NCBI GenBank assembly: GCA_947625245.1
Contig: CANQNO010000001.1
Span: 124,001-188,000 of the forward strand
Source of the DNA: an uncultured Clostridia bacterium
GTDB taxonomy: Bacteria > Bacillota > Clostridia > Christensenellales > Borkfalkiaceae
Direction of reading: 5' to 3'
DNA: 64,000 nucleotides
Shown: positions 1-64,000 of the stretch, piece after piece
How the letters are laid out: every line of letters begins with the position of its first letter
Position numbering within the stretch: position 1 is the first letter of the stretch
Notes under the pieces: generated by a model
What the model was told of the DNA's origin: nothing
Database searches by the model: none
Seen by the model: only the letters and a program-made list of their open reading frames with translations
Program-made: the position numbers and the translations under genes

Positions 1-167
1 AGAACGGCGTAAAGGCTTTGGCTTCCATGCCTTCGAAAGAAGAACTTCTTGCAAAACTGCTCGGTTCTTTGCAGGCGCCTGTGGCAAACCTTGCCGGAAT
101 TCTTTCCAACATCGTTGCAAGCCTGCCGCGTGCGCTTAACGCGGTGGCGGAAAAGAAGCAGGCGTAA
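1..167 (+). CDS. rplJ: Ribosomal protein L10, C-terminal fragment
   Basis: Only the last 54 residues and the TAA stop are in the window; the start lies upstream. The reading frame begins at base 3 and carries the alanine-rich amphipathic C-terminal helix of L10 ([17 protein letters not shown] and onward), which binds L7/L12 dimers in the ribosomal stalk. It is followed by rplL, the conserved rplJ-rplL order, which supports the call. Length and N-terminal RNA-binding part cannot be judged. Confidence 0.85.
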
Positions 168-172
168 GCTTA

Positions 173-200
173 TGCGGGGCGCCTTAAAAGGTAGCCCGCA
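173..200 (+). promoter_or_regulatory. rplJ-rplL intercistronic hairpin
   Basis: TGCGGG (173-178) pairs with CCCGCA (195-200), with a second inner pairing of CCTT with AAGG. No U tract follows, so it is not an intrinsic terminator. It could be an RNA processing or stability element that lets L7/L12 be made in excess of L10; that role is inference. Confidence 0.35.
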
Positions 201-314
201 TGGCAAAAGCGGCTGTCCCGCGTGTGCGGCGGCTGAAACCTAAAAAGGCGGGCGAAGCCTTAAAGCGCAAAAAACAATAAAAAAATATTAATAAATTTTC
301 AGGAGATTAAAAAA

Positions 315-695
315 ATGGCAGACGTAAAAAAGATGATTGAAGAAATCAAGGGCATGACAGTTCTTGAACTCAACGAACTTGTAAAGGCAATAGAGGAGGA
401 GTTCGGCGTATCCGCTGCGGCTCCCGTAGCAGTAGCGGCGGCTCCCGCACAGGGCGCGGCTGCGGCAGCTCCCGCGGCTGAGGAAAAGACCGAATTCAAC
501 GTTGTCCTCAAAGACGCAGGCGCTAAAAAGATCGACGTTATCAAGGTCGTACGCGCGTTCACCGGTCTCGGACTTGTGGAAGCGAAGAGCGCTGTTGAAA
601 AGGGCGGCGTTCTCAAAGAGAACGTTGCAAAGGAAGAAGCCGAAAAAATTCTTGCCGACCTCAAAGCGGCAGGCGCAAACGCGGTTTTGGAATAA
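315..695 (+). CDS. rplL: Ribosomal protein L7/L12
   Basis: 126 residues, normal size. The N-terminal dimerisation domain (about 1-33, [19 protein letters not shown]) is followed by an alanine/proline-rich hinge (about 36-56) and the C-terminal factor-binding domain with the [15 protein letters not shown] loop. L7/L12 dimers on L10 recruit EF-G, EF-Tu and IF2 to the ribosome and stimulate their GTPase activity. An AGGAG site lies 8 bases before the ATG. A strong terminator follows directly, so the unit ends here instead of continuing into rpoB. Confidence 0.97.
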
Positions 696-713
696 TTTGT
701 GCAAAAACACCTG

Positions 714-761
714 CGCCGCGCGGACAAACTTGTCCGCGCGGCGTTTATTTTTATCTTTTTT
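714..761 (+). terminator. Intrinsic terminator after rplL
   Basis: A perfect 13-bp GC-rich stem (714-726 with 731-743, loop AACT) is followed by a long T-rich tract (744-761). It ends the rplJL transcript. Confidence 0.93.
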
Positions 762-783
762 GCGCCAAAATTGCTTAAATTGC

Positions 784-812
784 TTGACTGTACGGGGAAT
801 TACAAGTAAAAT
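784..812 (+). promoter_or_regulatory. Sigma-A promoter of the cyclophilin-like lipoprotein gene
   Basis: TTGACT (784-789), a 17-base spacer, and TAAAAT (807-812). The gene start is 33 bases downstream of the -10 box. Confidence 0.7.
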
Positions 813-845
813 ATTATGGTAGTCGTATTGGGAAAAGTATAAACT

Positions 846-1757
846 ATGATTAAATTCTTTAAAAAATTACTTGTTGCGGCAACCGTCGTATGTTCGGCGG
901 GCATAGCTGCAACGGCTGCGGGATGCAATATCGAAACCGATCACCCCGGCATAAAAATCAGCGTCGAATTCAACGGCGAAACGTACGAGTTGGATTATAC
1001 CCTTTACAGGAATATGTATCCCAACACCGTGCGGCATTTCATCGAGCTTACCGAAAACGGTTTGTATAACAATTTGATCGTTCACGACTATACCGCTTCC
1101 GCGAGCGACTGGTTTACGGGCGGATATACTTACGACGGAACGGCATATACCGCGGCGAGGGATTCGGGCGAGGGCGCCATGCGCGAATATCTCGAAACCC
1201 ATTCGGTTGAAACTTCTTACCTCGAACTGTTCGATGCGGACAAACTCACGCCTACCGTTTACAAATACAATCCCACCGAAGTTTCGGCGGAAGACGCTCT
1301 TCCCACGCTGATAGGTGAATTTAACGACAATATCAAGCAGGAAATCGAGCAGGGCGCCCTGAGCGCAAGTTTCGGCGCACTTAAAATGTTCTATTACGAC
1401 AAGACCAGCAAGGATAAGGTAAGCGTAACGCCCACTTCGGGGCAGGTAATAATGGCGGACTACAAATCCAACTGTGCGACGTCGCTGTTTATGATACAAG
1501 TCGGCGCCACGTCATCGTACAGGAGCAACGCCTATTGCGTGTTCGGCAAAATAGACGATTCGGCAAAACTCACCGAACTTACCGAAGCAGTCAGCTCGTA
1601 TCTCAAAACCCTTACCACCCAAACGCTGTCCGCCGAAAGCGTATCCGTGGAAAACGAGACGGAAACCTTTTCGCCCGACGACCGACGCGCGGAAAAAGAT
1701 TTCTCCCTTCCTTACGAACCGATTATAATCAAATCCGTAAAAGTTACCAAATTTTAA
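846..1757 (+). CDS. Lipoprotein with cyclophilin-like (peptidyl-prolyl isomerase) domain
   Basis: 303 residues. A signal peptide (MIKFFKK then a hydrophobic stretch) ends in a lipobox TAAGC with Cys27, so the protein should be lipid-anchored outside the membrane. Residues about 38-75 match the start of cyclophilin-type isomerases (MYPNTVRHFIELTENGLYNN resembles the APNTVxNFxxLxxxGFYDG segment). The cyclophilin catalytic FHR motif reads IVHDY here, so the key arginine is missing. A possible extracytoplasmic folding or binding role is inferred from the fold resemblance. It stands alone between two terminators with its own promoter and is convergent with the EF-G-like gene. Confidence 0.65.
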   Translation: MIKFFKKLLVAATVVCSAGIAATAAGCNIETDHPGIKISVEFNGETYELDYTLYRNMYPNTVRHFIELTENGLYNNLIVHDYTASASDWFTGGYTYDGTAYTAARDSGEGAMREYLETHSVETSYLELFDADKLTPTVYKYNPTEVSAEDALPTLIGEFNDNIKQEIEQGALSASFGALKMFYYDKTSKDKVSVTPTSGQVIMADYKSNCATSLFMIQVGATSSYRSNAYCVFGKIDDSAKLTELTEAVSSYLKTLTTQTLSAESVSVENETETFSPDDRRAEKDFSLPYEPIIIKSVKVTKF

Positions 1758-1773
1758 CAGAGTTTAAAAAATC

Positions 1774-1847
1774 GACCCCGCCCGCGTTGAACGCGGGCGG
1801 GGTCTAAAATTTCCGCCGCGCAAATTGCGCGGCGGAAATTTTTTTAT
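1774..1847. terminator. Bidirectional double terminator
   Basis: Two hairpins: 1774-1787 with 1791-1804 (14 bp, GC-rich), then a second around 1811-1835 flanked by A and T tracts on both sides. Placed between convergent genes, it can stop transcription from both directions. Confidence 0.88.
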
Positions 1848-1862
1848 GTCCTTTTAATTAAT

Positions 1863-3911
1863 TTAGCCGTTGGATATGATTTTTTCGGCGAGTTGGGGAG
1901 GAACTTCTTCGTATCTCAAAAATTCGGTGGAGAATTTTCCCTGTCCTCTCGTCATAGCCCTTAATTCGGTCGCGTACTTGCCCAATTCGGAAAGGGGCAC
2001 TTCCGCAATCACCGTTGTGCCGTCGCCCTCCGTGTTGCTCTCGACTATGCGCCCGCGGCGTTTGGATATGTCGCCCATTACCGCACCCAAATATTCGTTG
2101 GGCACGGCGGCTTTCAGTTTTAAAACGGGTTCCAGAATTACGGGCTTAGCGTTTTTAATGCCTTCCCTGAACGCCAGAGCCGCGGCGGCTTTGAACGCCA
2201 TTTCCGAAGAGTCCACGTCGTGATAACTTCCGTCGAACAGAACGGCGCGTACGCCTATTACGGGATAGCCCGCCAAAACGCCCCTCGCCATACATTCGCG
2301 CAAGCCCTTTTCCACGGCGGGGATATACTGTTTGGGCACGGCGCCGCCCACAACTTCGTCCGCAAATTCAAAGTCGGCGTCGCAGGGCTCAAAGCGCACT
2401 TTGCAGTGCCCGTACTGCCCGTGTCCGCCCGTCTGTTTTTTATGCTTGCCCTCTGCCACAGCCGTCGCGCGGATGGTTTCGCGGTAGGGGATGCGGGGTT
2501 CGGACAAAACTACATCCACGCCGTAACGTGATTTAAGCCTTTTTGCGAGGATTTCTATATGCACCTCGCCCTGACCGTTGATAATCATTTCACCCGTTTC
2601 TGCGCGTTTTTCAACGGAGAAAGTGTAGTCCTCTTCGCACATTTTCGTAAGCCCGCCGAAAACTTTTTCCTCGTCGCCCTTTACGGCGGAGTTTATCGCC
2701 ATGGAAAGGCAGGGGCGGGGGAAGCTTATTTTATCGAATTGCAGGTTGTCGCCGACGGCGCACAGCGTGTCGTTGGTGTCGGTGAACGACAGCTTGTTTA
2801 CGGCGCCTATGTCGCCCGCCGATAGTTCGTTCACGGGTTCGGTCTTTTTGCCCCGCAGGGTAAATATCTGACCTATTCTCTCTTCCTTGCCTTTGGTGGA
2901 GTTGAACACGGTCATGCCCGTTTTAAGACAGCCGCGGTAAACTTTAATATAGTTGAGCTTACCCGAATAGGGGTCGGAAGCCGTTTTAAATACCTGCGCC
3001 GCAAAATTTCCGTCCTCTTCGCAGCCCACGTTTACGAGTTCGTCCTTGTCAAAATCGGTGGCAAGTGTGGTTTTGCGCTCGTTTGCGCGGGGCATATAGC
3101 GCACTATTTCGTCCAAAAGATTTATAACGCCCCTGTTCTGCAGGGCGCTGCCCGCCATAACGGGTATTACGTTGCCCGTCGCTATGCCCTTTCTTATGCC
3201 GTAAACGGCTTCGTCTTTGGTGAGCTTCCCGTTTTCAAAATATTTATCCAGCAGTCCGTCGTCGTTTTCGGCGGCTGTTTCCATAAGCGAAGCCTGCATT
3301 TCGTTCATCCTCTCTTTAAGGTCGTCGGGAACGGGAATTTCAACGCGCCCCGTAGAGGAGAATTCATACGCCTTTTCCTGTATGGCGTTTACAAAGCCTT
3401 CCATTCTGCCGTTCTGCATTATGGGTATCTGTATGGGCGCAAGTTTGCCGGCGTACTTTTCGCGCAGGGCGTTTACCGTGCCTATGTAGTCGGCGTTGGG
3501 TTTATCCATGCCGTTTATGAATATGATTAGCGGTTTGCCGAGTTTAAGGCAGTAGTCCACAACGCTCTCCGAGCCTATGGGCAGTATGCCGTTGGCGCCT
3601 ATCACAAGCACCGCGCCGCCGCATGCGGCAAGCCCTTCGCGGCGTTCGCCCTCAAAATCGTAAAAACCCGGCAAATCGAGAATATTTATCTTCACTTCTT
3701 TCCACAATAAATATGCACAGGCAGTGTTTATGGAAATCTGTTTTTGTTTTTCCTGTTCGTCGAAGTCGGTTACGGTCGTGCCTGCGGTAACCGAACCCAT
3801 CCTGTCTATCGCCCTGCCGTTGAACAGCATGGCTTCGCAAAGGGTGGTTTTACCCTCGCCGCTGTGCCCTATTACGGCAATGTTTCTGATATTGTTTGAT
3901 GAAATTTGCAT
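1863..3911 (-). CDS. EF-G-like translational GTPase (EF-G paralogue)
   Basis: 682 residues with the five-domain EF-G layout. GTPase motifs: P-loop GHSGEGKT (15-22) in place of the AHIDAGKT type, switch II DLPGFYDF (79-86) in place of DTPGHVDF, and NGMDK (133-137) in place of NKMD. The domain III-V region keeps EF-G-like segments such as GQGEVHIEILAKRL and ETGGHGQYGHCKV. The catalytic histidine of switch II is Phe83. This places it with the EF-G2-type paralogues found beside canonical FusA in many Bacillota, not FusA itself. An AGAGGTGGA site precedes the ATG. No other elongation-factor gene lies nearby. The exact role of such paralogues is not settled. Confidence 0.85.
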   Translation of the reverse strand: MQISSNNIRNIAVIGHSGEGKTTLCEAMLFNGRAIDRMGSVTAGTTVTDFDEQEKQKQISINTACAYLLWKEVKINILDLPGFYDFEGERREGLAACGGAVLVIGANGILPIGSESVVDYCLKLGKPLIIFINGMDKPNADYIGTVNALREKYAGKLAPIQIPIMQNGRMEGFVNAIQEKAYEFSSTGRVEIPVPDDLKERMNEMQASLMETAAENDDGLLDKYFENGKLTKDEAVYGIRKGIATGNVIPVMAGSALQNRGVINLLDEIVRYMPRANERKTTLATDFDKDELVNVGCEEDGNFAAQVFKTASDPYSGKLNYIKVYRGCLKTGMTVFNSTKGKEERIGQIFTLRGKKTEPVNELSAGDIGAVNKLSFTDTNDTLCAVGDNLQFDKISFPRPCLSMAINSAVKGDEEKVFGGLTKMCEEDYTFSVEKRAETGEMIINGQGEVHIEILAKRLKSRYGVDVVLSEPRIPYRETIRATAVAEGKHKKQTGGHGQYGHCKVRFEPCDADFEFADEVVGGAVPKQYIPAVEKGLRECMARGVLAGYPVIGVRAVLFDGSYHDVDSSEMAFKAAAALAFREGIKNAKPVILEPVLKLKAAVPNEYLGAVMGDISKRRGRIVESNTEGDGTTVIAEVPLSELGKYATELRAMTRGQGKFSTEFLRYEEVPPQLAEKIISNG

Positions 3912-3949
3912 AGTCCACCTCTTCTGCCCGCAAAGCAGTTACTGTAACC

Positions 3950-3978
3950 ATTATAAACCATAAAAACATATTTTTCAA
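3950..3978 (-). promoter_or_regulatory. Promoter of the EF-G-like gene
   Basis: On the minus strand: TTGAAA (3978-3973), 17-base spacer, TATAAT (3955-3950), about 39 bases before the ATG. Confidence 0.72.
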
Positions 3979-4102
3979 TACCCCCCAAACAAAAAATAGG
4001 CGCGGCGGAGAGCAAAATTTGCGCTCCGCCGCCCCGAAAATTCCCCGCGCACGGTATATTCAGGGCAAAATGTTAAATTTTTACCGAATATTATGTTTTT
4101 AC

Positions 4103-4131
4103 TTGACAAAACGAAGGGGGGGGGGTACAAT
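4103..4131 (+). promoter_or_regulatory. Promoter with a G10 tract in its spacer
   Basis: TTGACA (4103-4108), a spacer of exactly 17 bases whose last ten are all G (4116-4125), and TACAAT (4126-4131). Slippage in the G tract would change the -35/-10 spacing, as in known phase-variable promoters. The boxes are seen; the phase variation is inferred. Confidence 0.7.
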
Positions 4132-4167
4132 GCCTTTAACCGAAAAAAATATTTTAAGGAGTGATTT

Positions 4168-5859
4168 ATGAAAAAATTCATTACGGGACTTATTAGTCTT
4201 TTGCTTGCCGGTTCCATGGCGTTCGGGCTTGCGGCTTGCAACAACGAAACCGATAAAAACGGCAACACCTCCGAAGGCAACACCCCCGGCGGCAACACCC
4301 CCGATGGCGACGATGGCGACGATGGCGACGATGGAAAGCTTACCGAAGCGGAGTGGAAAGCCGCCTTTTCGGATTTAGGTGCGCTCGATAATTACACTGT
4401 CACGTCGACTGAAATTGAAAGACAGTCGCTTTTGCTTGACGGCGAACTTTTAAAAAAGACCGACGTCCTTATAGCCGACCCCGATACTTCCGAACCCTTG
4501 CTGACGGGTGAAACGCTTTTGGAGCAAATGAGTATGACGGAAAATCCCAAAGAAGAGACGGATGTGGATTTATTTAAATACGACTTTGCAAACGGCAAAG
4601 CACAGACAGGTGGCGAGTATTGTATTGCAGACAGGGTTACTGTGATACAATATAACCCGAATTATGATGATATCCCAGACCCCGATGATCCCGAAGCTGA
4701 GCCGGAGCATGTTTTGTCGGGCTACAATAAAACCGTTTACACCGGGTATTCTTCCGCCGAAAAGGCAAAATCCGTCCTTAAAAAAGACAAAGGCAACAAT
4801 GACTTTGCCGGTCAACAGTTTACGGGAGTGGGCGACAATGCCGATAAAAAAGGTGTTTTAGGCGAATTATACGAAATTTTCACTTATGTCAAAGAAGAAA
4901 ATTCCTATTCCGCCGACATTTATCCCCTGGAAATGGGCGAATATATTGAAGAAGGATTGAAATTTACTATTAAATTTATTTTCGGCGACGACGAAAAAAT
5001 CGAAAAGATGGTTATCGTTATGAAAATGGAAATGGATTTTTCCGACATGATGGGCGATTCGGCAGAAGGAATGCCCGAAGGGCTTACCATGTTGACCGAA
5101 TCGATTACGGAAAGCGCTTTCTCCGATATAGGAACGACTACCGTTACTTTGCCCGACGATATTGAAAGTAAAGTGAAAGAAAGTAACGAATACCGGGTTC
5201 TCTCTTCCGAAACCGATTGGAATTCCGCATGGCAGGATTTCAATTCTTCCGCGCTTGCTTTCGATTTGCCCGAAGTACGGGGCGAAACGGTAAATGACAG
5301 CGAAAACAACAAGGAGACCACTCCTGTAACAAAGTATAACGTGACAGTAAGTGCAGACCGCACAAAAGCGTTCGTCAAAGTATATGAGTACGACGAAGAA
5401 GTAACAAACGGCGATTCTCAGTATAAAAATGAAAGCTACAAGGGCTATTTTTACTTAATAGAGGAAGGCGCTTTAAACGTTTACGAGGGCGAGAGCACGG
5501 ACGGAAATGAATATACATGGACTAAAAAGGAGAGCGAAACGCAACAGGGCAAAACGGAAGTTACCGAAAAGCTCCCCGAACTCGTGCGCGGATATTACGG
5601 CGGTTACAAGGCGTTGGGCGAAACGCAGACAAAGACTTTGGATAAAATGTTCGGAAGTTTTGATTATGACGGTTTAAGCAGTTACTTTATTCCGCTTGCC
5701 GAAGCGCAGTCTTTCAATAGGGTTAGTTTGGATTTTTATTTCGATTCGGAACCCGACGGTAAGTTTACCTTAAACAGGTTGAATTTCACCGGCGAAGAAA
5801 AAATGTCGGTGGAAACAATATATGCGGAATTTTTGGAAGAGATTTTTACCGCAGAATAA
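4168..5859 (+). CDS. Large surface lipoprotein of unknown function
   Basis: 563 residues. Signal peptide with lipobox LAAC (Cys24), then a repetitive acidic linker at residues 32-55 (three GNTxx units, then three GDD units), then about 500 residues rich in Asp, Glu, Tyr and Thr with no motif I recognise. Probably a lipid-anchored extracytoplasmic protein. AAGGAG lies 6 bases before the ATG. Its promoter contains a G10 homopolymer, which suggests on/off or graded expression. It is monocistronic, with a strong terminator downstream. A lysine/glutamate-rich composition and a similar N-terminus relate it loosely to the lipoprotein at 38928, but I cannot show homology. Confidence 0.7.
   Translation: MKKFITGLISLLLAGSMAFGLAACNNETDKNGNTSEGNTPGGNTPDGDDGDDGDDGKLTEAEWKAAFSDLGALDNYTVTSTEIERQSLLLDGELLKKTDVLIADPDTSEPLLTGETLLEQMSMTENPKEETDVDLFKYDFANGKAQTGGEYCIADRVTVIQYNPNYDDIPDPDDPEAEPEHVLSGYNKTVYTGYSSAEKAKSVLKKDKGNNDFAGQQFTGVGDNADKKGVLGELYEIFTYVKEENSYSADIYPLEMGEYIEEGLKFTIKFIFGDDEKIEKMVIVMKMEMDFSDMMGDSAEGMPEGLTMLTESITESAFSDIGTTTVTLPDDIESKVKESNEYRVLSSETDWNSAWQDFNSSALAFDLPEVRGETVNDSENNKETTPVTKYNVTVSADRTKAFVKVYEYDEEVTNGDSQYKNESYKGYFYLIEEGALNVYEGESTDGNEYTWTKKESETQQGKTEVTEKLPELVRGYYGGYKALGETQTKTLDKMFGSFDYDGLSSYFIPLAEAQSFNRVSLDFYFDSEPDGKFTLNRLNFTGEEKMSVETIYAEFLEEIFTAE
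4261..4332 (+). repeat. In-frame tandem repeats in the lipoprotein linker
   Basis: Three 15-bp units beginning GGCAACACC (4261-4305, encoding GNTSE, GNTPG, GNTPD) are followed by three perfect 9-bp GGCGACGAT units (4306-4332, encoding GDD). Both periods are multiples of three, so copy-number change would lengthen or shorten the linker without a frameshift. Confidence 0.9.
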
Positions 5860-5904
5860 GGTAAATGAACAAAATTAACAAAATTCAGATCGCATAGCCT
5901 GAGG

Positions 5905-5945
5905 GCGCCGCCGCTGTATTTAAAACAGCGGCGGCGCTTTTTAAA
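5905..5945 (+). terminator. Intrinsic terminator after the large lipoprotein gene
   Basis: A 13-bp perfect stem (5905-5917 with 5925-5937), 7-base loop, then TTTTT. The rest of the 456-base gap up to rpsJ holds the promoter and leader listed next. Confidence 0.92.
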
Positions 5946-6077
5946 TATGCTATCCCATATATTGTATGCCTTAAAAATTTTGACTACAATTTTTTTAAAA
6001 AATTTACCCAAACGCCTCAAACAGCCTAAAAAAGGCACAAAAAACGCAAAAAATTATTAAAAACCGCTCAAATTTGT

Positions 6078-6106
6078 TTGACTTTCGCTAATTGACAAGA
6101 TATAAT
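6078..6106 (+). promoter_or_regulatory. Main promoter of the S10 ribosomal operon
   Basis: TTGACT (6078-6083), 17-base spacer, perfect TATAAT (6101-6106). The predicted start is near 6113, about 200 bases before rpsJ, leaving room for the structured leader. Confidence 0.85.
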
Positions 6107-6112
6107 AATCAA

Positions 6113-6300
6113 GCGTGTCTGAGAGTGTTTGTATGGGTAGAGGCGCAAAGTTACTGCAAATTTTTTCCGATTAAAGCCTCGGAAAACAGATAATTTGCGC
6201 TGACAACTGTCCGGGCGTGACCCGGGCGACTAACCGCGGCTTATTTTTTATACAGTTCGCCGCGATACACACGGATAAGTTGACACGGAATTTTGTTAGT
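6113..6300 (+). promoter_or_regulatory. Structured 5' leader RNA of the S10 operon, unassigned
   Basis: By eye the leader can close into a multi-branched fold. An outer stem GTGTC (about 6115-6119) can pair with GACAC just upstream of rpsJ, with a second layer GTGT..GTAT against ATACACAC. Inside lie a long hairpin closed by GCGCAAA and TTTGCGC with an inner TTTCCGA/TCGGAAA pairing, a CCGGG-CGTGA-CCCGG hairpin, and a CGCGG..CCGCG hairpin. No U-tract terminator is visible, so any control would be translational or antitermination. It does not match riboswitch consensuses I know. Autogenous control by L4 or S10 is a family-level analogy only. Confidence 0.5.
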
Positions 6301-6315
6301 ATAAAAGGAGTAATT

Positions 6316-6615
6316 ATGGCAGGACAAAAAATCAGAATCAAACTTGCGGCTTACGACCACGAACTTGTAGACCTTGCGGCAAACCGCATTGTCGAGACAA
6401 TGAGAAAGAGCGGCGCAAAAATTTCGGGACCCGTTCCCCTTCCCACCGAAAGGGAGATAGTTACAATTCTTCGTTCCCCTCATAAATATAAGGACAGCCG
6501 CGAACAGTTCGAACAGAGAACTTATAAAAGAATTATCGATATCTATACGCCCAACGCTAAAATTTTGGACACGGTGCATTTGCCGGCGGGAGTAGATATT
6601 AAAATCAAACTCTAA
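6316..6615 (+). CDS. rpsJ: Ribosomal protein S10
   Basis: 99 residues, normal for S10, which also serves in transcription antitermination as NusE. Hallmarks: [16 protein letters not shown] at the N-terminus, [11 protein letters not shown] in the middle and [12 protein letters not shown] at the end. The start is the ATG at 6316, preceded by AAGGAG (6305-6310); a longer in-frame opening upstream has no ribosome-binding site and lies in the structured leader. First gene of the S10 operon. It is separated from rplC by a 383-base gap filled by a repeat element. Confidence 0.97.
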
Positions 6616-6618
6616 CTC

Positions 6619-6743
6619 CGCAAACCGCGTATAAGCGTCGTTCTGCTGTGTCGTGCTGCGGCAACCCTCAGTCACTTACCATCAAAGTAAGCTCCTTCGG
6701 GTTATCCTCGCACTCCTTGCATAACTCGCTTCTCCGCAGTTTC
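6619..6743 (+). repeat. Modular intergenic repeat, copy A
   Basis: Begins 4 bases after the rpsJ stop. Left end CAAACCGCGTATAAGCG and right end CTCGCTTCTCCGCAGTTT are imperfect inverted repeats of each other. Inside, CTTAC (about 6674) and GTAAG form a small hairpin, and TGCGGCAACCCTCAG and CTCCTTCGGGTT blocks are shared with copy C. There is no ORF or transposase. With the module that follows, it fills most of the 6616-6998 gap. Confidence 0.8.
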
Positions 6744-6760
6744 CCTTCTTAAATGCTATC

Positions 6761-6872
6761 TAAATAATTGCGTAGTAATTTACGAGAGTGTCATTTCGAG
6801 GGATATGAGACCCGCGAAGCGGGCGATTGAGCGAGAGAATCTCTCGTGGTCGCTCAAAGCAATTACGAAGAT
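6761..6872 (+). repeat. Second repeat module (TCATTTCGAG type) after copy A
   Basis: Starts TCTAAATAATTGCGTAGTAA, contains TGTCATTTCGAG, then a GCGAAGCGGGCG patch and GAGCGAGAGAATC, and ends near CAATTACGAAG. The same order of blocks appears after copy D at 38708-38826. Ends are partly complementary (TAATT..CGTAG against CAATTACG). The TCATTTCGAG block resembles a widespread short intergenic repeat of Bacillota genomes. From 6873 to 6983 I see nothing further. Confidence 0.7.
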
Positions 6873-6998
6873 ACAACCATTTCCAATTAATAACAATGTT
6901 TAATATACTCTACGGCGAACCGACGACGCGGGCAACCCCGAACGGCGCAACGGCAAGCTGCGGTATACAATAATAATATAAATGGAGGAACTTTATCG

Positions 6999-7628
6999 AT
7001 GAATAAAGCAATCATCGGCCGTAAAGCTGGCATGACGCAGATATTTACGGCAGAGGGCAAGGTTATTCCCGTAACGGTAATAGAAGCGGGTCCCTGCCCC
7101 GTAGTGCAAATCAAAACTGTTGAAAAAGACGGTTATGCCGCTTTAAAACTCGGTTTTGACGAAGCAAAGGAAAAGGCGCTTGCAAAGCCCGACCTCGGAC
7201 AATTCAAAAAGGCAGGCGTTAAGCCCTGCAAGGTTTTGAAGGAATTCCGCATTTCGGACACGGCTTCGTACGAAGTCGGCAAGGAAATCAAAGCCGACGT
7301 ATTTGCGGCGGGCGACAGGGTAGACGTGCACGGCGTTTCCAAAGGACACGGCTATTCGGGCGTCATAAAGAGATGGAACCAGCAGAGGTTGAAGGAAACC
7401 CACGGCGTAGGTCCCGTGCACAGGGAGCCCGGCTCCATGGGCGCGAACAGCTCGCCTTCAAGGGTTTTCAAAAACAAGAAACTTGCAGGACAATACGGCG
7501 TTGATAACGTGACGGTGCAAAACCTCGAAATCGTGAGAGTGGACGCCGAAAGGAATTGTTTGCTCGTCAAGGGTTCGGTGCCCGGGCCCAACGGTGCGGT
7601 CGTTACCATAAACGACACCGTTAAATAA
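6999..7628 (+). CDS. rplC: Ribosomal protein L3
   Basis: 209 residues, typical. N-terminal [15 protein letters not shown] and the conserved [15 protein letters not shown] and [18 protein letters not shown] blocks identify it; the latter loop reaches toward the peptidyl-transferase centre. A GGAGG lies 10 bases before the ATG. Second gene of the S10 operon, 14 bases before rplD. The repeat element upstream in the same transcript shows no terminator, so it should be cotranscribed with rpsJ. Confidence 0.97.
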
Positions 7629-7642
7629 GGAGGACGCGAAAT

Positions 7643-8269
7643 ATGCCTAATATTAAAGTATATAAAATGGACGGCACCGAAGCGGGGGAAATGACTCTTT
7701 CCGAAAAGGTGTTCGGAGCGGAATATAACGAGGCGTTGATACATCAGGCGGTGGTTACCCGTCTTGCAAACGAAAGACAGGGTACCAAATCCACCCTCAC
7801 CCGCACGGAAGTGCGCGGCGGCGGCAAAAAGCCTTGGAGACAGAAAGGCACGGGCAACGCCAGACAGGGCTCTATAAGGGCGCCGCAATGGACAAAGGGC
7901 GGCGTGGTATTCGCACCTAAGAGCCGCGATTTTTCAAAGGATATGAACAAAAAGGCGAAGATCGCCGCGCTTGTTTCGGCGCTTTCCAAAAAAGTTGCCG
8001 ACGGCGAGTTGATCGTCGTAGACGGTTTGCAGGTTAAAGAGGGCAAAACCAAAGAAATGGAAGCGTTCAGAAAGGCTTTAAAGCTTGACAAGCGTTCCCT
8101 TGTCGTTATGGACAATGACGACAGAAAGGTGATCCTCGCCGCAAGAAACCTTGCAACCCTTTCCACGTTGCCCGTAGCGCAGATCTCCACTTACGAAGTT
8201 GTTTCCAACGCGAAAGTGGTTCTCACAAAGGCGGCGGTCGAAAAATTAGAGGAGGTCTACGGAGAATAA
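7643..8269 (+). CDS. rplD: Ribosomal protein L4
   Basis: 208 residues. The conserved TRTEVRGGGKKPWRQKGTG loop (about 52-72), which lines the exit tunnel, and the following APQWTKGGVVFAP stretch identify L4. In gamma-proteobacteria L4 represses its own operon through the leader RNA; here that is only a possibility given the structured rpsJ leader. Its TAA shares an A with the ATG of rplW, implying translational coupling. Confidence 0.97.
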   Translation: MPNIKVYKMDGTEAGEMTLSEKVFGAEYNEALIHQAVVTRLANERQGTKSTLTRTEVRGGGKKPWRQKGTGNARQGSIRAPQWTKGGVVFAPKSRDFSKDMNKKAKIAALVSALSKKVADGELIVVDGLQVKEGKTKEMEAFRKALKLDKRSLVVMDNDDRKVILAARNLATLSTLPVAQISTYEVVSNAKVVLTKAAVEKLEEVYGE

Positions 8270-8559
8270 TGTTTGCCGAAGATATAATTTTAAAACCTCT
8301 GTTAACCGAAAAAGGTTACGACGGAATAGCCGATAAAAAGTACTCTTTCATAGTAAAAAAATCGGCAGATAAAAAGCAGATAAAAGCAGCCGTTGAAAAG
8401 TTGTTCGGCGTAAGCGTTAAAAGCGTAAACACCGTAAACTGCAAGGGCAAAAAGAAGAGAATGGGCAAATACGAGGGCTACACCCCCGATTACAAGAAGG
8501 CGATCGTCCAGCTCAAAGCTGACTCCAAGGCGATTGAGTTCTTCAACTCGTTATCGTAA
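8269..8559 (+). CDS. rplW: Ribosomal protein L23
   Basis: 96 residues, normal. L23 sits at the tunnel exit and forms the docking site for SRP and trigger factor. N-terminal DIILKPLLTEKGY and central YSFIVKKSADKKQIKAAVEKLFGV are diagnostic. TAATG overlap with rplD; rplB follows after 14 bases with an AAGGAGG site. Confidence 0.97.
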   Translation: MFAEDIILKPLLTEKGYDGIADKKYSFIVKKSADKKQIKAAVEKLFGVSVKSVNTVNCKGKKKRMGKYEGYTPDYKKAIVQLKADSKAIEFFNSLS

Positions 8560-8573
8560 GGAGGAAAGTTTAA

Positions 8574-9401
8574 ATGGCTATAAAGAGATATAAACCCACC
8601 TCCGCCGCACGTCGTCTCATGACGGTAAGCGCTTACACCGAAATCACGAGCGACAAGCCCGAAAGGAGCTTGTTGCACGACAAACGCAAGTCGGGCGGCA
8701 GAAACAATCAGGGTAAAATTACCGTGCGTCATATCGGCGGCGGCAACAAAATCAAGTACAGAGTTATCGATTTCAAGCGCAACAAAGACGGAATTCCCGC
8801 AACGGTCAAGACGATTGAATACGACCCCAACCGTTCGGCTAACATAGCTTTGCTCGCATACGCCGACGGCGAAAAGAGGTATATCCTCGCTCCCGTAGGG
8901 CTTAACGTGGGCGACAAAGTGCTGTCGGGCGCGGGTGCGGACATAAAGTCGGGCAACTGCCTGCCTTTGTCGGATATCCCCGTCGGTACGGTTGTGCATG
9001 CAATCGAAATGAAACCGGGCAGGGGCGCGCAGATAGCGAGAGCCGCGGGTATTTCCGCACAGATAATGGCAAAGGAAGGCGCTTACGCGACCCTCAGAAT
9101 GCCTTCGGGCGAAATGAGACTTATTCCCATCGGCTGCAAGGCTACGATAGGGCAGGTAGGTAACCTCGAACACGAAATAATCCGCATAGGCAAGGCGGGC
9201 AAGACCAGATATTTGGGTATACGTCCCACAGTCCGCGGTTCGGTCATGAACCCCAACGACCACCCTCACGGCGGCGGCGAAGGCAAGAGCCCCGTAGGCC
9301 ATGCCGGTCCTATGACGCCTTGGGGCAAGCCTGCTTTGGGTTATAAGACCAGAAAGAAGAAGAATCCTACTTCGAAGTTCATATTGAAGAGAATCAATTA
9401 A
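8574..9401 (+). CDS. rplB: Ribosomal protein L2
   Basis: 275 residues, full length. Conserved [19 protein letters not shown] near residue 43 and the C-terminal [17 protein letters not shown] block with the peptidyl-transferase-region histidine (HPHGGGEG) are intact. It binds 23S domain IV and is required for subunit association. Order rplW-rplB-rpsS is standard. Confidence 0.98.
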
Positions 9402-9414
9402 GGAGGAATAAACA

Positions 9415-9690
9415 ATGTCAAGAAGCGTTAAAAAAGGGCCTTATGCCGAAGCCCGTCTTATGTCGAGGATAGAGGCAATGAACGCTGCCGGCGAAAAAAA
9501 GGTTGTTAAAACCTGGTCTCGTGCGACAACGATATTCCCCCAAATGGTAGGACACACAATCGCCGTTTACGACGGAAGGAAGCATGTTCCCGTGTACGTA
9601 ACGGAAGATATGGTAGGCTGCAAGTTAGGCGAATTTGCACCCACCAGAACGTTCAAGGGGCACGCGGCAAAGACCGCCGCCAAAAAGTAA
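9415..9690 (+). CDS. rpsS: Ribosomal protein S19
   Basis: 91 residues. [16 protein letters not shown] at the start, the [22 protein letters not shown] core, and the [14 protein letters not shown]-terminal tail are typical. Binds the 16S head next to S13. AAGGAGG precedes the ATG; 10 bases to rplV. Confidence 0.97.
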
Positions 9691-9700
9691 GGAGTAAACC

Positions 9701-10090
9701 ATGGCAAGCAATATGAATAAAAAAGCGGAGAGAATAGCCGCAAATAAAGATAAACGTCCTTACGCAAAGGCGAAGTATCTCAGGATTTCCCCTTACAAAG
9801 TGAGAACGGTGCTCGCGCTTATCCGCGGCAAGTCGGTCGAAGAAGCCGAAGCTATTTTGACCTACTGCAACAAAGGCGGAAGCGAAGAAGTTAAAAAGGT
9901 GCTTATGTCGGCGGCTGCAAATGCCGAAGAAAACAACAAGATGAGCAGGGACGACCTTATCGTTGCCGAAGCGTTCGCGGACGGCGGACCCCATCTCAAG
10001 AGAATGCAGCCTGTTTCCAAAGGACGCGGCCACGCCATTTTAAAGAGAACGAGTCATATAACGATAATACTGGACGCAAAGAAGGTATAA
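9701..10090 (+). CDS. rplV: Ribosomal protein L22
   Basis: 129 residues. After a basic N-terminal extension of about 20 residues (MASNMNKKAERIAANKDKR) comes the L22 core: AKAKYLRISPYKVRTVLALI and the tunnel-lining beta-hairpin GPHLKRMQPVSKGRGHAI. The extension makes it slightly longer than the usual 110-115. Sits between rpsS and rpsC as expected. Confidence 0.97.
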   Translation: MASNMNKKAERIAANKDKRPYAKAKYLRISPYKVRTVLALIRGKSVEEAEAILTYCNKGGSEEVKKVLMSAAANAEENNKMSRDDLIVAEAFADGGPHLKRMQPVSKGRGHAILKRTSHITIILDAKKV

Positions 10091-10100
10091 GGAGAAGAAT

Positions 10101-10769
10101 ATGGGACAAAAAGTTAATCCTCACGGTTTAAGAGTCGGCATAATTTCCGCATGGGACACACAGTGGTTTGCGGATAAAAAGACGTTCCCCGCGCATCTCA
10201 AAGAGGACAGCGAAATCCGCACCTTCCTTAAACGCAAGTATTTCGACGCGGCAATCAGCAAAATTACCATCGTCCGCGCGGCGAATAAAATAGAAGTGGG
10301 CATTTATACGGGGCGTCCGGGCGTTCTTATCGGTAAGGGCGGTTCGGAAATAGAAGTTATCAAAAAAGCCCTTTCCAAACTCACCAAAGGCAAGGTAATA
10401 ATTATCAACGTAAGAAAGATAGAAAAAATCGATCAGGACGCACAGCTCGTTGCAGAATCTGTAGCCGCACAGCTCGAAAAGCGCGTATCTTACAGGAGAG
10501 CGGTAAAACAGCAGATAGCAAAAGTTTACAAATCGGGCGTCAAGGGCGTTAAAATCACCGTGGGCGGCAGGCTCGACGGCAGGGAAATCGCGGGCAGCGA
10601 AAGCTATCACGACGGTTCTATTCCCCTTCAGACCATCCGCGCGGATATAGATTACGGCTTTGCCGAAGCCCACACCACGTTCGGTGTGCTCGGCGTTAAG
10701 TGCTGGATCTATAAGGGCGAAGTGCTCGACAAGAAAAAGCTTATAATTTCAGAGGGAGGCGAAGAATAA
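10101..10769 (+). CDS. rpsC: Ribosomal protein S3
   Basis: 222 residues. N-terminal [20 protein letters not shown], a KH type II domain with [15 protein letters not shown] (the GxxG loop near residue 75), and the C-terminal domain with [15 protein letters not shown]. Binds the mRNA entry region of the 30S head. One base separates it from rplP, so the two are probably translationally coupled. Confidence 0.98.
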
Positions 10770-10770
10770 T

Positions 10771-11208
10771 ATGTTGATCCCTAAAAGAGTTAAAAGAAGA
10801 AAGCAACACCGCGGCAAAATGCACGGCAGTGCTCAAAAAGGCAATATAATTGCATACGGCGAATACGGTCTCGTTGCCGAAGAGTGCGGCTGGATAAAGT
10901 CCAACCAGATAGAAGCGGCGCGTATCGCCATGACCAGATTTATAAAGCGCGGCGGGCAGGTATGGATAGACATATTCCCGCACAAGCCCATCACCCGTCA
11001 CCCCGCCGAAGCCCGTATGGGTTCAGGTAAAGGTTCGGTCGAATATTGGGTGGCAACCGTAAAGCCCGGCAGAGTAATGTTCGAAATGGCGGGCGTTACC
11101 GAGGACGTAGCAAGGGAAGCCATGAGGCTTGCAAGCCATAAACTTCCCGTAAAATGCAAATTCGTCAAAAAAGAAGTCGTAGAAGGCGGTGAAGCCAATG
11201 AAGGTTAA
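10771..11208 (+). CDS. rplP: Ribosomal protein L16
   Basis: 145 residues. [19 protein letters not shown], the [19 protein letters not shown] core and the conserved [20 protein letters not shown] arginine loop (here [16 protein letters not shown]) are intact. Contacts the A-site tRNA elbow. The C-terminal tail overlaps the rpmC start by 11 bases. Confidence 0.97.
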
Positions 11209-11392
11209 GGAAATAGTGAATTTAAGCGACGAAGAGCTCAATAAAAAGCTTCAGGAGCTGAAAACCGAATTGTTCAACCTGCGTTTCCGCCATGCAAGCG
11301 GACAACTCGAAAATCCCCTGTCGATAAACCTTGTAAAAAAGGATATCGCAAGAGTAAATACCGTAATCCGCGCAAGGCAGTTAAAGGCGTAA
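11198..11392 (+). CDS. rpmC: Ribosomal protein L29
   Basis: 64 residues, all helical: [20 protein letters not shown] with the conserved [17 protein letters not shown] segment. I chose the ATG at 11198; a GTG at 11189 would add three residues but L29 proteins normally begin MKxxE. It overlaps the end of rplP by 11 bases. Located near the tunnel exit beside L23. Confidence 0.95.
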
Positions 11393-11403
11393 AGGAGCAG
11401 ATA

Positions 11404-11661
11404 ATGGAAGAAAGAAATCTCAGAAAGGAAAGAGTGGGGATAGTCGTTTCGGATAAAATGGACAAGACGGTGGTAGTAGCCGTAACCGAAAAATCCAAAC
11501 ACCCCCTCTATAAAAAGACCATAACCACCACCACGCGTTTTAAAGCGCATGACGAAAAGAACGAGTGCGGCGAGGGCGATACGGTCAGGATAGTTGAAAC
11601 CCGCAAACTTTCCAAAGATAAGAATTGGAGGGTGGCGGAGATTGTTGAAAAAGCTAAGTAA
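11404..11661 (+). CDS. rpsQ: Ribosomal protein S17
   Basis: 85 residues, an OB fold: [20 protein letters not shown] then [23 protein letters not shown]. Primary 16S-binding protein. A GGAG site precedes it. After it the operon is interrupted by a 479-base intergenic stretch that holds repeat copy B, with no terminator visible. Confidence 0.97.
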
Positions 11662-11668
11662 TGCTCCC

Positions 11669-11909
11669 GTAAACTGCGTATAAGCGTCGCGATGCAAGTT
11701 CACAAAAATCTCGGCAAGCCGTGCCTGCGATTTTTCGTGATTTTAGGCGGCTCTGCCGCCCTTTGCGCCATTTTAAGCGCCCACTTATAATATAATGGCG
11801 CAAATTCCCACCGCTCAGGCGCAGGTATGCGCAAATGTGGTGCGCCGGCGCAAAATGGCGATTTTGCTTGCGCCGTTAATTGTTTAAAAACTCGCTTCTC
11901 CGCAGTTTC
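11669..11909 (+). repeat. Modular intergenic repeat, copy B (with internal insert)
   Basis: Starts 7 bases after the rpsQ stop. Left end GTAAACTGCGTATAAGCGTCG and right end CTCGCTTCTCCGCAGTTTCC match copy A and are again complementary. The interior differs: about 190 bases with their own inverted patches (AAAAATC..GATTTTT; GGCGGCTCTGCCGCC; GGCGCAA..TTGCGCC). It looks like a copy A-type element with a different or inserted core. Confidence 0.7.
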
Positions 11910-11926
11910 CAACTTTGTAGTTATTT

Positions 11927-12100
11927 TCTAAATAATAGTAAAGCCCATTACGGGAGTGTCTTTAAAAACAAGCACATAATCTCGTTTTTGGCGGGATAAT
12001 CGCTAAAACATTTCAAGCGGTAACATGATTGCCGCTCGCTCGCAAAGGAGAGCGGGATAACTCACCTCGCTTATGTGCGCGCGGGGCAATCCTCTGCAAA
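11927..12100 (+). repeat. Divergent second repeat module after copy B
   Basis: Begins TCTAAATAATAGTAAAGCCC and has TTACGGGAGTGTC, parallel to the module after copies A and D, then diverges into GAGCGGGATAA and GCGCGCGGGGCAATCC patches. Together with copy B it fills the gap before rplN. Boundaries are approximate. Confidence 0.5.
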
Positions 12101-12140
12101 TATTAAGTTGTAAGTTTCAAATCAAAAAGGAGTCAGATTT

Positions 12141-12509
12141 ATGATACAACCCCAAACAAGGCTCAAAGCCGCGGACAACAGCGGCGCAAAAGAGCTTATG
12201 TGCATAAAAGTACTCGGCGGCAGCTGGCGTAAATTTGCCAACATCGGCGACGTAGTGGTATGCTCTGTAAAAACGGCGACCCCCGGCGGCGCCGTAAAAA
12301 AGGGTGAAGTTGTCAAAGCCGTAATTGTCCGCAGTAAAAAGGGCATAAGGCGCGACGACGGCACGCACATTACTTTCGACGACAACGCCGCGGTTATAAT
12401 AAACGCAAACAAAGACCCGCGCGGTACGCGTATTTTCGGACCGATAGCAAGGGAACTTCGCGAAAAGAACTATATGAAGATAATCTCCCTCGCGCCCGAG
12501 GTATTATAA
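12141..12509 (+). CDS. rplN: Ribosomal protein L14
   Basis: 122 residues. [20 protein letters not shown] start and [20 protein letters not shown] near the C-terminus are diagnostic. Lies at the subunit interface and contacts bridge B8. AAGGAG lies 7 bases upstream. It resumes the spc part of the ribosomal cluster after the repeat-filled gap. Confidence 0.98.
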
Positions 12510-12519
12510 GGAGAACACA

Positions 12520-12939
12520 ATGAACGTAAAATTAAACGATAACGTACTTGTAATCACAGGTAAATATGCGGGCAAGCGGGGCAAAGTAATAGCTACTTCT
12601 CCCAAAAACGGCACGGTAGTGGTAGAGGGCATAAACCTTCACCGCAAAGCCAAAAAGGCACGTAAAGCAAACGAAGTTTCGCAGATCGTGGATATCGAAG
12701 CGCCCATAGACGCAAGCAACGTAATGGTGGTTTGCGGCGGTTGCGATAAAGCCGTAAGAATCAAGCACTCCGTCGTAGACGGCAAAAAAGTGCGCGTTTG
12801 TCCCAAATGCGGGGCGGTGCTCGACAAGGCATACGTAAAGGGCGGTTCCAAGTCCGCAGCTAAGAAAGAAGAACCCAAAAAGCGTGTAAGAAAGCGCGCA
12901 AAGAAAGAAGAGACCGCCGAAAGCGGCAAGGCTGAATAA
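12520..12939 (+). CDS. rplX: Ribosomal protein L24 with zinc-type core and basic C-terminal tail
   Basis: 139 residues, longer than the usual 100-110. N-terminal KOW motif ([21 protein letters not shown]) followed by the L24 core where two Cys pairs (CGGC and CPKC) replace the usual residues, a likely zinc ribbon. The last 35 residues are a Lys/Arg/Ala/Glu low-complexity tail. L24 starts 50S assembly. AAGGAG precedes the ATG; rplE follows after 14 bases and itself begins with a similar Lys/Ala-rich extension. Confidence 0.96.
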
Positions 12940-12953
12940 GGAGGCGTACGACG

Positions 12954-13574
12954 ATGGCGGAAAAGAAAACGGCAGCCGCTAAACCCGCGGCAAAGACGGC
13001 AAAGACCGAAAAGCCCGCAGAAAAAACGGCTTATCAATCGAGAATACGGGAACAGTATATTAACGAAGTCGTTCCCGCGCTCAACGCCAAATTCGGATAT
13101 AAAAACCCGATGCAGGTTCCCAAACTCGTAAAAATAGTTATAAGTTCGGGATTGGGCGACATAAAGGACAACGCAAAATCAATTCAGATAGCGCAGGCGG
13201 AGCTCAAGCAGATTACGGGTCAGCAGCCCGTGCTCACAAAAGCAAAAAAATCGGTGGCTAACTTCAAAGTGCGCGAGGGCATGACAATAGGTTTAAAGGT
13301 CACCCTGCGCGGCAAAATGATGTACGATTTTTACGATAAATTCGTATCTATAGCATTGCCGAGAGTGCGCGACTTCCGCGGCGTGTCCACGGACAGTTTC
13401 GACGGCAAGGGCAACTACTGCATGGGCGTTAAGGAACAGCTCATATTCCCCGAAATCCAGTACGACCAGGTTGAAAAGATAAGGGGCATGGACATCTGTT
13501 TTGTAACGACGGCGAAAACCGACGAGGAAGCGAGAGAACTTTTAAGGGCGATGGGAATGCCCTTCAAGAAGTAA
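12954..13574 (+). CDS. rplE: Ribosomal protein L5 with Lys/Ala-rich N-terminal extension
   Basis: 206 residues; the usual length is about 179. The first 26 residues ([20 protein letters not shown] and on) are a low-complexity extension before the normal L5 start ([15 protein letters not shown]). Conserved [12 protein letters not shown] and [16 protein letters not shown] blocks follow. Binds 5S rRNA and contacts P-site tRNA. The AAGGAGG site is placed for the extended start, so the extension is probably real. Confidence 0.97.
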
Positions 13575-13584
13575 GGAGTAAGAT

Positions 13585-13770
13585 ATGGCAAAGAAATCGA
13601 TGATAAACAAACAGCAGAGACCCCAAAAATTTTCCACGAGGGAATATACCCGCTGCTCTATCTGCGGCAGACCCCACGCGGTGCTCCGTAAGTACGGAGT
13701 ATGCCGTATATGTTTCAGAAACCTTGCTTACAAGGGACAGATTCCCGGCGTTAAAAAATCGAGTTGGTAA
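13585..13770 (+). CDS. rpsZ: Ribosomal protein S14, zinc-binding type
   Basis: 61 residues, the short C+ form: Cys pairs CSIC and CRIC form the zinc site, and the C-terminus ends in IPGVKKSSW as in Gram-positive S14. Binds 16S helix 31-34 in the head. AAGGAG precedes the ATG. Organisms with this form often carry a zinc-independent paralogue elsewhere, not seen here. Confidence 0.97.
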
Positions 13771-13784
13771 GGAGGAGAATTGAA

Positions 13785-14177
13785 ATGACAGATCCCATTG
13801 CAGATATGCTCACGCGCATAAGAAACGCTATAAAGGCAAACAAGGAAACGGTTGAGATTCCCTCATCCAATATGAAAAAGGCTATAGCCGACATACTTCT
13901 TTCGGAAGGTTACGTTTCCGACGTAAAAATCGCGGAAGACGGCTATAACGGCAAAATTCAGATAACGCTTAAATACATCGGCAAAAAGAAGAACGTAATA
14001 AACGGTCTTAAAAGGGTTTCCAAACCCGGTCTCCGCACGTATGCCGACGTTGAAAACATGCCTAAGGTAATGGACGGGTTGGGCGTAGCCGTTCTCTCCA
14101 CAAACAAGGGCATAATGACAGACAAGCAGGCAAAAGCCGCAAACGTGGGCGGCGAAGTGCTTTGCTTCATCTGGTAA
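13785..14177 (+). CDS. rpsH: Ribosomal protein S8
   Basis: 130 residues, normal. [15 protein letters not shown] at the start and [26 protein letters not shown] at the end define S8; the latter binds the 16S central domain. The ATG at 13785 has AAGGAGGAG upstream; a longer reading from an upstream TTG would overlap rpsZ and is rejected. Confidence 0.97.
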
Positions 14178-14191
14178 GGAGGTAATTTTAT

Positions 14192-14740
14192 ATGTCGAGA
14201 ATAGGCAAATTACCCGTGCATCTGCCCGCCGGCGTTTCGGTTAAATACGAAAACGGAACGGTTACGGTAAAAGGTCCCAAAGGCGTTTTGACGCAGCAGA
14301 TTTCGGGAGATATAGATATTAAGGCAGAGGGCGCCGAAGTGCACGTGTTAACCACGGGCGATTCGGAGGGCACCAACGCCAAACACGGACTTTACCGCGC
14401 CCTTATCCAAAATATGGTTACGGGCGTTACCGAAGGTTATACCGTTACGCTTATAGTAAACGGCGTGGGCTGGAAAGTTGCAAAGAGCGGCAAGAAGCTT
14501 GTTTTGAACATAGGCTTCTCCCATCCCATAGAGTTCCCCGAACCCGAAGGCGTTACTTTCGGCGTTAACGGCGATAAAGAGATCACCGTTTCGGGCATAG
14601 ACAAAACGGTTGTGGGGCAAACCGCGGCAAATATCCGCAAACTCAGACTTCCCGAACCCTATCACGGTTACGGCATCAGATACAACGACGAAGTAATCGA
14701 GCGCAAGGAAGGCAAAACGGGAGGCAAGGGCAAGAAATAA
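14192..14740 (+). CDS. rplF: Ribosomal protein L6
   Basis: 182 residues with two tandem L6 folds: SRIGKLPVHLPAGV at the start and the LRLPEPYHGYGIRYNDEVI motif of the second domain. Located near the sarcin-ricin loop and L7/L12 base. 67 bases separate it from rplR without a terminator. Confidence 0.98.
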   Translation: MSRIGKLPVHLPAGVSVKYENGTVTVKGPKGVLTQQISGDIDIKAEGAEVHVLTTGDSEGTNAKHGLYRALIQNMVTGVTEGYTVTLIVNGVGWKVAKSGKKLVLNIGFSHPIEFPEPEGVTFGVNGDKEITVSGIDKTVVGQTAANIRKLRLPEPYHGYGIRYNDEVIERKEGKTGGKGKK

Positions 14741-14807
14741 AACCGTTGCGTAAAAATGCGCAAATGGGTTGAAAAAACCGAAAGGTTACTGCCCGTAAGG
14801 AGAAATT

Positions 14808-15176
14808 ATGATTAATAAGATAGATAAAAACAAGGAAAGGCTCAGAAGGCACACGCGCGTCCGCAAAAAGATAGCGGGCACGGGCGAAATCCCCAGAATG
14901 AGCGTATTCAGAAGCCTTAACCATATCTATGTGCAGATAATAGACGATACAAAGGGCGTTACCCTTTGTTCGGCATCCACCATGGAAAAAGAAGTCAAAT
15001 CCAAAATCAAGGGCATGTCCAAAACCGACGCGGCAAAGGTAGTCGGCAAGGTTGCCGGCGAAAAAGCGGTTGCACTCAAATTGGAAAATGTAGTGTTCGA
15101 CAGGGGCGGCTATCTGTATACGGGCCGCGTTAAGGCGGTTGCGGACGGCGCAAGAGAAGCCGGACTCAAATTCTAA
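14808..15176 (+). CDS. rplR: Ribosomal protein L18
   Basis: 122 residues. [20 protein letters not shown] and RLSVFRS-like segment (here [16 protein letters not shown]), ending [16 protein letters not shown] and GLKF, typical of L18. Binds 5S rRNA with L5. AAGGAG precedes the ATG; rpsE begins 10 bases downstream. Confidence 0.97.
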
Positions 15177-15186
15177 GGAGCGTATT

Positions 15187-15720
15187 ATGGAAGAGAAGAA
15201 AGAAAGACCCGCAAGAAGAGAGCAGAGAAGAAGACCTCAGGAAGACGACGGCCTTATTAAAAAGCTTATTCAGGTTAACCGCGTAACCAAAACCGTAAAA
15301 GGCGGCAGAAACATGCGCTTTGCGGCGCTTGTGGTCGTAGGCGACGGCAACGGTTCGATAGGTTACGGAACGGGCAAGAGCAAAGAAGTTCCCGAAGCTA
15401 TCGAAAAGGCGAGCGCACAGGCAAAGAAGAATATGAAAAAGGTCAGCCTTAAAGGCACTTCCATACCCCACACCGTTTTGGGTGTGTTCGGCAGAGGTTC
15501 CGTTCTTATGATGCCCGCTTCCGAAGGTACGGGAGTTATTGCCGGCGGTCCCGTCCGCGCCGTAATGGAAGCGGCGGGCGTTAAGGACGTAAGAACAAAG
15601 TCTCACGGCACTTCCAACCCCATCAACTGCGTCAAGGCGGCTATACAGGGCTTGATCGACCTTAAATCGCCCGAAGAAATAGCCGAAGCCCGCGGCATAG
15701 CCGTAGAGGACTTGAATTAA
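15187..15720 (+). CDS. rpsE: Ribosomal protein S5
   Basis: 177 residues. Start chosen at [16 protein letters not shown] (ATG 15187, AAGGAG just upstream); an upstream in-frame ATG would overlap rplR. The double-stranded RNA-binding part ([21 protein letters not shown]) and the C-terminal domain ([33 protein letters not shown]) are complete. Involved in translational accuracy. Confidence 0.97.
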
Positions 15721-15731
15721 GGGAGGAAACC

Positions 15732-15914
15732 ATGATAAAAGTTACTTTGATTAAGAGCGTTTCCAACGAAGTAAAGGACGTAAAAGCCACCGTGCGCGCT
15801 CTCGGGCTCAGAAAAATCGGTCAGAGCAAAATAATGGAAGAAAACAGCGCGAACCTCGGACAGATAAACAAGGTTTCCTATCTTGTAAAAGTAGAAAAGG
15901 CGGAGGAAAAATAA
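15732..15914 (+). CDS. rpmD: Ribosomal protein L30
   Basis: 60 residues: IKVTLIKSVSNEVKDVKATVRALGLRKIGQ, a standard short bacterial L30. Its TAA overlaps the rplO ATG (TAATG), which suggests coupled translation. Confidence 0.96.
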   Translation: MIKVTLIKSVSNEVKDVKATVRALGLRKIGQSKIMEENSANLGQINKVSYLVKVEKAEEK

Positions 15915-16363
15915 TGAGAATAGATACATTACAGCCCGCCGAGGGCGCAAGAACTCCCGCAAGAAGATTGGGACGCGGCATAGGTTCGGGTCTCGGCAAA
16001 ACTTCGGGTAAAGGACATAAAGGTCAATGGGCGCGTTCGGGCGGCGGCGTACGCCCCGGTTTCGAAGGCGGCCAAATGCCCATGCACAGAAGAGTGCCCA
16101 AACGCGGTTTCCACAATAAATGGGCAAAACGCTATACCATAATCAACCTCAGCCAGCTTTCCGGGCTTAAAGAAGGAACCGTTGTGGATTTCGAATACGT
16201 TTGCGCGAATTCGCTTACCAAAGAAGTAAAGGATTCTGCGGGATTGAAGGTACTCGGCAACGGCGAACTCAAAGTCGCCCTTACCGTTAAAGCCTGCAAA
16301 TTTTCCGAAAGCGCAAAGGCGGCAATCGTTAAAGCCGGCGGAAAGGTTGAAACCATAGAATAA
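15914..16363 (+). CDS. rplO: Ribosomal protein L15
   Basis: 149 residues. MRIDTLQPAEGARTPARRLG, the glycine-rich GRGIGSGLGKTSGKGHKGQ arm, and GFEGGQMPMHRRVPKRGF are typical. A late assembly protein that threads through the 50S subunit. Immediately precedes secY, as in nearly all bacteria. Confidence 0.98.
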   Translation: MRIDTLQPAEGARTPARRLGRGIGSGLGKTSGKGHKGQWARSGGGVRPGFEGGQMPMHRRVPKRGFHNKWAKRYTIINLSQLSGLKEGTVVDFEYVCANSLTKEVKDSAGLKVLGNGELKVALTVKACKFSESAKAAIVKAGGKVETIE

Positions 16364-16401
16364 AAAACCTACGCCCCCACAAGGGCGAAACGAGGTGCAC
16401 C

Positions 16402-17778
16402 ATGTTTGAAACAATAAAAAATTGTTTTAAGGTAAAGGAAATAAGAAAGAAGATATGGATAACCCTTTTGCTTCTTTTGATTTTCCGTTTGGGTTGCTAT
16501 ATCCCCGTACCGGGCATTGACGTAACTCAATTCAGCGACAGTATAGAGGGCAACGGCTTTTTAAGCGTATTGTCGCAGATAACGGGCGGTTCGCTTGCCA
16601 ACGCAACGCTGTTTGCGCTGGGCATAAGCCCCTATATCAACGCGTCGATTATAATTCAGTTGCTCACTGTCGGTATTCCCGCTTTGGAACGCCTTTCCAA
16701 ACAGGGCGAAGAGGGCAGAAAGAAAATCGCGCAGATAACGCGTTTTGTTACGATTGCCCTTGCCATTGCACAGGCGATAGGCATTATAGTTAGCTTCGGT
16801 ATAAGCGGTAACGCACTGGAACTTAAATTCTTCGGCGTAATACCCGGCAGTTCCATGTCCGAAGGCGCGGCTAAATGGCTTGCGGGAATATTCCTCACGG
16901 TCGTTTACACCGCGGGCGCAATGCTTGTTATGTGGATAGGCGAAAGAATTACCGAATACGGAATTTCCAACGGTATTTCCCTTATAATCTTCACGGGTAT
17001 CCTTTCCACAGCCGGTCTTACTATCGTTGCAAACATACAGGAAGGCTTCGGCGTCGGCGAATTTGCGAACGCTGCCAACCCCAACAGGTTCTGGGAACTT
17101 TTGGGCTTTGTGATTCTTACGGTAGTCGAATTTGCGGCGATCGTAACGGTTGACCTCTCCGAAAGGAGAATTCCCGTGCAGTACGCAAAGCAGGTAAAGG
17201 GCAGAAAGATGTACGGCGGGCAGTCCTCCGTGATCCCCATAAGGATTTCGGGCGCGGGCGTTATGCCGCTTATCTTCGCCTTTGCCATAATAACCTTCCC
17301 CCAGATGATAATAAGCATGTTCGGCAATACAGGCGCAATGACGGGCATTACCAACTGGTTCTCCGGTTCCTCGCCCTATTGGTACGGACAGCTCATATAT
17401 ATGGTCGCGCTGTGCTTGCTTATCTTTGCGTTCTCGTTCTTCTATGCGTCAATGCAGTTCAACCCGGAGGACGTTTCCAAAACCATACAGCAGAACGGCG
17501 GCTTTATTCAGGGCATACGCCCCGGAAAGCCCACCGCCGAATACTTAAAGAGGATAAACAACCGCATAACGCTGTTCGGCGCGATATATCTTTCGCTTGT
17601 TGCGTTTATTCCGTCCATACTCAGTATGGTGCTCACAAGTCTCGGAATGAGCAACTTAACCCTTCTCTCTGTATTCTCCACCACGGGTATTCTGATCGTC
17701 GTATCGGTTTCGCTCGAACTCGATAAGGAGTTGGAGAGTCAGTTGATGATGAAAAATTATCGCGGCTTCCTCAAATAA
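16402..17778 (+). CDS. secY: SecY, protein translocase channel subunit
   Basis: 458 residues. Ten predicted membrane segments. The plug-helix region follows GCYIPVPGIDVTQF, and the large cytoplasmic loops carry the ribosome/SecA contact arginines (NGGFIQGIRPGKPTAEYL; VSLELDKELESQLMMKNYRGFLK). It forms the SecYEG pore. A GAGGTG site lies upstream. The next gene, adk, is 393 bases away across repeat copy C. Confidence 0.98.
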   Translation: MFETIKNCFKVKEIRKKIWITLLLLLIFRLGCYIPVPGIDVTQFSDSIEGNGFLSVLSQITGGSLANATLFALGISPYINASIIIQLLTVGIPALERLSKQGEEGRKKIAQITRFVTIALAIAQAIGIIVSFGISGNALELKFFGVIPGSSMSEGAAKWLAGIFLTVVYTAGAMLVMWIGERITEYGISNGISLIIFTGILSTAGLTIVANIQEGFGVGEFANAANPNRFWELLGFVILTVVEFAAIVTVDLSERRIPVQYAKQVKGRKMYGGQSSVIPIRISGAGVMPLIFAFAIITFPQMIISMFGNTGAMTGITNWFSGSSPYWYGQLIYMVALCLLIFAFSFFYASMQFNPEDVSKTIQQNGGFIQGIRPGKPTAEYLKRINNRITLFGAIYLSLVAFIPSILSMVLTSLGMSNLTLLSVFSTTGILIVVSVSLELDKELESQLMMKNYRGFLK

Positions 17779-17780
17779 GG

Positions 17781-18135
17781 TGCCGCTGCGTATAAGCGTC
17801 GCAATACTGTGTCGCGTTGCGGCAACCCTCAGTTACTTACATTTAAGTAAGCTCCTTCGGGTTTTCCTCACGCTCCTTGTCTTGCTCGCTTCTCCGCACC
17901 GGCAAAATGCATAAGTGTATGCGTAAGCGTTTCATAGCTTTGTTGCCTTTATGTTTTGCCCGGTTACGTACTTCCATGTACGCGCCCCGCAAAATTCAGG
18001 CACAGCGCTCTGCTCGCTTCTCCGCACCGGCAAAATGCATAGGTGCATGCGTAAGCGTCGCATAGCTTTGTTGCCTTTATGTTTTTGCCCGGTTACGTAC
18101 TTTCGTGTACGCGCCCCGCAAAATTAGGGCACTGC
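17781..18135 (+). repeat. Modular intergenic repeat, copy C (tandem array)
   Basis: Starts 2 bases after the secY stop. Unit 1 (about 17781-17902) runs from GTGCCGCTGCGTATAAGCG to CTCGCTTCTCCGCACCGG. Unit 2 (17903-18030) and a partial unit 3 (18031-18135) repeat with a 128-base period; units 2 and 3 share CCGGCAAAATGCATA and GCCCGGTTACGTACTT blocks almost identically. Each carries a small hairpin (CTTAC/GTAAG in unit 1, GTAC..GTAC in units 2-3). It fills nearly the whole gap between secY and adk. Confidence 0.8.
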
Positions 18136-18171
18136 GGCAACGTTAAATCAAATATTCAATCGGTAAAATAA

Positions 18172-18804
18172 ATGAACATTATTCTTCTCGGAGCGCCCGG
18201 GGCGGGCAAAGGTACGCAGGCAAGCATGCTTGCCGAAAAATACGGGCTTTTGCATATCTCCACGGGCGACATATTCCGCGCCAACATAAAGGGCGGCACC
18301 GAAATCGGCAAACTTGCCAAATCCTATATAGACAAGGGCTTGCTTGTACCCGACGAGGTGACCTGCCGCATAGTAAAAGACAGGCTTATGAAAGACGACG
18401 TAAAGCGCGGCTATATGCTCGACGGTTTTCCGAGAAACGTCTTTCAGGCGGAAGAGCTCGATAAATTCGCAAAAATCGATTTGTGCGTGAATATCGACGT
18501 GGAAGAGCGGCTTCTCATGGACAGGATATGCGGCAGGCGGGTATGCGCATGCGGCGAAAGCTATCACGTCTCTGCCTTAAACGGCAGAACTACCTGCGCA
18601 AAATGCGGCGGCGAGCTGTACAGGCGCGACGACGACAATCCCGAAACCGTAAAAGCCCGTCTTGAAACCTATTTCGGTCAAACCGCTCCGCTCATAGATT
18701 TTTACAAAAAGCAAGGCAAGCTTTTAACCGTGCAAAGCGGCGAGGGCTCTCCCGAAGAAGTATTTAAACAGATTTGCGCCGGATTGGCGGAGTACGTCAA
18801 ATAA
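18172..18804 (+). CDS. adk: Adenylate kinase, Cys-type lid
   Basis: 210 residues. P-loop GAPGAGKGT at 7-15, NMP-binding STGDIFRANI, DGFPRN, and a lid with Cys125, Cys127, Cys142 and Cys145 followed by RRDDDNPETVKARL. The four Cys suggest a zinc-binding lid as in Gram-positive enzymes, but the first pair is spaced C-x-C instead of C-x2-C. Catalyses ATP + AMP to 2 ADP. No Shine-Dalgarno sequence is visible before the ATG, unlike its neighbours. Its place between secY and map is conserved. Confidence 0.96.
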   Translation: MNIILLGAPGAGKGTQASMLAEKYGLLHISTGDIFRANIKGGTEIGKLAKSYIDKGLLVPDEVTCRIVKDRLMKDDVKRGYMLDGFPRNVFQAEELDKFAKIDLCVNIDVEERLLMDRICGRRVCACGESYHVSALNGRTTCAKCGGELYRRDDDNPETVKARLETYFGQTAPLIDFYKKQGKLLTVQSGEGSPEEVFKQICAGLAEYVK

Positions 18805-18805
18805 A

Positions 18806-19552
18806 ATGGTCACCATTAAGTCCGAAAAAGAAATAGAGCTGATGCGCGAAAGCTGCAGGATAGTAAAGGAAACGCTCGATTTCGTCGGTAAAAATATTCG
18901 CGCGGGGATGACTACCAAAGAAGTGGACGAACTTGTTTTCAGGTATATAACTTCCTGCGGGGCAAAACCGTCGTGTTTGGGCTATGAGGGCTATCCCGCA
19001 AGCGCATGTGTTTCGGTGAACGAAGTGGTTGTGCACGGCATACCGTCGGACAGGATTTTGGTTGACGGCGACATAGTGTCGGTGGATATAACCGCCGAAA
19101 AGCACGGCTTCAACGGCGACGCGGCGCGGACATTTCTTATCGGCAACGTCTCCGAAGAAAAAAGACAACTTGTAAAAGTTACCGAAGAGTGCTTTTTCAA
19201 GGCTATCGAAAATTTGGGCGCGGGTGTTCCGCTTTACGATATAGGCTATGCGGTGCAGACGCATGCCGAAAGCCACGGCTACGGCGTTGTAAGGGCGCTT
19301 GTGGGGCATGGCATAGGCAGGGAGATGCACGAGGATCCTTCCGTACCCAATTACGGCAAAAAAGGTACGGGTATGCGGCTTAAAGCGGGTATGACTATCT
19401 GCATAGAGCCGATGATAACCATGGGCACGTACAAAGTCAACTTTTCGAGGGAGGACGGCTGGACCGTGACAACTGCGGACGGACTTCCCGCCGCACATTA
19501 TGAAAACACCGTGCTCATAAAAGACGGCGGAGTGGAAATTTTGACGTTATAA
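18806..19552 (+). CDS. map: Methionine aminopeptidase, type I
   Basis: 248 residues. Metal ligands are all present: Asp in VSVDITAEKHGFNGDAARTF (two), His in GHGIGREMHEDP, Glu in CIEPM and the C-terminal YENTVLI. Removes N-terminal Met from nascent proteins. It starts one base after the adk stop. An N-terminal zinc finger is absent, so it is type Ia-like. Confidence 0.97.
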   Translation: MVTIKSEKEIELMRESCRIVKETLDFVGKNIRAGMTTKEVDELVFRYITSCGAKPSCLGYEGYPASACVSVNEVVVHGIPSDRILVDGDIVSVDITAEKHGFNGDAARTFLIGNVSEEKRQLVKVTEECFFKAIENLGAGVPLYDIGYAVQTHAESHGYGVVRALVGHGIGREMHEDPSVPNYGKKGTGMRLKAGMTICIEPMITMGTYKVNFSREDGWTVTTADGLPAAHYENTVLIKDGGVEILTL

Positions 19553-19560
19553 GGTGCGTT

Positions 19561-19857
19561 ATGAATTTAAAGACCCCCGAGACCGGCGGCATATGCCAAA
19601 GCCGACAGGGCAGGGACGCAGGCAGATACTATCTTATAAAATCGGTTGAACCGGGCGGTTGGCTGATGCTCACGGACGGAAACTTCAAGCGGCTTGCAAA
19701 TCCCAAAAAAAAGAACGTAAAGCACGTAAAGCTTTTGCCGGACAAGGCGCAGGCGATTGCCGAAAAGCTGTTGCAGGGCAAACAGGTTTTCGATACGGAA
19801 ATATATTCGGCGCTCAAAGCATATAACGCACGGGGCTCCGAAGAGCAGACCGTATAA
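19561..19857 (+). CDS. KOW-domain RNA-binding protein
   Basis: 98 residues. Residues 11-60 fit the KOW-type RNA-binding proteins related to ribosomal L14e that Clostridia carry between map and infA: CQSRQGRDAGRYYLIKSVE, then LMLTDGNFKRLANPKKKNVKH. The precise job is unknown; ribosome or rRNA binding is inferred from the fold and location. AAGG-type site is weak; 8 bases after map. Confidence 0.85.
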   Translation: MNLKTPETGGICQSRQGRDAGRYYLIKSVEPGGWLMLTDGNFKRLANPKKKNVKHVKLLPDKAQAIAEKLLQGKQVFDTEIYSALKAYNARGSEEQTV

Positions 19858-19872
19858 ATTCAAGGAGATTTT

Positions 19873-20094
19873 ATGTCTAAGGACGACGTAATCGAAACCG
19901 AGGGCAAAGTTATAGAATGCCTTCCCAATACAACTTTTAAAGTTAAACTTACAAACGGGCATATAATAACGGCTTATATTTCGGGGAAACTCAGACTCAA
20001 CTATATAAGAATAATAGAGGGCGACAACGTAAAGCTGGAAATGAGCCCCTATGATTTGACAAAAGGCAGAATAACCTGGCGCAGCAAAAACTGA
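19873..20094 (+). CDS. infA: Translation initiation factor IF-1
   Basis: 73 residues, one S1-type OB fold: [40 protein letters not shown] and the [13 protein letters not shown] tail. Occupies the A site of the 30S subunit during initiation. AAGGAG upstream; followed by rpmJ as usual. Confidence 0.97.
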
Positions 20095-20119
20095 GCCGCA
20101 AAATACAAGGAGAATAATT

Positions 20120-20236
20120 ATGAAAGTAAGACCTTCCGTAAAACCCATGTGCGATAAGTGCAAAGTAATAAAGCGCAACGGCAAAGTTATGATAATCTGT
20201 TCTAAGAACAAGTCGCATAAGCAGCGTCAGGGCTGA
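20120..20236 (+). CDS. rpmJ: Ribosomal protein L36, zinc type
   Basis: 38 residues, ATG at 20120 to TGA at 20236, with AAGGAG 9 bases upstream. [20 protein letters not shown] is diagnostic; zinc ligands are Cys11, Cys14, Cys27 and His33. The gene is very short but lies exactly between infA and rpsM, its conserved position. Confidence 0.96.
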
Positions 20237-20335
20237 GCAAACAACAATATTTGTTCGGCATAAAAGGCGGACGCCTGCGGCGCTCCGCTTCGGGTACGAA
20301 AATAATTTCGCCTGACGTTCCGTTTCCATTCCAGA

Positions 20336-20364
20336 TTGACGGCGCGGCAGGCGGTCGATATATA
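20336..20364 (+). promoter_or_regulatory. Possible internal promoter before rpsM
   Basis: TTGACG (20336-20341), 17-base spacer, TATATA (20359-20364), 36 bases before rpsM. It may give extra transcription of the alpha-operon part; the -10 is not perfect. Confidence 0.45.
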
Positions 20365-20400
20365 CAATTTTTTAAATAAATCAAGGAGTTAGTAATTACT

Positions 20401-20775
20401 ATGGCACGTATTGCCGGTGTGGATTTACCCAGAGAAAAGAGAGTCGAAATAGGACTTACCTACATCTACGGTATAGGGCTCCAGACAAGCCGCAAAATTC
20501 TTGCCGCAACGGGCGTCGATCCCGACACCCGCGTTAAGGATCTGGACGAAAACACCGTATCGAAATTAAGAGAATACATCGACCACAACATAAGGGTCGA
20601 AGGCGAGCTTCGCAGCGAAGTATCCCTCAACATCAAAAGGCTTATGGAAATAGGCTGCTACCGCGGTATAAGGCACAGAAAAGGTTTGCCCGTACGCGGA
20701 CAGTCTACAAAGACCAATGCAAGGACGCGTAAAGGTCCCCGCCGCACGGTCGCTAAAAAGAAGGGAGCGAAGTAA
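20401..20775 (+). CDS. rpsM: Ribosomal protein S13
   Basis: 124 residues. [26 protein letters not shown] with a helix-hairpin-helix region, and the basic C-terminal tail [24 protein letters not shown] that reaches the P-site tRNA. AAGGAG precedes the ATG. Begins the rpsM-rpsK-rpsD-rpoA-rplQ block. Confidence 0.98.
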
Positions 20776-20787
20776 GGAGGCAGCTAA

Positions 20788-21186
20788 ATGGCACAGCAAA
20801 AAAGACAAGTCGCTACAAGAAAGCGCAGGGAAATCAAAAAGGTCGACAGGGGTCAGGTACACATACAGTCCTCTTTCAACAATACTATAGTCACCGTAAC
20901 CGATCTTCAGGGCAACGTAATAGCATGGTCCAGCGCGGGTGCGCTCAAATACAAGGGCTCGCGTAAGGGAACGCCGTTTGCGGCGCAGATGGCAACCGAA
21001 GCGGCGGTTAAGGCGGCAAAAGAACACGGTCTCCGTTCGGCAGAAGTTTACGTAAAAGGCCCCGGTGCGGGCAGGGAATCGGCAATCCGCGCGATAGGTT
21101 CGTGCGACGTGGAAATCACGTTGATATCGGACGTATCGCCCATAGCGCACAACGGTTGCAGACCGCCTAAGCGCCGCAGAGTATAA
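20788..21186 (+). CDS. rpsK: Ribosomal protein S11
   Basis: 132 residues. [30 protein letters not shown] ([12 protein letters not shown]) and the C-terminal [18 protein letters not shown] are typical. Forms part of the mRNA exit platform. AAGGAGG upstream. Confidence 0.98.
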
Positions 21187-21200
21187 GGAGGTAATAGAAG

Positions 21201-21824
21201 ATGGCAACTTACAGAGAGGCTAAATGCCGCCTTTGCAGAAGAGAGGGCGGAAAGCTGTTTTTAAAGGGCGATAAATGCTATACGGGCAAATGTCCGTTCG
21301 AAAGGAGACCCGCGGCTCCCGGCCAGCACGGCGCGGCGAGGAAAAAGGTTTCCGAATACGGCCAGCAGCTCCGCGAAAAGCAAAAGGTTAAAAGGATTTA
21401 CGGTGTGCAGGAAGGCCAGTTCCGCTCCTACTACGAGCAGGCAGACCGCATGAAAGGCATAACCGGTGAAAATATGCTTTCCCTTTTGGAACGCAGGCTT
21501 GACAACGTAATATTCCGTATGGGAATAGGCTCAAGCCGCGCGCAAGCCCGCCAGCTTGTAAACCACGGTCATTTCCTTGTAAACGGCAGAAAAGTTAATA
21601 TCCCCTCCTATATAGTAAAGGCGGGCGACATAATTGCCGTTAAAGAGAGCAAAACCAACAATAAATTCTTTGAAGAAATAAAGACGATGAAAGCGGGAAC
21701 CATGCCCAAATGGCTGGAATTCGACCCCGCTAAGTTAGAGGGTAAAATAATCGCATTGCCCGCAAGAGACGATATTGACAGTCAGATCTCCGAGCATATG
21801 ATTGTCGAGCTGTACTCCAAGTAA
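21201..21824 (+). CDS. rpsD: Ribosomal protein S4, zinc-type N-terminus
   Basis: 207 residues. N-terminal Cys pattern ([12 protein letters not shown], then CYTGKC) suggests a bound zinc. The S4 RNA-binding domain ([20 protein letters not shown], then [20 protein letters not shown]) follows. Primary 16S assembly protein. AAGGAGG precedes the ATG. Confidence 0.97.
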
Positions 21825-21847
21825 AAAAGATTTAAGGAGGAAGTTTT

Positions 21848-22801
21848 ATGATCGAAATGGATATGCCCAAAATCGAAGTGGAAGAAAGCGAAGACCAGTC
21901 GTATGCCAAGGTCATCGTAGAACCTCTCGAAAAGGGTTTCGGTCTTACAATAGGCAACTGCCTCAGAAGAATACTGTTGTCGGCGCTTCCCGGAGCGGCT
22001 GCGCAGGGCATAAGATTTCTCGACGGCAGCGTTAAGCACGAATTTTCGGCTGTTCCCGGCGTAAAAGAGGACGTAACCGAAATAATATTAAACTTAAAAA
22101 CGCTTGCAATCAAAACGTCTGTCACGGATAAAGACTACATCAAAGTCGTTCACCTCTACAAAGAGGGTCCCTGCGAAGTAAAGGCGGGGGATATCGCCGA
22201 GGACGCCGAGATAGAAATTATCAACAGCGACCAGCATATCTGCACGATAGACGAGGGCGGCAAGATAGATATGGAAATTACCATAGGGCGCGGCAGGGGC
22301 TATAAGGGCGCCGACCACACCAGAACGGAGCTTTTGGATTATATCCCTATCGATTCCATATACACCCCCGTCAAAAAGGTGAACTACACCGTGGAAAACA
22401 CCCGTGTGGGGCAGAACACCGACTTTGATAAACTCACTCTGGAAGTATGGACGAACGGCGCGTTCAGCGCTAAAGAAATAGTGTCGCTTGCCGCAAAAAT
22501 AATGCAGGACCACATTTCGCTGTTCGTAGATCTTTCGGAGTCGATAAGGAATATGGATATCCTTGTAAAGAACGAGGATGACAAGCAGGCAAAAATACTC
22601 GCTATGGCAATCGAGGATATGGATCTATCCGTCCGTTCCTACAACTGCTTAAAGCGTGCAAATATTCATACGGTGGAAGATTTGACAAAGAAAACCGAAG
22701 ACGAAATGTTAAAGGTGAGAAACCTCGGCAGAAAGTCTTTGGACGAAGTTATAGGCAAACTTGCATCTTACGGACTTTCACTGTCAAACAAGGAGGACTG
22801 A
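21848..22801 (+). CDS. rpoA: RNA polymerase alpha subunit
   Basis: 317 residues. N-terminal dimerisation domain ([32 protein letters not shown]) and C-terminal domain of about 70 residues ([33 protein letters not shown]) that contacts UP elements and activators. AAGGAGG precedes the ATG. Its TGA is 4 bases before rplQ. Confidence 0.98.
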
Positions 22802-22805
22802 ATTT

Positions 22806-23312
22806 ATGCCCGGCAAATTGGGAAGAACGGCGCAGCAAAGAGAAGCGCTTTTAAGAAATCAGGCGTCGGAATTGCTTTGGTACGGAAAAATAACCACTAC
22901 GGCGGCAAAAGCCAAAGAACTGCAATCCTACGTTGAAAAGATAATCACAAAAGCCATAAGCGTTTTTGACGACAACATCGAATTCGACGTCAAGACGACC
23001 GACAAAAAAGGCAAGGAAACTACCGTAAAGGGCGTTAAGGACAGCCCCAAAAAGCTTGCGGTGCGCCGCAGACTTATGGGCAAGCTTTACGACTTGCAGG
23101 AAGTTAAGCCTTTCGGCGAAAAGAAAAAGGACTTTAAAACCCGCACGGCAGACGTGCGCCACCCGTTGATGGAAAAACTCTTCAACGAAATCGCGCCCAA
23201 ATACGCGCAGAGGAAAGAAGAGTTGGGTCAGGGCGGCGGCTATACCCGCATTTATCTTTTGGGTACACGCCGCGGCGACGGCGCCGAAGAAGCTATAATA
23301 GAGCTTGTTTAA
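22806..23312 (+). CDS. rplQ: Ribosomal protein L17 with internal insertions
   Basis: 168 residues against the usual 112-130. Start chosen at MPGKLGRTAQQREALLRNQ (ATG 22806, AAGGAGG overlapping the rpoA end). The core is intact at both ends (TTAAKAKELQSYVEKIITKA; GGGYTRIYLLGTRRGDGA, AIIELV), but two Lys-rich stretches of roughly 25 residues each are inserted: one after the first helix block (IEFDVKTTDKKGKETTVKG) and one in the middle (LYDLQEVKPFGEKKKDFK). Last gene of the superoperon. Confidence 0.95.
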   Translation: MPGKLGRTAQQREALLRNQASELLWYGKITTTAAKAKELQSYVEKIITKAISVFDDNIEFDVKTTDKKGKETTVKGVKDSPKKLAVRRRLMGKLYDLQEVKPFGEKKKDFKTRTADVRHPLMEKLFNEIAPKYAQRKEELGQGGGYTRIYLLGTRRGDGAEEAIIELV

Positions 23313-23324
23313 AGGCACAAAACC

Positions 23325-23356
23325 AAAAGCGGAGCTTTAAAGCTCCGCTTTTTTTT
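23325..23356 (+). terminator. Terminator of the S10-spc-alpha superoperon
   Basis: Stem AAAAGCGGAGCT (23325-23336) with AGCTCCGCTTTT (23341-23352), TTAA loop, followed by an unbroken T tract to 23356. Confidence 0.95.
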
Positions 23357-23407
23357 GTCGCATTTGAGGTTTTTTTTGAAAAATTTGTGAAAATTGTTCT
23401 CATACAA

Positions 23408-23436
23408 TTGACATATTAATATATTTATTATAAAAT
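23408..23436 (+). promoter_or_regulatory. Promoter of yccF
   Basis: TTGACA (23408-23413), 17-base spacer, TAAAAT (23431-23436); a shifted TATAAA with 15-base spacing overlaps it. Confidence 0.6.
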
Positions 23437-23471
23437 TGATTTATAAAAATAAAAAAAGGAAATGGTAGAGT

Positions 23472-23837
23472 ATGAAAACAATCGGTAACATTTTGTGGCT
23501 TCTCTTCACCGGCTTGTTCGAAGGTCTCATGTGGTTTTTCATCGGTATCTTCTGGTGTATAACCATTATCGGTATACCTTTCGGCAAGCAGGCGTTCAAA
23601 ATCGCAAGGCTTATCTTTTGGCCTTTCGGCACAGTGGTAAACAAGAACTTCGGCGCGCACCCCATCGCCAACGTTATCTGGATAATCTTCGGCGGGCTCG
23701 GTCTTGCCCTCGGATTCCTCATTTTGGGCGTTATCTGGTGCATAACCATAATAGGTATTCCTTTCGGTAAACAGTGCTTCAAGCTCGCAGGGCTTTCCAT
23801 AGCACCTTTCGGCGCAACTTTCGGCACAAAAGAGTAA
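23472..23837 (+). CDS. yccF: YccF-domain membrane protein
   Basis: 121 residues built from two copies of the YccF (DUF307) unit: each has a hydrophobic segment followed by WCITIIGIPFGKQ and an F-K-A/L-G/R continuation (first about 28-50, second about 90-112). Two to four membrane segments. Function unknown in the family. It stands alone with its own promoter; an AAAGGA-type site precedes the ATG. Confidence 0.88.
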   Translation: MKTIGNILWLLFTGLFEGLMWFFIGIFWCITIIGIPFGKQAFKIARLIFWPFGTVVNKNFGAHPIANVIWIIFGGLGLALGFLILGVIWCITIIGIPFGKQCFKLAGLSIAPFGATFGTKE

Positions 23838-23913
23838 CTTACGGTAATATCCCGTACTGTTGGAGAATATATTTTATATAGTAAGGCAAATTTCAACATT
23901 TTTTTTAAAATGC

Positions 23914-23941
23914 TTGACATTGGTTTAATTAGTGATATAAT
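23914..23941 (+). promoter_or_regulatory. Promoter of the 78-residue membrane protein
   Basis: TTGACA (23914-23919), 16-base spacer, TATAAT (23936-23941): both boxes are perfect consensus. The gene starts 27 bases downstream. Confidence 0.78.
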
Positions 23942-23967
23942 ATATTTTGATAAAAGGAGATACAAAA

Positions 23968-24204
23968 ATGACATTTGATAAATGGTTTAACAGTCAAAGC
24001 ACATTATTAAAAGTAATTCTTCTTATCTTACCTTTTGTGGGCTGGGTAGTTGAGTTGCTTATAAGATTGAGCGTTGCGCTCAGGAAGAAGGACGCGGTTA
24101 GCATCGTTGTATTCGTGCTCTTCCTTTTCATAGGTTGGAGCTGGATACTTTGCCTTATCGACCTCATCTATATGGTCGTTACGGGACATCTTCTTTTCGC
24201 TTAA
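23968..24204 (+). CDS. Small membrane protein, unknown
   Basis: 78 residues from the ATG at 23968 (AAGGAG at 23954-23959); a longer start at 23947 would place the ribosome-binding site inside the gene. Two hydrophobic segments (about 13-33 and 42-72) with a short basic loop LSVALRKKDA between them. The layout recalls small YqaE/Pmp3-like two-helix proteins but I see no family motif. Flanked by its own strong promoter and terminator. Confidence 0.7.
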   Translation: MTFDKWFNSQSTLLKVILLILPFVGWVVELLIRLSVALRKKDAVSIVVFVLFLFIGWSWILCLIDLIYMVVTGHLLFA

Positions 24205-24219
24205 CAAATCAACAAAATT

Positions 24220-24258
24220 ATTCCGCCGCGGCTTTGCCGCGGCGGAATTGCTTTTTAA
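24220..24258 (+). terminator. Terminator after the small membrane protein
   Basis: 13-bp stem 24220-24232 with 24236-24248 (loop TTT), then TGCTTTTT. A second small hairpin (about 24259-24285) with T-rich minus-strand flank may serve the converging yfcE gene. Confidence 0.85.
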
Positions 24259-24302
24259 AGGCGCCCGCAAAGCGGACGCCTTCAAATTTCAATTAATGTT
24301 TT

Positions 24303-24845
24303 TTATGGCAGCTTCGCGCTGTCGTAAACTTTGCCGTCGAGCGTTTTAAAGGTAAACACTCCGTTTTCCAAAACAATGTAGCCGCGGGTGGAGTTCCCGT
24401 CTTTGGGCAGGGAGACCGAACCGGGGTTGAGGTGCAAAAAGCCCTCTTCGCGCGTATTTAAGGGGATATGGGTATGCCCCGTAATATAAACGCTGTTTGG
24501 GGCGAGGGGAGGGATTTCCCTGTGCCCGTGCGAAATACATATATCGGCGCCGCCGCAAAGGATCCGCCCGTAATCCGACATTATGGGGAAAGGCAAAACC
24601 ATTTGGTCGACCTCGCTGTCGCAGTTGCCGCGTACGCACATGACAGACCTCTTAAAGGGCGCAAGCATTTCGGCAACCCGTTTGGGCGCGTAGTCTTCCG
24701 GCAGCGGGTTGCGCGGTCCGTGGTATAAAATATCCCCCAAAATTATCAGCATAGCGGCTTTTTCGCGTTCGTATGCCCTTAAAAGCAAATCGCAATATTT
24801 TGCCGAACCGTGAATATCCGAAGCAAAAAATAATTTTTCGTCCAT
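24303..24845 (-). CDS. yfcE: YfcE-type metallophosphoesterase (phosphodiesterase)
   Basis: 180 residues from the ATG at 24845, which has GGAG 7 bases upstream; a start 24 bases earlier would bury that site. Metallophosphoesterase motifs: FFASDIHGS, LGDILYHGPRN, RGNCDSEVD, SHGHR and TGHTHIPL, which bind two metals. Family members hydrolyse phosphodiesters, the cellular substrate being unknown. Followed on the plus strand by a converging terminator; transcribed from its own promoter. Confidence 0.93.
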   Translation of the reverse strand: MDEKLFFASDIHGSAKYCDLLLRAYEREKAAMLIILGDILYHGPRNPLPEDYAPKRVAEMLAPFKRSVMCVRGNCDSEVDQMVLPFPIMSDYGRILCGGADICISHGHREIPPLAPNSVYITGHTHIPLNTREEGFLHLNPGSVSLPKDGNSTRGYIVLENGVFTFKTLDGKVYDSAKLP

Positions 24846-24871
24846 AAAAAGCTCCGTCGTATAACGCAACC

Positions 24872-24900
24872 ATTTTATTATAAAACTACTGTTTTGTCAA
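24872..24900 (-). promoter_or_regulatory. Promoter of yfcE
   Basis: Minus strand: TTGACA (24900-24895), 17-base spacer, TAAAAT (24877-24872). Confidence 0.65.
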
Positions 24901-24920
24901 TCCAAACACCGCAATTATCA

Positions 24921-24955
24921 AAGCCCCGCGGCGCAAAAGCGCCGCGGGGCTTTTA
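24921..24955. terminator. Terminator downstream of the PH-domain gene
   Basis: Perfect 14-bp stem AAGCCCCGCGGCGC (24921-24934) with 24939-24952, AAAA/TTTT loop. Placed just after the minus-strand PH-domain gene and before the yfcE promoter; the T tract is short on both strands. Confidence 0.75.
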
Positions 24956-24971
24956 GTTAAGCCTTAAAATA

Positions 24972-25655
24972 TCAATGTTTAACGCCCGACATAGCCGCGG
25001 CAATCTCCGCCGCCTGAGCTTTTCGCGCCTCGTCGGCATGCAGTTCTATCGCCCTGTTTACCACATTTTTAAACTCCGTTGCATTGGTAATGCCTACAAA
25101 CTTGCCGTTATCGTCGCGGGTAATTCTCTTGCTGTCCATTCCCGTGCCGCCAACACTGAATACCCGCAGCGTATAATAGCGTAACAGGCGTCCCAAAAAG
25201 CTTGCGCTTATCTCCACGTGGTCTATTTTGTCTATATGTATATCCAAAGCGTAAATGCGCAATAAGCCTATTTTTCCGACAACGCGCTTGTTTGTAATCG
25301 CAAGGCTCATTGTAAAAAAGTTGATAAGTCTTTTTATAAGGCTTATCGATCCTAATAAACTTATCGGTATCCAGCTGTAAAGTTTAACGGCGTTTATGAT
25401 TTTAAGCGATTGTTCCACAGCCGTAATATCCGATTGGTTAAGAGTTGCCATATACATAAAATCCTCCGGCGTCTCTGGGTTTAGGGTTTTTTCAATAATA
25501 TTTTTTGAAATGCTATTAAGCATCACCGTAAGCAGTACGCCCAAAATAATCCATACCGCCAGAATAATAAATCCGGGAACCAAATACAAAACATTTTTTT
25601 TGATTCTCAACTCTATTTCTTCGCCTTGTCCCAAATTCTTTTCTATGTAATCCAT
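24972..25655 (-). CDS. Membrane protein with bacterial PH domain
   Basis: 227 residues from the ATG at 25655 (AAGGAG 5 bases upstream). Two membrane segments (about 20-47 and 88-112) are followed by a YdbS-type bacterial PH domain (about 113-195) with the characteristic LAITNKRVVGKIGLL and IDKIDHVEISASFLGRLL segments. Function of such proteins is unknown; many sit beside stress or membrane genes. The gene has a consensus promoter overlaid by a perfect palindrome and is divergent from an XRE regulator, which probably controls it. Confidence 0.85.
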   Translation of the reverse strand: MDYIEKNLGQGEEIELRIKKNVLYLVPGFIILAVWIILGVLLTVMLNSISKNIIEKTLNPETPEDFMYMATLNQSDITAVEQSLKIINAVKLYSWIPISLLGSISLIKRLINFFTMSLAITNKRVVGKIGLLRIYALDIHIDKIDHVEISASFLGRLLRYYTLRVFSVGGTGMDSKRITRDDNGKFVGITNATEFKNVVNRAIELHADEARKAQAAEIAAAMSGVKH

Positions 25656-25700
25656 GTTTTCTCCTTTGCACAGCAGGTGCATTTGTTATTCGTTGTCTAT

Positions 25701-25729
25701 ATTATAGTTAAATCTAACTATAATGTCAA
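25701..25729 (-). promoter_or_regulatory. Consensus promoter of the PH-domain gene with built-in operator palindrome
   Basis: Minus strand: TTGACA (25729-25724), 17-base spacer, TATAAT (25706-25701). A perfect inverted repeat ATTATAGTTA-AATC-TAACTATAAT (25701-25724) covers the spacer and the -10 box. A repressor binding it would block the promoter; the divergent XRE gene is the obvious candidate. Confidence 0.72.
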
Positions 25730-25787
25730 GTAATATACGGTGTATTTAAAGTTAAAAAATGTAGTAAAATATTTTTTAGGTTACAAA

Positions 25788-26108
25788 ATGCACTTCGATA
25801 TAGTTAAAAAGTTAAACGATATGCGGCTCGAACGCAAGCTCAGCGTGTACAGGCTTGCCGAACTTACGGGTTTGAACCAAAGCACTCTCGCAAACACCTT
25901 TTCGAGGGGGCTGGTGCCGTCCGTCGCCAATCTCGAATCGATTTGCTCGGCAATGGGGGTGACGATGTCGCAGTTTTTTGCGGAATCGGAAAGGGATTTT
26001 AAACTTTCGGACGGGGAAATAGAGCTTATCGAAAATTACCGCCGCATGCCCAAAGACGTCCAAAAACTTTTTAAGGAACTTGCTTCGAAATACGACGGTA
26101 TAGTATAA
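25788..26108 (+). CDS. XRE-family transcription regulator
   Basis: 106 residues from the ATG at 25788; an upstream start at 25740 lacks a ribosome-binding site. Residues about 5-60 are a helix-turn-helix of the Cro/C1 type (MRLERKLSVYRLAELTGLNQ, then STLANTFSRGLVPSVANLES). The C-terminal 40 residues are acidic/helical and may dimerise. It is divergent from the PH-domain gene across the palindromic operator and converges on cls with only 14 bases between stops. Confidence 0.9.
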   Translation: MHFDIVKKLNDMRLERKLSVYRLAELTGLNQSTLANTFSRGLVPSVANLESICSAMGVTMSQFFAESERDFKLSDGEIELIENYRRMPKDVQKLFKELASKYDGIV

Positions 26109-26122
26109 CAATTGAACGCCGA

Positions 26123-27529
26123 TCATATCAGCGGCGCGAACAGGCGCAAAACAAACCGCGAAAATCGCTTGAAGGGGGATATTTTCCCCTCTGCGAGAGG
26201 GGTGGAGCGGGCAAGGCAGTTCAAAAAATCCCGTTCGGCTTCTTCGCAGATTATGCCGCCGAACATTACCCCGCACTCGTAATTAAGCCGCATAGAGCGG
26301 AAATCGAAGTTATAACTTCCCAAAAAAACGTCGTCGTCGCAGACGACGTTTTTCGCATGCATAAAGCCGGGAGTAAACTCGTAAAATTTCACCCCGCTTC
26401 CCGCAAGAGTTGCCGCCGTCGCCTTTGAAAGTTCAAAGGCATATTTTTTATCGGGGATATGCGGCAGAATTATTTTTACGTCAACGCCCCGCACCGCCGC
26501 CGATTCCAGCGCGGAGGCAAGTTTTTCCCCCACGCAAAAATAGGGGGTCATAATATGCACCCGTTCTTTCGCCGAACAGATTTTACGGGTGAACAGGTCC
26601 TCGCAAAATCCCTTTAAGGGGGGAGTGTCGCAATAGGGCAGGCAAACGTTTTTCCCTTCCTGCGGTATTTCGGTCTCGTATTTCCCGTTCCACATTGCAA
26701 GGAACATGGCTTCAAAGGTCTTAGCGGCGCTGCCGTAGACCGCCACGCCCGAATCTTTCCAATAACCGTGCGGGGAAGAGATGTTGGCATACTCGTCGGC
26801 AAGATTAATGCCGCCCGTAAAAGCGGCGCTGCCGTCCACCGTAACTATCTTTCTGTGGTCGCGGCAGCCCAGCCGCGAGCGGGGGAAAGGAGTGATCCGC
26901 CTGAAAATCTTTACTTCGGCTATTTGTTTAAGCCGTTTTATTTCCTTTCTTTTAAGCCTGAAAGCCGACCCAACCCCGTCTATCATAATCCTTATTTTAG
27001 CGCCGTTGCGGGCGGCTTGCGTAAGGGCTTTTAACAGCATTTCAAATATATTGCCGCCGCACACTATATAAAATTCCATATATACCGTGCTTTCCGCCCG
27101 TTTTATTTCTTCCAACAGCCGCGAAAAGAACGCAGCCCCGTCGGTAAAATATTCGGCGTTGTCGTAGGCGGCTTCGGAAGTGCCGCAAATTTTATAGGCG
27201 CACCTGCCGTCGGGGGTATGGGGAGAGGCTTTTATTTTCAAAATCCCGCAGGCGCGGTTTTTTGCGGCGGCTATAAAGTAGATAACGGGACCTGCGACGG
27301 GCAGCGACGCTATCAAAACGAACCAGGCGCATTTCCCCTCGCAGCCGCCGCCGCGCACAAGCAGCACGGCGGCGGCTGCGAGGGATAAAAACCACGCGGC
27401 TGCATACGCCGCCGCTACGGGTATCACCGCGGGAACGTACAGACATAAAAAAACGATTGCGGCGATTTGCGCCGCAATCAACATGAGGTAAATAAAATTT
27501 ACAGAAAAAACGATCCGTACAATGCGCAT
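26123..27529 (-). CDS. cls: Cardiolipin synthase (phospholipase D family)
   Basis: 468 residues. Two or three N-terminal membrane segments, then two PLD catalytic HKD motifs: HRKIVTVDG with His225 and HAKNVVCDD with His391. Joins two phosphatidylglycerol molecules to make cardiolipin at the membrane. It begins 16 bases after the MDR dehydrogenase stop and is probably in its operon. The second HKD motif is HxKx4D-like with a Cys-Asp-Asp end, still acceptable. Confidence 0.95.
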   Translation of the reverse strand: MRIVRIVFSVNFIYLMLIAAQIAAIVFLCLYVPAVIPVAAAYAAAWFLSLAAAAVLLVRGGGCEGKCAWFVLIASLPVAGPVIYFIAAAKNRACGILKIKASPHTPDGRCAYKICGTSEAAYDNAEYFTDGAAFFSRLLEEIKRAESTVYMEFYIVCGGNIFEMLLKALTQAARNGAKIRIMIDGVGSAFRLKRKEIKRLKQIAEVKIFRRITPFPRSRLGCRDHRKIVTVDGSAAFTGGINLADEYANISSPHGYWKDSGVAVYGSAAKTFEAMFLAMWNGKYETEIPQEGKNVCLPYCDTPPLKGFCEDLFTRKICSAKERVHIMTPYFCVGEKLASALESAAVRGVDVKIILPHIPDKKYAFELSKATAATLAGSGVKFYEFTPGFMHAKNVVCDDDVFLGSYNFDFRSMRLNYECGVMFGGIICEEAERDFLNCLARSTPLAEGKISPFKRFSRFVLRLFAPLI

Positions 27530-27545
27530 ATATTTAAAGCGCAGG

Positions 27546-28562
27546 TCACAAAATCATCTTTAAAACGGTCATTTTGCATTTCGGGGCGGTCTGCGAAGCG
27601 CGCTCCTTAAAAAGCGCTACGGGGTCGTATTCGGTGAGTATCTCTTTCTCGAATATATCCGTATTCACCGCGCCGTGCAAGAGCATGTTTATAACCGCGT
27701 CCGTATAGTCGTAAGCGTGGGAAACGCCGTAAACCGTAAGGCTCTTCGCCAATATGTCGCGCGCGTCGATGGGCGAGGACGCAGAGGCGAGACTGGTTAT
27801 AACAACCGTCTTTCCTGCCCCCACAAGCCTTGTGCAAACCGAGAGGGGGAGCCGCGAATAGCCGCAATAAATTGCCGCGTCGCAGAGGTGCCCGCCCGTC
27901 GCGTTTATGATGTTCGCGTCCAGATCTTCGCCCGCAGTAAAGTTATAATATACGCCGCTCTTTTTGGCTTTTCCGAGGTATGCCTCGTTGTTGTCTATCA
28001 AAACGGGAATAACTTTATGGTATTGCAGGACCTGCGCTATGATATTGCCGTAGAAATCCGCGCCGACGACGGCGACTTTCTGACCTGCGGAAAGATTAAG
28101 TTTGTCGTAAATATTTTCCGCAATCCCCACGGTTTCTATGCACAGTGCGGTTATATCGTCTACGGAATCGGGCAGGGGCGCAACGTCGGTGTATTCGCAG
28201 ACTACGAAGTCGCGCAAAAACCCGTCGAAATCTCTCCCCGCCGTCAGCACCGAAGTGCAGTTTTTGGGCTTGCCGCTGCGGCAGGCAAGGCATTGCCCGC
28301 AAGCGCGCGTCGGCTCAAAGTATACCCGCATGTTCTTTTCCACGCCGTAACACTCCGCTCCGACTTCCGTCACTATGCCTATCGCCGCCCTGCCCAAAGT
28401 TTTGGGATAGCGGGGGTGCGCCGCGCCGGTAAAAAGCTGCGTGTCGAAATCGGTCAAAAGCAAGTGCGAAACCTTTACTTTGACCTGCGTAGGCGAAGTG
28501 ATATTTACGCCGTACGGTTCGTTAACCAGTGTTTGCGGTCCTTTAAGTACCCAATTATCCAT
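27546..28562 (-). CDS. MDR-superfamily dehydrogenase lacking catalytic zinc ligands
   Basis: 338 residues, aligned along its length with zinc-type medium-chain alcohol dehydrogenases. The structural zinc site is intact (Cys88, Cys91, Cys94, Cys102 in ACGQCLACRSGKPKNC). The catalytic ligands are not: the usual GICGTD Cys is Leu35 (HLLLTD), and the GHE His-Glu pair is Arg58-Ala59 (LGRAAIG). The cofactor-binding loop is VAVVGADFYGNI. So it probably does not work as a zinc alcohol dehydrogenase; substrate unknown. First gene of a two-gene operon with cls. Confidence 0.82.
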   Translation of the reverse strand: MDNWVLKGPQTLVNEPYGVNITSPTQVKVKVSHLLLTDFDTQLFTGAAHPRYPKTLGRAAIGIVTEVGAECYGVEKNMRVYFEPTRACGQCLACRSGKPKNCTSVLTAGRDFDGFLRDFVVCEYTDVAPLPDSVDDITALCIETVGIAENIYDKLNLSAGQKVAVVGADFYGNIIAQVLQYHKVIPVLIDNNEAYLGKAKKSGVYYNFTAGEDLDANIINATGGHLCDAAIYCGYSRLPLSVCTRLVGAGKTVVITSLASASSPIDARDILAKSLTVYGVSHAYDYTDAVINMLLHGAVNTDIFEKEILTEYDPVALFKERASQTAPKCKMTVLKMIL

Positions 28563-28574
28563 AACTTACTGAAC

Positions 28575-28603
28575 ATTATACGCTATTCAAGCGATTTTTG
28601 CAA
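28575..28603 (-). promoter_or_regulatory. Promoter of the MDR dehydrogenase-cls operon
   Basis: Minus strand: TTGCAA (28603-28598), 17-base spacer, TATAAT (28580-28575). The ATG is only 13 bases from the -10 box, so the mRNA should be leaderless or nearly so. Confidence 0.72.
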
Positions 28604-28678
28604 CTAAATTTAACAGAAAAGGGAATTAAACTTTTTGCGGCTTTTTGCGTGAAATTTAAAAATTGCTTTAAAAATCAA

Positions 28679-28707
28679 TTGACTTGAAGAAATATTTCTA
28701 ATATAAT
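28679..28707 (+). promoter_or_regulatory. Promoter of rpmE
   Basis: TTGACT (28679-28684), 17-base spacer, TATAAT (28702-28707). Confidence 0.78.
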
Positions 28708-28744
28708 AGTTTAGCGTTTAAAAGATTTTTAGCGAGGTGAAACG

Positions 28745-28948
28745 ATGAAGCCCGAAATACATCCCGATTATCACGAGGTAACGGTTGTGTGCGCATGCGG
28801 CGCTACTTTCAAAACCGGCACTACGAAAAAGGTCGATATTTTAAAGGTTGATATCTGCAACAAGTGCCATCCTTTCTTTACCGGAAAGCAGAAGCTGGTT
28901 GATACAGGCGGCCGTGTGGATAAGTTCAAGAAAAGATATAACATTTAA
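28745..28948 (+). CDS. rpmE: Ribosomal protein L31, zinc type
   Basis: 67 residues. [19 protein letters not shown] with zinc ligands Cys16, Cys18, Cys38 and Cys41, then [20 protein letters not shown]: the C+ L31 form. Bridges the 50S central protuberance and the 30S head. GAGGTG precedes the ATG. Neighbouring the yqhQ/prmC/prfA genes is a common Clostridia arrangement. Confidence 0.97.
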
Positions 28949-28952
28949 GGCG

Positions 28953-28988
28953 AAGCGGCTCCTGTATTTACGGCGCCGCTTTTGTTTT
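28953..28988 (+). terminator. Possible attenuating terminator after rpmE
   Basis: AAGCGGC (28953-28959) pairs with GCCGCTT (28975-28981), followed by TTGTTTT. The stem is short and the loop 15 bases, so readthrough into the next gene is likely. Confidence 0.45.
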
Positions 28989-29029
28989 GCGGCGGCGGAC
29001 AGCAATGGCGGCGTAAGGGTGATAACAGT

Positions 29030-30862
29030 ATGAAAGTAAAAAAAGCCGGTAAAACCTGCACCTACATAGGCGGGCAGGCGGTAATGGAAGGCGTGATGAT
29101 GCAGGGCAAAACCTGCACGGCTTGCGCCGTGCGCGACCCGGACGGAGAGATTCAGGTTGAGGCAAAGCGCATAAACAGCGCGCCCGCCGTAAAAAAGGCG
29201 GCAAAAATTCCGTTCGTGCGCGGCACGGTCAATCTTGTTTCGTCGCTCGTGCGCGGCACAAAAATTTTGATGCGCTCCGCAGAGGTTGCGGGAGAGGACG
29301 GGGAAGAGGACAAAATTTCGGCGTTCTTCGCACGTAAGTTCAACAAAAGCATAATGGACGTAGTGGCGGCGGTATCTGTGTTTTTGGGCATTGTGCTCGC
29401 CGTAGGGCTGTTCATAATCATCCCGCGCGTATGCGTACACTTTATATTAAAGTCCTTCCCCGTGCTCGAAACCGCTCACGGCGGCGTATGGCAGTATGTG
29501 CTGTGGGGGGCGTTTAAGTTCTTTATTTTTATAGGCTATCTTCTAATTATCCTCGTTCTGAAAGATATAAGAAGGCTCTATAAATATCACGGTGCGGAGC
29601 ACAAGACCATAAACGCCTACGAGCACGGCATGGAGCTTACCCCCCAAAGCGTAAAAAACGCTTCGCGCATACACGACAGGTGCGGCACGTCCTTTTTGTT
29701 TATCGTATTATTGATAAACGTATTGATACTTTCGCTCGTGTTTTGGGGTATAGGAATAACCAAAACTTCCATACCCAACAACTTTTTAAGGTTCTTTGCA
29801 CAGCTGGGCGCGGAAATAGTGCTGTTGCCCGTACTTGCGGGAATTTCGTACGAAATACTTAAATTCCTCGCCCGCTTCGACAACCCGTTCGTAAAGATTT
29901 TCAAAGCCCCCGGCATGCTCCTGCAAAAGGCGCTTACCACACGCGAACCTGACGCCGAAATGCTGGAAGTGGCTATCGCCGCCTTTAAAAAAGTTCTCGA
30001 AATGGACGCCGACCCCGCCGTTCCCGAAACCTGTTTCGTGACGGGCGGACTGCTTTCCAAAAAGCTTGAGGAAACCAAAAAGCGCTTTAAGGAGGCGGGC
30101 ATAGACGAAAGCGACGCGGAGTGGATATACGCGTTGAGCCTTAACGTGAAGAGGAGCGAACTCAAAGAAAAATTGTCGGTAAAGCTCTCCGAAGCCAAAA
30201 AAATCGAAGAGCTGGTGCAAAAACGCCTTACGGGCAAGCCGCTGTGGTATATAATCGGCGACACCGAATTCTGCGGTCTTAAAATAAAAGTGGACGAGCG
30301 CGTGTTGATACCCCGTCCCGAAACCGAACTTCTCGCAGAAGCCGTTATAAAATCGGTAGAACCGGGATATAAGATACTCGATTTGTGCACGGGTTCGGGC
30401 TGCATAGCCATAGCCGTGGCAAAATTCTGCGCGGACAAGAACGTCTCCGTAACGGCGAGCGACATTTCGGACGCGGCTATAATGCTCGCAAAGGAAAACG
30501 CCGCGGCAAACGGCGTAAAGATAAACTTTGCCGTGGGCGACCTGTTCGGCGGCGTACGCGGCAGGTTCAACATAATAGTCTGCAATCCCCCCTACATAAA
30601 GAGCGGCGAGATCCCCTTTATACAGCGCGAGGTGCGCGAATTCGAACCGAGGGTCGCGCTTGACGGCGGCGACGACGGGCTGGAAATTTACCGCCGCATA
30701 GCCGACGAGGTGAAGAGCTATCTCGCAAAGGACGGCATGCTTATAATGGAGTGCGGCGAGGGGCAGGCGCAGGAAATATTGCAGATGTTCAAAAAACGTG
30801 AATACGCCATGGTTTTAAAGGATCTTTCGGGCGCGGACAGGTTTGTTAAAATCGCATTCTGA
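29030..30862 (+). CDS. prmC: YqhQ (DUF1385) - PrmC fusion protein
   Basis: 610 residues from the ATG at 29030 (AAGGGTG upstream). Residues 1 to about 310 are a YqhQ/DUF1385 membrane protein: TYIGGQAVMEGVMMQG at the start, four hydrophobic segments, and YHGAEHKTINAYEHG. Residues about 325-610 are a complete PrmC/HemK methyltransferase: SAM site LDLCTGSGCIAIA and catalytic NPPY (Asn519) in CNPPYIKSGEI. PrmC methylates the GGQ glutamine of release factors. The two are normally separate adjacent genes in Clostridia. There is no stop or frameshift between them. prfA, the substrate gene, follows at once. Confidence 0.93.
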   Translation: MKVKKAGKTCTYIGGQAVMEGVMMQGKTCTACAVRDPDGEIQVEAKRINSAPAVKKAAKIPFVRGTVNLVSSLVRGTKILMRSAEVAGEDGEEDKISAFFARKFNKSIMDVVAAVSVFLGIVLAVGLFIIIPRVCVHFILKSFPVLETAHGGVWQYVLWGAFKFFIFIGYLLIILVLKDIRRLYKYHGAEHKTINAYEHGMELTPQSVKNASRIHDRCGTSFLFIVLLINVLILSLVFWGIGITKTSIPNNFLRFFAQLGAEIVLLPVLAGISYEILKFLARFDNPFVKIFKAPGMLLQKALTTREPDAEMLEVAIAAFKKVLEMDADPAVPETCFVTGGLLSKKLEETKKRFKEAGIDESDAEWIYALSLNVKRSELKEKLSVKLSEAKKIEELVQKRLTGKPLWYIIGDTEFCGLKIKVDERVLIPRPETELLAEAVIKSVEPGYKILDLCTGSGCIAIAVAKFCADKNVSVTASDISDAAIMLAKENAAANGVKINFAVGDLFGGVRGRFNIIVCNPPYIKSGEIPFIQREVREFEPRVALDGGDDGLEIYRRIADEVKSYLAKDGMLIMECGEGQAQEILQMFKKREYAMVLKDLSGADRFVKIAF

Positions 30863-30870
30863 TTGAATAT

Positions 30871-31950
30871 ATGGATAAGATGATTTTAAAATTGCAGGGG
30901 ATATACGCCCGCTACGAGGAACTTTCAAGGCAGATGGCGGACCCCTCGGTAATAGCCGACACGTCAAGGTGGACGGAGATAGCAAAGGCGCAGTCCGAAC
31001 TGTCGGAAACGGCGCAAAAGTACGCCGAATACGCCGCATGCGAAAAAGAGATGTCCGAAGCGGCGGAAGCGGCAAAATCGGAAACCGACCCCGAAATGAA
31101 AGCCATGTTTTATGACGAGGAACAATCGTGCAGGCAAAGGCTGGAAACCATAAGGGAAGAGCTTAAAATTCTGCTCCTTCCTAAGGACAAAAACGACGAG
31201 AGAAACTGCATAATGGAAATCCGCGGCGGCGCGGGCGGCGAAGAGGCGGCGCTGTTTGCCTACGAGCTTTACAGAATGTATCTGAACTACTGCGAACGCC
31301 ACCGCCTTAAAGTGGAAGAGGTGGACAAGAGCGAGACCGAACTCGGCGGAATAAAGGAAGTGGTTTTGAACATAAGCGGCAAAGGGGCGTACAAACAGCT
31401 TAAATTCGAAAGCGGCGTACACCGCGTACAGCGCGTACCCGAAACCGAATCGCAGGGGCGGGTGCACACGTCTACCGCAACTGTCGCCGTTTTGCCCGAA
31501 GCGGAGGACGTGGAAGTGGAGATCCGCGACGAGGACGTGCGCGTGGACGTATACCGTTCCTCGGGCGCGGGCGGGCAAAAGGTGAACAAGACCGAAACGG
31601 CTATCCGCCTTACCCATTACCCCACGGGCATAGTAGTTACTTGCCAGGACGAGAGAAGCCAGCTTAAAAACAAGGAAAAGGCGTTCAAAGTACTGCGTTC
31701 GCGGCTCTACGACTACTACAATTCCCGCAACAGGAGCGAGTACGACGCCCACCGCAAAAGCCTTGTGGGGCGGGGCGACAGGAGCGAGAGGATACGCACC
31801 TACAACTTCCCGCAGGGGCGGGTAACCGACCACAGGATAGGGCTTTCGCTGTATACCCTCGACTCTTTCATAATGGGCGACATAGAGGAAATGACAAACG
31901 CCCTTGCCGTTGCCGAAAGGGAGGCAATGCTTGCCGGCGAGGAGTTTTAA
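30871..31950 (+). CDS. prfA: Peptide chain release factor 1
   Basis: 359 residues. Stop-codon recognition tripeptide PET (190-192, in VPETESQGRVHTS) marks RF1, which reads UAA and UAG. The catalytic GGQ is at 234-236 (SSGAGGQKVNKTE). Eight bases after prmC, with no clear ribosome-binding site of its own, so translation is probably coupled. The PrmC half of the preceding protein should methylate Gln236. Confidence 0.97.
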   Translation: MDKMILKLQGIYARYEELSRQMADPSVIADTSRWTEIAKAQSELSETAQKYAEYAACEKEMSEAAEAAKSETDPEMKAMFYDEEQSCRQRLETIREELKILLLPKDKNDERNCIMEIRGGAGGEEAALFAYELYRMYLNYCERHRLKVEEVDKSETELGGIKEVVLNISGKGAYKQLKFESGVHRVQRVPETESQGRVHTSTATVAVLPEAEDVEVEIRDEDVRVDVYRSSGAGGQKVNKTETAIRLTHYPTGIVVTCQDERSQLKNKEKAFKVLRSRLYDYYNSRNRSEYDAHRKSLVGRGDRSERIRTYNFPQGRVTDHRIGLSLYTLDSFIMGDIEEMTNALAVAEREAMLAGEEF

Positions 31951-31972
31951 ATACGCTTTATAAATAATTTCA

Positions 31973-32005
31973 ACGGGCGGCAAAGGCGCAGCCCGTAATT
32001 TTTTT
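31973..32005 (+). terminator. Terminator after prfA
   Basis: ACGGGC (31973-31978) pairs with GCCCGT (31991-31996) across a 12-base loop, followed by AATTTTTTT. Confidence 0.7.
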
Positions 32006-32037
32006 ATAATTTTATGTTAAATAGCTTTTGTTTTATG

Positions 32038-32066
32038 TTGCAATTCGACAAACGTTGTGATAGAAT
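32038..32066 (+). promoter_or_regulatory. Promoter of hppA
   Basis: TTGCAA (32038-32043), 17-base spacer, TAGAAT (32061-32066) with an upstream TG. Confidence 0.6.
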
Positions 32067-32098
32067 TTAGAAGTTAAAAATATTTAAAGGAGAAAAAT

Positions 32099-34366
32099 AT
32101 GGAAAATCTTCTACTGATCGTCGTCGGAATAGCCGTAATCCTTGCGGTTGCGTACGCGGCGTTCAACTTTTTCAGCGTCAAAAAGCTGGAAGAAGGCACG
32201 GAAAGAATGCAGGAAATCGGCTCGGCTATCCGTACGGGCGCGAACGCGTTCATAAAGTACGAATATAAAATCGTCGCCATAATAGGCGCCGTCGTCGCCG
32301 TGCTTGTCTTTGTAATAATAAGCTGGCAGGCGGCAATCGCGTTTATCATAGGCGCGGTTATGAGCGCTTCGGCAGGCTGGGTCGGCATGAAAATCGCCAC
32401 CTACGCCAACGTCCGCGTTACCAACAGGGCAAGGGAGAGCCGCGACCTCGGCAAAACCTTAAAAGTTGCCTTTAAGGGCGGCTCGGTTATGGGTCTGTGC
32501 GTTGCGGGCTTCGCTCTTTTGGGCGCGGTGATAGTATATCTCATCTTCGGCTTGGGCGCGGGACAGATTGAACAAGTCGTAGAAATCGGCAAAAAAGTTG
32601 CGGAATTTAAGTTGATTGGTAAAAATTTTATGGACCTGCAAAATTATACGGGACCTAAAAACTTTATCGGTCTCCCCGTCAACTTTACCATGACCCTTTC
32701 GGGATATGCTTTGGGTTGCTCCATAATAGCAATGTTCAACCGCGTAGGCGGCGGCATTTATACAAAGGCGGCGGATATGGGCGCCGACCTCGTGGGCAAG
32801 ACAGAGGAGCACATCCCCGAAGACGACCCCCGCAACCCCGCTACGATAGCCGATAACGTAGGCGACAACGTGGGCGACGTTGCAGGTCTCGGCAGCGACC
32901 TTTTGGAAAGCTATGTCGGCGCGTTCCTCTCGGCGGTAATGCTTGCGGGCGAAATGTTTATGCACAAACTGTTCGTAGACACGGCGCTTTTAAACGCGCT
33001 TATGCTTTTCCCGCTCGTGTTCTCGGGCTGCGGGCTTCTCGCCTGCATAATAGGCATTTCCTACATAGTGCTTCGTCCCAACCTGTCTAAAAACGTGCAT
33101 ATGGAACTTAACATAGCCACCTGGATATCGGCGGGCGTAACAGTCGTTGCGGGCGCGGTTCTGGGCTACTTTATGTTTAAAAACGTCGGCGGCACAGATG
33201 GCAAAGGATTTCAGGCTATAGGCTTCCGTGCCGGCGCGTTCAGCCCCTGGCTTGCGGCAGTGTTCGGCATTGTTGCGGGCATAGTTATAGGCATTATTTC
33301 GGAATACTACACAAGTTACGACTATAAGCCCACAAAGGGAATTGCAAAGGCTTCCAAAGAGGGCGCGGCTCTCACCATCACACAGGGTCTTGCAACGGGC
33401 ATGATAAGCTGTATGCTTCCCGTAGTTGTGCTTGCGGTCGCAATTTTCGGCAGCTATGCTCTGGCGGGTATGTACGGCGTTGCCTGCGCGGCGTTCGGCA
33501 TGCTTTCCTTTGTTGCGGCAACTGTTTCGGTCGATACTTACGGCCCCATCTCCGACAACGCGGGCGGCATTGCGGAAATGAGCTACCTCGACGAGGGCGT
33601 ACGCGAAATTACCGACAAGCTTGACTCCGTCGGCAACACCACGGCGGCAATCGGCAAGGGCTTTGCAATAGGCTCGGCTTCGTTCGCGGCTCTTTCGCTC
33701 ATGACTTCCTATCTGTTCGCTTTCCAGGAAATAAATTTAATTGAAGAGCTTATGATTAACCTCATAAATCCCATGACGCTCTGCGGAGCACTTTGCGGCG
33801 CGGCGCTTCCTTATCTGTTCTCGGGTATGCTCATAAACGCCGTTGCAAAGGCTGCGAGAAAGATGGTAGACGAAGTCCGCCGCCAGTTCAACGAGATAAA
33901 GGGATTGAGAGAGGGCGAAGTTCTTCCCGACTACAAGACCTGTATCGAGATATCCTCTTCGGGTTCCATAAAGGAAATGCGCGTACCCTGCATAATGTGC
34001 ATACTGTTCCCCCTTGTAACGGGCTTTATCTTCGGACCTATGTTCGTTGCAGGCGTTTTGATGGGCGCAACCATTTCTGCGATTATGCTTGCGATATTCT
34101 GCGGCAACTCGGGCGGCGCCTGGGACAACGCAAAGAAGTATATCGAAACGGGCAGTGTTGAAGGCGAAGGAAAGGGCAGCCCCGCGCACGACGCTTCGGT
34201 TGTCGGCGATACCGTGGGCGACCCCCTCAAAGACACCGTGGGACCTTCCCTCGATATTCTCATTAAAATAATGTCCACCATATCGCTTGCAACGGTAGTT
34301 GTATTCAGCAAATACAATCTATTTGGCTTAATCGAGCAGTATAGCGGTTGGTCTATGGGTTTTTAA
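32099..34366 (+). CDS. hppA: Membrane-bound ion-pumping pyrophosphatase
   Basis: 755 residues with about 16 membrane segments. Substrate motif DMGADLVGKTEEHIPEDDPR and the downstream NVGDNVGDVAG are intact, as is the C-terminal second Asp cluster (GDTVGDPLKDTVGPSLDI). GNTTAAIGKGF has Ala where K+-independent enzymes have Lys, so this should be the K+-dependent subfamily. It couples pyrophosphate hydrolysis to pumping of H+ or Na+; which ion cannot be decided here. Somewhat longer than the usual 670-700 residues because of an extra loop at about 165-195. Monocistronic. Confidence 0.96.
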   Translation: MENLLLIVVGIAVILAVAYAAFNFFSVKKLEEGTERMQEIGSAIRTGANAFIKYEYKIVAIIGAVVAVLVFVIISWQAAIAFIIGAVMSASAGWVGMKIATYANVRVTNRARESRDLGKTLKVAFKGGSVMGLCVAGFALLGAVIVYLIFGLGAGQIEQVVEIGKKVAEFKLIGKNFMDLQNYTGPKNFIGLPVNFTMTLSGYALGCSIIAMFNRVGGGIYTKAADMGADLVGKTEEHIPEDDPRNPATIADNVGDNVGDVAGLGSDLLESYVGAFLSAVMLAGEMFMHKLFVDTALLNALMLFPLVFSGCGLLACIIGISYIVLRPNLSKNVHMELNIATWISAGVTVVAGAVLGYFMFKNVGGTDGKGFQAIGFRAGAFSPWLAAVFGIVAGIVIGIISEYYTSYDYKPTKGIAKASKEGAALTITQGLATGMISCMLPVVVLAVAIFGSYALAGMYGVACAAFGMLSFVAATVSVDTYGPISDNAGGIAEMSYLDEGVREITDKLDSVGNTTAAIGKGFAIGSASFAALSLMTSYLFAFQEINLIEELMINLINPMTLCGALCGAALPYLFSGMLINAVAKAARKMVDEVRRQFNEIKGLREGEVLPDYKTCIEISSSGSIKEMRVPCIMCILFPLVTGFIFGPMFVAGVLMGATISAIMLAIFCGNSGGAWDNAKKYIETGSVEGEGKGSPAHDASVVGDTVGDPLKDTVGPSLDILIKIMSTISLATVVVFSKYNLFGLIEQYSGWSMGF

Positions 34367-34381
34367 ATCAATAAAATTAAC

Positions 34382-34423
34382 CCGCCGCGCGGCAAAAAAT
34401 TTGCCGCGCGGCGGTATTTTTAT
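34382..34423 (+). terminator. Terminator after hppA
   Basis: 15-bp perfect stem 34382-34396 with 34400-34414, AAA loop, followed by TATTTTTAT. Confidence 0.93.
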
Positions 34424-34443
34424 CCAAAAACCTTAAAAAATTC

Positions 34444-34472
34444 TTTACAAATAAAATAATTTCTGTTAAAAT
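34444..34472 (+). promoter_or_regulatory. Promoter of rpsB-tsf
   Basis: TTTACA (34444-34449), 17-base spacer, TAAAAT (34467-34472). Confidence 0.6.
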
Positions 34473-34478
34473 AACAAA

Positions 34479-34592
34479 GCTGTAAAAAAATTCACACCTG
34501 CGGGGCGGGCGCTCCGTGGCGGCAAAATCTTCAATGCCGCGTATAAGCGCCGTTAAAGCCGCGCCCGCGGGGAGGTTAACGGAGGAATTCAA
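34479..34592 (+). promoter_or_regulatory. rpsB leader: Structured leader of rpsB, possible autoregulatory RNA
   Basis: GCGGGCG (about 34504-34510) can pair with CGCCCGC (about 34562-34568), enclosing a GCGGCA..TGCCGC hairpin. The GCGGGGAGGTT and GGAGGAATTC stretch next to the outer stem includes the ribosome-binding site of rpsB. S2 leaders regulate rpsB in other bacteria; the fold here was found by eye. It contains GCCGCGTATAAGCGCCG, similar to the left end of the repeat family. Confidence 0.4.
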
Positions 34593-35378
34593 ATGGCAGT
34601 TATCACTATGAAACAGTTGCTCGAAGCGGGAGTGCACTTCGGGCACCAGACGAGGAAATGGAACCCTAAGATGGACAAATACATCTATGCTTCCAGAAAC
34701 GATATTCACATTATCGATCTGCAGCTTACGGTGGACCTCATCGAGGAAGCGTACAAGTTTGTATGCGAATCGGTTAAAGAGGGCAAGACCATACTCTTCG
34801 TGGGCACAAAAAAGCAGGCGCAGGACGCCATAAAGGAAGAAGCGGAGCGTTGCGGAATGTACTATGTAAATTCCCGTTGGCTCGGCGGCACTCTCACCAA
34901 CTTCAAGACCATCCGTTCCCGTATCGACAGGATGGTTAAAATCGAAAAGATGGAGCAGAACGGCGAATTCGAACTTCTTCCCAAAAAGGAAGTTGCAAAA
35001 TTAAAGGACGAATTCGGCAAGTTGCAGACAAATCTCGGCGGCATCAGGGAAATGACCAAACTCCCCGGAGTTATGTTCGTTGTAGACCCTCATAACGAGG
35101 ATATAGCGGTTGCCGAAGCGCGTAAACTCAACATACCCATCGTCGCAATCACCGATACGAACTGCGACCCCGACCTTATCGACTATGTAATTCCCGGCAA
35201 CGACGACGCTATCCGTGCGGTTAAACTCATTTCGTCGGTTATAGCCAACGCCGTTATCGAGGCAAACCAGGGTGAAACGCCCGTTCTTCCCACAGAGGAG
35301 AGCGAAGCGAGCGCGGAGCCCGTTTCAATAGAAGAAATCGTCGCGGCGGAAGTGCCTGCCGACGAGGAACAAAATTAA
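34593..35378 (+). CDS. rpsB: Ribosomal protein S2
   Basis: 261 residues. [34 protein letters not shown] and [20 protein letters not shown] are typical, and a 35-residue acidic tail follows. Last protein added to the 30S platform with S1. GGAGG precedes the ATG; tsf follows after 17 bases. Confidence 0.98.
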
Positions 35379-35395
35379 ATAAAGGAGAATAAGTT

Positions 35396-36298
35396 ATGTC
35401 ATTTACGGCAAAGGACGTTGCTGCCCTCCGCGACAAGAGCGGCGCGGGCATGCTCGACTGCAAAAAGGCGCTTACCGACGCCGACGGAGATATGGAAAAG
35501 GCGGCGGAGCTGTTGCGCGAACGCGGAATAGCTAAGGCTGTTAAAAAAGAGGGCAGAATAGCCGCTGAAGGCGTTGTAGGCGCTTTCGTATGCGAAAAAT
35601 GCAACACGGGCGTATTGCTTGAAATCAACTGCGAGAGCGATTTCGTCTCCCGCGGGGAAAAATTCCACGGCATTGTAGACGAAGTCGCAAAGGTAATAGC
35701 AAAGGAAAAACCCGCCGATATCGAGGCGCTTAACGCCTGCACTGTCAACGGGGTTACCGTAAAAGATTTTATAGTCAACCAAACCGCCGTAATAGGCGAA
35801 AAAATTTCCATACGCCGCTTCGAAATTTATGATAAGGCGGGGAAAATCGAAACGTATATCCATATGGGCGGCAAAGTCGGCGTTATGGTAGACGCGGTTG
35901 ACTTCACTCCCGGTGCAGAGGAGACTTTGCACGACATAGCTCTCCAGATCGCCGCTTCCAGACCTCTTTATATCACCCGTGCGGAAGTGCCCGCGGAAGT
36001 TCTTGCAAAGGAAAAGGAGATTATGCTCGTCCAGATGCAGAACGACCCTAAAAACGCCAAAAAGCCCCAAAATATTCTCGAAAAAATCGTCGAGGGCAAA
36101 CTCGGCAAGTTCTATCAGGACAACTGCCTTATGGAACAGCTTTTCGTCAAGGACGACTCCATGACGGTAGAGCAGGTTGTAGGCAAAAAGTTTAAGGTTG
36201 CGCGTTTCGCCCGCTTTGAAATGGGCGAAGGGCTCGAAAAGAAGAGCGAAAATCTTCAGGACGAAGTTGCAAAACAAATCGAATCCATGAGAAAGTAA
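35396..36298 (+). CDS. tsf: Elongation factor Ts
   Basis: 300 residues. N-terminal UBA-like domain with LRDKSGAGMLDCKKALTDADG, the TDFV-type motif as SDFVSRGEKF, and the dimerisation/core domain. Exchanges GDP for GTP on EF-Tu. AAAGGAG precedes the ATG. Two terminators directly after tsf separate it from pyrH. Confidence 0.97.
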   Translation: MSFTAKDVAALRDKSGAGMLDCKKALTDADGDMEKAAELLRERGIAKAVKKEGRIAAEGVVGAFVCEKCNTGVLLEINCESDFVSRGEKFHGIVDEVAKVIAKEKPADIEALNACTVNGVTVKDFIVNQTAVIGEKISIRRFEIYDKAGKIETYIHMGGKVGVMVDAVDFTPGAEETLHDIALQIAASRPLYITRAEVPAEVLAKEKEIMLVQMQNDPKNAKKPQNILEKIVEGKLGKFYQDNCLMEQLFVKDDSMTVEQVVGKKFKVARFARFEMGEGLEKKSENLQDEVAKQIESMRK

Positions 36299-36300
36299 AA

Positions 36301-36361
36301 AGAGGGGCTAAGCCCCTCTTTTTTTCCGCCCTCCCGCAAAATGCGGGAGGGCGGATTTTTT
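36301..36361 (+). terminator. Double terminator after tsf
   Basis: First stem AGAGGGGC/GCCCCTCT (36301-36308 with 36312-36319) plus T tract; second 13-bp stem 36326-36338 with 36342-36354 plus ATTTTTTGT. The second can also act on the converging XRE gene. Confidence 0.92.
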
Positions 36362-36391
36362 GTACGGCGCTTTATTTTGCACCGTCGAAAC

Positions 36392-36673
36392 TCACTTTTT
36401 TGATACCAAATCTTTGACCAGCAGTTTTATATGGTCTATCTCTTCGTCGGTCAAGCCGTCCAGCGAAAGGGAGTTTTGCGCGCTCAAATCAAGCAGATAA
36501 TCCGTGGTTACGTTAAAATAAGCGGCAATTTTTATAAGCATGTCTATCGAAGGCTGTATATTATCGTTTTCCCAATTGGAAATACATTGCTTGCTCACGT
36601 GCAGGGCGTTGCCCAGTTCAACCTGGCTTATTCCCCTCAACTTGCGCAGTCTCTTTATATTTTCGTTGAGCAT
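36392..36673 (-). CDS. XRE-family transcription regulator
   Basis: 93 residues. Residues 4-60 are a Cro/C1 helix-turn-helix (KRLRKLRGISQVELGNALHV, SKQCISNWENDNIQPSIDML), then a short C-terminal tail. Resembles the many small phage-type or SinR-like regulators of Clostridia. Divergent from the beta-helix-like lipoprotein gene with inverted TTTGTCAA/TTGACAAA sites in the shared 117-base region, so it may control that gene. Confidence 0.88.
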   Translation of the reverse strand: MLNENIKRLRKLRGISQVELGNALHVSKQCISNWENDNIQPSIDMLIKIAAYFNVTTDYLLDLSAQNSLSLDGLTDEEIDHIKLLVKDLVSKK

Positions 36674-36690
36674 GTAAATTTTTCTCCGAT

Positions 36691-36756
36691 TTTGTCAAAT
36701 TTTACAATACTATCGTACAAATTTGCTTGACAAACATAAAAATACTTTTGTATACT
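36691..36756 (+). promoter_or_regulatory. Divergent regulatory region between XRE gene and lipoprotein
   Basis: Plus promoter TTGACA (36727-36732), 18-base spacer, TATACT (36751-36756). TTTGTCAA (36691-36698) and TTGACAAA (36727-36734) form an 8-bp inverted pair, with a further TTGACAAAT copy at 36762. An imperfect dyad AAATTTTACA..GTACAAATTT lies between them. Confidence 0.5.
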
Positions 36757-36790
36757 GATTATTGACAAATCTAAGAAAAGGAGAAATAAA

Positions 36791-38593
36791 ATGAATAAGT
36801 TTGTCAAAACAATTTCCGTTGCGGCATGCGTGGTATTGTCCGCAACGGCGGCGGCATTTGCGGCGTGTAACAAGGCGGAGGAAGCCGAACTTACTTCCAT
36901 CAGTCTTGACACCGCAAACGTGAAAACAACGTTTACAGTAGGCGAAAGTTTTTCCGCAGAGGGGCTAAAAGTCAAGGCGGTATATTCCGACGAGACCGAA
37001 AAGATTGTAACAAATTACGGGCTTAAAGCATATTGCGGAGACGCGGTCGTGGACGACGGCGGGGAATTCACCGTTGCGGGACAGTACACCGCAAAGGTTA
37101 CATACGAACAGAAAGAGGCGAGCTATGCCCTCACCGTAAACCCCGCGGCGCCGGCAGATGTCAAAGTTGAAAGCGTAACTTTAAACCAATCCGCCCTTTC
37201 GCTGAAAACCGGCGAAAAGGCTACGCTCACTGCAACCGTAGCGCCTGCAAATGCCACAAATAAAACGGTTGTATGGTCGTCTTCGGACGAACAGGTTGCA
37301 ACGGTAAAGGGCGGCGAGGTTTCGGCGCTTTCCGCAGGTACCGCAACCATAACGGCTGCCGCGGGCGGCAAAACCGCAACCTGCACCGTTACCGTAACTT
37401 TGGCGGATATGCGCGTACACGTTTCTTCCGCCGCGGATCTTGAAAATGCGCTCAAAAAAGACTGCGACATAGTTTTGGACGGCAATATTGAAACGGCGGA
37501 ACACTTTGAGGTAGAGCATACGGTTTCGCTCGACCTCAACGGCAAAACAGTGACGCAGACCGAAGAGAAGGATAATGCGCTGTTCGAAGTGACAACGGGC
37601 AAACTCACCGTAAAGGGAGAGGGCACAATTTCGGCAAAGCACTACGTATTCCGCGTGGGCGCAGACCCCGATAAAGAGGGCGAAATTATTTTGGAAAACG
37701 GCACATACACTACCGAAAGCGCTTCCGTTTTATCCGTAACGCGCGGCGCCGCACAAATTAAGGGCGGGGATTATTCCGTTACCTACAGCGGCGGCGACAA
37801 GTGGGTCGTAAACGGCTATGACAATAACATCGGTGAAACCGAAATAACCGTTACGGGCGGCACTTTCCACGGCTTTAACCCCGCCGACAAGGCAAATTCC
37901 GACTGCACCGTTCCCGAAGATTACATCTGCAAAAAGGGCGAACAGCAGGATACAAAAAATAAGGACGTATACACCGTGAGCGCACTCGAAACCAAAGAAG
38001 CAAGCAACTTCACGGAGCTCAAACAGGCGATTGCGGACGATTGCCGCATTAAGCTCACTGCGGACATTACCGACGCAAATGAAAGACTGGAAATCAACAA
38101 ACATATCGTGCTCGACCTCAACGGCAAAACCCTTAAAGGCACCGTACAAGAGGGTAAAGGTGCACTTATATGGGTGCAGGAAGGCGAACTTTACGTTAAG
38201 GGCGAGGGAACCGTGGATAGCGTAAACGGCTATGTGTTTGACGTGGGTTCGGCAAAAAATGAAAAAACGGGCAAACTCGTAATAGAAAGCGGTACTTTTA
38301 AAAGCGAAAACGCGGCTTCGGCAGTGCAGGTTGAAAAGGGAACCGCACAAATAAAGGGCGGGGAATTTTCGGTCACCGGCGATGCCTACAACAACGATTA
38401 TTTGCTCAACTGCCTTGACAATAAAGACGACGCGTCAATAGAGGTGACGGGCGGCAGGTTCTATAAGTTCAACCCCGCCGAAGCCGACAACCATGACAAA
38501 GGCGCGTCGGTAAAGACCAACTATGTAAAGGATGGATATTCTTCTGCGGCAGATGGGGATTATTATAAAGTAACTCCCGCAAACGGCGTATAA
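36791..38593 (+). CDS. Lipoprotein with bacterial Ig-like domains and two beta-helix-like modules
   Basis: 600 residues. Signal peptide with lipobox FAAC (Cys26). Residues about 33-115 resemble the bacterial Ig-like group 3 fold (TTFTVGESFSAEGLKVKAVY), about 118-200 a Big_2 domain (VTLNQSALSLKTGEKATLTA, SSDEQVATV). Then two copies of a roughly 190-residue module (about 205-395 and 400-595), each with a DLENALKKDCDIVLDG or ELKQAIADDCRIKLTADI start, LDLNGKT, VKGEGT and AQIKGGxxSVT strands, as in right-handed beta-helix repeats. Likely a surface-exposed binding protein. AAGGAG precedes the ATG. The last codons (ANGV, stop) lie inside a repeat element. Confidence 0.78.
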   Translation: MNKFVKTISVAACVVLSATAAAFAACNKAEEAELTSISLDTANVKTTFTVGESFSAEGLKVKAVYSDETEKIVTNYGLKAYCGDAVVDDGGEFTVAGQYTAKVTYEQKEASYALTVNPAAPADVKVESVTLNQSALSLKTGEKATLTATVAPANATNKTVVWSSSDEQVATVKGGEVSALSAGTATITAAAGGKTATCTVTVTLADMRVHVSSAADLENALKKDCDIVLDGNIETAEHFEVEHTVSLDLNGKTVTQTEEKDNALFEVTTGKLTVKGEGTISAKHYVFRVGADPDKEGEIILENGTYTTESASVLSVTRGAAQIKGGDYSVTYSGGDKWVVNGYDNNIGETEITVTGGTFHGFNPADKANSDCTVPEDYICKKGEQQDTKNKDVYTVSALETKEASNFTELKQAIADDCRIKLTADITDANERLEINKHIVLDLNGKTLKGTVQEGKGALIWVQEGELYVKGEGTVDSVNGYVFDVGSAKNEKTGKLVIESGTFKSENAASAVQVEKGTAQIKGGEFSVTGDAYNNDYLLNCLDNKDDASIEVTGGRFYKFNPAEADNHDKGASVKTNYVKDGYSSAADGDYYKVTPANGV

Positions 38594-38703
38594 GCTTCGT
38601 TCTGCTGTGTCAAGCTGCGCTCCGCCTTGTTCGTGTACTTCTGTGTACACTCGCTGCGGTCGTCGCTTGCTTTCCTTGCATAACTCGCTTCTCCGCAGTT
38701 TGC
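38579..38703 (+). repeat. Modular intergenic repeat, copy D
   Basis: Left end GCAAACGGCGTATAAGC overlaps the last codons and stop of the lipoprotein gene; right end CTCGCTTCTCCGCAGTTTGC is complementary (GCAAAC with GTTTGC). An internal hairpin GTGTAC..GTACAC replaces the CTTAC..GTAAG one of copy A. Single unit of 125 bases. Confidence 0.8.
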
Positions 38704-38707
38704 ATTT

Positions 38708-38826
38708 CTAAATAATTACATAGTAATTTACGAGCTTGTCATTTCGAGTCGAAGGAAGACGCGCCGAAGGCGCGCGACCGAGCGAGAGAATCCCATGGTG
38801 GTCTGCTCGTGGTAATTACGAAGAGC
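38708..38826 (+). repeat. Second repeat module (TCATTTCGAG type) after copy D
   Basis: Same block order as at 6761: CTAAATAATTACATAGTAA, TGTCATTTCGAG, a CGCGCCGAAGGCGCG hairpin patch, GAGCGAGAGAATCCC, CTCGTGGTAATTACGAAGAG. Ends are partly complementary. Together with copy D it fills the 38594-38886 gap. Confidence 0.72.
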
Positions 38827-38886
38827 GGAAACAATTCTAAAAATTAATACCGCATGAGAAAGGGCGGTTTCAACTTAATACAATAA

Positions 38887-38922
38887 AAAAAGCAGGCACG
38901 GGTGCCTGCTTTTTAACTTTTT
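38887..38922. terminator. Bidirectional terminator
   Basis: Stem AAAAAGCAGGCA with TGCCTGCTTTTT around a CGGG loop (38887-38914), A/T-rich on both sides, directly downstream of the minus-strand lipoprotein gene. Confidence 0.85.
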
Positions 38923-38927
38923 TTCTT

Positions 38928-39950
38928 TTATTCCGCACGGACGGACATGCCGCCGCCCAGCCGTATTGCGCTCTCGCACAGGAACAACCCGCGCACTTCC
39001 AGCGACAGCGTAAGTTTGCAGTCGCTCGAAAAGGCATATTCTTTAAACAGTCCGTTTTTGTCGAAGGCAAGTTTTATGTCAAAGTCCGTCGTCTCATATC
39101 CGAAGTCTGCACGGGGTATGTATCCCAGCCATTTTTCGGGCAAAAATTCTTCCAGCATGTCGTTTAAAAGTCCGTTGAAAAATCCTCGGTCGGCAACTAT
39201 GCGCACTGCAAGCCCGTCCGTTTGGTCTATCTCTGCTTTAAAGCCGAGTTCCAAAAGTTTTTCCACCGAAAATCTCAGCGTCATGCCCTTTTTCAGGTTT
39301 TCGGGTACGGTTTCCACGGCTTCGGCGATCCTTGCCACAGTCTTGTCCGTCAAAACTTCGCCCGACTTTTTAATGAGTTCCGAAATATTGACGCTATGCT
39401 CTTCGCCGTCCGAACCGGCATAAACTATAAAATCACCGTCGTGCTTAAATCCCGTTTCAAAAGTCTTATTATACGGCTCCGAATCCGATTTGGGTCCTAT
39501 ATATTCTATATCCAGTCCCGCGTTCCCGCCGCCGAACAGCTCCGCGCCGCCGGCTTCAGTTTTCCTTATACCCAACTCGTCGCCGAGCGTTGCCTTAAGA
39601 CCGAGTTCGGAATAAAACCTTTCGGTTTCCGTCACTTCGGACGTCCATTTAAAGTTATGGGAATATTCCGTGTTTCCCTCCGCCCGCATGGCAAAGGACC
39701 CGCCGTCGCCGAACGCCTTTGAAACTTCTATCTTGTCCAGTGCGGCAAGGGGAGAAATTTTGGGCAAATCTTCTTGTTCCGTTTCTCCGTCTTTATCCGT
39801 TTCTGCGGCAGGATCGCTGTCGCCGTCCGCCGTTATGCCCGGGGAGCTTCCGCCCGAAGTGTCGGCGCCGCTTTCAAAATCGCAAGCCGAAAGGGAAACG
39901 ATCCCCGTCGCCAAAACCAAACACGTCAAAAAACATATTGCTTTTTTCAT
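38928..39950 (-). CDS. Lipoprotein of unknown function
   Basis: 340 residues. Signal peptide with lipobox LSAC (Cys23), then a Ser/Gly/Asp/Glu-rich linker (about 24-65), then about 270 residues with alternating charged and hydrophobic patches that I cannot assign (ends LSLEVRGLFLCESAIRLGGG). The body may form a beta-rich lipid- or ligand-binding domain like LolA/LppX-type proteins; this is a guess from composition. Part of the accessory block between tsf and pyrH. Confidence 0.68.
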   Translation of the reverse strand: MKKAICFLTCLVLATGIVSLSACDFESGADTSGGSSPGITADGDSDPAAETDKDGETEQEDLPKISPLAALDKIEVSKAFGDGGSFAMRAEGNTEYSHNFKWTSEVTETERFYSELGLKATLGDELGIRKTEAGGAELFGGGNAGLDIEYIGPKSDSEPYNKTFETGFKHDGDFIVYAGSDGEEHSVNISELIKKSGEVLTDKTVARIAEAVETVPENLKKGMTLRFSVEKLLELGFKAEIDQTDGLAVRIVADRGFFNGLLNDMLEEFLPEKWLGYIPRADFGYETTDFDIKLAFDKNGLFKEYAFSSDCKLTLSLEVRGLFLCESAIRLGGGMSVRAE

Positions 39951-40114
39951 TTTTTCTTTCTCCGACGTAATTATATTATTGCTTGTTCCTGCTTTTTTGT
40001 CAACTTTTTAAAATAATTTTAAACGGCAAAGCCGCAAATTTCAGCCTAAAATCCCCAAAAAAGCTGTGCGGAAAGTCTTAATATCTATTTTTTGGCAAAC
40101 ATTTAATAAAATTA

Positions 40115-40143
40115 TTGTAATTTGCCGCCGGGTATGATATAAT
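40115..40143 (+). promoter_or_regulatory. Promoter of pyrH operon
   Basis: TTGTAA (40115-40120), 17-base spacer, TATAAT (40138-40143) with an extended TGA just upstream. The pyrH ATG is 28 bases downstream. Confidence 0.75.
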
Positions 40144-40171
40144 GAAACACAGTGAACGATAAAGAGGTTTT

Positions 40172-40882
40172 ATGATTCCCGTATACAAGAGAGTGCTTAT
40201 AAAACTTTCGGGCGAGGCGCTTGCCGGCAAGCAGGGGCACGGTCTCGACGAAAACGTGATTTCTGTGGTAGTTGAGCAGATAAAAGCCGTTCACGACATG
40301 GGCGTGGAAGTCGCCCTCGTCATAGGCGGGGGGAACTTCTGGCGTGGCAGGCAGGGCAAAAAGATGGACCGCACCACCGCAGACCATATGGGCATGCTCG
40401 CCACGGTCATGAATTCGCTTGCCATGATGGACGCTTTGGAACAGCGCGGTATACCCACGCGCGTACAGACGGCGCTTATTATGACCTCCGTCGCCGAACC
40501 CTATATTCTGCGCAAGGCTCTGCACCATTTCGAAAAGAAGAGAGTGGTAATAATGGCATGCGGGACGGGCAATCCCTATTGCTCCACCGACACGGCTGCG
40601 GCGCAGCGCGCCTGCGAAATACAGGCCGACGTTCTTATGATGGCTAAAAATATAGACGGCATTTACGACAGCGACCCCAAACTCAATCCTTCCGCTAAAA
40701 AATACGAGCATATCAACTATCTCGATATTATCAAAAACGGCATCAAGGCAATGGATTCCACGGCGGCGACCATGTGCATGGAAAACAACGTGCCCGTCAT
40801 AGCTTTCGGGCTTGACGAAAAGGACTCCATTATCCGCGTTATCTGCGGGGAAAGATTGGGCACGATAATAGACAACAACTGA
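40172..40882 (+). CDS. pyrH: UMP kinase
   Basis: 236 residues, amino-acid-kinase fold: KLSGEALAGKQGHGLD, VIGGGNFWRGRQG, and DSTAATMCMENNVPVIAF. Phosphorylates UMP to UDP; bacterial enzyme, hexameric, usually UTP-inhibited. AGAGG precedes the ATG. Starts the pyrH-frr-uppS-cdsA set, separated here from tsf. Confidence 0.98.
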   Translation: MIPVYKRVLIKLSGEALAGKQGHGLDENVISVVVEQIKAVHDMGVEVALVIGGGNFWRGRQGKKMDRTTADHMGMLATVMNSLAMMDALEQRGIPTRVQTALIMTSVAEPYILRKALHHFEKKRVVIMACGTGNPYCSTDTAAAQRACEIQADVLMMAKNIDGIYDSDPKLNPSAKKYEHINYLDIIKNGIKAMDSTAATMCMENNVPVIAFGLDEKDSIIRVICGERLGTIIDNN

Positions 40883-40887
40883 ATTAA

Positions 40888-40919
40888 CCGCTTAAAGGCG
40901 GCTTTTATTTAAATAAAAG
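40888..40919 (+). promoter_or_regulatory. Hairpin and perfect palindrome before frr
   Basis: A small CCGC..GCGG hairpin (40888-40901) is followed by the 18-bp perfect palindrome CTTTTATTTAAATAAAAG (40902-40919), whose right arm merges into the AAAAGGAG ribosome-binding site of frr. It might tune frr translation or partly end pyrH transcripts. Confidence 0.4.
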
Positions 40920-40929
40920 GAGAATAACC

Positions 40930-41496
40930 ATGATCGAGCAGGTAGAAGAAATTTTACTCACCCTTGAAGACAAACTTACCAAAACTTTAAATGTTTTAAA
41001 AGACGAATATGCCGCCGTCCGCGCGGGACGCGCAAACCCGCATATTCTGGATAAGGTCACCGTGGATTATTACGGTACGGCTACTCCCATTTCACAGACC
41101 GCCAACATTTCCGTGCAGGAAGGGCGTTGCCTTGTTATTTCCCCGTGGGACGGCTCCCTGTTAAAAGCCATCGAAAAGGCGATACAGGTCTCCAACGTGG
41201 GCATAACCCCCACCAACGACGGCAAAGTGATAAGGCTGGTTTTCCCCCAGCTCACCGAGGAGAGAAGAAAAGAGCTCTCCAAACAGGTTAAAAAGATGGG
41301 CGAGGACGCCAAAGTTTCCGAAAGGAACGTCCGCCGCGAAGCCATGGAAGCCTTGAAAAAGCTTAAAAACGACAAGGTCATTTCCGAGGATGAGTCCGCT
41401 GCCGCCGAAAAGGAAGTGGAAAAGTACGTGGCAGACGGCATAGCGCAGGTAGACGCCGCAGTCGCCGCGAAAGACAAGGAGATAATGACCGTTTGA
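40930..41496 (+). CDS. frr: Ribosome recycling factor
   Basis: 188 residues. AVRAGRANPHILDKVTVDYYG, then QTANISVQEGRCLVISPWD and the long coiled-coil domain (SKQVKKMGEDAKVSERNVRR). With EF-G it splits post-termination ribosomes. AAGGAG precedes the ATG; the TGA overlaps the TTG start of uppS. Confidence 0.98.
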   Translation: MIEQVEEILLTLEDKLTKTLNVLKDEYAAVRAGRANPHILDKVTVDYYGTATPISQTANISVQEGRCLVISPWDGSLLKAIEKAIQVSNVGITPTNDGKVIRLVFPQLTEERRKELSKQVKKMGEDAKVSERNVRREAMEALKKLKNDKVISEDESAAAEKEVEKYVADGIAQVDAAVAAKDKEIMTV

Positions 41497-42182
41497 AGCT
41501 CGGCGCAACGCCCCGCCATGTCGGGCTGATAATGGACGGCAACGGCAGATGGGCAAAAAAACGGCTTCTGCCCCGCACCGTGGGGCACGGCGCGGGCATG
41601 GACGCGCTTGTTAAACTTACCGCCCATGCCAAAGAGGCGGGGGTGGAATATTTTACGCTGTACGCGCTTTCCACCGAAAATTTAAAAAACCGCCCGCAGA
41701 GCGAAATAGACGGGCTGTTTAACCTTTTGAGAAAGTATTTCACGGGGAATATAGGCAAACTGCGCGAAGGCGGAACGGCAGTAAAAATAATAGGCGATAT
41801 TTCCGTACTCCCGCAGGACATCCGCGAAATGCTCCAAAGCGCCCAAAGCGGTTCGCCCGAAGGCGCAAAGTTTACTTTGACTTTTGCCATAAATTACGGC
41901 GGCCGCCCCGAAATAGTGCGCGCCGCGCAACTTGCCGCCGCGTCGGGAGAAGTCACCGCCGACTCGCTGGCAAAAAATTTATACACCGCGGGGCTGCCCG
42001 ATCCCGACCTGATAATAAGGACTGGGGGAGAGATCAGGCTCTCCAATTTCCTTTTATGGCAGTCCGCATACGCGGAACTGTACTTCACGCCCGTTCTTTT
42101 TCCCGATTTTTCGGTAAAAGAATTCGACAAGGCGCTTAAAGAATATTCCGAAAGAAACCGCAGATACGGCGGTATAAAATGA
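41493..42182 (+). CDS. uppS: Undecaprenyl diphosphate synthase (cis-prenyltransferase)
   Basis: 229 residues. Catalytic signature HVGLIMDGNGRWAKKR with Asp near residue 15, TLYALSTENLKNRPQSEI and the C-terminal DLIIRTGGEIRLSNFLLWQS with YAELYFTPVLFPDF. Makes the lipid carrier for peptidoglycan from IPP and FPP. The TTG start at 41493 shares TTGA with the frr stop, giving the expected N-terminus a few residues before HVG; no ATG fits. Overlaps cdsA by ATGA. Confidence 0.96.
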   Translation: MKLGATPRHVGLIMDGNGRWAKKRLLPRTVGHGAGMDALVKLTAHAKEAGVEYFTLYALSTENLKNRPQSEIDGLFNLLRKYFTGNIGKLREGGTAVKIIGDISVLPQDIREMLQSAQSGSPEGAKFTLTFAINYGGRPEIVRAAQLAAASGEVTADSLAKNLYTAGLPDPDLIIRTGGEIRLSNFLLWQSAYAELYFTPVLFPDFSVKEFDKALKEYSERNRRYGGIK

Positions 42183-43177
42183 GCTTAAACGCAAAAATAC
42201 AAAAAACGGAGAACAAAAATATGGAAGAAGCAACTGCAACCCCTGCGGTAAAAAGCAAAAGCCTTTTAAAACCGCGTATACTCACCTCTGTGATATACGT
42301 CATATGCTGGATAGGGCTGTGCGCACTTAAGTGGACTTTGCCGGGCGGTTACGGCGCAATAGGTTTCGACGCGGTGTTCTGCGCCGTGGCGGTTATAGGC
42401 AGTATGGAATTTTTAAACGCCATAGGCGGCATATCCGCGCCCCAACGCATTATAACAATAGCGTTTGCCGCCATAATCGTGCCGCTGCACGTGGTTGTGC
42501 AGATGGTTATGGAATCGGGCTTGTTCGCTGTGGCGTGCGCGTTTGCGATATACGTGCTGTTCCTTATGGCTTGCTCGGTATTCGACCCGCAGAATTCAAC
42601 CGTAAAGGGCACCATAAAGTGCGTGTTCTGTATGCTGTATTGCGGCGTTTTGTCCGCAATAATGTCGTCGATAAACCATTTGGGTCAAAACTCCATGGCG
42701 GCGATACTCGTGCTGTTCATGACCACCGTTCTTACCGATACGGGCGCGTTTGTGTTCGGCACCGCGCTTAAAAAATTAATTCCCCTGCGCCTTTCCCCCA
42801 AACTTTCGCCCAACAAAACGGTAATAGGCGCCGTAGGCGGGCTTTTGGGCGGCATCTGCGGCAGTATTTTCGCATATCTTTTGATTTATTATTTCGGCGG
42901 CTTAAACGGTCAAATAATTTATGCGGGCTACAACGGCGTGTTCCTCACCTTCTCGAGTACCGCCATAAGCCCCATAGCCGTGTTTGTGCTCGTCGGGCTT
43001 GCCACGTCCGTTTTTGCGCAAGTCGGCGATTTGTTCGAGAGCGCCATAAAGCGCGAGTGCGGGCTGAAAGATATGGGCAATCTCCTGCCCGGGCACGGCG
43101 GAATTTTGGACAGGTTCGACAGCATGCTGTATTGCTCGCTGATAGTGCTCTTATGCTTCGGCACGATAATTATTTAA
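42179..43177 (+). CDS. cdsA: Phosphatidate cytidylyltransferase
   Basis: 332 residues with about eight membrane segments and the CDP-diglyceride synthetase signature SAIKRECGLKDMGNLLPGHG then GILDRFDSMLY. Makes CDP-diacylglycerol for phospholipid synthesis. The start at 42179 overlaps uppS (ATGA); an internal ATG at 42221 with GGAG upstream is an alternative and would remove 14 charged residues. Confidence 0.96.
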   Translation: MSLNAKIQKTENKNMEEATATPAVKSKSLLKPRILTSVIYVICWIGLCALKWTLPGGYGAIGFDAVFCAVAVIGSMEFLNAIGGISAPQRIITIAFAAIIVPLHVVVQMVMESGLFAVACAFAIYVLFLMACSVFDPQNSTVKGTIKCVFCMLYCGVLSAIMSSINHLGQNSMAAILVLFMTTVLTDTGAFVFGTALKKLIPLRLSPKLSPNKTVIGAVGGLLGGICGSIFAYLLIYYFGGLNGQIIYAGYNGVFLTFSSTAISPIAVFVLVGLATSVFAQVGDLFESAIKRECGLKDMGNLLPGHGGILDRFDSMLYCSLIVLLCFGTIII

Positions 43178-43229
43178 AAGACTTCGGTCTTTTTCAAGCT
43201 TTAACGCCCCGCGTAATCGTGGGGCTTTT
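43176..43229 (+). terminator. Two small terminators between cdsA and dxr
   Basis: AAAAGAC-TTCG-GTCTTTT (43176-43193) overlapping the cdsA stop, then GCCCCGCG..CGTGGGGC (43206-43225) followed by TTTT. Either could end the uppS-cdsA transcript. Confidence 0.75.
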
Positions 43230-43253
43230 GTCATTAAAATAAATTTTAACGGG

Positions 43254-43259
43254 TATAAT
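43254..43259 (+). promoter_or_regulatory. Perfect -10 box five bases before dxr
   Basis: TATAAT at 43254-43259 with the dxr ATG at 43265; no clear -35 (TCATTA at 17-base spacing). If used, the transcript starts at or inside the ATG and would be leaderless. There is also no Shine-Dalgarno sequence. Confidence 0.5.
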
Positions 43260-43264
43260 ATAAA

Positions 43265-44365
43265 ATGAAAAAGGTTTCGCTCATAGGCTGTACGGGTTCG
43301 ATAGGCGGGCAAGTTTTAAAAGTTGTTAAAAACTATCCCGACCGCTTTAAAATCTGTGCCCTTGCCGCCAATTCCGATTCGGAAGAATTCGGGCGGCTGG
43401 TGCGGGAATTCAAGCCTTTGCGCTACGCCGCGGCTCTTTCGCACAAGGAAGAAGCTCTTTCCTGCGCGGAGGCGGAGGACGCAGACATTGTGTTTAACGC
43501 CGCGGGCGGGTTTGCGGGGCTCGAATACAGTTTAAGGGCGATAAACGCGGGCAAAACGCTTGCCCTCGCCAACAAGGAGACGCTTGTGTGCGGCGGGGAA
43601 AAAGTAATGGCGGAAGCCCGTAAAAAAGGGGTTGAAATTATCCCCGTGGACAGCGAGCACTCGGCTATATGGCAGTGCCTCAACTTCGATAAAAAAGCCA
43701 AAGTACGGCGGCTTTTGATAACGGCGAGCGGCGGGGCGTTCAGGGGATATCCGCCCGAAAGGCTAAAAAACGTGACCCCCGCCGAAGCCCTGCGCCACCC
43801 GACCTGGAAGATGGGCAAAAAAATAACGGTGGACAGCGCAACGCTCGTGAACAAGGGTTATGAAGTGATAGAAGCGCACGTATTGTACGGCGTTCCTTAC
43901 AAGGACATACAGGCGGTTATACAGCCGCAGAGTCTGGTGCACTCCATGGCGGAATTCGACGACGGCGCCATCCTCGCGCAGATGAGCTATCCCACCATGG
44001 AACTCCCCATACAGCTGGCGCTTACATATCCCCAAAGGCTGCCCTGCACATTTCCGCCCATGGATTTTACAAAGCCCTTTTCGGTAGATTTCGAGCCGCT
44101 CGAAAGAAAGAAGTTTCCCTTTTTCGACCTTGCGCTCAGGTGCGGGGAAGATGGCGGAACGCTCCCCTGCATATTAAATGCGGCGGACGAGGTTGCCGTG
44201 GAGGCTTTTTTGGAAGGAAAGATAGGTTTTACGGATATGTATGCGGTTCTGGAAGGAACACTCTCCTCAACGCGCAACACCCGCGCGGAGAGCTTTGAAG
44301 AACTTTGCGAGGCAGATAAAAAGGCGCGCGCGGACGCGGAAAAAATTGTTTTGAGATTGATGTAA
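43265..44365 (+). CDS. dxr: 1-deoxy-D-xylulose-5-phosphate reductoisomerase
   Basis: 366 residues. NADPH site GCTGSIGGQVL, LANKETLVCGG, the metal and substrate residues in PVDSEHSAIWQCL, TASGGAFRGYP, HPTWKMGKKITVDSATLVNKG. Second step of the MEP isoprenoid pathway. Lies between cdsA and rseP as in many Bacillota. No ribosome-binding site before its ATG. Confidence 0.97.
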   Translation: MKKVSLIGCTGSIGGQVLKVVKNYPDRFKICALAANSDSEEFGRLVREFKPLRYAAALSHKEEALSCAEAEDADIVFNAAGGFAGLEYSLRAINAGKTLALANKETLVCGGEKVMAEARKKGVEIIPVDSEHSAIWQCLNFDKKAKVRRLLITASGGAFRGYPPERLKNVTPAEALRHPTWKMGKKITVDSATLVNKGYEVIEAHVLYGVPYKDIQAVIQPQSLVHSMAEFDDGAILAQMSYPTMELPIQLALTYPQRLPCTFPPMDFTKPFSVDFEPLERKKFPFFDLALRCGEDGGTLPCILNAADEVAVEAFLEGKIGFTDMYAVLEGTLSSTRNTRAESFEELCEADKKARADAEKIVLRLM

Positions 44366-44376
44366 GGAAGATTTTT

Positions 44377-45516
44377 TTGGGTACATTCGGTTCTGTAATG
44401 TCTGCAATAGGCTCGGTACTGCTTGCGATTTTGATATTGCTCGTAATGGTGACCGTGCACGAGTTGGGGCATTACCTCGCCGGCAAGGCGCTTAAATTCA
44501 AAATAAACGAGTTTGCCATAGGCTTCGGACCTAAACTTTTCAAGCGCAGATCCAAAAAGACGGGCGAACTGTTTTCCGTGCGGCTGTTGCCGCTCGGCGG
44601 ATTTTGCGCGTTTGAGGGAGAGGACGGCGACGCGCCGGCAAGCGAAAATTCCTTTACGGCAAAAGCGCCCTGGAAGCGCATAATAGTGCTTATAGCGGGG
44701 CCTCTTATGAATTATCTGCTTGCCCTGCTGTTGATAATCGCCGCAATGTTCGCCTTCGGTCAAACGGCTTATAAAATAGGTTCGGTCGCCCGCCCTTCCG
44801 ACGACGGAGCGGCGGCGGATATTTATTCGGAATACTCCTTTGAGGAGAACGACGTAATTTTAAAAATCGACGGCCGCAACATCTATCTTTCCACCGACTT
44901 TGTATCCGCCCTCGGCGGCAAAAAGCGGGGCGACATGGTAACGGTGACCGTGGACAGGCAAAACCGGCTGTGCGAAGTGGAAATAATGCTCCGCGACGAC
45001 TGCGATTTTGTAAACCTTTCAGATATGTCTACGGCTTGCCGCGCGCTCGGCGTGGGTACTTACGCCGTGACGGGCGACGGGGAAGAAGAGGTTAAGCTGT
45101 ACTACGATATTTCGCCGCAGAGCTACCGTTTCGGCTTTTTTACGACTATAGGTCACTCCTTCCAATACAGTTGGCGGATAGCAGGCTCCATATTCGGCAT
45201 TTTGGGCGAACTGCTTACCGGCCGCATGGCTCTTAAAGCCATGGGCGGACCCGTAACCACAATAAGGCTTACAAGCCAGATAGCAACCCAAAGTTTGCAA
45301 AGCTTTTTTGAAATAGCGGCGTATATCGGCGTAAACCTCGCCGTGTTCAACCTGTTGCCCATACCCGCGCTCGACGGCAGCAAAGTGATTTTCTGCCTTA
45401 TAGAGTGGATATTCCGCAAGCCCGTGCCGAGGAAGATAGAGGCGGTAATCCACGCCGTGGGCTTTTTCGCGATTTTGGGCTTTGCCGTCCTCGTCGATAT
45501 ATTGCAGTTTGTGTAG
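44377..45516 (+). CDS. rseP: Site-2 intramembrane metalloprotease RseP/RasP
   Basis: 379 residues. Zinc motif HELGH near residue 29 in the first membrane helix, a PDZ domain at about 150-220, and the distal metal ligand in LPIPALDGSKV. Cleaves anti-sigma factors and signal-peptide remnants in the membrane. I chose the TTG at 44377 because AAGGAAG lies 7 bases upstream; an ATG at 44398 lacks a site. Usual position after dxr; ispG is not adjacent. Confidence 0.95.
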   Translation: MGTFGSVMSAIGSVLLAILILLVMVTVHELGHYLAGKALKFKINEFAIGFGPKLFKRRSKKTGELFSVRLLPLGGFCAFEGEDGDAPASENSFTAKAPWKRIIVLIAGPLMNYLLALLLIIAAMFAFGQTAYKIGSVARPSDDGAAADIYSEYSFEENDVILKIDGRNIYLSTDFVSALGGKKRGDMVTVTVDRQNRLCEVEIMLRDDCDFVNLSDMSTACRALGVGTYAVTGDGEEEVKLYYDISPQSYRFGFFTTIGHSFQYSWRIAGSIFGILGELLTGRMALKAMGGPVTTIRLTSQIATQSLQSFFEIAAYIGVNLAVFNLLPIPALDGSKVIFCLIEWIFRKPVPRKIEAVIHAVGFFAILGFAVLVDILQFV

Positions 45517-45544
45517 CGTAAATGTTACGTATAATAGAATAAAA

Positions 45545-45585
45545 GCCGCGGGCGCATAGTTGCGCCCGCGGCAATTTTGTTGTTT
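45545..45585 (+). terminator. Terminator after rseP
   Basis: 12-bp stem GCCGCGGGCGCA (45545-45556) with 45561-45572, TAGT loop, then AATTTTGTTGTTT. Also lies just past the end of the minus-strand thiT gene. Confidence 0.88.
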
Positions 45586-45597
45586 GGTTTTTACGCT

Positions 45598-46860
45598 TTA
45601 ATTATTTTCTTCGTTTTCTGCGGGAGCGTTTTCCTCAACGGTTTCCGCAACGGCGGGAGCGGCTGTTTTGTCCGATTCGGCTTGCACTTTGCCAACCTGT
45701 GCCGCAAACGCGCGAGAGGAAAGAAGAATTACGCCTACGGCTATCGCTATGGCGATATCGGGCCATACGAACGAGTTATAGCCGAGGCTGTAAATCCAGG
45801 CGTTAAGCCCGTGATCGGCGGCATAGGAGTTGAACGCGAACACGCCCGAAAGCAGGTGAGAGATATATCTCAAAAGCCCTGCAACTATTGCGCCGAGCGC
45901 AAACTTTACCTGCGGCAGTTTTTCAAGCGCCTTCAATTCGCCGAAAATTCCGCCCAAACCTATTGCCGCAAAAGCAATGGGATAGTCCAAAAGGAACTGC
46001 GCGGGGTGTATAATCCAGGGGTCCTGAACGGCTTGAAGAACGCCGTAAATAAGTCCTGCAAGCACACCTTTCTTTGTTCCGAACATATAGGAATAGAGCA
46101 GAAGGGGAACGAGCGAAGCGAGCGTAAGCGAGCCGCCCTGCGGCATTTCGAAGAACTTTATGTAGGAAAGCGCAAAGCTCATTGCTATGCAGATCGCGGC
46201 ATAGGAAATAGACTTCGAATCAAAACTGTTTTTCTTTTTCCTGCCGCAAAGTACAGCCGCCTCGGCAATCACCACTATCAAAATAGCCGCGCACACGTAC
46301 AGCCAAATATTTTCATTTTTGGTCAAAAATTCTCCGTTGTTGTATTCAGCCGTGCCGGAATTGAAATATACCGCAAGCAGAATGAAATCAATGAGTAGCA
46401 TTGCGCCGAACAGCGAAGCTACGGTTATGATCGTGATTTTAAAGGTCTTTTGCGAGAACATGCTTGCAATGTAAGCGGCTATAATTCCCGCAACAGCAAG
46501 TGCCGCAAGCATTATGGCGGGAACCATTACGTAATACAGTAACATATCGTACTGCTCGTAGCCCTTTTCGAATATTTGCATATAGGAAAGACCGAGCATT
46601 GTTACGATTACCGTTACGATAAATCCCGCGCAAATACCGCCCGCGACCTTTAAATATCCCGCAAGCCTTTCCTGTTTGTAAAATTTTACAAACAGTCCAA
46701 CGCCCAAAAGGATTACCGCAAGCGCGATTGCCATGTACATAAAAACGTTTGTAAGGGCTTGCGTAGCAAAGCCTTGCCAAACATCATCATATACATAAGC
46801 CTTTTCTCCGTTCTCTAATTTAAATTTATAGAGAAAGGAGCTCAAAAGTGAGAGTGACAT
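45598..46860 (-). CDS. thiT: ThiT-type thiamine transporter with N-terminal membrane extension
   Basis: 420 residues from the ATG at 46860 (AAGGAGG 8 bases upstream). The C-terminal half (about 215-390) matches ECF S-component ThiT: ALSYIKFFEMPQGGSLTLAS, the GVLAGLIYGVLQAVQDPWII segment and HPAQFLLDYPIAFAAIG. ThiT normally is about 190 residues; here an extra 210-residue domain with about five membrane segments precedes it. A charged Ala/Glu tail closes the protein. The TPP riboswitch upstream supports thiamine uptake. The ECF energising genes are not in the window. Confidence 0.9.
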   Translation of the reverse strand: MSLSLLSSFLYKFKLENGEKAYVYDDVWQGFATQALTNVFMYMAIALAVILLGVGLFVKFYKQERLAGYLKVAGGICAGFIVTVIVTMLGLSYMQIFEKGYEQYDMLLYYVMVPAIMLAALAVAGIIAAYIASMFSQKTFKITIITVASLFGAMLLIDFILLAVYFNSGTAEYNNGEFLTKNENIWLYVCAAILIVVIAEAAVLCGRKKKNSFDSKSISYAAICIAMSFALSYIKFFEMPQGGSLTLASLVPLLLYSYMFGTKKGVLAGLIYGVLQAVQDPWIIHPAQFLLDYPIAFAAIGLGGIFGELKALEKLPQVKFALGAIVAGLLRYISHLLSGVFAFNSYAADHGLNAWIYSLGYNSFVWPDIAIAIAVGVILLSSRAFAAQVGKVQAESDKTAAPAVAETVEENAPAENEENN

Positions 46861-46883
46861 AAAAAAACCTCCTTTTAACCGCC

Positions 46884-46915
46884 GAAAATAAAACGTTCCC
46901 CTGTACGGGGAACGT
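46884..46915 (-). terminator. Riboswitch-controlled terminator of thiT
   Basis: Minus strand: ACGTTCCCC pairs with GGGGAACGT (46915-46893), followed by TTTATTTT. Sits between the TPP aptamer and the thiT ribosome-binding site, so TPP binding probably favours termination. Confidence 0.85.
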
Positions 46916-46925
46916 CTGAAAAAAT

Positions 46926-47012
46926 CTCTTTGCACTATCGCTCAAGCATTATCTTGCCGATTCAAAGGGTATAATCTCAGCTTCGCGCCTACGCGTTCAG
47001 CACCCCCGACGA
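46926..47012 (-). promoter_or_regulatory. TPP riboswitch (THI element)
   Basis: On the minus strand the aptamer hallmarks occur in order: GGGGGTGC, GCTGAGAT, ACCC, GAA, then GATAATGC and the closing GTGCAAAGAG. Followed by an intrinsic terminator and then thiT. Thiamine pyrophosphate is expected to reduce expression. Confidence 0.92.
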
Positions 47013-47119
47013 TTAAATTATTTATTATATTCAAATTATATTTCAACAATTACGTAAAGTCAATTGAATTTTACAAAAAAATAGGATATAATTTATAAAA
47101 ATCATATTTTCGGTGAACT

Positions 47120-47704
47120 ATGAGCTATAATTTTTACGCCTTTATGGACAGGATGAAATATATCAGGCGCTGGCAGCTTATGCGGAGCGTACGTTCCGAA
47201 AACATTATGGAACACTCCGAACAGGTAGCAATGCTTTCCCACGCGCTCGCCGTCATAAACAACAAAATTTTCGGCGGAACGGTCAACCCCGAAAAGTGCG
47301 TAATGTACGCCGTCTACCACGAGTGCGCGGAGGTTATGACGGGGGATTTGCCCACTCCCATAAAATATTTCAACAACTCCATCCACGGCGCGTATAAAGA
47401 GCTGGAGGACAGGGCATGCGACAAACTTCTTTCAACCTTGCCCGAAGAACTAAAAGGGGAAATAGAAAAATCGGTTAAGCCCGACAAGGCTTCCCCCGAA
47501 TACGCGCTCATGAAAGCGGCGGACAGGCTTGCGGCGTATATAAAATGTTTGGAAGAGTTAAAAAGCGGCAACAAGGAATTCATAAAAGCCGAAAAGTCCA
47601 TAAAAGCCGACCTGCTTTCCCGCAATATGCCCGAAGTAGATTACTTTTTCGAGCATTTTATTCCCTGTTTCAATCTTACTCTGGACGAGCTTGAAGGTTT
47701 TTAA
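47120..47704 (+). CDS. yfbR: 5'-deoxynucleotidase YfbR-like HD-domain protein
   Basis: 194 residues, closely matching YfbR over its length: MRSVRSENIMEHSEQVAMLS, TGDLPTPIKYFNN, KAADRLAAYIKCLEEL and DYFFEHF. YfbR removes 5'-phosphate from deoxynucleoside monophosphates. Metal/catalytic residues His32, His67 and Asp133 are kept, but the HD aspartate is Glu68 (YHEC). No operon partner. Glu may still bind metal. Confidence 0.92.
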   Translation: MSYNFYAFMDRMKYIRRWQLMRSVRSENIMEHSEQVAMLSHALAVINNKIFGGTVNPEKCVMYAVYHECAEVMTGDLPTPIKYFNNSIHGAYKELEDRACDKLLSTLPEELKGEIEKSVKPDKASPEYALMKAADRLAAYIKCLEELKSGNKEFIKAEKSIKADLLSRNMPEVDYFFEHFIPCFNLTLDELEGF

Positions 47705-47713
47705 AGGGAGAGG

Positions 47714-47743
47714 AAAAAATAAGCCCCGCGCTACCGCGCGGGG
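47714..47743 (-). terminator. Terminator of the minus-strand transcription unit
   Basis: Minus strand: CCCCGCGC (47743-47736), loop GGTA, GCGCGGGG (47731-47724), then CTTATTTTTT. The U tract exists only on the minus strand, so it ends the 47.7-48.0 kb transcript, not yfbR. Confidence 0.88.
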
Positions 47744-47760
47744 TAATATATATTCTGTTA

Positions 47761-47847
47761 TTAAGTTTTACGAGACTTTTGCTTTTTCGCGGCGCTTTCA
47801 TAAGCTAATCGGTTATCAAACCCTGCAACCTCGGCACCGTTGCACAT
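47761..47847 (-). CDS. Possible 28-residue small protein
   Basis: ATG at 47847, TAA ending at 47761: MCNGAEVAGFDNRLAYESAA followed by a Lys/Arg-rich end KKQKSRKT. The ribosome-binding site is weak (GCGGG). It occupies the 3' half of the transcription unit up to 18 bases before the terminator stem. An acidic/neutral first part with a basic tail is plausible for a real peptide but could be chance. Confidence 0.35.
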   Translation of the reverse strand: MCNGAEVAGFDNRLAYESAAKKQKSRKT

Positions 47848-47896
47848 TTAACCCGCTACTTTTTTAAGCCTCTCCGTTTAAATTGTACATTGGAGT

Positions 47897-47941
47897 TTAC
47901 CTGTCCTTACCTTTCTTGATGCGATTGTAAAGCCTGATCAT
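47897..47941 (-). CDS. Possible 14-residue peptide with consensus ribosome-binding site
   Basis: ATG at 47941, TAA ending at 47897: MIRLYNRIKKGKDR. AGGAGGT lies 7 bases before the ATG, the best possible placement. Very basic. In the same frame, three codons after its stop, comes another ATG for the 8-residue MYNLNGEA. Could be a leader peptide or a small effector. Confidence 0.45.
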   Translation of the reverse strand: MIRLYNRIKKGKDR

Positions 47942-48012
47942 CGGTTTTACCTCCTGCAACAATAATGTGTATGCGCAACACTTTTTGTAAGCTATTTTCT
48001 TTTTCTGATTTT

Positions 48013-48040
48013 ATTATAGCATAAACATTTTATTTGTCAA
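48013..48040 (-). promoter_or_regulatory. Consensus promoter of the unassigned RNA
   Basis: Minus strand: TTGACA (48040-48035), 16-base spacer, TATAAT (48018-48013). Both boxes are perfect; TSS near 48006. Points away from the antiporter gene. Confidence 0.82.
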
Positions 48041-48079
48041 TACCCTTTTTCAAAATTTTTTTAAATTTTTTTAAATTTG

Positions 48080-48109
48080 TTGTCAAAAGGATTTTTAAAG
48101 TGATATAAT
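48080..48109 (+). promoter_or_regulatory. Promoter of the Kef-type antiporter gene
   Basis: TTGTCA (48080-48085), 18-base spacer, TATAAT (48104-48109) with an adjacent TGA. Confidence 0.7.
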
Positions 48110-48135
48110 GCAGTGACAACGTAAGAAGAGGGAGT

Positions 48136-49557
48136 ATGTTACCTTTTGATGGGAATTCCGCGCTCGGCTTTGTCGCCGTGCTCGCGATAATATTGTTTTT
48201 TACCAAACTTTTCGGCTTGTTTATCCGCAAGTTGGGTGTGCCGCAGGTGCTGGGGTTTATTATAGCGGGAATATTTATAGGACCCGCTGTCTTCGGCGAT
48301 TTTTGCGGCTTTTCGCTTATCGGGTTTGCGGGCAGGGGCTATACGCCGCTGTTCGTCCTGCCGGAAACGGGCAACGCGCTTTCGGTCTTTTCCAAAATAG
48401 GCGTATTGCTTTTAATGTTCACCACGGGGCTCGAAACAAACTTAAAAGACCTTAAAAACACGGGCGCCGCCGCCTTTTTAATGGCTTTTGCGGGCGTTAT
48501 AGTGCCGCTTGTGCTCGGCTTTTTAATTTCATTGCCTTTCGGCGGAATAGGCTTGGGATTTGCGGGTAAAGCCAATATTTACCGCTCGGTATTCATAGGC
48601 ACCGTTCTTACGGCTACAAGCGTCGCCATAACCGTGTCGGTATTAAAGGAACTGGGCAAAATACATACGCGGCTGGGCACCACCATAGTGTCAGCGGCTA
48701 TTATAGACGACGTAATAGGCATAGTGCTCCTTTCGGTAGTTACGGGCATTGCAAAGTCGGGCACGGGGGAATATTCCAACGGGTTTGAGTGGTTCAAAGG
48801 GCAGATATACGGCACAGTGGTTATGATAATCTGCTTTTTTATATTTGCCGTCGTTGCGGGCTTCGGGATATCCAAAGTATTCCGCTGGCTCGAAAAAAAG
48901 CGCGCCACCACCCACCGCATACCAATATTTTCGCTCGCCGTATGCTTTGCGTACAGCTGGATAGCCGAAGAAATTTTCGGCGTCGCAGATATAACGGGCG
49001 CGTTCCTTGCGGGGGTAGTGCTGTCCACGGCGCACCGCACAAGCGAATATGCCGACAAAAAGATAGAGGTGTGCACCTACACAATTTTCGCCCCCGTGTT
49101 CTTTGCAAATATAGGCATAACGAGCATAAGTTTTGCGGGGCTCGACCCGCGCATAATTTTGTTTGCGTTGCTTGCCGTGCTCATGGGGCTTATAGGCAAA
49201 ATAATAGGCTGCGGCGCGGTCTGCAAGGCGTTTAAATACTCGTTCAGGGAAAGCCTTACGGGCGGCGTGGGTATGATGGCGCGCGGCGAAGTCGCGCTCA
49301 TTGTCACCGCTACTGTCACGGACGCGGCTCTCGGCTCCAACGCCCTGCCCCCGCAATTTATGATAATGACCGTGCTGTTGATTTTGATTTCGTCCGTTCT
49401 CACGCCGATTTTTTTAAAACTCCTGTACGGGAACGAGAAAAAGCAGTTGCCGCTGAACCCCGGCGACGAGGAGAGCGCGCTCGAAGGTCCGCAGGAGCTT
49501 CCGGATTCTTCGTCGGGCAGGCACCGCCATTCCAATTCCAATTTCGTTGGGGATTAA
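48136..49557 (+). CDS. Cation:proton antiporter, CPA2/Kef type
   Basis: 473 residues with about 12 membrane segments. LGVPQVLGFIIAGIFIGP at the start, TTGLETNLKDLK, ATSVAITVSVLKELG and SAAIIDDVIGIVLL (the twin-Asp pair of the ion site) place it in the CPA2 monovalent cation:proton antiporters. It lacks the C-terminal RCK/TrkA domain of true KefB/C and ends in a short hydrophilic tail. Probably exchanges Na+ or K+ for H+. GAGGGA precedes the ATG. Confidence 0.9.
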   Translation: MLPFDGNSALGFVAVLAIILFFTKLFGLFIRKLGVPQVLGFIIAGIFIGPAVFGDFCGFSLIGFAGRGYTPLFVLPETGNALSVFSKIGVLLLMFTTGLETNLKDLKNTGAAAFLMAFAGVIVPLVLGFLISLPFGGIGLGFAGKANIYRSVFIGTVLTATSVAITVSVLKELGKIHTRLGTTIVSAAIIDDVIGIVLLSVVTGIAKSGTGEYSNGFEWFKGQIYGTVVMIICFFIFAVVAGFGISKVFRWLEKKRATTHRIPIFSLAVCFAYSWIAEEIFGVADITGAFLAGVVLSTAHRTSEYADKKIEVCTYTIFAPVFFANIGITSISFAGLDPRIILFALLAVLMGLIGKIIGCGAVCKAFKYSFRESLTGGVGMMARGEVALIVTATVTDAALGSNALPPQFMIMTVLLILISSVLTPIFLKLLYGNEKKQLPLNPGDEESALEGPQELPDSSSGRHRHSNSNFVGD

Positions 49558-49602
49558 AAGAGGGGCGGCCTGCGCCATTTTAAAAAAACTTTTTAAAAAC
49601 GC

Positions 49603-49630
49603 TTGACAGAATATTGTCGGGCGTTATATT
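49603..49630 (+). promoter_or_regulatory. Promoter of ylxM-ffh
   Basis: TTGACA (49603-49608), 16-base spacer, TATATT (49625-49630). Confidence 0.72.
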
Positions 49631-49642
49631 ATATTGTCAAGT

Positions 49643-49656
49643 TGTAAAGCTTTACA
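49643..49656 (+). promoter_or_regulatory. Perfect 14-bp palindrome between promoter and ylxM
   Basis: TGTAAAGCTTTACA lies just after the predicted transcription start and 5 bases before the first ylxM ATG. It could be a DNA operator, or an RNA hairpin over the start site. Nothing resembling a Shine-Dalgarno sequence is present. Confidence 0.5.
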
Positions 49657-49661
49657 CCTTT

Positions 49662-50093
49662 ATGCCTATGGACAAGATTGAATTTATGCGTCTTTGGGAC
49701 GTGTATTCGGGGCTTCTCACCCCTACCCAACAGGAAATTACAGGGTTGTATTTCAATCTCGACTTGACCCTTTCGGAAATAGCCGAGCAAAAGGGGATAT
49801 CGCGGCAGGCTGTTTCGGATTGTCTGAACGGCTGCAAAAGACAGCTCGGAGAGTACGAGGAGAAACTGCACGTTTTAAAACTCAACGACGAGTATTCGCT
49901 GCAAGTTTCGTTTATGATGACGGACGCGGGGCGTTGGGCGGAAAAGTTCGCCGCGGCGCATCCCGAATACAGGAAGGAACTCAAAGAGCTTACGGATATT
50001 TTAAATAAAGATTATTCAGCCGAAGTTTCGGCGGCGGGAGACAGCTCCCGGGGGGAAGCATGGCGATATTCGCGTCTTTATCCGAAAGATTAA
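49662..50093 (+). CDS. ylxM: YlxM-type DNA-binding protein of the SRP operon
   Basis: 143 residues from the ATG at 49662 (a second ATG at 49668 is possible). Sigma-70 region-4-like helix-turn-helix at about 28-75: LTPTQQEITGLYFNLDLTLS and IAEQKGISRQAVSDCL. The family sits before ffh in Bacillota and modulates SRP function; here the HTH part is clear and a C-terminal helical tail follows. Overlaps ffh by 34 bases. Longer starts upstream are rejected because they begin inside the promoter. Confidence 0.9.
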   Translation: MPMDKIEFMRLWDVYSGLLTPTQQEITGLYFNLDLTLSEIAEQKGISRQAVSDCLNGCKRQLGEYEEKLHVLKLNDEYSLQVSFMMTDAGRWAEKFAAAHPEYRKELKELTDILNKDYSAEVSAAGDSSRGEAWRYSRLYPKD

Positions 50094-51373
50094 ACCATAT
50101 ATTTTCCAAACTCACCAAACGCGGAAGGCTTACCGAGCTTGAAATAAAGACTGCCATGCGCGAGGTGCGCGTTGCGCTTCTGGAAGCCGACGTAAATATT
50201 CAGGTCGCAAAGCAGTTTTGCGCCGAAGTTTCCGAAAAGGCAGTGGGGCAGGAAATTTTAAAATCCCTTAACCCCGCCCAGCAGGTTATTAAGATAGTCA
50301 ACGACGAGCTGATAGCCCTTATGGGTTCGTCCAACCGCAAACTCAACGTCTCGCCCAAACCGCCCACGGTGATAATGATGTGCGGCTTACAGGGCGCGGG
50401 CAAAACCACGCTGTGCGGCAAGCTTGCCGTAAACCTTATAAAGGGCGGCAAAAAGCCCTTGCTCGTCGGCTGCGACATATATCGCCCCGCGGCAATAAAC
50501 CAGCTGAAAGTAGTGGGCAAAAACGCGGGCGCGGAAGTGTTTGAAAAGGGCGCGCAAAACCCTGTTAAAACCGCAAAGGAAGCCGTTGAATACGCAAAGA
50601 CCATGGGGTTTGATACGGTGATTATCGACACCGCGGGCCGCCTTGAAATCGACGAGCCGCTTATGCGCGAGCTGGAAGAGATAAAAAAGGCGGTGGCGAC
50701 GGACGAAATTCTTCTCACCGTCGACAGCATGATGGGTCAGGTTGCCGTAAACGTTGCAAAAACTTTCAACGAGCGGCTCGAAGTCACGGGCATAATTTTA
50801 ACAAAGCTCGACGGCGATACCCGCGGCGGCGCCTGTCTTTCCATAAAGGCGGTCACGGGCAAGCCCATTAAATTTATCGGCGTGGGCGAAAAACTCACCG
50901 ACCTCGAACCCTTTTATCCCGACAGGATGGCGTCGAGAATACTGGGTATGGGCGACGTGCTTACCCTTATAGAGAGGGCACAGGAAGCCGTTTCGGAAGA
51001 GCAGGCAAAGGTGTTGCAGAAAAAAATGCTGGAAAACACCTTTACCCTCGAGGACTATCTCACGCAGTTCGAAAGCATGAAAAAAATGGGCGGCGCGCAG
51101 GCGCTTCTTTCGATGATGCCCGGGGGTATGGGCGGAAAGATCCGCCCCGAAGATATCGACGAGGGCAAAATAGAGCGCACAAGGGCTATTATCCTTGCCA
51201 TGACAAAAAAAGAGAGAGTGGAGCCGTCTATTATAAACGCCTCGCGCAAAAAGAGAATAGCGGCGGGTTCGGGCACTTCGGTGCAGGAAGTCAACCAGCT
51301 GTTAAAGCAGTTCGAACAGACGAAAATGCTTATGAAACAGCTTAAAAACGGCAAAAAACGCTTGCCCTTTTAA
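50060..51373 (+). CDS. ffh: Signal recognition particle protein Ffh
   Basis: 437 residues. N domain, G domain with P-loop GLQGAGKTT, DTAGRLEID and TKLDGDTRGGA, then the Met-rich M domain (from about 300) that binds 4.5S RNA and signal peptides (MMPGGMGGKI and RKKRIAAGSGTSVQEVNQLL). GGGGGGAAG precedes the ATG inside ylxM. Slightly short at the C-terminal end. Confidence 0.98.
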   Translation: MAIFASLSERLNHIFSKLTKRGRLTELEIKTAMREVRVALLEADVNIQVAKQFCAEVSEKAVGQEILKSLNPAQQVIKIVNDELIALMGSSNRKLNVSPKPPTVIMMCGLQGAGKTTLCGKLAVNLIKGGKKPLLVGCDIYRPAAINQLKVVGKNAGAEVFEKGAQNPVKTAKEAVEYAKTMGFDTVIIDTAGRLEIDEPLMRELEEIKKAVATDEILLTVDSMMGQVAVNVAKTFNERLEVTGIILTKLDGDTRGGACLSIKAVTGKPIKFIGVGEKLTDLEPFYPDRMASRILGMGDVLTLIERAQEAVSEEQAKVLQKKMLENTFTLEDYLTQFESMKKMGGAQALLSMMPGGMGGKIRPEDIDEGKIERTRAIILAMTKKERVEPSIINASRKKRIAAGSGTSVQEVNQLLKQFEQTKMLMKQLKNGKKRLPF

Positions 51374-51439
51374 CAGCGAGCGGCAAAATCGATAGGTTTA
51401 AAATTTAACAAATATATATTAAATTCAAGGAGAATTATT

Positions 51440-51736
51440 ATGGCAGTAAAAATGAGACTTACCAGAATGGGAGACAAGAAGAGCCCGTTCTACCGCGTTG
51501 TGGTCATCGATTCGCGCAAGGCGCAGTCGGGCGAGTACATCGACAAAATCGGGTACGTTAACCCCCTTAAAACCCCCGCCGAAATCAATATCGACGTGGA
51601 AAAGGCTAAGGAGTGGCTGGCAAAGGGCGTTCAACCCACCGAAACGGTAAAAAGCTATCTGGTAAAAGTCGGCGCAATGGAGCAGTCCAAAAAATTGTCG
51701 GCGGCTAAGACTAATAATAAAAAGAAAAAAGAATAA
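51440..51736 (+). CDS. rpsP: Ribosomal protein S16
   Basis: 98 residues. [20 protein letters not shown] and [13 protein letters not shown] are typical. It has a slightly long Lys/Asn-rich tail. Binds 16S early in assembly. AAGGAG precedes the ATG. A 446-base gap with repeat copy E separates it from khpA. Confidence 0.97.
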
Positions 51737-51737
51737 G

Positions 51738-52089
51738 TTTGAAATCCGCATATACTTCGCATAACTTTGTCAAGCTTACGTTTTTGCTGCGGTCACGTAC
51801 CACTATGTACGCTCCCTTGCAAAATCCGCGCTTTCCTCGTTCTGCTCGTATCTGCGAATTTCAATAGCACGGGCAATGCTGTGCAAAGTTGCGGCAACTT
51901 TCGGTAACGTATTTCTTTGTACGTTTCTCAAGTTTTCCTCGCGCGCCTTGCCTTGCTTGTATCTGCGAATTTCAAATAGCACGGGCACACTTGGTTAAAG
52001 CTTACGTTTTGCTGCGGTCACGTACCACTATGTACGTTCCCTTGCAAAATCCGCGCTTTCCTCGTTCTGCCCGTATCTGCGAATTTCAA
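51738..52089 (+). repeat. Modular intergenic repeat, copy E (three tandem units)
   Basis: Starts one base after the rpsP stop. Three units: 51738-51863, 51864-51975 and 51976-52089, each ending GTATCTGCGAATTTCAA. The left end TTTGAAATCCGCATATAC is complementary to that right end. Units 1 and 3 share TTTTGCTGCGGTCACGTACC with a CGTAC..GTACG hairpin; unit 2 has GTTGCGGCAAC and CGTA..GTACG. The family is the same as copies A-D (TGCGGCAAC, TTTTCCTCG blocks) but the ends carry different bases. Confidence 0.8.
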
Positions 52090-52182
52090 TAACATGGGAA
52101 AATCACTCGCAACTGCCGCGGCGGTTGCAAAATTATCGGCGCTGTACCCCTTATTTTAATGCGCCAAAGGGAGAAAAATTTA

Positions 52183-52422
52183 ATGGAACTCGAACTCATA
52201 AAATACGTTGTTGAGCACTTTGCCGAAAATAAGGACGCGATAGAATACGCGGTCGAAGAAAAGGAAAATTCCGTAGAAGTGACCGTTCATCTCGCGCAGG
52301 AAGATATGGGCAAGGTCATAGGCAAGCAGGGCAAGATCGCAAAGGCGTTAAGAACGCTCGTAAACGCGTCCGTGCCCCGCGGCGGCAAGCGTTATTTTGT
52401 AGAAATCAAAGAAAAGGTTTAA
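52183..52422 (+). CDS. khpA: KH-domain RNA-binding protein KhpA (YlqC)
   Basis: 79 residues from the ATG at 52183 (GGGAG upstream). Single KH domain with the GKQGK loop (MGKVIGKQGKIAKALRTLV). Partners with KhpB in RNA binding and cell-size control in Bacillota. Conserved between rpsP and rimM. The longer upstream start has no ribosome-binding site. Confidence 0.95.
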   Translation: MELELIKYVVEHFAENKDAIEYAVEEKENSVEVTVHLAQEDMGKVIGKQGKIAKALRTLVNASVPRGGKRYFVEIKEKV

Positions 52423-52429
52423 TTTTTAT

Positions 52430-52456
52430 ACGCGCAAAATTTTGCGCGTTTCTTTA
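52430..52456 (+). terminator. Weak terminator between khpA and rimM
   Basis: ACGCGCAAAA (52430-52439) pairs with TTTTGCGCGT (52440-52449), then TTCTTT. Real loop would be about 4 bases. Could reduce expression of downstream genes. Confidence 0.5.
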
Positions 52457-52495
52457 TAAAACGGGGATATGTGGTGCGTTTTGCGCCTTAATGTT

Positions 52496-52990
52496 ATGGA
52501 TTTTTTAACCGTTGGCAGTATTTTAAAGCCGCAGGGTATCCGCGGCGAAGTAAAAGTAGACGTATATCTCGACAGCGCCGAAGATTTTAAAAAAATCAAG
52601 CAGGTTTACATTTCGGGCGAAAAGTATTCCGTTTTAAACGTGCGCACGTCAAACGGGTATGCGTATGCTTCTTTGCGCGGCGTGGCGGACAGGAACGCCG
52701 CCGAACTTTTGCGCGGCAAAGAGATAGAGGCTCTGCGCGAGGATTGTCCTCCGCTCCCGGAGGGGCGGTACTATATAGGCGACCTTGTGGGGTGCAAGGT
52801 GGTTTACCCTTCTGGCGAAGAGGCGGGGGAAGTGGTTTCGGTCACTCCCGCCCGTACCGACGTGTTTACCTTAAAAACCCCTAAAGGGGAACTGAGCTTT
52901 GCCGCAGCCGACGGCGTGATAAGCGACGTCGACCTCGAAAACAAGATTATAACCGTCGACAAAAAGCGTTTTAAAGAAGTTTCGGTATAG
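52496..52990 (+). CDS. rimM: Ribosome maturation factor RimM
   Basis: 164 residues from MDFLTVGSILKPQGIRGEVK. N-terminal RimM barrel and C-terminal PRC domain (YYIGDLVGCKVVYPSGEEAG, then TLKTPKGE). Helps 30S head assembly near S19. An ATG at 52469 would add nine residues and has GGGG very close; neither start has a good site. Followed by the ABC transporter pair, not by trmD as usual. Confidence 0.93.
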   Translation: MDFLTVGSILKPQGIRGEVKVDVYLDSAEDFKKIKQVYISGEKYSVLNVRTSNGYAYASLRGVADRNAAELLRGKEIEALREDCPPLPEGRYYIGDLVGCKVVYPSGEEAGEVVSVTPARTDVFTLKTPKGELSFAAADGVISDVDLENKIITVDKKRFKEVSV

Positions 52991-52999
52991 GAGTTTAAA

Positions 53000-53698
53000 A
53001 TGCCGCATATTCTGCAATGCGAAAATCTCACCAAAAATTACGGGGCGGTGACAGCCCTTTCAAACGTAAATCTCGGCGTGGAAGCGGGCGGGATAGTGGG
53101 GCTTCTCGGTCCGAACGGAAGCGGCAAGTCCACACTTATAAAGCTCGCAATGGGAATGATTCAGCCCACGGGCGGCAAAATTCTTTTGGACGGCATTGCG
53201 CCGTGCGCCCGTACTAAGGCGTTTTGCGCTTACCTGCCCGACGCAAATTTTTTGAGCCAATGGATGAGCGTGGAACAGTCGATTAAATACAGCTCCGACT
53301 TCTTTTCGGATTTTGACAGAACAAAAGCCGAAAACATGCTTTCCCGCCTCGGCATCGGCTTGAAACAGAAGATAAAAGCTCTTTCTAAGGGCAATAAGGA
53401 AAAGCTGGGGCTTATTTTAACCATGGCTCGCAACGCAAAGCTGTATATTTTGGACGAGCCGATTGCGGGCGTCGACCCCGCCGCGCGCGATTATATCCTC
53501 GAAACGGTTATGAACAACCGCGCGGACGGTTCAACCGTGTTCCTATGCACACACCTCATTGCCGATATAGAGCCTATTCTGACCCACGCGATTTTTCTGA
53601 ACCGCGGTCAGGTGGTTTTGGACGCGGAAGCGGAGGAGATAAGGCAACGCGAGGGCAAGTCGCTCGACGCGCTTTTCAGGGAGGTGTTCAGGTGGTAA
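53000..53698 (+). CDS. ABC transporter ATP-binding protein
   Basis: 232 residues. Walker A GPNGSGKST, Walker B LYILDEP, signature LSKGNKEKLG (a degenerate LSGGQ), H-loop THLIADIEP. Similar in size and motif to the YtrB/YhcH type of short ABC exporters of Gram-positives. GGAG precedes the ATG. Ends inside the start of its permease gene. The pair is inserted between rimM and trmD. Confidence 0.92.
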   Translation: MPHILQCENLTKNYGAVTALSNVNLGVEAGGIVGLLGPNGSGKSTLIKLAMGMIQPTGGKILLDGIAPCARTKAFCAYLPDANFLSQWMSVEQSIKYSSDFFSDFDRTKAENMLSRLGIGLKQKIKALSKGNKEKLGLILTMARNAKLYILDEPIAGVDPAARDYILETVMNNRADGSTVFLCTHLIADIEPILTHAIFLNRGQVVLDAEAEEIRQREGKSLDALFREVFRW

Positions 53699-54477
53699 AA
53701 AAACTTTTAAAGCACGAACTGTACGCGCTCTTCAGGGTGCTTGCGTTCTTTGCGGTGGCGGTCGTTTTGTTTGCGGTCGCGGGCAGAGTTTTGATAGCCG
53801 TTCTTTTGGCGCATTCCGAAGAAAGCGGATTGGTTGTCATTTTGACGGCTGCCGTCTGCGTATTTTACGTAATTTCCATGCTTGCGCTCGTGGTGGCGGC
53901 TTACGCGCTGGGCGCCAACCGTTTTTACAAAACGCTTTTCACGGGCGAGGGCTATATGACCCTTTCTCTGCCCTTGACGCCCGTCGGGCTTATCGCGGGC
54001 AAACTTATTTCCTCGCTTATCGCCCTGTTTTTCGCCTCTGCGGTATCCGCGCTTTCGATAACGCTTTTTCTCGTTGGGTGGAACAGCGAGGTAATGGATA
54101 CGATTTTCGGCGCGTTCTCCTCGCTTTTTAAAGTTATTTCGGAAGCAGTATATACCGACCCGCTGTCGTTTGCAGAGGGCATAGTCAAGTTGATATTCTC
54201 CATACCCATGGTCCTTTTGATAATATTTGCCGTGATTTCGCTCGGGCAAACGTTTACCGCGCACCGAAAGGGGATAACTTTTGCGATTTTGATAGGCGTG
54301 TACTTCGTATGGAACGTGGCTTCGTCGATTCTCTTATATCCTCTTTCCGTTCTTTCCGAATTGGTTTCGCCGCATCTGACGAACTGGCTGGTTGCGGCTG
54401 TATACGCAGGGATAGACGTCGGCTGTTTCTTCTTTATACGATACATTTTAAAAAACAAAGTCAATCTGATAGCATGA
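53692..54477 (+). CDS. ABC transporter permease
   Basis: 261 residues from the GTG at 53692, preceded by GGGAGG; a longer frame runs back into the ATPase gene. Six or seven membrane segments (for example RVLAFFAVAVVLFAVAGRVL and VVILTAAVCVFYVISMLALV). Begins KKLLKHELYALFRV, the ABC-2-like N-terminus. Substrate unknown. The stop overlaps the trmD ATG (ATGA). Confidence 0.88.
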   Translation: MVKKLLKHELYALFRVLAFFAVAVVLFAVAGRVLIAVLLAHSEESGLVVILTAAVCVFYVISMLALVVAAYALGANRFYKTLFTGEGYMTLSLPLTPVGLIAGKLISSLIALFFASAVSALSITLFLVGWNSEVMDTIFGAFSSLFKVISEAVYTDPLSFAEGIVKLIFSIPMVLLIIFAVISLGQTFTAHRKGITFAILIGVYFVWNVASSILLYPLSVLSELVSPHLTNWLVAAVYAGIDVGCFFFIRYILKNKVNLIA

Positions 54478-55145
54478 AAATCACAATACTTACGCTTTTC
54501 CCCGAAATGTTCGCGCCGTTAAAAGAGAGTATTCTCGGCAGGGCGCAAAACGCGGGTAAAATAGAAATTTGCGTCGTAAACATCCGCGACTATGCCCAAA
54601 ATAAGCATTTGAAATGCGACGATTATCCTTTCGGCGGCGGCGCGGGCATGGTTATGACCCCACAGCCCGTCGGTTCGGCTATAGAGGCAGCCGACCCCTG
54701 CCATACGGCGCGGCGCATATATCTTTCACCCAAAGGCGAAACGCTCAACCAGAGCAAGGTGTTCAAACTTCTGGAGTACGAACATATCCTTCTGCTGTGC
54801 GGGCATTACGAGGGCGTGGACCAGCGCGTTCTCGATATGTATATCGACGAGGAAATTTCGATAGGCGACTATGTGCTTACGGGCGGCGAGCTTCCCGCAA
54901 TGGTTTTGTGCGACTGTGTGGCAAGATATGTAGACGGAGTAATTTCCGCGGGGTCGTTGACGGACGAAAGCTTTGCTTCGGGCGTGCTCGAATATCCCCA
55001 ATATACCCGTCCTGCGGTATATAAGGGCGTTGCCGTGCCCGAAGTGCTGTTGAACGGCGACCATAAAAAAATAGACGAGTGGCGGGCGGAACAGAGCAAA
55101 AAGCTTACAAAATCCCGCCGCCCCGACCTTATAAAGGGGGAGTAA
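54474..55145 (+). CDS. trmD: tRNA (guanine-37-N1)-methyltransferase
   Basis: 223 residues. MKITILTLFPEMF start, SAM-binding trefoil knot with LLCGHYEGVDQR, DEEISIGDYVLTGGELPAM and the PQYTRP element. Methylates G37 of tRNAs to prevent frameshifting. Start overlaps the permease stop (ATGA); stop overlaps rbgA (TAATG). Confidence 0.97.
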   Translation: MKITILTLFPEMFAPLKESILGRAQNAGKIEICVVNIRDYAQNKHLKCDDYPFGGGAGMVMTPQPVGSAIEAADPCHTARRIYLSPKGETLNQSKVFKLLEYEHILLLCGHYEGVDQRVLDMYIDEEISIGDYVLTGGELPAMVLCDCVARYVDGVISAGSLTDESFASGVLEYPQYTRPAVYKGVAVPEVLLNGDHKKIDEWRAEQSKKLTKSRRPDLIKGE

Positions 55146-55999
55146 TGAAAACTATACAGTGGTTCCCCGGACATATGGCAAAGGCAATGCGCATGATGCG
55201 CGAAAACCTGTCGCTCGTCGACGGGATTATTTTTGTGCTCGACGCGCGCTGCCCGGCTTCCTCTTTTAATCCCAAACTCAGGGAAATGGCAAACGGCAAG
55301 CCCGTTTTATACGTCCTCAACAAGGGCGATCTGGCAGACGGACGGGCTGACGCGCTGTTGAATATTATCCGCAAAAAGGGTGCGGACGCAATTAAAATAA
55401 ACGCCGTAAACATAGCTTCGCGGCGGGATATTGCCGCGGCAATCGAAAAGACGGTGGCGTTGAAGAGGGCGCAGGCGGCGCAAAGGGGATATAACCGCAC
55501 TTTCCGCTTTATGGTTGCGGGAATTCCCAATACGGGCAAGTCTACCCTCATAAATCTTTTGGCGGGCAGCCGCAGGGCGGAAACGGGAGACAAGGCGGGC
55601 GTGACCCGCGGCAAGCAGTGGATAAACTGCGGCTCCTTCGAACTTATGGATACCCCCGGCACAATGCCGCCCGCTTTCGGCGACCAAAAGCTGGCGTTAA
55701 GGCTTGCATACGTAGGGAGCATTAACGACGATATTTTGGACGCGGACGACGTAGCGCTGTCGCTGCTTGCCGAATTGCAGAGCTCTTATCCCCAAAATTT
55801 GCGCGACAGGTATGCAATTTCGGGCGGAACGCCGCCTGAAATGCTCGACGCGGTCTGCAAAAAGCGCGGCTTTGTTTTAAAGGGCGGCGGATACGACACG
55901 GAGCGCGCAGTGCGCGCGGTCATAGACGATTTCCGCAAGGGCAAGCTCGGCAGAATAACTTTGGATTTTCCCGAAGATATGGAGGGGAAAGAATTTTGA
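55145..55999 (+). CDS. rbgA: Ribosome biogenesis GTPase RbgA (YlqF)
   Basis: 284 residues from the ATG at 55145 (AAAGGGGG upstream). Circularly permuted GTPase: WFPGHMAKAMR, then NKGD (G4), the P-loop GIPNTGKST (G1) and DTPG (G3). Acts late in 50S assembly near L6 and L16. Standard position between trmD/rplS and rnhB. Confidence 0.96.
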   Translation: MKTIQWFPGHMAKAMRMMRENLSLVDGIIFVLDARCPASSFNPKLREMANGKPVLYVLNKGDLADGRADALLNIIRKKGADAIKINAVNIASRRDIAAAIEKTVALKRAQAAQRGYNRTFRFMVAGIPNTGKSTLINLLAGSRRAETGDKAGVTRGKQWINCGSFELMDTPGTMPPAFGDQKLALRLAYVGSINDDILDADDVALSLLAELQSSYPQNLRDRYAISGGTPPEMLDAVCKKRGFVLKGGGYDTERAVRAVIDDFRKGKLGRITLDFPEDMEGKEF

Positions 56000-56595
56000 C
56001 CGATAAACTTTTTTACGAAAGGGAACTTTCCCGCAAGGGCTATAAGTACATATGCGGCGTGGACGAAGTGGGGCGCGGTCCGCTGGCGGGACCCGTGGTG
56101 TGCGCCGCAGTGATATTGCCCCTCTCCGACGTGATAGAGGGCGTGGACGACAGCAAAAAACTAACCGCAAAAAGGCGGGAAGAGCTGTCCGCGCAAATCT
56201 TACAAAAGGCGGTTGCCTGCCGCATATCCCTCGTCGAACCGCAGGTAATAGATAAAATAAACATACTCGAAGCCACTAAGCTGTGCATGAAAAACGCGGT
56301 GGAAGGACTGGAGGTGCCCGCCGATTTCGTCCTGACCGACGGAAATATGACGCTCGATATTTCCCTTCCCCAACAGAGCATAATAGGCGGCGACGCCAAA
56401 AGCTATTTAATAGGCGCGGCTTCCATAGTCGCAAAAGTTTACCGCGACGGGCTTATGGACGAGCTTGCCGTCGCCTATCCCGGTTACGGCTTTAATAAAA
56501 ACAAGGGCTACGGTACGGCAAACCACATACAGGCAATAAAAAATTCGGGGATTTGCCCCGTGCACAGGCGGTCGTTCGTAAAAAAATGGATTTAA
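55996..56595 (+). CDS. rnhB: Ribonuclease HII
   Basis: 199 residues. Catalytic Asp-Glu in GVDEVGRGPLAGP, then DDSKKLTAKRRE and a later Asp in VAKVYRDGLM. Cuts RNA in RNA-DNA hybrids. The TTG start (55996) shares TTGA with the rbgA stop and has GGAGGGG upstream, so coupled translation is likely. Confidence 0.96.
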   Translation: MTDKLFYERELSRKGYKYICGVDEVGRGPLAGPVVCAAVILPLSDVIEGVDDSKKLTAKRREELSAQILQKAVACRISLVEPQVIDKINILEATKLCMKNAVEGLEVPADFVLTDGNMTLDISLPQQSIIGGDAKSYLIGAASIVAKVYRDGLMDELAVAYPGYGFNKNKGYGTANHIQAIKNSGICPVHRRSFVKKWI

Positions 56596-56679
56596 AGCCC
56601 GTATACATAATAATATATGTATAGGCGGCGACTTTAAAAAAAAGCTTTTGTGAAAATTGCGATACACCCCCAAAAACAG

Positions 56680-56708
56680 TTGCAATTTAAAAAGATATAT
56701 GTTATTAT
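56680..56708 (+). promoter_or_regulatory. Promoter of rplS
   Basis: TTGCAA (56680-56685), 17-base spacer, TATTAT (56703-56708). rplS is thus transcribed separately from rnhB. Confidence 0.65.
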
Positions 56709-56776
56709 CGTTTCCGACTTCGGACAGTCCTCTGCCCGTTAAAGGGTAAGAATGTCACGTTAATGGAGGTAAAGTC
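56709..56776 (+). promoter_or_regulatory. Possible L19 leader RNA
   Basis: Short leader with GACA..TGTC around an inner CCC-GTTAAA-GGG hairpin, placed just before the GGAGG of rplS. L19 autoregulatory leaders occur in Bacillota, but I matched only position and size, not the consensus. Confidence 0.35.
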
Positions 56777-57121
56777 ATGAAAGGTTTGGTTGAAGCTATT
56801 GAAGCCGAGGGGATGAAAAAAGAAGTTCCCGTATTCAACGTGGGCGACACCGTGACCGTCGGCTTTAAGGTCATCGAAGGCACAAAGGAGAGAGTCCAGA
56901 ACTTCGAGGGCGTGGTAATAGCCAAAAAGCACGGCGGCATACGCGAAAGCTTTACGGTAAGAAGGCTTTCTTTCGGCGTGGGCGTCGAGAGAACGTTCCC
57001 TCTTCACTCGCCTAAAATAGCCTATATAAACGTTGTCCGCAAGGGCAAGGTAAGACGCGCCAAATTGTACTATTTGCGCGGGCTTACGGGTAAGGCGGCA
57101 AAAATCAAAGAAGAACAATAA
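56777..57121 (+). CDS. rplS: Ribosomal protein L19
   Basis: 114 residues. [40 protein letters not shown] and [20 protein letters not shown] are typical. Forms intersubunit bridge B8. GGAGG precedes the ATG. In most relatives it follows trmD directly; here it is after rnhB. Confidence 0.97.
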
Positions 57122-57124
57122 TTT

Positions 57125-57157
57125 AAAAAAGCTCCCGCTTTGCGCGGGGGCTTTTTT
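57125..57157 (+). terminator. Terminator after rplS
   Basis: GCTCCCGC (57131-57138) pairs with GCGGGGGC (57144-57151, one G-U), flanked by A6 and T6 tracts. Confidence 0.85.
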
Positions 57158-57171
57158 GTAAGCGGAGAATT

Positions 57172-58695
57172 ATGTTTTCAAAAGTTTTAAGTTTTGCGCT
57201 TTCGGGGCTCGAAGGCGTTTGCGTAGAAATAGAAACAGATATAGGCAAGGGGCTTGTTGCGTACGACCTCGTGGGATTGCCCGACGCGGCGGTAAAAGAG
57301 AGTAAGGAAAGGGTACGCGCCGCGGTGAAGAACAGCGCGTTTGTATTCCCCCCTAAAAAAATAACGGTAAACCTTGCCCCCGCCGACATAAAAAAGGAAG
57401 GCTCGCAATACGACTTGCCTATTGCGGTGTCGCTGTTAAAGGCGAGCGACCAGCTGTTATGTTCGACGGACGGTATAATATTTTTGGGCGAACTCGCGCT
57501 GGACGGCGCGCTCCGTCCCGTCACGGGAATTCTTCCCCTTTTGATATCCGCGCGCGACAGGGGTTTTAAGCGCTTTGTCGTCCCCCGCGAAAACGCCGCC
57601 GAAGCAAGCTATATAATGGGCACGGAAGTTTACGCGCTCTCCTCCTTAAAAGAGGTTACCGAATTTCTGGAAGGCGCAAGGGAATTTTCGCCCGTGGTGC
57701 ACAACAGTTTCACCGCGGCGGCAAAAAACGCCGTTTACGATTGCGACATGTCGTTCGTGAGGGGTCAGAAAGTGGCTAAACGCGCCCTCGAAATAGCCGT
57801 TGCGGGCGGGCACAATATTCTGTTTGTGGGACCTCCGGGTTCGGGCAAGACCCTTCTCGCGCGGTGTATTCCCACCATAATGCCCGATTTGACCTTTGCG
57901 GAGGCGCTCGAAGTCACCAAAATCCACTCTGTGGCGGGCGAACTGTCAGAAGAGGGGATAGTCACAATGCGGCCTTTCCGCACTCCCCACCATACAGCCA
58001 CTACGGTGTCGCTGTGCGGGGGCGGGCACACGCATATCCGCCCGGGCGAAATATCCATGGCGCACAAGGGCGTACTGTTTTTGGACGAATTGCCCGAATA
58101 CCACCGCCATACGCTGGAAAGTTTAAGACAGCCCCTCGAAGATAAAAAGATAACCATAACCCGTTCGGGCGGCGCGGTTACTTTCCCCGCCGACTTTATG
58201 CTGTGCGCAAGCATGAACCCCTGCCCCTGCGGCAATTACGGTTCGGCTTACGGGATTTGCACCTGCACTCCCTCGCAGATAGCCCGTTACCGCGATAAAA
58301 TTTCGGGACCCCTTCTCGACAGGATTGATTTGCAGGTGGAAGTGGACGGGGTAAAGTACGAATACCTTGAGGGCGATGGCAACGAAGAGACCAGCGCCAC
58401 CGTAAAAAAGCGGGTCGAAACGGCGCGCGCCATACAGCGCGAACGCTACCGCGGCGAAAAGACGGGCACTATAAACGCCAACCTCGGCGAAAGACAGATA
58501 AAAAAATATTGCGCCCTTTCGGCGGAGTGCGAAAACGTTTTAAGGACGGCTTACGAAAGCCTTAAACTCTCCGCCCGCGCACGTACGCGCATAATAAAGG
58601 TTGCAAGGACGATAGCCGATCTGGAGTTTTCCGAAGAGATCAAGCCCGCTCACATACTCGAAGCGGCGTCGTACCGCAGTTACGACAAATCCTGA
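57172..58695 (+). CDS. comM: YifB/ComM-type Mg-chelatase-like ATPase
   Basis: 507 residues. N-terminal LonC-like fold (SFALSGLEGVCVEIETDIGK, NLAPADIKKEGSQYDLP), AAA+ P-loop GPPGSGKTLLARC, Walker B GVLFLDELPEYHR, then a C-terminal Mg-chelatase domain with the Cys cluster NPCPCGNYGSAYGICTCTP. ComM is a branch-migration helicase in natural transformation in Gram-negatives. Its neighbour dprA fits a DNA-processing role. Confidence 0.93.
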   Translation: MFSKVLSFALSGLEGVCVEIETDIGKGLVAYDLVGLPDAAVKESKERVRAAVKNSAFVFPPKKITVNLAPADIKKEGSQYDLPIAVSLLKASDQLLCSTDGIIFLGELALDGALRPVTGILPLLISARDRGFKRFVVPRENAAEASYIMGTEVYALSSLKEVTEFLEGAREFSPVVHNSFTAAAKNAVYDCDMSFVRGQKVAKRALEIAVAGGHNILFVGPPGSGKTLLARCIPTIMPDLTFAEALEVTKIHSVAGELSEEGIVTMRPFRTPHHTATTVSLCGGGHTHIRPGEISMAHKGVLFLDELPEYHRHTLESLRQPLEDKKITITRSGGAVTFPADFMLCASMNPCPCGNYGSAYGICTCTPSQIARYRDKISGPLLDRIDLQVEVDGVKYEYLEGDGNEETSATVKKRVETARAIQRERYRGEKTGTINANLGERQIKKYCALSAECENVLRTAYESLKLSARARTRIIKVARTIADLEFSEEIKPAHILEAASYRSYDKS

Positions 58696-58729
58696 AAGGC
58701 GCGGCAGAGCCGCGTAAAGCGATTTAAAT

Positions 58730-59788
58730 ATGAACTACACCGAGGAAGAACAAAACTTAATAATTCTTTCTTCCCTCAACGTGCCTGCGGGGGCAAGGCG
58801 GGCTGTATTGACCGCGCTGAAAAGTTTTATGGGCAATTTCCCCGAATGCGGCAGTATTTTGATTAAAAACGGTTATGCGGGCGTATATAATAAAGTGAGG
58901 GAACGCTTTTACAGCCCCGTATACCGCAAAGAAATGTTAAGCGGGCTGGAAAAGAGAGGGGTGGAGTGCGTCACCCTCGCCTCGCAGGATTATCCCGAAT
59001 ATCTCAAAAACACTCCCGACCCGCCCTTGACGCTGTACCTGCGGGGCAGGCGCGAGCTTTTAAAGAGGGATATGTTTTCTATAGTCGGTTCGCGCAGAAC
59101 CGCCCCGTACGCTTTGGAGTGGTGCAGGAGGTTTTCAAAGGACCTTTCCGAACATTTCGTTATAGTTTCGGGGAGCGCGGAGGGAGCGGACACCGCCGCG
59201 CTCGAAAGCGCGCAAAACGCCGTCTCCGTGCTGGCGTTCGGGTTCGATTCCGTGGGGAAAGTCTCCAATTCCGTGCTTTTGAAAAAGATCGAAAAGACGG
59301 GGTTGCTGGTTTCGGAATATTATCCCACGGAAAAGGCGCAGAGGTACAACTTCCCCATGCGCAACAGGATAATAGCGGGGCTTTCCAAAGGGACGCTCGT
59401 CGTCTCCGCCGCACAAAAGAGCGGCGCGCTGATAACGGCGAACTATGCCGCCGAATACACGCGCGAATTGTTCGCGTTTCCGTATAATTTAGGCGTCACT
59501 TCGGGCGAGGGGTGCAACCAACTGATAAAAAAAGGCGCCTCGCTCGTGCAAAAACCGCTTGACATATTGTCGGTTTTCGGTTTAGACTTAAAGCCGCTTG
59601 CCAAACCCGGGCTGACGGCGGACGAGGAGCGGGTGTACAAAGCCGTAAAGGAGAGCGGCGAAACGTTCGTAACCGCCCTTGCCCAAAAGTTGGGCACAGA
59701 GCCGTATAAACTTATAGCGGTACTGTCGTCGCTGGAAATCAAGGGGCTTTTGTGCCGCCTCGGCGGGAACAGGTATCAGGCGCTGTGA
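58730..59788 (+). CDS. dprA: DNA processing protein DprA/Smf
   Basis: 352 residues. Rossmann-type DNA-binding core with FSIVGSRRTAPYALEW-like start (SIVGSRRT), IVSGSAEGADTAALESA, and RNRIIAGLSKGTLVVSAAQK. A C-terminal winged helix follows (about 295-350). Loads RecA onto incoming single-stranded DNA. The SGGA-GID motif reads SGSAEGAD here. Confidence 0.92.
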   Translation: MNYTEEEQNLIILSSLNVPAGARRAVLTALKSFMGNFPECGSILIKNGYAGVYNKVRERFYSPVYRKEMLSGLEKRGVECVTLASQDYPEYLKNTPDPPLTLYLRGRRELLKRDMFSIVGSRRTAPYALEWCRRFSKDLSEHFVIVSGSAEGADTAALESAQNAVSVLAFGFDSVGKVSNSVLLKKIEKTGLLVSEYYPTEKAQRYNFPMRNRIIAGLSKGTLVVSAAQKSGALITANYAAEYTRELFAFPYNLGVTSGEGCNQLIKKGASLVQKPLDILSVFGLDLKPLAKPGLTADEERVYKAVKESGETFVTALAQKLGTEPYKLIAVLSSLEIKGLLCRLGGNRYQAL

Positions 59789-59818
59789 CGGCTTTTAAAT
59801 GCGTATTAAAGGACATTT

Positions 59819-62143
59819 ATGGATTTAATAATAGTAGAATCGCCTTCTAAGGCAAAGACAATTTCCAAATATTTAAAGGGCAAATACAAAGTGGACGCTT
59901 CGGGCGGGCACGTGCGCGATTTGCCCGAAAAATCGTTGGGGGTAAAAATCACTTCCGATTTCGAACCCAAATACGAGATAACTCCGTCCAAAAAGGAAAT
60001 AATAAAACGGCTTATGCAAGAGGCTAAAAGCTGTTCGCACGTATATCTTGCAACCGACCCCGACCGCGAGGGCGAGGCGATAAGCTGGCATTTGCAAACA
60101 GTTTTGGGCATGGACGAAAACGGGCTCAACAGGATAGAATTCAACGAAATTTCCCCCACAGCCGTCAAAAACGCCCTTAAAAATCCACGGAAAATAAATT
60201 ATAATCTTGTGGACGCCCAGCAGGCGCGCAGGGTTTTGGACAGACTTGTGGGCTATAAGCTTTCGCCCCTTTTGAACAACCGCATACAAAACGGTCTTTC
60301 GGCGGGGCGGGTGCAGTCCGTCGCACTCCGTCTTATCGTGGACAGGGAGCGCGAAATACAGAGTTTCAACCCCGAAGAATATTGGCTTCTCCGTGCCGAA
60401 TTGCAGGACACAGAGCGCAAAAATTCGCCCTTTAAGGCGCTTTACCAGCTTAAAAAGAGCGGCAAGTGCATAAAAAAGGAACAGGCGGAAGAGGTTGAAA
60501 AAAAGGTAAAAAGCGGCGTTTTCGCCGTGACCAAAGTGCGCAAGGGCATAGTAAAACAACACGCGCCCGCGCCTTTCAATACGTCCACGCTGCAGCAGGA
60601 CGCTTCCAATAAATTCGGCATGTCCTCGCCCGAAATAATGCTCGTGGCGCAGCACCTTTACGAGGGCATGGACGTCGGCGGCGAGCACATAGCCCTGATA
60701 ACATATATAAGGACGGACTCCGTACGCGTTTCAAGAGAGGCGCAGGAGAACGCGCTGGCGTTCATAAGGGAGAATTACGGCGCGGAATACGCGCCCGAAA
60801 AGCCCAATTATTACGCCACTAAAAAGAACGCGCAGGACGCGCACGAAGCTATCCGCCCCATAAACCTTGCCGTAACGCCGGCAAGCGTTAAAGCGCACCT
60901 CGACAAAAAGCACTACAACATTTACAAACTCGTTTACGACCGCTTTATCGCTTCACAGATGACCGAAGCGCGGTACAATTCCATGCAGGTGGAAGCCGAA
61001 AGCGCGGGCTACGTATTTAAGGCGAGCGGCAAGGCGCTGGTATTTGCGGGGTATACAGCCGCATGGCAGGACTCGCGCGAAAAGGACGAGGAGGAAGAGA
61101 ACACAAAGCTTCTTCCCCCCGTAAAAGAGGGCGATAAACTCAACCTCATTTCGCTTGAAAAGGAACAAAAGTTCACCCGCCCGCCCAACCGTTACACCGA
61201 CGCCTCGCTCGTTAAAGCCATGGAAGAAAAGGGCATAGGGCGTCCTTCCACATACGCTTCCATAATTTCCGTTCTCACAAAGCGCAAGTACGTAGAAAAG
61301 GACGGCAAGTTTATGGTACCCACCGAAGTGGCGTACAAAATCACCGATATGCTCGTCAGGTATTTCACCGACATAATGGACGTAGGCTTTACCGCAAAGA
61401 TGGAGGACGAACTCGACCGCATAGAGGACGGGGGCGTGGATTGGCATAAGATAATTGCCGATTTTTATCCGGGGTTTGCCGAAAAGCTGAAAAACGCTTC
61501 CACGGACGGCGACGAACCCACCGAAGAGGTCTGCGCAAAATGCGGCTCGCCCATGATAAGAAGAACGGGCAAGTACGGCAAATATCTCGCCTGCTCCAAT
61601 TATCCGCAGTGTTCCAACATAATAAGCGAAAGCGAAACGGAAGTTTCGGCTATCCGCTGTCCCAAATGCGGCTCGAACATGGTGGTAAAGAGCGGTAAAT
61701 TCGGCAAATTCCTTGCCTGCCCGCAATATCCCGAGTGCTCGTCCATATTGCCCATCGACGCGCAGATAACAGCCGAAAAATGCCGCGAGTGCGGCGGCGC
61801 AATGGTCTTAAAGCACGGCAAGTACGGAAATTATCTCGAGTGCGGCAAATGCGGCTCCAAACGTCCTTTGTCTTCGCCCGACGGCAACGCGCGCGAGGGC
61901 GAGCGCACGGACGGCAAATGCCCCGAGTGCGGCAAGCCCATGCGCAGGATGCGCTCCAAATCGGGCAAAATTTATTTCGGCTGTACGGGCTACCCCGACT
62001 GCAAATTTTTGAGTTGGGATATCCCCACGGGCGGCAAATGCCCCCAATGCGGCGCCTATCTTATACGCAAGGGCAAAAACATAAAGTGCTCGTCCAAAGA
62101 CTGCAAATATTCTGCCGCCGTGCCTTACGAAGATGAAAATTAA
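59819..62143 (+). CDS. topA: DNA topoisomerase I with five zinc ribbons
   Basis: 774 residues. TOPRIM domain with IIVESPSKAKTISKYL and DPDREGEAISW; active-site Tyr in LITYIRTDSVRVS; GIGRPSTYASI. The C-terminal tail has five Cys4 zinc ribbons (CAKCGS, CPKCGS, CRECGG, CPECGK, CPQCGA), more than the usual three or four. Relaxes negative supercoils. Overlaps trmFO by 11 bases. Confidence 0.97.
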   Translation: MDLIIVESPSKAKTISKYLKGKYKVDASGGHVRDLPEKSLGVKITSDFEPKYEITPSKKEIIKRLMQEAKSCSHVYLATDPDREGEAISWHLQTVLGMDENGLNRIEFNEISPTAVKNALKNPRKINYNLVDAQQARRVLDRLVGYKLSPLLNNRIQNGLSAGRVQSVALRLIVDREREIQSFNPEEYWLLRAELQDTERKNSPFKALYQLKKSGKCIKKEQAEEVEKKVKSGVFAVTKVRKGIVKQHAPAPFNTSTLQQDASNKFGMSSPEIMLVAQHLYEGMDVGGEHIALITYIRTDSVRVSREAQENALAFIRENYGAEYAPEKPNYYATKKNAQDAHEAIRPINLAVTPASVKAHLDKKHYNIYKLVYDRFIASQMTEARYNSMQVEAESAGYVFKASGKALVFAGYTAAWQDSREKDEEEENTKLLPPVKEGDKLNLISLEKEQKFTRPPNRYTDASLVKAMEEKGIGRPSTYASIISVLTKRKYVEKDGKFMVPTEVAYKITDMLVRYFTDIMDVGFTAKMEDELDRIEDGGVDWHKIIADFYPGFAEKLKNASTDGDEPTEEVCAKCGSPMIRRTGKYGKYLACSNYPQCSNIISESETEVSAIRCPKCGSNMVVKSGKFGKFLACPQYPECSSILPIDAQITAEKCRECGGAMVLKHGKYGNYLECGKCGSKRPLSSPDGNAREGERTDGKCPECGKPMRRMRSKSGKIYFGCTGYPDCKFLSWDIPTGGKCPQCGAYLIRKGKNIKCSSKDCKYSAAVPYEDEN

Positions 62144-63434
62144 GGTAGTGGGCGCGGGTTTGGCGGGCTCCGAAGCGGCATATTTTCTCGCCGAACGCGG
62201 CGAAGAGGTAGAGCTGTGGGATATAAAGCCCAAAAAGTTTACTCCCGCCCATAAAAACCCCGGCTTTTGCGAGCTGGTGTGTTCCAATTCTTTAAAGGGC
62301 GCCGATCCCTATTCCAACGCCTGCGGGTTGCTCAAAGAGGAAATGCGGATTTTGGGCTCCCTCACAATGGAAGCGGCGGAGTTTGCGCGCGTGCCCGCGG
62401 GCGGCGCGCTTGCCGTGGACAGGGAAAAATTTTCTTATTTCGTCACGCAAAAACTCCGTTCGCACAAAAATATAAAAACAGTCTGCAAGGAAGCCCGTAC
62501 CGTGCCCGGCGGGTGGTGCATAATCGCCACGGGTCCGTTGACGTGCGGGCGGCTTTCAAACGATATTTCGGGCATATGCGGGGGGCAATTGCATTTTTAC
62601 GACGCTTCTGCACCCATAGTTTCGCGGCAAAGCTTAAACTTGAACAAGTGCTTTTACGGCGACAGGTACGGCAAGGGGGGCGACGACTACATAAATTGCC
62701 CGCTTACAAAAGAGGAATACGAAAATTTTATAACGGCGCTACTTTCCGCGGAACGGGCGGAGTTGCACGAGTTTGACAAGAGGGAAATTTTCGAAGGCTG
62801 CATGCCTGTGGAGGTAATGGCGGCGCGGGGAAGAGACAGCCTGCGGTTTGCCATGTTAAAGCCCGTCGGGCTGAAAGACAAGGACGGCAATAAATTTTAC
62901 GCCGTACTGCAACTGAGAAAGGAAAACGCGGCGGGAGACGCCTATAACCTTGTGGGGTTCCAGACCAACCTTAAATTTTCCGAACAGAAGAGGGTATTTT
63001 CGATGATACCCGCCCTGCAAAACGCGGAATTTTTGCGCTACGGTGTAATGCACCGCAACACGTTTATAAATTCGCCGCAGTGTCTCAACGCCGATTTTTC
63101 GCACAAAACGCGCGCGGGTTTGTATTTTGCGGGTCAGATAACGGGCGTTGAGGGGTATGTGGAAAGCGCGGCGAGCGGAATTCTCGCGGCGTTGCACCTA
63201 TACCAAAAACTTAAAGGCAACGTGCCGTCCGTGCCCGGCGACGATACGGTTATGGGCGCACTTTCGGCGTATATTTCCTCGCCGAACGCAAACTTTCAGC
63301 CGATGAACGCCAATTTCGGCATACTTCGCACCCCCGAAACATTGATAAAGGACAAAAAACGGCGCTATGCGTATCTTGCTGAACGCGCCGTAAAAAGTAT
63401 AAAGGAATACAGGCAAAAGTTGAACCTGTATTGA
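62133..63434 (+). CDS. trmFO: Folate/FAD-dependent tRNA-m5U54 methyltransferase
   Basis: 433 residues. FAD motif VVGAGLAGSEAAYFLAERG, VCSNSLKGADPYSNACGLLK and the C-terminal GQITGVEGYVESAASG. Makes m5U54 in the T-loop using methylenetetrahydrofolate. Its ATG is inside the topA end, so expression is coupled. Usual topA-trmFO order; xerC, normally next, is absent. Confidence 0.97.
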   Translation: MKIKVVGAGLAGSEAAYFLAERGEEVELWDIKPKKFTPAHKNPGFCELVCSNSLKGADPYSNACGLLKEEMRILGSLTMEAAEFARVPAGGALAVDREKFSYFVTQKLRSHKNIKTVCKEARTVPGGWCIIATGPLTCGRLSNDISGICGGQLHFYDASAPIVSRQSLNLNKCFYGDRYGKGGDDYINCPLTKEEYENFITALLSAERAELHEFDKREIFEGCMPVEVMAARGRDSLRFAMLKPVGLKDKDGNKFYAVLQLRKENAAGDAYNLVGFQTNLKFSEQKRVFSMIPALQNAEFLRYGVMHRNTFINSPQCLNADFSHKTRAGLYFAGQITGVEGYVESAASGILAALHLYQKLKGNVPSVPGDDTVMGALSAYISSPNANFQPMNANFGILRTPETLIKDKKRRYAYLAERAVKSIKEYRQKLNLY

Positions 63435-63452
63435 GTTTTTAAGGAGAATTTT

Positions 63453-63989
63453 ATGGTAGAATTTCACGCAACTACTATATGCGCCGTAAAAAAGGACGGC
63501 AAAACCGCGATCGCCGGCGACGGGCAGGTGACCATGGGCGAGAGCGTAATTTTTAAAAACAGCGCGCAGAAAGTACGCCGCATCTTCGGCGGCAAGGTCA
63601 TTTTGGGATTTGCCGGTTCCGTTTCGGATGCCTTTTCGCTTTCCGAAAAGTTCGAAGGTATGCTCAACAAGTTTTCGGGCAATCTCATGCGTTCCGCGGT
63701 GGAGCTTGCCGAGCTCTGGCGTTCGGACAAAGCCGTAAGAAAGCTAGAAGCGTTAATGATAGTGGCGGACGCGAATACCCTGCTCATAGTGTCGGGCACG
63801 GGAGAGGTCATCGAGCCGGACGACGGCATTGCGGCTATAGGGAGCGGCGGAAACTATGCTCTGGCGGCGGCGCGCGCCCTTTACCAAAATACGGAATTCT
63901 CCGCCGAGGACATTGCAAAAAAATCGCTTAAAATAGCAAGCGAGATCTGCGTGTTCACCAACGACAACATAAAATGCGAGGTGATATAA
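63453..63989 (+). CDS. hslV: ATP-dependent protease subunit HslV
   Basis: 178 residues. [13 protein letters not shown] with the catalytic Thr in HATTI after a short propeptide, [13 protein letters not shown], and [20 protein letters not shown]. Forms the double-ring peptidase of HslVU. AAGGAG precedes the ATG. TAATG overlap with the next gene. Confidence 0.97.
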
Positions 63990-64000
63990 TGGATTTATCC
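63989..64000 (+). CDS. hslU: Start of HslU (ATPase partner of HslV), truncated by the window
   Basis: ATG at 63989 overlaps the hslV stop (TAATG). Only MDLS is visible. Position directly after hslV and the GAGGTG site make hslU the most likely identity; nothing in the four codons proves it. Confidence 0.6.

Follow-up and report, generated by a model that had tools for sequence, protein, structure and literature searches.

Comparison with related genomes points to a new class of RNA, one that corresponds to no Rfam family, encoded on the minus strand of the 64,000-nt stretch of DNA analysed here (hereafter the window). Judged from sequence, this RNA gene is predicted to be conserved across one Clostridia genus and to be present in other genera of the same family. 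An earlier note on this DNA had offered three options, namely a gene for a small peptide, an RNA with two functions or a structured RNA of a new type, and the comparison supports a structured RNA with conserved, probably translated mini-ORFs. The reading we favour, to which we give a probability of about 0.45, is that of a stand-alone RNA with probably translated mini-ORFs and a self-pairing loop, in which the choice between helices would be made by ribosomes translating the mini-ORFs. The window copy and its flanks comprise the following features.

48136-49557, plus strand: Na+/H+ exchanger gene, one flank of the RNA
48013-48040, minus strand: predicted promoter, TTGACA (48040-48035), 16 nt, TATAAT (48018-48013), 12 of 12 consensus bases
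near 48006, minus strand: transcription start expected from the promoter
47967-47981, minus strand: 5′ hairpin GUGU-UGCGCAU-ACAC with a 7-nt loop, predicted kissing-loop dimer site (from loop covariation in relatives)
47949-47955, minus strand: Shine-Dalgarno (SD) sequence AGGAGGU of ORF3 (from sequence)
47897-47941, minus strand: ORF3, 14 codons, MIRLYNRIKKGKDR then stop, present in all 76 RNAs tested
47864-47890, minus strand: ORF4, 8 codons, MYNLNGEA then stop, in the same frame and 6 nt past the ORF3 stop codon (from comparison)
47866-47872, minus strand: 5′ strand of helix P1a, GAGGCUU, the last two sense codons of ORF4 plus the first stop base, pairing with 47778-47772
47789-47856, minus strand: 3′ structured domain closed by GCGG (47856-47853) and CCGC (47792-47789) (window duplex; RNAalifold on 10 clade copies)
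47772-47778, minus strand: 3′ strand of P1a, AAGUCUC (window duplex, sequence)
47759-47769, minus strand: conserved tail AAAACUUAAUA ahead of the terminator (from alignments of relatives)
47715-47743, minus strand: intrinsic terminator with a GC stem of 8 bp followed by a U-rich tract (from sequence)
47120-47704, plus strand: yfbR (Pfam YfbR-like), the other flank of the RNA

The minus-strand promoter and the strong GC-rich terminator described in the earlier note were both recovered where it had placed them, and they delimit a predicted transcript of about 290 nt. TG precedes the −10 element, and the terminator hairpin (47743-47724) reads CCCCGCGC-GGTA-GCGCGGGG, followed by CTTATTTTTT. Within the 3 kb scanned, no other site matches the consensus at all 12 positions; a single site proves little, because promoter-like sites are common in such a scan, 9 being counted here and 4.7 in shuffled sequences. 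Across 30 aligned copies TTGACA is invariant and the −10 element is TATAAT or close to it. Related loci were first apparent as blastn matches in 55 of 101 genomes, partly outside the RNA. R1, a model of the promoter, leader and first hairpin built from 30 copies, matched 79 of the 93 genus genomes, usually once per genome, and 54 of the 61 good-quality ones; it was unmatched in the remaining 14, 7 of which are among the 61 good-quality genomes. The recurrence of the 5′ block and promoter in 79 genomes, together with SD-led ORFs far in excess of shuffled sequences (below), indicates that the arrangement is more than chance. We infer that the RNA is made, and at a high level. Promoter, ORFs, helices and terminator are conserved among the relatives, apart from one 28-codon ORF discussed below.

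The adjacency to the antiporter gene remarked on in that note holds in the window, but no link extends beyond the neighbourhood, since the flanking genes of the relatives stand in either orientation. In the window, yfbR follows the RNA in convergent orientation, and among 76 RNAs the downstream gene lies on the opposite strand in 47, on the same strand in 28 and is missing in 1, a variation from which we conclude that the RNA is not a leader. The same counts weigh against the explanation that it is a ribosome-mediated attenuator leader of the amino-acid or antibiotic type, whose regulated gene has been lost or is reached by read-through. Short ORFs do lie ahead of a terminator, and one of them is overlapped by a helix; a regulated gene downstream on the same strand is nevertheless not a consistent feature, and we consider this explanation highly improbable. 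Ribosome-mediated attenuator leaders include those of trp and erm. As in the trp, erm and vmlR leaders, ribosomes on short ORFs are expected to choose between helices, whereas the present RNA has no conserved downstream gene, several ORFs in series and a complete terminator.

The earlier note had matched the RNA to none of the common RNAs, and the Rfam search it proposed agrees: no family of Rfam 15 matched in the whole window at curated cut-offs. Around the RNA at E ≤ 1, two sub-cut-off matches touch it, both on the terminator hairpin: ClpQY_promoter (17.8 bits, cut-off 42) and DUF3800-VIII (22.5 bits, cut-off 40.2). In 14 relatives searched at E ≤ 5, the best match on the RNA was Leu_leader in one of them, L003 (25.5 bits, cut-off 50). 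6S RNA and tmRNA were rejected as identities, with no match to RF00013 or RF00023 at this locus; those of this genome lie elsewhere, at G000:C7 and G000:C2, respectively. A lone match to GOLLD (17 bits, cut-off 150) fell outside the RNA. According to PMC12286853, OLE, ROOL and GOLLD are self-associating bacterial RNAs, and kissing loops are among the stabilising contacts of the three complexes. The present RNA resembles them as a stand-alone bacterial RNA that self-associates, here by prediction, and differs in having no Rfam match, in the shorter length of the window copy and in carrying SD-led mini-ORFs. Elsewhere on the minus strand of the window (46918-47017), a divergent TPP riboswitch was seen below its cut-off (32.4 bits, cut-off 54.3, E = 0.00081), preceding a Thia_YuaJ/ECF thiamine transporter gene and accompanied by a terminator hairpin at 46917-46891; the TPP riboswitch matches in L003 and L013 are likewise below cut-off.

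Short ORFs are greatly enriched within the RNA. Between promoter and terminator of 93 RNAs we counted 236 ORFs that begin with AUG behind an SD and do not exceed 40 codons. This amounts to 2.54 per RNA, where dinucleotide shuffles give 0.33 and the reverse strand 0.01; the count takes in 93 of 107 distinct stretches, among them the uncertain L124 and L131 and some whose terminator was placed too early, and omits 8 unrelated or uncertain stretches (L083, L125, L126, L127, L129, L130, L132 and L133), 4 with no terminator found and 2 over 800 nt. Three conserved classes of mini-ORF follow one another in series: a 4-codon ORF with its hairpin, ORF3 and ORF4. The 4-codon ORF, with a hairpin at most 2 nt from its stop, occurs in 62 of the 79 genus copies, with a 3-codon version in L117, and encodes mostly M-K/T-Y/F/D/G-K/T. 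A search for this module gave 70 matches, 3 of them spurious; 67 of the 70 pass a permissive SD test. UAG is the stop in 65, UGA in 3 and UAA in 2. The hairpin stems are CCGC/GCGG, CCCC/GGGG, CGGC/GCCG or CGCC/GGCG, and 65 of the 70 matches have a GAAA or GAGA loop. L012 carries three such modules, and L005 and L112 two each, while the module is absent from 16 genus copies, including the window and its nearest relatives, which form its clade. If minigenes are taken to be SD-led ORFs of 2-6 codons, 63 of the 79 genus copies have one, as do 14 of the 16 relatives from other genera or beyond; the window copy has none. In L007, L014 and L024, an extra SD-led ORF (MKMIRAVSS...SA, then stop) lies between the 4-codon ORF and ORF3, and its end overlaps a possible hairpin. 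Pairing between the 5′ leader and the first SD is weak, exceeding 95% of shuffles in 32 of 60 RNAs with the mini-ORF and in none of 16 others.

Both the 14-codon ORF with a perfect AGGAGGT and the 8-codon ORF in its frame, which the earlier note had singled out in the window, proved to be members of conserved classes. These analyses cover 76 of the 79 genus copies, the ORF4 pattern having missed L106, L109 and L120. ORF3 has 10-20 codons and starts with AUG in 73 RNAs and UUG in 3; its start was set at the first AUG, GUG or UUG that fitted a permissive SD pattern, and some ORF3s were lengthened by this choice. In the 51 RNAs with common spacing, the mean entropy of ten ORF3 codons is 0.84, 0.90 and 1.21 at the first, second and third positions, so that the third position is the most variable, and there are recurrent residue classes. 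In 51 of 76 RNAs the ORF3 stop begins 9 nt ahead of the ORF4 start, and in 7 the two ORFs overlap as AUGA. ORF4 has 8-11 codons in 75 of 76 and begins AUGUAC in 59 and AUGAAC in 14; the conservation of its second codon may reflect constraints on the RNA. The layout is similar in 16 loci outside the genus (L079, L124, L128 and L131, where no ORF4 was seen, were left aside): the first ORF has 2-5 codons in 14, and ORF4 is present in all 16, with GUG in place of AUG in two. This exchange of start codon with the frame kept speaks for translation, and the serial mini-ORFs are likely to be translated. The 28-codon ORF of the earlier note exists at 47847-47761 on the minus strand but is not conserved: the count of SD-led ORFs does not include it, none of the nine aligned clade relatives has its ATG, and we rejected it as a real gene; it reads as a chance ORF inside the structured region. 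In L079 and L128 (group g43), we observed the tiny ORFs MTK and MLD, and by eye MKA, each followed by a stop, and repeated CCUCC...GGAGG hairpins directly behind some stop codons.

The conservation of ORF3 in every RNA tested and its codon-like pattern of variation would also be expected of a polycistronic small-peptide gene, in which the ORF3 and ORF4 peptides are the products and the helices merely protect the mRNA. Against it, the residues of the 4-codon ORF change (MKYK, MKDK, MKFK, MTYT) and the first ORF outside the genus has 2-5 codons in 14 of 16 relatives, which makes these ORFs too short and too variable to be the source of a peptide product; moreover, the last codons of ORF4 track a helix and not a peptide sequence. 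We regard a small-peptide gene as rather unlikely.

The helix in question, P1a, pairs the last sense codons of ORF4 with the strand just 5′ of the conserved tail, which resembles AAAACUUAAUA across the relatives. Over 76 RNAs, the mean duplex energy with a copy's own partner is −21.4 kcal/mol, compared with −16.6 for partners from other species. The own partner beats all 75 foreign strands in 4 of the 76 RNAs, and in 15 at least 16 of the 75 foreign partners pair at least as well, as is expected where adjacent helices show little variation. With the ORF4 part taken by itself, the values are −9.4 with the own partner and −6.4 with dissimilar ones; the own partner pairs better than their mean in 67 of 75 RNAs, and 19% of dissimilar foreign partners do as well. 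Outside the genus P1a recurs with other sequences (own −13.2, swapped −10.7, n = 16, weak in L073 and L084). In 19 aligned copies picked for similar layout, all six P1a pairs of the named structure have double changes and 97.4% of cells are paired; in the same 19 copies the whole named structure has 27 double-change cells compared with 7.4 in shuffles (reached in 0 of 500), while further pair types are not beyond shuffles (451 of 500). RNAalifold on 10 copies of the window's clade, also picked for similar layout, recovered P1a (4 pairs) and the next helix, with a slightly unfavourable covariation term (+0.83) and double changes in 3 of 23 pairs. The window copy folds no better than its shuffles, either whole (z −0.84) or in its 3′ part (z 0.33). 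The first base of the ORF4 stop falls 0-13 nt past the last base of the P1a 5′ strand in 75 of 76 RNAs, P1a being taken here as the first helix of at least 4 bp in the predicted duplex, an assignment that looks wrong in L043, L105 and L116.

Stop codons adjoining helices, and ORFs of 2-5 codons with SDs in up to three modules per RNA, are also compatible with a titrator of ribosomes or tRNA, whose tandem SD-led minigenes would hold initiating ribosomes or shed short peptidyl-tRNA and so lower translation, with the helices slowing release. Bacterial minigenes can be toxic. A titrator, however, has no need of a conserved 3′ domain or a self-complementary loop, and the RNA is usually encoded once per genome; this explanation is unlikely, though it deserves some weight. 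In axe-txe, a two-codon mini-ORF acts in cis on the toxin gene of its operon, according to PMC8708949. The likeness lies in ORFs of two to a few codons acting through translation, whereas the minigenes described here sit in an RNA with no gene behind them.

The structured, ORF-bearing RNA that we favour has a further conserved element at its 5′ end. In the 79 genus copies aligned to R1, the first hairpin has a 5-bp stem and a 7-nt loop, and the loop hexamer is exactly self-complementary in 78 despite changes of sequence; the last copy has GCUGGC, self-complementary if G-U pairs are counted. Sixty palindromes are in the main register (GGUACC 25, GCGCGC 15, GACGUC 5, GGCGCC 4, GCUAGC 4, AGCGCU 3 and four singletons). 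A further 18 are in a shifted register, AGCGCU in 15, GUGCAC in 2 and, with a 4-bp stem, UGCGCA (47977-47972) in the window, and here several hexamers were tried per copy, which makes a chance match likelier than in the main register. In one group of copies (L026, L097, L100-L105, L107, L108, L111, L118, L119 and L123), AGCGCU in the shifted register is accompanied by a large insert between ORF4 and the tail, the terminator lying about 620-780 nt from the −35 element.

Stem cells of the hairpin are paired at 96.2%. For stem and palindrome together, 92 double-change cells were counted, compared with 32.7 in shuffles, and 91.9% of cells are paired, compared with 78.5%, neither value being reached in 500 shuffles; slid versions gave at most 52.7%. 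Pairs with change on both sides (185 of 500) and further pair types (153 of 500) are not beyond shuffles. A rough tree of 76 RNAs, for which 230 columns of this same RNA were used, implies no fewer than 24 switches between loop types. Since the loop varies and yet stays its own complement, pairing between two RNA copies is the best explanation. The genus copies carry a feature expected of a kissing-loop homodimer, a self-complementary apical loop kept by covariation, and two copies of the RNA would pair through it. In group g40, inspected by eye, a long hairpin takes the place of the palindromic loop, so dimerisation cannot be universal.

An inverted repeat near the predicted start site might instead be a DNA operator, placed directly behind the promoter and bound by a dimeric repressor. 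Under a common regulator a single sequence would be expected, whereas 12 different exact palindromes occur in one genus, and the flanking stem is kept while the register of the palindrome shifts; an operator is therefore improbable. The retroviral dimer-initiation hairpin carries a palindromic hexamer in a short 9-nt apical loop. The hairpin described here shares with that kissing hairpin the palindromic hexamer in a short apical loop, and is otherwise unrelated, with a loop of 7 and not 9 nt in a bacterial RNA bearing mini-ORFs.

In the mechanism that we propose, every SD would recruit ribosomes, which would translate only a few codons before halting at or within a helix, and ORF3 would feed ORF4 through coupling, as the common 9-nt spacing and the AUGA overlaps suggest. 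Counted from the A of the ORF4 start codon, P1a begins 18 nt further on in the window, which is near the front of a ribosome engaged in initiation; loading and early elongation should therefore open it. Ribosome loading would then keep P1a melted and the 3′ domain open, and P1a would close when initiation falls; the open or the closed dimer might then act on a hypothetical partner and so report translation capacity. Taken to its full extent, and more tentatively, this would describe a new class of RNA machine, an abundant loop-to-loop homodimer read stepwise by ribosomes, in which mini-ORFs serve as gates, stop codons are set against helices and the state of the dimer reports ribosome initiation to the cell.

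SgrS, RNAIII and Spot 42 are dual-function regulatory RNAs. The present RNA is like them a small structured RNA with a short ORF, its conserved SD-led ORFs lying within a conserved structure. It differs in its serial mini-ORFs, usually two or three with a recognised SD and some of 2-5 codons, which end at covarying helices. RNA classes are normally sorted as coding or non-coding, and here selection appears to keep both levels, because the helices covary while the frames running through them stay open at narrow lengths. If translation does gate the fold, the RNA would be a free-standing RNA sensor of the ribosome, a task otherwise carried out, to our knowledge, by mRNA leaders; with ribosomes determining its shape, it would then represent an RNA of a new kind. 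The 12 self-complementary hexamers also offer a natural series for kissing-loop biophysics. No description of the RNA or of its combination of parts was recognised in the open-licence papers searched, supplements aside, nor was the RNA seen in passages of PMC8040213; the parts are known singly.

In an even draw of the order, R1 matched 35 of 396 genomes, including 17 of the 22 members of the family that do not belong to the genus (L083, one of these 17, was judged unrelated) and 12 of 13 in group g40; R1 was built within the genus, and its absence elsewhere is only weakly informative. The pattern AAGG-N(4,9)-TCCRATGTAC matched 37 of the 396. A draw of the family gave R1 in 87 of 201 genomes at E 0.001, counting weak matches in groups g39 and g318. 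In a draw of the class 5 of 291 were matched: two in the genus, two further in the family (one being the unrelated G133/L083) and G600, whose locus proved unrelated on reading. L084 comes from a different family within the order; inspected by eye its layout is similar, but it scores low. Weak matches in the family include those in group g318, L157 and L158, and G600 has a second match. A pattern scan of named genomes returned 23 stretches, each of which belongs to a MAG named as a Clostridia, Clostridiales or Eubacteriales bacterium, and a viral scan for the 5′ block found none.

Some R1 matches were set aside. L083 is unrelated on reading, and the weak matches L125, L126, L127, L130, L132 and L133 are promoters of ordinary genes. 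L193 is likewise unrelated; its strong promoter lies opposite a short hydrophobic ORF, and the whole looks like a type I toxin-antitoxin arrangement. A second weak match in three genomes corresponds in two to ordinary gene promoters and in one (L131) to another promoter-led stretch. L131, L124 and L129 are promoter-led stretches with ACAA- or AAUAA-AAGGRAGUA-like leaders and without the mini-ORF series, terminators having been placed by script at 752 nt (L131) and 579 nt (L124) from the −35 element; these three possibly form a second RNA family.
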